Assembly (NCBI GenBank): GCA_003456095.1
Contig: DMPF01000186.1
Location: 1-8,696, forward strand
Reading direction: 5' to 3'
Length of the DNA stretch: 8,696 bases
Origin: Bacillota bacterium
GTDB taxonomy: Bacteria > Bacillota > Dethiobacteria > DTU022 > UBA8154
Both the position numbers and the translations under genes were made by a program. How positions within the stretch are numbered: position 1 is the stretch's first letter; every line of letters starts with the position of its first letter. Of the stretch, positions 1 to 8,696 are shown piece after piece. Below the pieces are notes generated by a model. That model saw nothing but the letters and a program-made list of their open reading frames with translations, searched no databases and was not told the DNA's origin.

Positions 1-993
1 AGGCCCACGCAGGCGTTCCAGGATGGTTTGAGCCAGCCTGGCGCTCGCGCCGGCATGGCCGTAGTCGGCCGGTTCGCCATGTTTGTTCAGGCATCTGATC
101 TCCGGCCTGCCCTTGGCTGCGTCGTGCAGCAGGGCGGCCCAGCGCAGTACCGCACTGGCAGAGATTTCATCAATACTCCTGAGCGTGTGCTCCAGCACAT
201 CGTGTGCATGAAAGCGGGGATTTTGTCCCACTCCTTGAAGGGCGGCGATCTCCGGCAATATAGGTACAGGCTCTCTGTTCCCACCTTTTTTAATGCTGCA
301 GGAGAGCGCAAGTACTCCTGTTTCCGCAAGGAGGCGCAGTCCGCGGGAGGGGAAAGGAGCGAGGAGGATTTTTTCCAGTTCATTCCTGACGCGCTCCACG
401 GAAAGCTGTGTAAAGCGGCGGCGCACCTCTCTATCCGCACTGGCGGTAGCAATATTCGGCTCAGGGGTAAAACCCGTTTTGGCCACAAAGCGCGCAGCGC
501 GCAGTATACGCAGGGGGTCTTCCAGAAAACGGTCCCGGGGGTTGCCTACGCAGCGAATGATCCCTTTTTTTAAATCATCCTGCCCACCGAAAGGGTCAAT
601 AATTAGTCCCTGCTTGTCCATGGCCATGGCGTTTATGGTAAAATCCCGCCGTGCCAAATCCTCTACAATGTTACCAAGAAACTCAACTTTTGCCGGGCGG
701 TGAGGATCGAGGCCGTAAGTTTCCGCGCGCATAGTGGCGATTTCATAATTTTTTCCCTGAACCAAAACATTGACCACACCGAAGGCGATACCTTGCTGCC
801 AGGCTTTCCAGCCTGCTTCTGAGGCAGCAGCGATGATCTCACCGGGGCTTCGGTCTGTGACAAAATCGTAGTCACAGGGTTGACGGGAGAGGAGCATATC
901 CCGGATGCAGCCGCCCACAAGATAGCAGGAAAACCCACCGGCAGAGATTTTTTCCAGGATGGTCCGTGGGGAGGTGGGAAGATCAAAAAACAT
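1..993 (-). CDS. cca: CCA-adding enzyme / poly(A) polymerase family nucleotidyltransferase, class II, with HD domain (C-terminus outside window)
   Basis: The visible 331 residues form an open frame running off the left edge, so the C-terminus is missing. The family adds or repairs the 3' CCA end of tRNA in the cytoplasm, using CTP and ATP. The motifs are in class II order: GGCIRD at 27-32 with the metal-binding DYD at 41-43 (nucleotidyltransferase head), RRDFTINAMA at 115-124, and EDPLRILRAARF at 158-169 (nucleotide-recognition neck). A C-terminal HD-type region follows, with FHAHDVLEHT at 261-270 and LLHD at 288-291, as in E. coli-type enzymes. The ATG at 993 is preceded by GAGGAG at a good distance. 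Full CCA activity, A-only or CC-only addition, and polyadenylation cannot be separated from sequence alone. The gene is divergent from the XRE gene. Family assignment is firm; exact specificity is inferred. Confidence 0.93.
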   Translation of the reverse strand, partial: MFFDLPTSPRTILEKISAGGFSCYLVGGCIRDMLLSRQPCDYDFVTDRSPGEIIAAASEAGWKAWQQGIAFGVVNVLVQGKNYEIATMRAETYGLDPHRPAKVEFLGNIVEDLARRDFTINAMAMDKQGLIIDPFGGQDDLKKGIIRCVGNPRDRFLEDPLRILRAARFVAKTGFTPEPNIATASADREVRRRFTQLSVERVRNELEKILLAPFPSRGLRLLAETGVLALSCSIKKGGNREPVPILPEIAALQGVGQNPRFHAHDVLEHTLRSIDEISASAVLRWAALLHDAAKGRPEIRCLNKHGEPADYGHAGASARLAQTILERLRGP

Positions 994-1028
994 AACTGTC
1001 TCCTCGCAGTTGTTTCTATACAAAAAGT

Positions 1029-1037
1029 ATTATAACA
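1029..1037 (-). promoter_or_regulatory. Extended -10 promoter for the CCA-adding enzyme gene
   Basis: On the minus strand the sequence reads TGTTATAAT, a perfect sigma-A -10 hexamer with the TG of an extended -10 element. It lies about 36 bp upstream of the ATG at 993. No good -35 is seen at 16-18 bp, which is usual for extended -10 promoters. Confidence 0.6.
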
Positions 1038-1119
1038 CAAATTTTTCCTGATTGGCTGTAATATTAAAACAGCGTTTTCCCCTGCATTGCGAAAAAAAAG
1101 TCTCTTTTTGCAGGAAGTA

Positions 1120-1147
1120 TTGCACTTATGTCGAATAAATCTATGAT
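1120..1147 (+). promoter_or_regulatory. Sigma-A promoter of the XRE gene with embedded Spo0A box
   Basis: TTGCAC (1120-1125) and TATGAT (1142-1147) are separated by 16 bp. Between them lies TGTCGAA at 1129-1135, an exact match to the consensus 0A box bound by phosphorylated Spo0A in Bacillus and Clostridia. A box between -35 and -10 would most simply repress, although Spo0A can also activate from nearby positions. The predicted transcript start is near 1154, about 60 bp before the gene. Confidence 0.6.
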
Positions 1148-1212
1148 AGGATGTAATTTATGCCGTGCCGGTTAAGCGGTGAAGGAAATAATCGCAGGAG
1201 AGGCGTTGCGGT

Positions 1213-1434
1213 ATGCAAAATAATATCCTTGGTCGCCGCATCAGAGGATTGCGCCGTCTTAAAAGGATGACCCAGCATCAGCTTGCTGTATGCCTGGAAC
1301 TGTCCACCAGCCAGCTCAGCAATATTGAAAGAGGCTTGAAAAAGCCGCAGCATGATCTCTTGGAAAAGATTGCCTTAATCCTCAATGTACCTCGCGAAGA
1401 AATCTTATTGCTTTCAACAAAGGAGGACAATTAG
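1213..1434 (+). CDS. Small XRE-family (Cro/CI-type) transcriptional regulator
   Basis: This 73-residue protein is almost entirely one helix-turn-helix domain. Residues about 6-62 match the XRE pattern: LGRRIRGLRRLKRMTQHQLA, then a recognition helix with STSQLSNIERG, then LEKIALILNVPREEI. There is no second domain, so it probably acts as a dimeric DNA-binding repressor or activator comparable in size to SinR/Xre-type proteins. The ATG follows AGGAGAGG (1196-1203) at 9 bp. The gene is monocistronic, between a promoter with a Spo0A box and a strong terminator. This suggests a role in the transition to stationary phase or sporulation, but that is inference and no target is visible apart from possible self-regulation. 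Confidence 0.85.
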   Translation: MQNNILGRRIRGLRRLKRMTQHQLAVCLELSTSQLSNIERGLKKPQHDLLEKIALILNVPREEILLLSTKEDN

Positions 1435-1504
1435 ACAGTTGCATCCTATCCATATTGCTTTTTAAATGCTCCAGATATTCTCTTTATAATGTTTTTACCA
1501 ACGG

Positions 1505-1535
1505 AACGGACCCGAAGCAAAAGGGTCCGTTTTTT
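1505..1535 (+). terminator. Intrinsic terminator after the XRE gene
   Basis: A perfect 9-bp stem, AACGGACCC (1505-1513) with GGGTCCGTT (1523-1531), has a 9-nt loop and runs into six T residues (1530-1535). It ends the XRE transcript and separates it from the next operon. Confidence 0.88.
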
Positions 1536-1555
1536 AGCGGCTTGTTCTTAACCCA

Positions 1556-1584
1556 TTGTCTTATATTGCTTGCTCTGTTATAAT
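1556..1584 (+). promoter_or_regulatory. Sigma-A promoter of the regulator / AAR-like operon
   Basis: TTGTCT (1556-1561) and a perfect TATAAT (1579-1584) are separated by 17 bp. The predicted start of transcription is near 1591, about 60 bp before the HTH gene. No other good promoter is seen before 4276, so the three following genes probably share this one. Confidence 0.7.
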
Positions 1585-1589
1585 GGTAA

Positions 1590-1610
1590 TGTTCACAAGT
1601 ATGTGCACAA
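1590..1610 (+). repeat. Direct repeat at the transcription start, candidate operator
   Basis: TGTTCACAA (1590-1598) and TGTGCACAA (1602-1610) are direct repeats with one mismatch and a 12-bp period. They cover the expected transcription start of the operon. The position suits an operator for the regulator encoded immediately downstream; this is inference. Confidence 0.4.
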
Positions 1611-1652
1611 TATGTAGCAGCCAGACAGAAGTACAGGCGAGAGGCGGTTTTT

Positions 1653-2210
1653 TTGTTGTCTGTGATATTGATACGCATTGGCGAAAAGATCATCAGTCGG
1701 GCTAAAATTGAAGATGCCTTACAGCAGATCCTGGAGCTGCGGGCTGCCGGTTTTTCCCAGCAGGAGGTGGCCGGCCGGCTTGGCCTGGACCGAACTTTTA
1801 TCTCCCGCCTGGAAACCCTGGGAGAGGTGCGCAAAGGAAAACGACTGGCGGTGATTGGTTTTCCCCTGCGTAACAAAGAAGAAATTGGCGCTGTCGCTGG
1901 AAGCAGGGGTGTGGAGTTTACCTGGCTGATGGATGAAAAGGAGCGCTGGGAGCTGGTACGGGGACAAAGCGCCATTGACTTTTTTAATCTGGTTATGGAA
2001 AAAATTACAGTATTGCAGCATTTCGACGTAATAATTATCATTGGCTCGCGCAAATGGTTTAAAATTGCCGAGGCTTTGCTGGATGGCCAGGTTTTATTCC
2101 TGGAACTAGGCAGCTCCCCGATTACTGAGGATTGCATTTTAGACCCGCAATGTTTTGCCTCGGTCCTGGACCAGGTTATGGCGCAGACTCCCAGAGATAA
2201 AAATATTTAA
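1653..2210 (+). CDS. HTH regulator with C-terminal alpha/beta domain, first gene of the AAR-like operon
   Basis: This is a 185-residue protein. Residues about 33-55 (GFSQQEVAGRLGLDRTFISR) form a clear helix-turn-helix preceded by a helical segment. Residues about 64-175 look like an alpha/beta domain, with strands such as LAVIGF and FDVIIIIGS, and could bind a ligand or a partner. I do not recognise a named family for this second half. The TTG at 1653 is used because it lies after a purine-rich GAGGCGG; starts at 1656 (TTG) or 1662 (GTG) are also possible, and none has an ideal ribosome binding site. The stop is 20 bp before the next gene, so co-transcription is likely. The simplest role is local control of the two metabolic genes that follow, possibly through the direct repeat at the promoter. 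Confidence 0.78.
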   Translation: MLSVILIRIGEKIISRAKIEDALQQILELRAAGFSQQEVAGRLGLDRTFISRLETLGEVRKGKRLAVIGFPLRNKEEIGAVAGSRGVEFTWLMDEKERWELVRGQSAIDFFNLVMEKITVLQHFDVIIIIGSRKWFKIAEALLDGQVLFLELGSSPITEDCILDPQCFASVLDQVMAQTPRDKNI

Positions 2211-2230
2211 GCAAAAGGAGGTGTCGGCTA

Positions 2231-3127
2231 TTGAAAAAAATAATCAGCATTAGTCTTGGCTCTTCAAAAAGGGATCATATTGCCACCCTGGAATTAATGA
2301 ACCAGTCATTTTCGCTGCAACGCATTGGTACGAATGGGGATCTGCAAAAAATGATCCAACTGATCCGCCGCCATGACGGTACGATAGACGCGTTCGGCCT
2401 GGGGGGCATGGATATCTATATCCAGGCTGTGGACCGCCGCTACACGCTCAGAGATGCACAAAAGGTGGCGGCTGCAGCCAAACTTACCCCCATAGTGGAC
2501 GGAACAGGGCTGAAAAATACCTTGGAACGGCAGGTAGTGCAGTACCTGAAAAAGGAGACCTCCATCCTGGAGGGGAAGAAAAAGGTCCTTATTACATGCG
2601 CCATGGACCGCTTTGGATTGGCCCAGAGTCTTGAGCAGAACGGCTGTGAAATGTCATACGGTGATCTCATTTATATTTTAAACCTGCCGATTCCCCTGAA
2701 ATCCCTGCATACCTTAGCCTTAATCGCCCGCATAGCCGTGCCGGTAATCCGTCTTTTGCCCTTTCGCATGATCTACCCCACGGGAGATAAGCAGGAGGGC
2801 AGCAGACCCCGCCATCCCCGTTTTTTCGCCGGGGCGGACATTATTGCCGGCGACTTTCATTTCATCAGACGTTATATGCCGCTTAATCTCCCGGGAAAGA
2901 TAGTTATCACCAATACGGTGACTGCTGCCGATGTAGAGCTTTTGCGCAATATAGGTGTAAAAACATTAATAACGACAACCCCGGAAATCGAGGGCCGCTC
3001 TTTCGGCACCAACGTTATGGAAGCAGTACTTGTAGCCTATAGCGGCAGCAAAAAAGAGCTGGAAGCACAGGAATATGATTACTTATTGAAAGAACTTGAT
3101 TTCAAGCCGCGCATTCTAGACTTATAA
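2231..3127 (+). CDS. Conserved-looking protein of unknown function, partner of the AAR-like reductase
   Basis: This 298-residue protein has a TTG start after a perfect AGGAGGTG (2216-2223) at 7 bp. I do not recognise the family. It opens with a beta strand and SLGSSKRDH (8-16), has a glycine-rich FGLGGMDIYI segment (55-64) and DGTGLKN (90-96), then a second possible nucleotide-binding-like unit starting GKKKVLITCAMDRFG (115-129). Residues about 157-178 are hydrophobic (ALIARIAVPVIRLLPF) and could be a buried or membrane-contacting helix. The C-terminal part contains strands KIVITNTV and TLITTTPEIEGRSFG. No signal peptide is seen. It sits between its likely regulator and the AAR-like gene with short gaps, so a shared pathway is probable. 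It could be an oxidoreductase, or a substrate-handling or regulatory partner; no function is assigned. Confidence 0.85.
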   Translation: MKKIISISLGSSKRDHIATLELMNQSFSLQRIGTNGDLQKMIQLIRRHDGTIDAFGLGGMDIYIQAVDRRYTLRDAQKVAAAAKLTPIVDGTGLKNTLERQVVQYLKKETSILEGKKKVLITCAMDRFGLAQSLEQNGCEMSYGDLIYILNLPIPLKSLHTLALIARIAVPVIRLLPFRMIYPTGDKQEGSRPRHPRFFAGADIIAGDFHFIRRYMPLNLPGKIVITNTVTAADVELLRNIGVKTLITTTPEIEGRSFGTNVMEAVLVAYSGSKKELEAQEYDYLLKELDFKPRILDL

Positions 3128-3160
3128 AATAAATGGGAGGTTGCGGGTAAACCGGATAAC

Positions 3161-4276
3161 ATGACGACAAAAAAACAGGGACCAGTAGATTTTTCCTTTA
3201 TCATTCATCCCTTGAATACGGATGACATTTTCCGGAAATATAAATTTATGCGCCGCTGGCCCGAAAGCCTGGTGAAGAGCATTATGCAAAGAATGCCGCC
3301 GATCTTCACCTCCAGCATAACAGGAATTAAATCCCCATACGGCAGTGTGGAGGGGTGTTTTTACGGTGTAACCCTTACTTCCCGGCAAATGCTGGAGCTG
3401 CCTCCCGAGATAACTATTCGCAAAGTTGTTGCTGCCGGACGCAAGGCAGCACAGCTAGGGGCAAAAATTATCGGGCTGGGTGCTATGACCGCCGTGGTAG
3501 GGGATGGGGGAATTTCTATAGCCCGCAACCTGGATATCGCTGTGACTACGGGCAACAGCTATACGGTTGCTACAGCGCTGCAGGGGACGGAGAAGGCGGC
3601 GGAGCTGATGGGGATCGATCTGGATAGGGCCGAAGTGGCCGTGCTAGGGGCTAGCGGTTCCATTGGCAGCGCATGTGCCCGCATTCTCGCCCGCAAGGTG
3701 AACTATCTGACCCTTATTGCCCGTACTCTGCCGCCCCTGGAGAAGTTGGCGGGCAGGATCAAACAGGACTGCGGCCTGGCGGCTAAGGTTACCGCCAATG
3801 TGAAGGATGCGGTGCGCCGCGCTGATGTAATTGTCGCCGTTTCCAGCGCCGCCGATGCCCTCATTGAGCCGGAGGATTTAAAACCGGGTGCTGTGGTTTG
3901 CGATGTGGCCCGCCCACGCGATGTTTCTGCCAGGGTGGCGGAGATGCGCAACGACGTGCTGGTGATCGAGGGGGGAGCGGTGGAGGTTCCGGGAGATGTA
4001 AACTTTAACTTTAATTTTGGCTTTCCACCAAAACTGGCCTACGCCTGCATGGCTGAAACCATGATTCTGGCACTGGAAAAACGTTATGAAAACTTCTCCC
4101 TGGGGCGGGACATGACAGTGGAGCAGATAGATGAGATTTCCGCCCTGGCGGCGAAGCACGGTTTCAAACTGGCTGGTTTCCGCAGTTTCGAGCGGGCCTT
4201 AACTGAAGATTTAATCGACGAAATCAGGGATCGGGCGCGACATAAGCGAGCAGCCCTGGAGACAAAAAAAGTTTAA
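3161..4276 (+). CDS. Long-chain acyl-ACP reductase (AAR)-like NAD(P)-dependent oxidoreductase
   Basis: This 371-residue protein aligns over its whole length with cyanobacterial AAR, which reduces acyl-ACP or acyl-CoA to fatty aldehyde. Shared blocks from memory of the Synechococcus enzyme are FSFIIHPLN near the N-terminus, ESCF/EGCF (64-67), GLGAMT (105-110), TTGNSYT (129-135), the Rossmann loop GASGSIG (163-169), EGGAVEVPGDV (270-280), YACMAETMIL (294-303), and NFSLGRD plus KHGF toward the end. Cys296 falls at the position of the catalytic Cys294 of Synechococcus AAR. About 30 residues extend beyond the cyanobacterial C-terminus. The ATG at 3161 fits the alignment, but its ribosome binding site is poor: the GGGAGG lies 20 bp upstream, and no alternative start is in frame. 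The frame may instead be labelled as a shikimate/quinate dehydrogenase-like protein because of the shared fold. Substrate is unproven; an acyl thioester to aldehyde reaction is my inference. Confidence 0.85.
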   Translation: MTTKKQGPVDFSFIIHPLNTDDIFRKYKFMRRWPESLVKSIMQRMPPIFTSSITGIKSPYGSVEGCFYGVTLTSRQMLELPPEITIRKVVAAGRKAAQLGAKIIGLGAMTAVVGDGGISIARNLDIAVTTGNSYTVATALQGTEKAAELMGIDLDRAEVAVLGASGSIGSACARILARKVNYLTLIARTLPPLEKLAGRIKQDCGLAAKVTANVKDAVRRADVIVAVSSAADALIEPEDLKPGAVVCDVARPRDVSARVAEMRNDVLVIEGGAVEVPGDVNFNFNFGFPPKLAYACMAETMILALEKRYENFSLGRDMTVEQIDEISALAAKHGFKLAGFRSFERALTEDLIDEIRDRARHKRAALETKKV

Positions 4277-4324
4277 GGTGCAGCCGGGCTCGGCTAGATG
4301 TTGAAATTGTGTGAAAAAAGGATT

Positions 4325-4352
4325 TTGCTTCGGGTATAAAGAATTATATAGA
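4325..4352 (+). promoter_or_regulatory. Possible promoter of the decarboxylase accessory cluster
   Basis: TTGCTT (4325-4330) and TATAGA (4347-4352) are 16 bp apart, in an AT-rich stretch about 55 bp before the ATG at 4408. The match is moderate. Only a weak hairpin (AGCCG at 4282 with CGGCT at 4291, no T run) separates this from the upstream operon, so some read-through is possible. Confidence 0.35.
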
Positions 4353-4407
4353 ACAATTACGAGACGCTTCATAGGATCTCGGCATTTTGCCAGCGGAGGT
4401 GGTTTGG

Positions 4408-4566
4408 ATGAAAAAAAACTTTAACAGAGCGACCGGCTAGATTCAGTCGGGGCATTCGGGATTCTATGGCAATCTGCTGCAGGAAACGCTGTTGGCCTTT
4501 TTTTTGGGATTTATTGCTTTATTTTTATTAAGGATGGAAGGTGATGCATATCAAAGTGTTGCATAG
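4408..4566 (+). pseudogene. Small membrane protein ORF interrupted by in-frame TAG, probable decarboxylase small subunit
   Basis: A strong GGAGGTGG (4395-4402) lies 5 bp before an ATG at 4408. The frame reads MKKNFNRATG, then TAG at 4438-4440, then continues in the same frame for 41 more codons to a TAG at 4564. The second part has a hydrophobic segment, LLQETLLAFFLGFIALFLLR (about codons 23-42), typical of a single membrane span. It overlaps the start of the next gene by about 23 bp, as expected for a translationally coupled operon. Position and size suit the small membrane-anchored gamma-type subunit of a sodium-pumping decarboxylase, but sequence similarity is not strong enough to prove it. 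The TAG is either a nonsense mutation, a sequencing error or a read-through codon. An eight-T tract at 4498-4505 is also a possible error site. Confidence 0.5.
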
Positions 4567-5017
4567 AGATAAAGCTGCTGGAATTGATGCTGGAACCGAG
4601 CTTGCCGCCGCTATTGCAGCGGTTATCTGCGGCGAAATGGAGGTTGCACCTGCCAAACCTTTCAAAGTATTGCCTGCCGGTAAATTTGTTGAAAATGATG
4701 TTAGCCCCGAGCTTGCCGCCGCTATTGCAGCGGTTATCTGCGGCGAAATGGAGGTTGCACCTGCCAAACCTTTCAAAGTATTGCCTGCCGGTAAAATTGT
4801 TGAAAATGACGTTGGGCCCAAGTTTGCCGCCGCTGTCGCAACAGCTATCTACAGCTATTTGGAAGAGCATGCACCATCATATCAGGCAGGGCGGATAAAA
4901 ATCAATAGTATTCAACCTTCGGCTGTTGTTGCGCAAAGCAACTGGCAGCTTGCTGGTAGAATTAGTTTGTTGGACAGCAGGTCGAACTTTTTAAAGCTGA
5001 GGAGGAGATATGTGTGA
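4544..5017 (+). CDS. Sodium-pump decarboxylase delta/epsilon-like accessory subunit with internal tandem duplication
   Basis: The protein is about 157 residues from ATG 4544; GTG 4541 in the same frame adds one residue. The segments ELAAAIAAVI and KFAAAVATAIYSYLEE, and the C-terminal NWQLAGRISLLDSR, match the pattern of the small soluble delta/epsilon or gamma C-terminal subunits of methylmalonyl-CoA, glutaconyl-CoA or oxaloacetate decarboxylases. In those complexes such subunits hold the carboxyltransferase, the biotin carrier and the membrane pump together. A 37-residue unit occurs twice almost unchanged and a third time, diverged, beginning KFAAAVATA. The third copy, followed by the usual C-terminal tail, looks like the ancestral one. 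The stop overlaps the GTG of the biotin carrier gene by 4 bp. Substrate of the parent enzyme is unknown. Confidence 0.75.
   Translation: MHIKVLHRDKAAGIDAGTELAAAIAAVICGEMEVAPAKPFKVLPAGKFVENDVSPELAAAIAAVICGEMEVAPAKPFKVLPAGKIVENDVGPKFAAAVATAIYSYLEEHAPSYQAGRIKINSIQPSAVVAQSNWQLAGRISLLDSRSNFLKLRRRYV
4598..4870 (+). repeat. 111-bp in-frame tandem repeat within the accessory subunit gene
   Basis: Copy 1 (4598-4708) and copy 2 (4709-4819) differ at only 4 of 111 positions, and the first 87 bases are identical. A third, strongly diverged partial copy starts at 4820 and fades near 4870. The period is a multiple of three, so all frames stay open across the array and produce several spurious ORFs on both strands. 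The near-identity, including silent positions, indicates a recent duplication or ongoing homogenisation by slippage or recombination. Confidence 0.95.
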
Positions 5018-5403
5018 AGAAGTTTAAGGTAACTGTTGATGGGCGTTCTTATTCTGTTGAGGTCGAAGAAATTGGAGCGAGTCAAGCAACGGCGCCTGCG
5101 GCAACTATTACCAGTGCGCCTAACGTTGTGAGTACGCCTGTCCCGGCGGCTCCCATCAAGGAAGATAAACCGGCAGCGGCTGTAAGTGGGATAACCGAGA
5201 GAGCGCCGATGCCGGGCTCAGTGCTGGATATGAAGGTTAAAAAAGGTGATCAAGTTAAAATGGGTGATGTGCTCCTTGTACTTGAAGCGATGAAAATGGA
5301 AAACGAAATAACTGCTTCCCAGGACGGCACAGTCATGGAACTTTTGGTTGGTAATGGTGACACCGTTTCCATTGATGACCCTCTTGTGGTTATATCGCGA
5401 TAG
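5014..5403 (+). CDS. Biotin carboxyl carrier protein (biotin/lipoyl attachment domain), decarboxylase gamma-type subunit
   Basis: This 129-residue protein has three parts: an N-terminal strand segment MKKFKVTVDGRSYSVEVEEI (1-20), a flexible Ala/Pro/Thr-rich linker (about 24-60), and a biotinyl domain (about 63-129). The biotin attachment motif EAMKME is at 91-96 with the acceptor Lys94, 35 residues from the C-terminus as is standard. It would be biotinylated by BirA and would carry CO2 between a carboxyltransferase and a membrane decarboxylase pump. The GTG at 5014 follows GGAGGAG and overlaps the preceding stop by 4 bp, giving translational coupling. Similar carriers serve acetyl-CoA or pyruvate carboxylases, but the linker and the neighbour favour the decarboxylase type. 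No alpha or beta subunit gene follows it. Confidence 0.92.
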   Translation: MKKFKVTVDGRSYSVEVEEIGASQATAPAATITSAPNVVSTPVPAAPIKEDKPAAAVSGITERAPMPGSVLDMKVKKGDQVKMGDVLLVLEAMKMENEITASQDGTVMELLVGNGDTVSIDDPLVVISR

Positions 5404-5543
5404 GGCTGTTTGGTTGCCCGCTGACGCTGGCGGCAGGCCGTTTGACGGGCAAGACAATAACATTTTACCCCCGCCTGATATTTTGGTCTGTTCACTTGGG
5501 TGGTCTGCTCTGGGAAAAAACAACTTAATCAAGGCATGAAGGG

Positions 5544-5605
5544 AAATCCCGCTCCTTTATCGAAGTGATATTTAACAACAAAATCACGAAAGGAGCGGGT
5601 TTCTT
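5544..5605 (+). terminator. Long hairpin terminator after the biotin carrier gene
   Basis: CCCGCTCCTTT (5548-5558) pairs perfectly with AAAGGAGCGGG (5589-5599). A second inner stem, GTGAT (5566-5570) with ATCAC (5582-5586), extends it into a long rod. TTTCTTCT follows, so termination in the plus direction is likely though the T tract is broken. The 140 bp between the biotin carrier stop and this hairpin holds no convincing gene, only a weak TTGCCCG/CGGGCAA inverted pair at 5414-5452. Confidence 0.6.
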
Positions 5606-5668
5606 CTAGGGCAATTATATTAAAACGTAGGGCTGCCAAGCAACGGCATTCCGATTTGCCAGTAGCTA

Positions 5669-5698
5669 TTGACTTATCTATTGATTTTGTGCTATTCT
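5669..5698 (+). promoter_or_regulatory. Promoter of the small membrane protein gene
   Basis: TTGACT (5669-5674) is a near-perfect -35. TATTCT (5693-5698) follows 18 bp later as a moderate -10. The start codon at 5732 is about 30 bp further on. Confidence 0.5.
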
Positions 5699-5731
5699 CA
5701 TGACAGTTGGAAATTTATGCAAGGAGGTCTG

Positions 5732-6127
5732 GTGAAGTTGATTAAGTTGTTTGCCAGTGTGCTGGTGTTGCTTGCTCTCGGCCTGGTTATTGTTGCGGGT
5801 GCCGTCTATTTTTGGCTTTGGCCGATGGCACAACGGTACTTGGCCTCGCTAAGCGCAATCTTACAACAATCTCCTGCCGCTGTAGAGGAGATCCTGCCGG
5901 CTTTGCCCATGGAAGAACTGGGTATTGGATTAGGCGATCTTCTCGCTGCAGTGCCGATAATTGAAAAGTTAGGCATTGAAGGGCTTACGCAAATACAGGA
6001 GCTTGCTAGTGGCGGGTTTACTGCAGAAGAGGCTCAACAAGTTCTTGCCATCCTGCAAGAAAAGCTCTCGGCTGCAGAGCTAGCCCAATTAAAAGAACTG
6101 CTGCCTGAACTGCCAAAAATGCAGTAA
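5732..6127 (+). CDS. Small membrane-anchored helical protein of unknown function
   Basis: The protein is 131 residues from GTG 5732, chosen because AAGGAGG lies at 5721-5727; the 4-bp spacing is short and TTG 5738 is an alternative. The upstream extension of the frame overlaps the promoter and is unlikely to be translated. Residues about 6-30 (FASVLVLLALGLVIVAGAVY) form one membrane segment or an uncleaved signal anchor after a short Lys-containing N-terminus. The remaining 100 residues are rich in Ala, Leu and Glu and look wholly helical, with GFTAEEAQQVLAILQEKLSA as one amphipathic segment. It has no cysteines and no catalytic motif. The soluble part is probably outside the cytoplasm, or it lines the membrane. 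I recognise no family. It is a single gene, convergent with the zinc-finger gene. Confidence 0.72.
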   Translation: MKLIKLFASVLVLLALGLVIVAGAVYFWLWPMAQRYLASLSAILQQSPAAVEEILPALPMEELGIGLGDLLAAVPIIEKLGIEGLTQIQELASGGFTAEEAQQVLAILQEKLSAAELAQLKELLPELPKMQ

Positions 6128-6167
6128 CCCCTGCATCGTTCAACGTTAAAAAGCGGTGGGTTTAAAC

Positions 6168-6425
6168 CTAAAAATCAAAAAGATTTCCCAGCAGCGACTT
6201 ACGTTTACGCCTGCCGCGCTCATTGTAGTCCCGGTCGTCATCGTCAAAAAAGCTTCCCGGGCGGCGCTCGCCTCCCGATTCGCTCCGAGGTGTTGAAAAC
6301 TCAATAATCTTGTCCAATTCCCCACGATCAAGCCATACCCCTCGACATTTAGGGCAGTAGTCGATCTCCACACCCTGTCGTTCCGCCATTTTCAAATCAA
6401 CATTGTTGCATACTGGACACATCAT
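6168..6425 (-). CDS. TFIIB-type zinc-ribbon protein
   Basis: This 85-residue protein starts at the first of two adjacent ATGs, 8 bp after AAGGAGG. Residues 1-43 form a zinc ribbon: CPVC at 3-6, then CPKC at 24-27, followed by RGVWLDRGELDKI, the signature of the bacterial zf-TFIIB-like small protein family. The C-terminal 40 residues are low-complexity and charged: an acidic run FFDDDDRD, a basic run RGRRKRK, then the hydrophobic end LLGNLFDF. These resemble a disordered tail for protein or nucleic-acid contact. Family function is not established. The ORF could extend upstream to 6566, but that part carries the promoter and is not expected to be translated. It is convergent with the membrane protein gene, with 40 bp between stops. 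Confidence 0.88.
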   Translation of the reverse strand: MMCPVCNNVDLKMAERQGVEIDYCPKCRGVWLDRGELDKIIEFSTPRSESGGERRPGSFFDDDDRDYNERGRRKRKSLLGNLFDF

Positions 6426-6471
6426 GGCTTTCGCCTCCTTGTTGCTATTATTCCGGAAAACATTCAGCTTT

Positions 6472-6500
6472 ATTCTACCATAAATGGCAGCTTGGCGCAA
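6472..6500 (-). promoter_or_regulatory. Sigma-A promoter of the zinc-ribbon gene
   Basis: On the minus strand TTGCGC (6500-6495) and TAGAAT (6477-6472) are exactly 17 bp apart, about 50 bp before the ATG at 6425. This supports the short start over the longer open frame. Confidence 0.65.
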
Positions 6501-6667
6501 TGTAATCGGTATGGAGCTTTTTGCGTTGCGCGCCATTTTTTTCTCAGCCCACAAAACTTTTAGCAAGCACTGCTGTATTTCAGGGCGAATCAGCCGCTCG
6601 GATTTCCAGAATGTAACAGTGGTACCCTAAAAAGGGCACACTTTCCCCTTGGAGCTTCTGTCGGTTT
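6501..6667. other. Non-coding stretch beside the transposase remnant
   Basis: Between the zinc-ribbon promoter and the transposase fragment I see no gene. An octamer AAAGGGCA at 6631-6638 has an inverted match TGCCCTTT at 6973-6980 on the far side of the fragment. This could be residual insertion-sequence ends but is too short to claim. The stretch 6934-6996 beyond the fragment also holds no gene and no clear terminator for the IspH-S1 gene. Confidence 0.4.
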
Positions 6668-6933
6668 TTACGTTCTTTTTTTGTAATAATTCGTCCACTT
6701 GTAACTTGATCGCGCTAGAGGTGTGAAGATCCGCCGGTCTTCCTCCAGGGGGATGCGCACCCCTGCGCTTGTACAACACTGTTTCATCCCTTTACACTCC
6801 AGGCCGTAATGCTTGGCCGGACAGCGGTATTTTAGCGTTTCCCGGTCTTTTTCAGATCCACCAAAGGCCATCTCTAAACGCTTGTTTGTCTCGGGACAAT
6901 AGCAATAAACAGTGCCCCTGTAATCATAAACCT
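6668..6933 (-). pseudogene. Transposase fragment (DDE/IS4-like), truncated at both ends
   Basis: The minus-strand frame, entered after an in-frame TGA near 6934, reads YDYRGTVYCYCPETNKRLEM, then a block with YRCPAKHYGLECKG, then RIPLEEDRRIFTPLARSSYK and NYYKKRT before a stop. The paired-cysteine block and the DRRIFTP...KRT block are familiar from the C-terminal half of DDE transposases common in Clostridia. In intact members the KKRT segment continues into a conserved AVERVNSRLD segment, which is missing here. The catalytic N-terminal part is also absent. It is therefore an inactive remnant of an insertion sequence. Exact IS family is uncertain. Confidence 0.65.
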
Positions 6934-6996
6934 TTCAGGGACGGAAGCCGGTAGTTTAACCGTATTATATAATGCCCTTTAATGCCTTCTATTTTA

Positions 6997-8696
6997 CTAT
7001 TCCTCTTTTATTTTATGATTATTAAAAAGTTCTCCAAAAACATCTCCTAATGTGACTCCCTGATTGTCTTCATTTGGTGTTGGCTGTACGGGAAAATCAC
7101 GGGGAGCAGGACGGGCATCTTTAATGCTGAGGCTAATACGCTTGGCTTCGGTATTCACGTCGATTATTTTAACTTCTATTTCATCCCCCTCCTTAACTAT
7201 TTCAGAAGGATGCTTGACGTGGAAATCTGCCAGTTGTGATATGTGAACCAGACCTTCAACTCCGGGAAGCAGTTCAACAAAAACACCAAAATTTACTATT
7301 CTGGTAACACGTCCCTTTATAATCTCGTTGGCAGCAAATTCCTGTCCTGCCACTGTCCAGGGGTCAGGTTGGGCTTGTCTGATACTAAGACTGATCCGCT
7401 CCCTCTCTGGAATAACCTCCAGGACTTTTACCGGCACCTCTTCGCCTACCTTAAGTACATCACGGGGGTGGCCCACACGCTGCCAGGAAACTTCGGAGAT
7501 ATGCACAAGGCCATCTATATGTCCTACATCGACGAAAGCACCAAAATCCGTCAATCTCTTTACAACACCGCTGATAATATCTCCTTCTTTTATTTTTTCG
7601 ATGGTTTCCTGTTTTTTAGTCTCCAATTCCTTTTCTAGGTATTGCCTGCGAGATAGAATTATTTTATCCCGATCCCGGTTCAATTCCAAAACTTTGAAAG
7701 CAAATATCTCACCGCGGAACTGCGCAAAATCGGGGATATATTTTACATCAACCAGTGAACCGGGCATAAATCCTTCCATGCCGCTGCCCAAATCAATAAT
7801 AATACCGCGCGGAACAACATTTTTCACCAAACCCTGGACATTGGCGCCTATTTTCATCGCTTCCTCAAGTTCTTTCCAGCGCCGCTCACGCTGCAACCGT
7901 TTACGGGAAACAATAATCTTATCATCCTGCTCAACCATCTTTAATATAAGGACATCAATCATATCTCCTATGGTAAATTGTTCCTTTAAAGTTTGTTCAC
8001 CCTCAAGGAATACCTCCCGCCGGGGCAAAGTCGCTTCTGTTTTGTAACCGATATCGATTAAAACCTGATCATCATCGATCAAAAGCACCTTACCGGTAAC
8101 TATATCTCCCAGATGGTATTCCTTAACAGCGTTACCGGAGGAGATCTCTTCCTGAACCTTTTCTTCGGGTTGCTTGTTTTGTTCCTGCTCCATTCTTTCC
8201 ATCTCTTCCATCTTTTCTTTTACCTCCTTGATCGTCCTGTGGGGAGTTGAGGCACCGGCAGTTATCCCCACATTTCTCGCCCATGCCGACCAACTCATCT
8301 CAATCTCAGATACGCCGGTAATCTGGAATGCTTTTGTTATTTCACAACAAACCTGCACCAGCTTTTGGGTATTGGAGCTTCGCTTGTCTCCCACCACAAG
8401 CATCAAGTCCACCTTGGCTGCCAATGCTGTCGCTGCTTCCTGCCGCTGCGTCGTTGCCCTGCAAATGGTTTGGCACACTTTTAAACTCGGGCACCTTTGC
8501 TTGAACGATTCTGCAAGGATATAATATTCTTTTTTCTGTTGGGTGGTTTGTGAAATTAAAACTGATTTTGGGGACAAAGATATATCTTTATATTGCGCTA
8601 TCTCCCCCGGTTCCAGTATTAACGCCCCCGTCTTGCTCCATCCCAAAAGGGCTTGTACTTCAGGATGTTGGCGATCTCCATAAATTATTATATCAT
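6997..8696 (-). CDS. ispH: IspH (HMBPP reductase) fused to ribosomal protein S1-like domains (N-terminus outside window)
   Basis: The last 565 residues are visible and the frame runs off the right edge. Visible residues 1-160 are the C-terminal half or more of IspH, the [4Fe-4S] enzyme that reduces HMBPP to IPP and DMAPP in the MEP isoprenoid pathway. The blocks are GDRQHPEV, then TICRATTQRQ with a cluster-ligand Cys at 78, then VVGDKRSSNT (101-109) and GITAGASTP (143-151). A Glu/Gln/Lys-rich linker (about 158-190) leads to four S1 RNA-binding domains at about 194-265, 281-350, 369-440 and 455-526. The third and fourth carry the typical DFGAFV/NFGVFV and GLVHIS motifs. A short acidic tail follows. 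The arrangement is a known bifunctional protein in Clostridia. The first two cluster cysteines lie outside the window and could not be checked. Confidence 0.95.
   Translation of the reverse strand, partial: DIIIYGDRQHPEVQALLGWSKTGALILEPGEIAQYKDISLSPKSVLISQTTQQKKEYYILAESFKQRCPSLKVCQTICRATTQRQEAATALAAKVDLMLVVGDKRSSNTQKLVQVCCEITKAFQITGVSEIEMSWSAWARNVGITAGASTPHRTIKEVKEKMEEMERMEQEQNKQPEEKVQEEISSGNAVKEYHLGDIVTGKVLLIDDDQVLIDIGYKTEATLPRREVFLEGEQTLKEQFTIGDMIDVLILKMVEQDDKIIVSRKRLQRERRWKELEEAMKIGANVQGLVKNVVPRGIIIDLGSGMEGFMPGSLVDVKYIPDFAQFRGEIFAFKVLELNRDRDKIILSRRQYLEKELETKKQETIEKIKEGDIISGVVKRLTDFGAFVDVGHIDGLVHISEVSWQRVGHPRDVLKVGEEVPVKVLEVIPERERISLSIRQAQPDPWTVAGQEFAANEIIKGRVTRIVNFGVFVELLPGVEGLVHISQLADFHVKHPSEIVKEGDEIEVKIIDVNTEAKRISLSIKDARPAPRDFPVQPTPNEDNQGVTLGDVFGELFNNHKIKEE

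Follow-up and report, generated by a model that had tools for sequence, protein, structure and literature searches.

The locus examined here raises the question of what a bacterium does with a relative of cyanobacterial acyl-ACP reductase (AAR) when that enzyme is encoded in an operon of quite different composition. Three consecutive open reading frames lie on the forward strand of the window, by which is meant the whole analysed stretch of 8,696 nucleotides: g1 (1653..2210; 185 aa), likely an HTH transcriptional regulator, g2 (2231..3127; 298 aa), a predicted AAR-fold protein without the catalytic Cys and GxGxxG motif, and g3 (3161..4276; 371 aa), a predicted NADPH-dependent acyl-thioester (acyl-ACP/CoA) reductase. 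The answer that we favor, at roughly even chances, is that the operon supplies a reductase whose aldehyde passes to a class III aminotransferase (TA) encoded elsewhere, with g2 as partner and g1 as regulator.

Organization and distribution of the operon

The three-gene operon is common to many Bacillota, and in the window its genes, as called, are separated by only 20 bp (g1-g2) and 33 bp (g2-g3). Among 80 loci, which are not a random set because they were chosen by similarity to g2, 67 have g3 within 900 bp downstream of g2 and 64 have g1 no more than 400 bp upstream of it. In a phylum-wide sample of 299 genomes, g2 is present in 224 (about three quarters) and g1 (E<1e-20) in 184, all but one of which (183) also have g2, and the co-occurrence of the three genes anticipated in the initial annotation is thereby borne out. 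Furthermore, g3 immediately follows g2, at a median gap of 41 bp, in 117 of 120 genomes, these being the best-scoring of the 188 that contain both. The operon is embedded in a strongly syntenic string, dusB-g1-g2-g3-greA-lysS. The g2-g3 pair is also found in MAGs labelled Thermaerobacter and Symbiobacterium, which are aerobic or oxygen-tolerant genera; the anaerobic setting first assumed for the system is not the whole story.

Upstream of g1, a candidate promoter-like site (TTGTCT-17-TATAAT; 1556..1584, forward strand) represents no excess, because the promoter scan found 3 such sites in the region against 4.0 expected from shuffles. Directly 3' of it, a putative operator (1590..1609, no strand assigned) may be read from the sequence, with the candidate parts TGTTCACA (1590-1597) and TGTGCACA (1602-1609), the latter palindromic. 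An Rfam search of the window returned zero matches.

The g1 protein likely combines a helix-turn-helix N-terminal half with a conserved alpha/beta C-terminal domain (AF2 model, pLDDT 86.6), and a Foldseek search of the PDB with this model gave nothing at E<=0.001. Translation of g1 may start at any of four codons (TTG 1653, TTG 1656, GTG 1662 or TTG 1668). The g1 alignment rows exclude four sequences with internal stops, and the tool alignment took 51 of 61. The earlier description of g1 as a dedicated HTH regulator is to be corrected to a likely one: the HTH matches are weak and fall below the Pfam cut-offs (HTH_31, E 2e-4; 22 bits versus 27).

The predicted acyl-thioester reductase g3

A search of PDB sequences aligns residues 48-336 of g3 with residues 45-335 of AAR (6jzq; E 8.6e-27), so that the reported end-to-end match is nearly right, with 289 of 371 residues spanned. 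The best match in the same search is PigE (4ppm; E 8.4e-35). Among NCBIfam profiles, PigE scores 218 bits on g3 (cut-off 850), and the curated cut-off of TIGR04058, the cyanobacterial-type AAR, is missed at 136.8 bits versus 449.7. A best profile from another family, coupled with loss of Cys296 among homologues, had been named as grounds against the AAR assignment: PigE indeed tops AAR, but Cys296, which aligns with the catalytic C294 of AAR as the initial annotation had proposed, is kept in 60 of 66 aligned g3 sequences, the window included, the remaining six being Cys-less. This set derives from 69 same-strand matches, window included, after removal of one with an internal stop and two outside 330-430 aa, and the tool alignment is a subset of it (56/66).

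The glycines of the GxGxxG motif (GASGSIGS in g3) are close to invariant (G163 66/66, G166 64/66, G169 66/66), as are, to a lesser extent, the NADPH-site arginines (188 in 57/66, 316 in 55/66). The NAD-binding middle domain (146-264) matches PF01488, and the domain scan gave neither a match to the shikimate-binding N-terminal domain nor a transaminase domain within the 371 residues of g3. Taken together, these features point to membership of the AAR/PigE superfamily. In three loci (L109, L116, L120) the protein in the g3 slot looks like a worn-out g3, on the weak signal of hhalign probabilities of 46 versus g3 and 64 versus Cys-less g3, compared with 0.2 or less versus g2 and three control families.

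A predicted AAR fold in g2

Originally g2 was noted as a 298-residue unknown protein; the length stands, but the predicted structure is recognizable as an AAR-like fold lacking the Cys. The structural match to AAR spans most of the chain and lies above unrelated folds, although Foldseek ranks it only 13th, with a TM-score of 0.46. The kinship of g2 and g3 is visible by fold alone, because the sequence comparisons are not significant (BLASTP not significant; hhalign probability 0.1, with control families scoring no worse). In addition, g2 has no Pfam match over cut-off, and none to PF01488 or to the shikimate-binding domain. If the residue matching suggested by a helix start and an invariant Glu is correct, residues 260-264 (TNVME) would lie opposite ACMAE, placing Asn261 at the Cys position, and CAMDRFG would lie opposite GATGDIG, with loss of the GxGxxG loop; g2 itself should therefore be unable to perform AAR chemistry. 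The tool alignment of g2 is a subset of 65 of 81 sequences.

The conservation of g2 is like that of the adjoining housekeeping genes, with a mean pairwise identity over 24 loci of 58%, compared with 55% for dusB, 64% for lysS and 69% for greA. In the same 24 loci, four of them with Cys-less g3, the distance correlation of g2 with g3 (0.49) is below that with lysS (0.92) and hence gives no support for a g2-g3 tie. Moreover, 36 of the 224 g2-bearing genomes, from 11 families, are without a detectable reductase, locus L125 for example reading dusB-g1-g2-greA-lysS, and the job of g2 is therefore not only that of serving g3. Such reductase-free genomes would suit a g2 that is a separate enzyme with an unrelated housekeeping role, its many invariant charged residues (D90, K95, E99, R127, D208, R256) lining a catalytic pocket, and a g3 that merely rides in the syntenic string with no functional tie. 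We nevertheless consider this unlikely, since 188 of 194 reductase-bearing genomes have g2, including those where the two are unlinked (two Armatimonadota loci, L068 and L073, and genomes G097, G104 and G167), and since a reductase fused to an aminotransferase adjoins g2 in four genomes.

Fusion, adjacency and co-occurrence with an aminotransferase

Twenty genomes were selected because their g3 is missing, divergent or unlinked; in 13 of them the AAR domain is located within a frame of 860-930 aa, and wherever such frames were scanned they are TA-AAR fusions. The Cys is kept in all 29 aligned fusion rows, which represent 28 genes (L060 and L102 being the same gene) and leave out fusions shorter than 800 aa and those of L105, L174 and L175. 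The four fusions that adjoin g2 are arranged as FUSION-g2-g3' (L102), g2-FUSION (L105), dusB-g1-g2-FUSION-lysS (L141) and g1-g2-FUSION (L175), and in L147 the TA and the reductase are unfused, adjoining genes.

The phylogenetic profile leads in the same direction. The TA (E<1e-95, fusions included) is detected in 155 of 194 reductase-bearing genomes versus 2 of 105 others, and a standalone TA (E<1e-140) in 96 of 194, the query's own genome among them, versus 1 of 105; these cut-offs were fixed after the scores were known, and the relatedness of the surveyed genomes means that Fisher values are overstated. Among g2-bearing genomes, the TA is found in 153 of 188 with the reductase and in none of 36 without it. 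The 25 of 138 canonical-g3 genomes that lack a TA at E<1e-95 include G077 and G279, the two other sampled members of the window's family, as well as the window's own genome, in which the gene is cut at a contig edge so that only its last 32 codons are seen, beside proS as in two congeners (66% and 86% identity). Two genomes of the window's genus have the order yfmF-yfmH-DegV-TA-proS; in most of the TA loci fetched, g2-g3 is out of view. By fusion, adjacency and profile, then, the reductase is tied to a class III aminotransferase; the fusion and the adjacency are observed directly, as are the gene order and its conservation, the Cys and motif, and the co-occurrence of the genes.

TA-reductase fusions themselves have already been published (PMC10829540). 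TamH is reported to convert the C12 acyl-ACP made by TamA to a C12 amine, its reductase refusing acyl-CoA (PMC9594044), and the TA part of the fusion from Thermincola ferriacetica to accept linear aldehydes with L-Glu; antiSMASH found NRP/PKS-type clusters in the genomes of three thermophilic fusion owners (PMC10829540).

Proposed mechanism and alternative fates of the aldehyde

In the favored mechanism, Cys296 of g3 would take over the acyl chain from acyl-ACP (or acyl-CoA), NADPH would free the chain as the aldehyde, and the aminotransferase would draw on glutamate to convert this aldehyde to a primary amine, probably a fatty one. The protein g2 would play the part that falls to ADO in cyanobacteria, that of a partner binding the reductase, its substrate or its product. 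Beyond the observations above, we infer the substrate chain length, the direction, the amine product, the role of g2 and the signal of g1. A bolder version, put forward tentatively, is an unrecognized and widespread Bacillota fatty-amine pathway in which an obligate g2 subunit would present or hold the acyl chain, g3 reduce it and a dedicated TA aminate the product; the nested profile (TA within reductase within g2) would then arise because g2 is the older core, to which the reductase and then the TA were added.

The initial annotation had instead suggested that the aldehyde could serve the synthesis of plasmalogens or other ether lipids, the formation of alcohols, or membrane repair. In favor of this, g3 is predicted to make an aldehyde, several lineages have DUF2229/HGD-D and BadF domain genes close to the operon, and, according to a review, bacteria used long-chain aldehydes, not alcohols, for plasmalogens. 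The anaerobic route described in that review, however, acts on the diacyl lipid itself, which is reduced by way of plsA and plsR, free aldehyde being unneeded (PMC9702350). No tie of such fates to the reductase was found in a search that left PlsA/PlsR outside, the partner indicated by fusion, adjacency and profile being an aminotransferase, and we regard them as improbable.

There is likewise a low probability that the pair runs in reverse, with fatty amines or aldehydes, from lipid turnover for instance, being deaminated and recaptured by g3 as acyl-ACP or acyl-CoA. Both reactions are reversible in principle, and 5 of 20 loci (L132, L135, L146, L148, L149; three profile-checked) have a DegV, of the fatty-acid-binding FakB kind, close to the TA or the fusion, but DegV is labelled in none of 40 further TA and fusion loci. 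PigE, the nearest characterized pair beside TamH, reportedly works in the reductive direction. The same applies to TamH (PMC9594044).

We think it very improbable that the pair makes the aminoalkyl group of the EF-P modification. In B. subtilis this modification needs the class III aminotransferase-like GsaB, and the paper concerned, having first proposed a substrate from fatty-acid synthesis, then calls both pathways independent (PMC5885033). The TA or fusion is beside or one gene from yfmH/yfmF, named by NCBI as EF-P 5-aminopentanol modification-associated, in L093, L094, L096-L099, L106, L148, L149, L167, L186 and L187; however, yfmH is present in 10 of 10 relatives tested, with the fusion or without it, and yfmF-yfmH is not seen in most of the 40 further loci. 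To our knowledge, Bacilli carry the EF-P modification without such a reductase. Very improbable, too, is an alkaloid pathway (prodiginine, tambjamine or koreenceine style) in which the pair releases and aminates a polyketide or peptide chain, as PigE being the best profile of g3 and the clusters of the three thermophiles might suggest, given zero NRPS/PKS genes in the window, none noticed among those neighbors scanned, and the fact that alkaloid-type clusters are usually far less widespread and conserved than this gene set.

A literature search of open-access PMC papers found none on g2 or the operon. g2 is a protein of about three quarters of the phylum-wide sample that has no Pfam match over cut-off and relatives with a misleading name. 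Should the amine reading be true, many anaerobes would make fatty-amine lipids or metabolites for which their lipidomes have not been searched, and AAR, so far associated with alkane synthesis, would take on amine synthesis as a second role, paired with a dead-site subunit.

Comparison with known systems

Cyanobacterial AAR (6JZQ, 6JZU, 6JZY) shares with g3 its family, the GxGxxG motif, the catalytic Cys (C294, C296) and the NADPH-site arginines (R189 and R314, corresponding to R188 and R316), and with g2 the predicted fold, g2 having neither the Cys nor GxGxxG. The differences from g3 are nevertheless substantial: 137 bits against a 450-bit cut-off, Arg in place of Y247 (59/66), Gln in place of the ADO-contact residue R73, and a variable R79 position. 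As had been claimed, no ADO partner was detected, PF11266 being found in 0 of 30 relatives, the window's own genome (69% complete) included, in a search whose control set of 14 known genomes gave two positives (Synechococcus elongatus and Caulobacter, one above cut-off); the AAR-ADO alkane pathway was accordingly rejected.

Quinate/shikimate 5-dehydrogenase, the source of automatic names such as the 'quinate 5-dehydrogenase' given by NCBI to g2 relatives, resembles g3 in the PF01488 middle domain, but g3 has no substrate-binding domain match and g2 neither domain; this identity was rejected for both proteins and the names are misleading. In the carmabin NRPS line, the terminal reductase domain (TAD; 9E4S, 9E4U, 9E4X, 9E56) is part of an NRPS protein, whereas the window contains no NRPS gene.

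The TamH/PigE/KecF-type transaminase-thioester reductase fusions, including Tfer_2018, differ in that the window encodes g3 as a single protein of 371 aa, the TA being separate, and in that g3 keeps the NADPH arginines, which the fusions are without; TamH is described as NADH-specific (PMC9594044), and PigE as carrying its TA at the opposite end (PMC10829540). Tfer_2018, whose TA uses linear aldehydes (PMC10829540), is likened to the relatives' fusions by type. In common with the system described here, this class has PigE as the closest profile to g3, and such a fusion is carried by relatives of the window.

Assignment of the reductase

The three genes of the operon all lie on the + strand of a window that constitutes the entire contig C149 of a genome 69% complete. 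Against PDB sequences, the product of the reductase gene g3 (3161-4276) matches PigE (E 8.4e-35) and cyanobacterial acyl-ACP reductase (AAR; E 8.6e-27), with AAR Cys294 aligned opposite Cys296, a residue conserved in 60 of the 66 aligned g3 sequences (window included), which bears out the initial annotation of an AAR-like protein that keeps the catalytic cysteine position. Because its NCBIfam scores (PigE 218 bits, AAR 137 bits) both lie well below cut-off, g3 is, on its sequence, a member of the superfamily that is neither PigE nor AAR proper. The NADPH phosphate in AAR is described as held by R189 and R314 (PMC7089970); the equivalent R188 and R316 occur in 57/66 and 55/66 g3 sequences, respectively, while R193, the third phosphate residue of AAR, corresponds to Pro192 in the window and to Lys or Arg in 57/66. 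The residues with which AAR binds its oxygen-dependent decarbonylating partner, ADO, are only partly conserved: both the window and the family consensus have Gln in place of R73, R79 is variable, and K80 is Lys or Arg. ADO itself was absent from 30/30 relatives, in agreement with the earlier remark that no such partner is present.

The product of g2 (2231-3127), a predicted Cys-less AAR-fold protein, has no Pfam match above a cut-off. Among 8000 candidates scored, 7709 proteins are related to it at E<=1e-3, and all NCBI-named relatives among the matches listed are called 'quinate 5-dehydrogenase'. The HTH matches of g1 (1653-2210) are all below the Pfam threshold; g1 probably controls the operon, and the palindromic TGTGCACA upstream of it is a candidate operator. 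An upstream promoter-like site does not exceed chance expectation.

Gene order and co-occurrence

Of 80 genome loci retrieved with g2 as query, 67 have g3 no more than 900 bp downstream in the same orientation (missing in 13) and 64 have g1 no more than 400 bp upstream (missing in 16), with dusB-g1-g2-g3-greA-lysS as the wider order at most loci. As these loci were picked by similarity, the phylum was sampled as well (299 genomes): g2 was found in 224 (one weakly, G039, E 1.8e-5), the reductase (E<1e-12) in 194, 188 with g2 and 6 without, and g1 (E<1e-20) in 184, 183 of them with g2. Co-occurrence of the three genes, which the initial annotation had made a test of its proposed fatty-aldehyde system, is thus clearly present. 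In the 120 best-scoring of the 188 genomes with both genes, g3 directly follows g2 in 117 (median gap 41 bp), the two being apart in G097, G104 and G167. The 36 genomes with g2 and no reductase cover 11 families.

At L109, L116 and L120 the slot after g2 holds proteins of 289-344 aa with a mere trace of AAR similarity, perhaps worn-out g3 retained for a non-catalytic role. In-frame stops (TAA or TGA) within the g3 matches of G041, G085, G188, G197, G238 and G311 may reflect decay, a frameshift or a match overrunning the gene end. Two g2 contigs are labelled Sumerlaeota (L040) and Heimdallarchaeota (L079); misbinning is possible, since L040 shows the Bacillota order dusB-g1-g2-g3.

Link to an aminotransferase

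Of the 13 g2 loci that lack a following g3, nine (L006, L009-L011, L016-L018, L022, L026) were searched genome-wide as a group. Eight have an AAR domain within an 860-895-aa open frame, a fusion of class III aminotransferase (TA) and AAR domain; L026 gave no AAR-domain match genome-wide. The cysteine and GxGxxG are present in 29/29 aligned fusion rows (28 genes) and both NADPH arginines are absent, consistent with TamH, described as NADH-specific (PMC9594044). The six Cys-less g3 proteins (L014, L019, L021, L045, L050, L060) occupy the same operon slot, and a Cys-bearing TA-fused reductase is present in four of these genomes (L014, L045, L050, L060); none was found in L019 and L021.

The fusion adjoins g2 in four genomes (L102, L105, L141, L175), and at L147 a TA lies next to a canonical reductase. 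Two genomes assigned to the same genus as the window carry an unfused TA in the order yfmF-yfmH-DegV-TA-proS; in other relatives the fusion follows yfmH at that place. A contig of the window's own genome ends inside the TA gene, leaving 32 3'-end codons (66% identity) followed by proS (86% identity). The TA or fusion is beside, or one gene from, the EF-P modification-associated yfmH/yfmF at L093, L094, L096-L099, L106, L148, L149, L167, L186 and L187, often with proS also present.

With the L147 aminotransferase as query, TA at E<1e-95, fusions included, was found in 155/194 reductase-bearing versus 2/105 other genomes, and orthologs at E<1e-140 in 96 (the query's own genome counted) versus 1. 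Because the sampled genomes share ancestry and the cut-offs were set with the scores in view, the survey's Fisher values are not readable as probabilities. Ortholog frames span 386-541 aa, with two longer (626 and 708). Among g2-bearing genomes, TA is present in 153/188 with the reductase versus 0/36 without. Two observations count against the link: TA occurs without g2 or reductase in G048 and G037, and 25/138 canonical-g3 genomes do not reach the TA cut-off, among them the window's own and two more from its family. Divergent enzymes may escape this cut-off, since the TA of congener G319 reaches only 2.4e-86 against another such query.

Proposed pathway and substrate

In the likeliest scheme, an acyl chain would be transferred to Cys296 of g3, hydride from NADPH would release the aldehyde, and the aminotransferase would convert this to a primary amine, with g2 as a putative Cys-less partner. 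Since g2 is also found without a reductase, it must also play some part before or beside the reduction, which is the weakest point of the scheme.

DegV proteins are FakB-like and bind fatty acids. They lie near TA or fusion in 5/20 loci of a first TA set (three confirmed by profile; uncontrolled) and in 0/40 of a second TA/fusion set, in which a START/polyketide-cyclase lipid-transport protein follows in 7/40 (one profile-checked; uncontrolled); both neighbours suit hydrophobic chains.

Other neighbouring genes

A 158-aa ORF (4541-5017), which contains 2.2 copies of a 111-bp tandem unit (95% match), and the MmdC-like biotin-carrier protein directly after it (5014-5403; 108 bits, under cut-off) resemble a biotin-dependent decarboxylase reduced to its small subunits, the remainder being missing. 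Upstream of g1, a 73-aa XRE-type HTH gene (1213-1434), whose relatives precede g2 in the same orientation in 16/80 loci, recalls B. subtilis YazB in size and place. On the minus strand (6997-8694), the C-terminal part of IspH (LytB) is fused to four stretches that match ribosomal S1 domains and is truncated by the contig edge. DUF2229/HGD-D proteins and a BadF ATPase, upstream of g1-g2 in several lineages (L003, L009, L019, L050, L176 and L177), are possibly an ATP-driven reductase tied to the pathway.

Comparison with known systems

Combined AAR and transaminase chemistry is of a known kind: TamH and TamA are described as making dodecylamine via acyl-ACP, not from acyl-CoA (PMC9594044). Fusions, too, are already published. 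As far as PMC10829540 describes it, the Thermincola ferriacetica fusion has a transaminase that accepts linear aldehydes together with L-glutamate, its second domain is an AAR by the authors' inference, the activity of that domain unmeasured, alcohol dehydrogenase activity was not found, and the three thermophiles carry NRP/PKS-type clusters. Within the open-access literature searched, what appears new is the operon, its spread and the predicted AAR fold of g2, together with the apparent pairing of live and dead-site reductases and the putative nested link to a transaminase.
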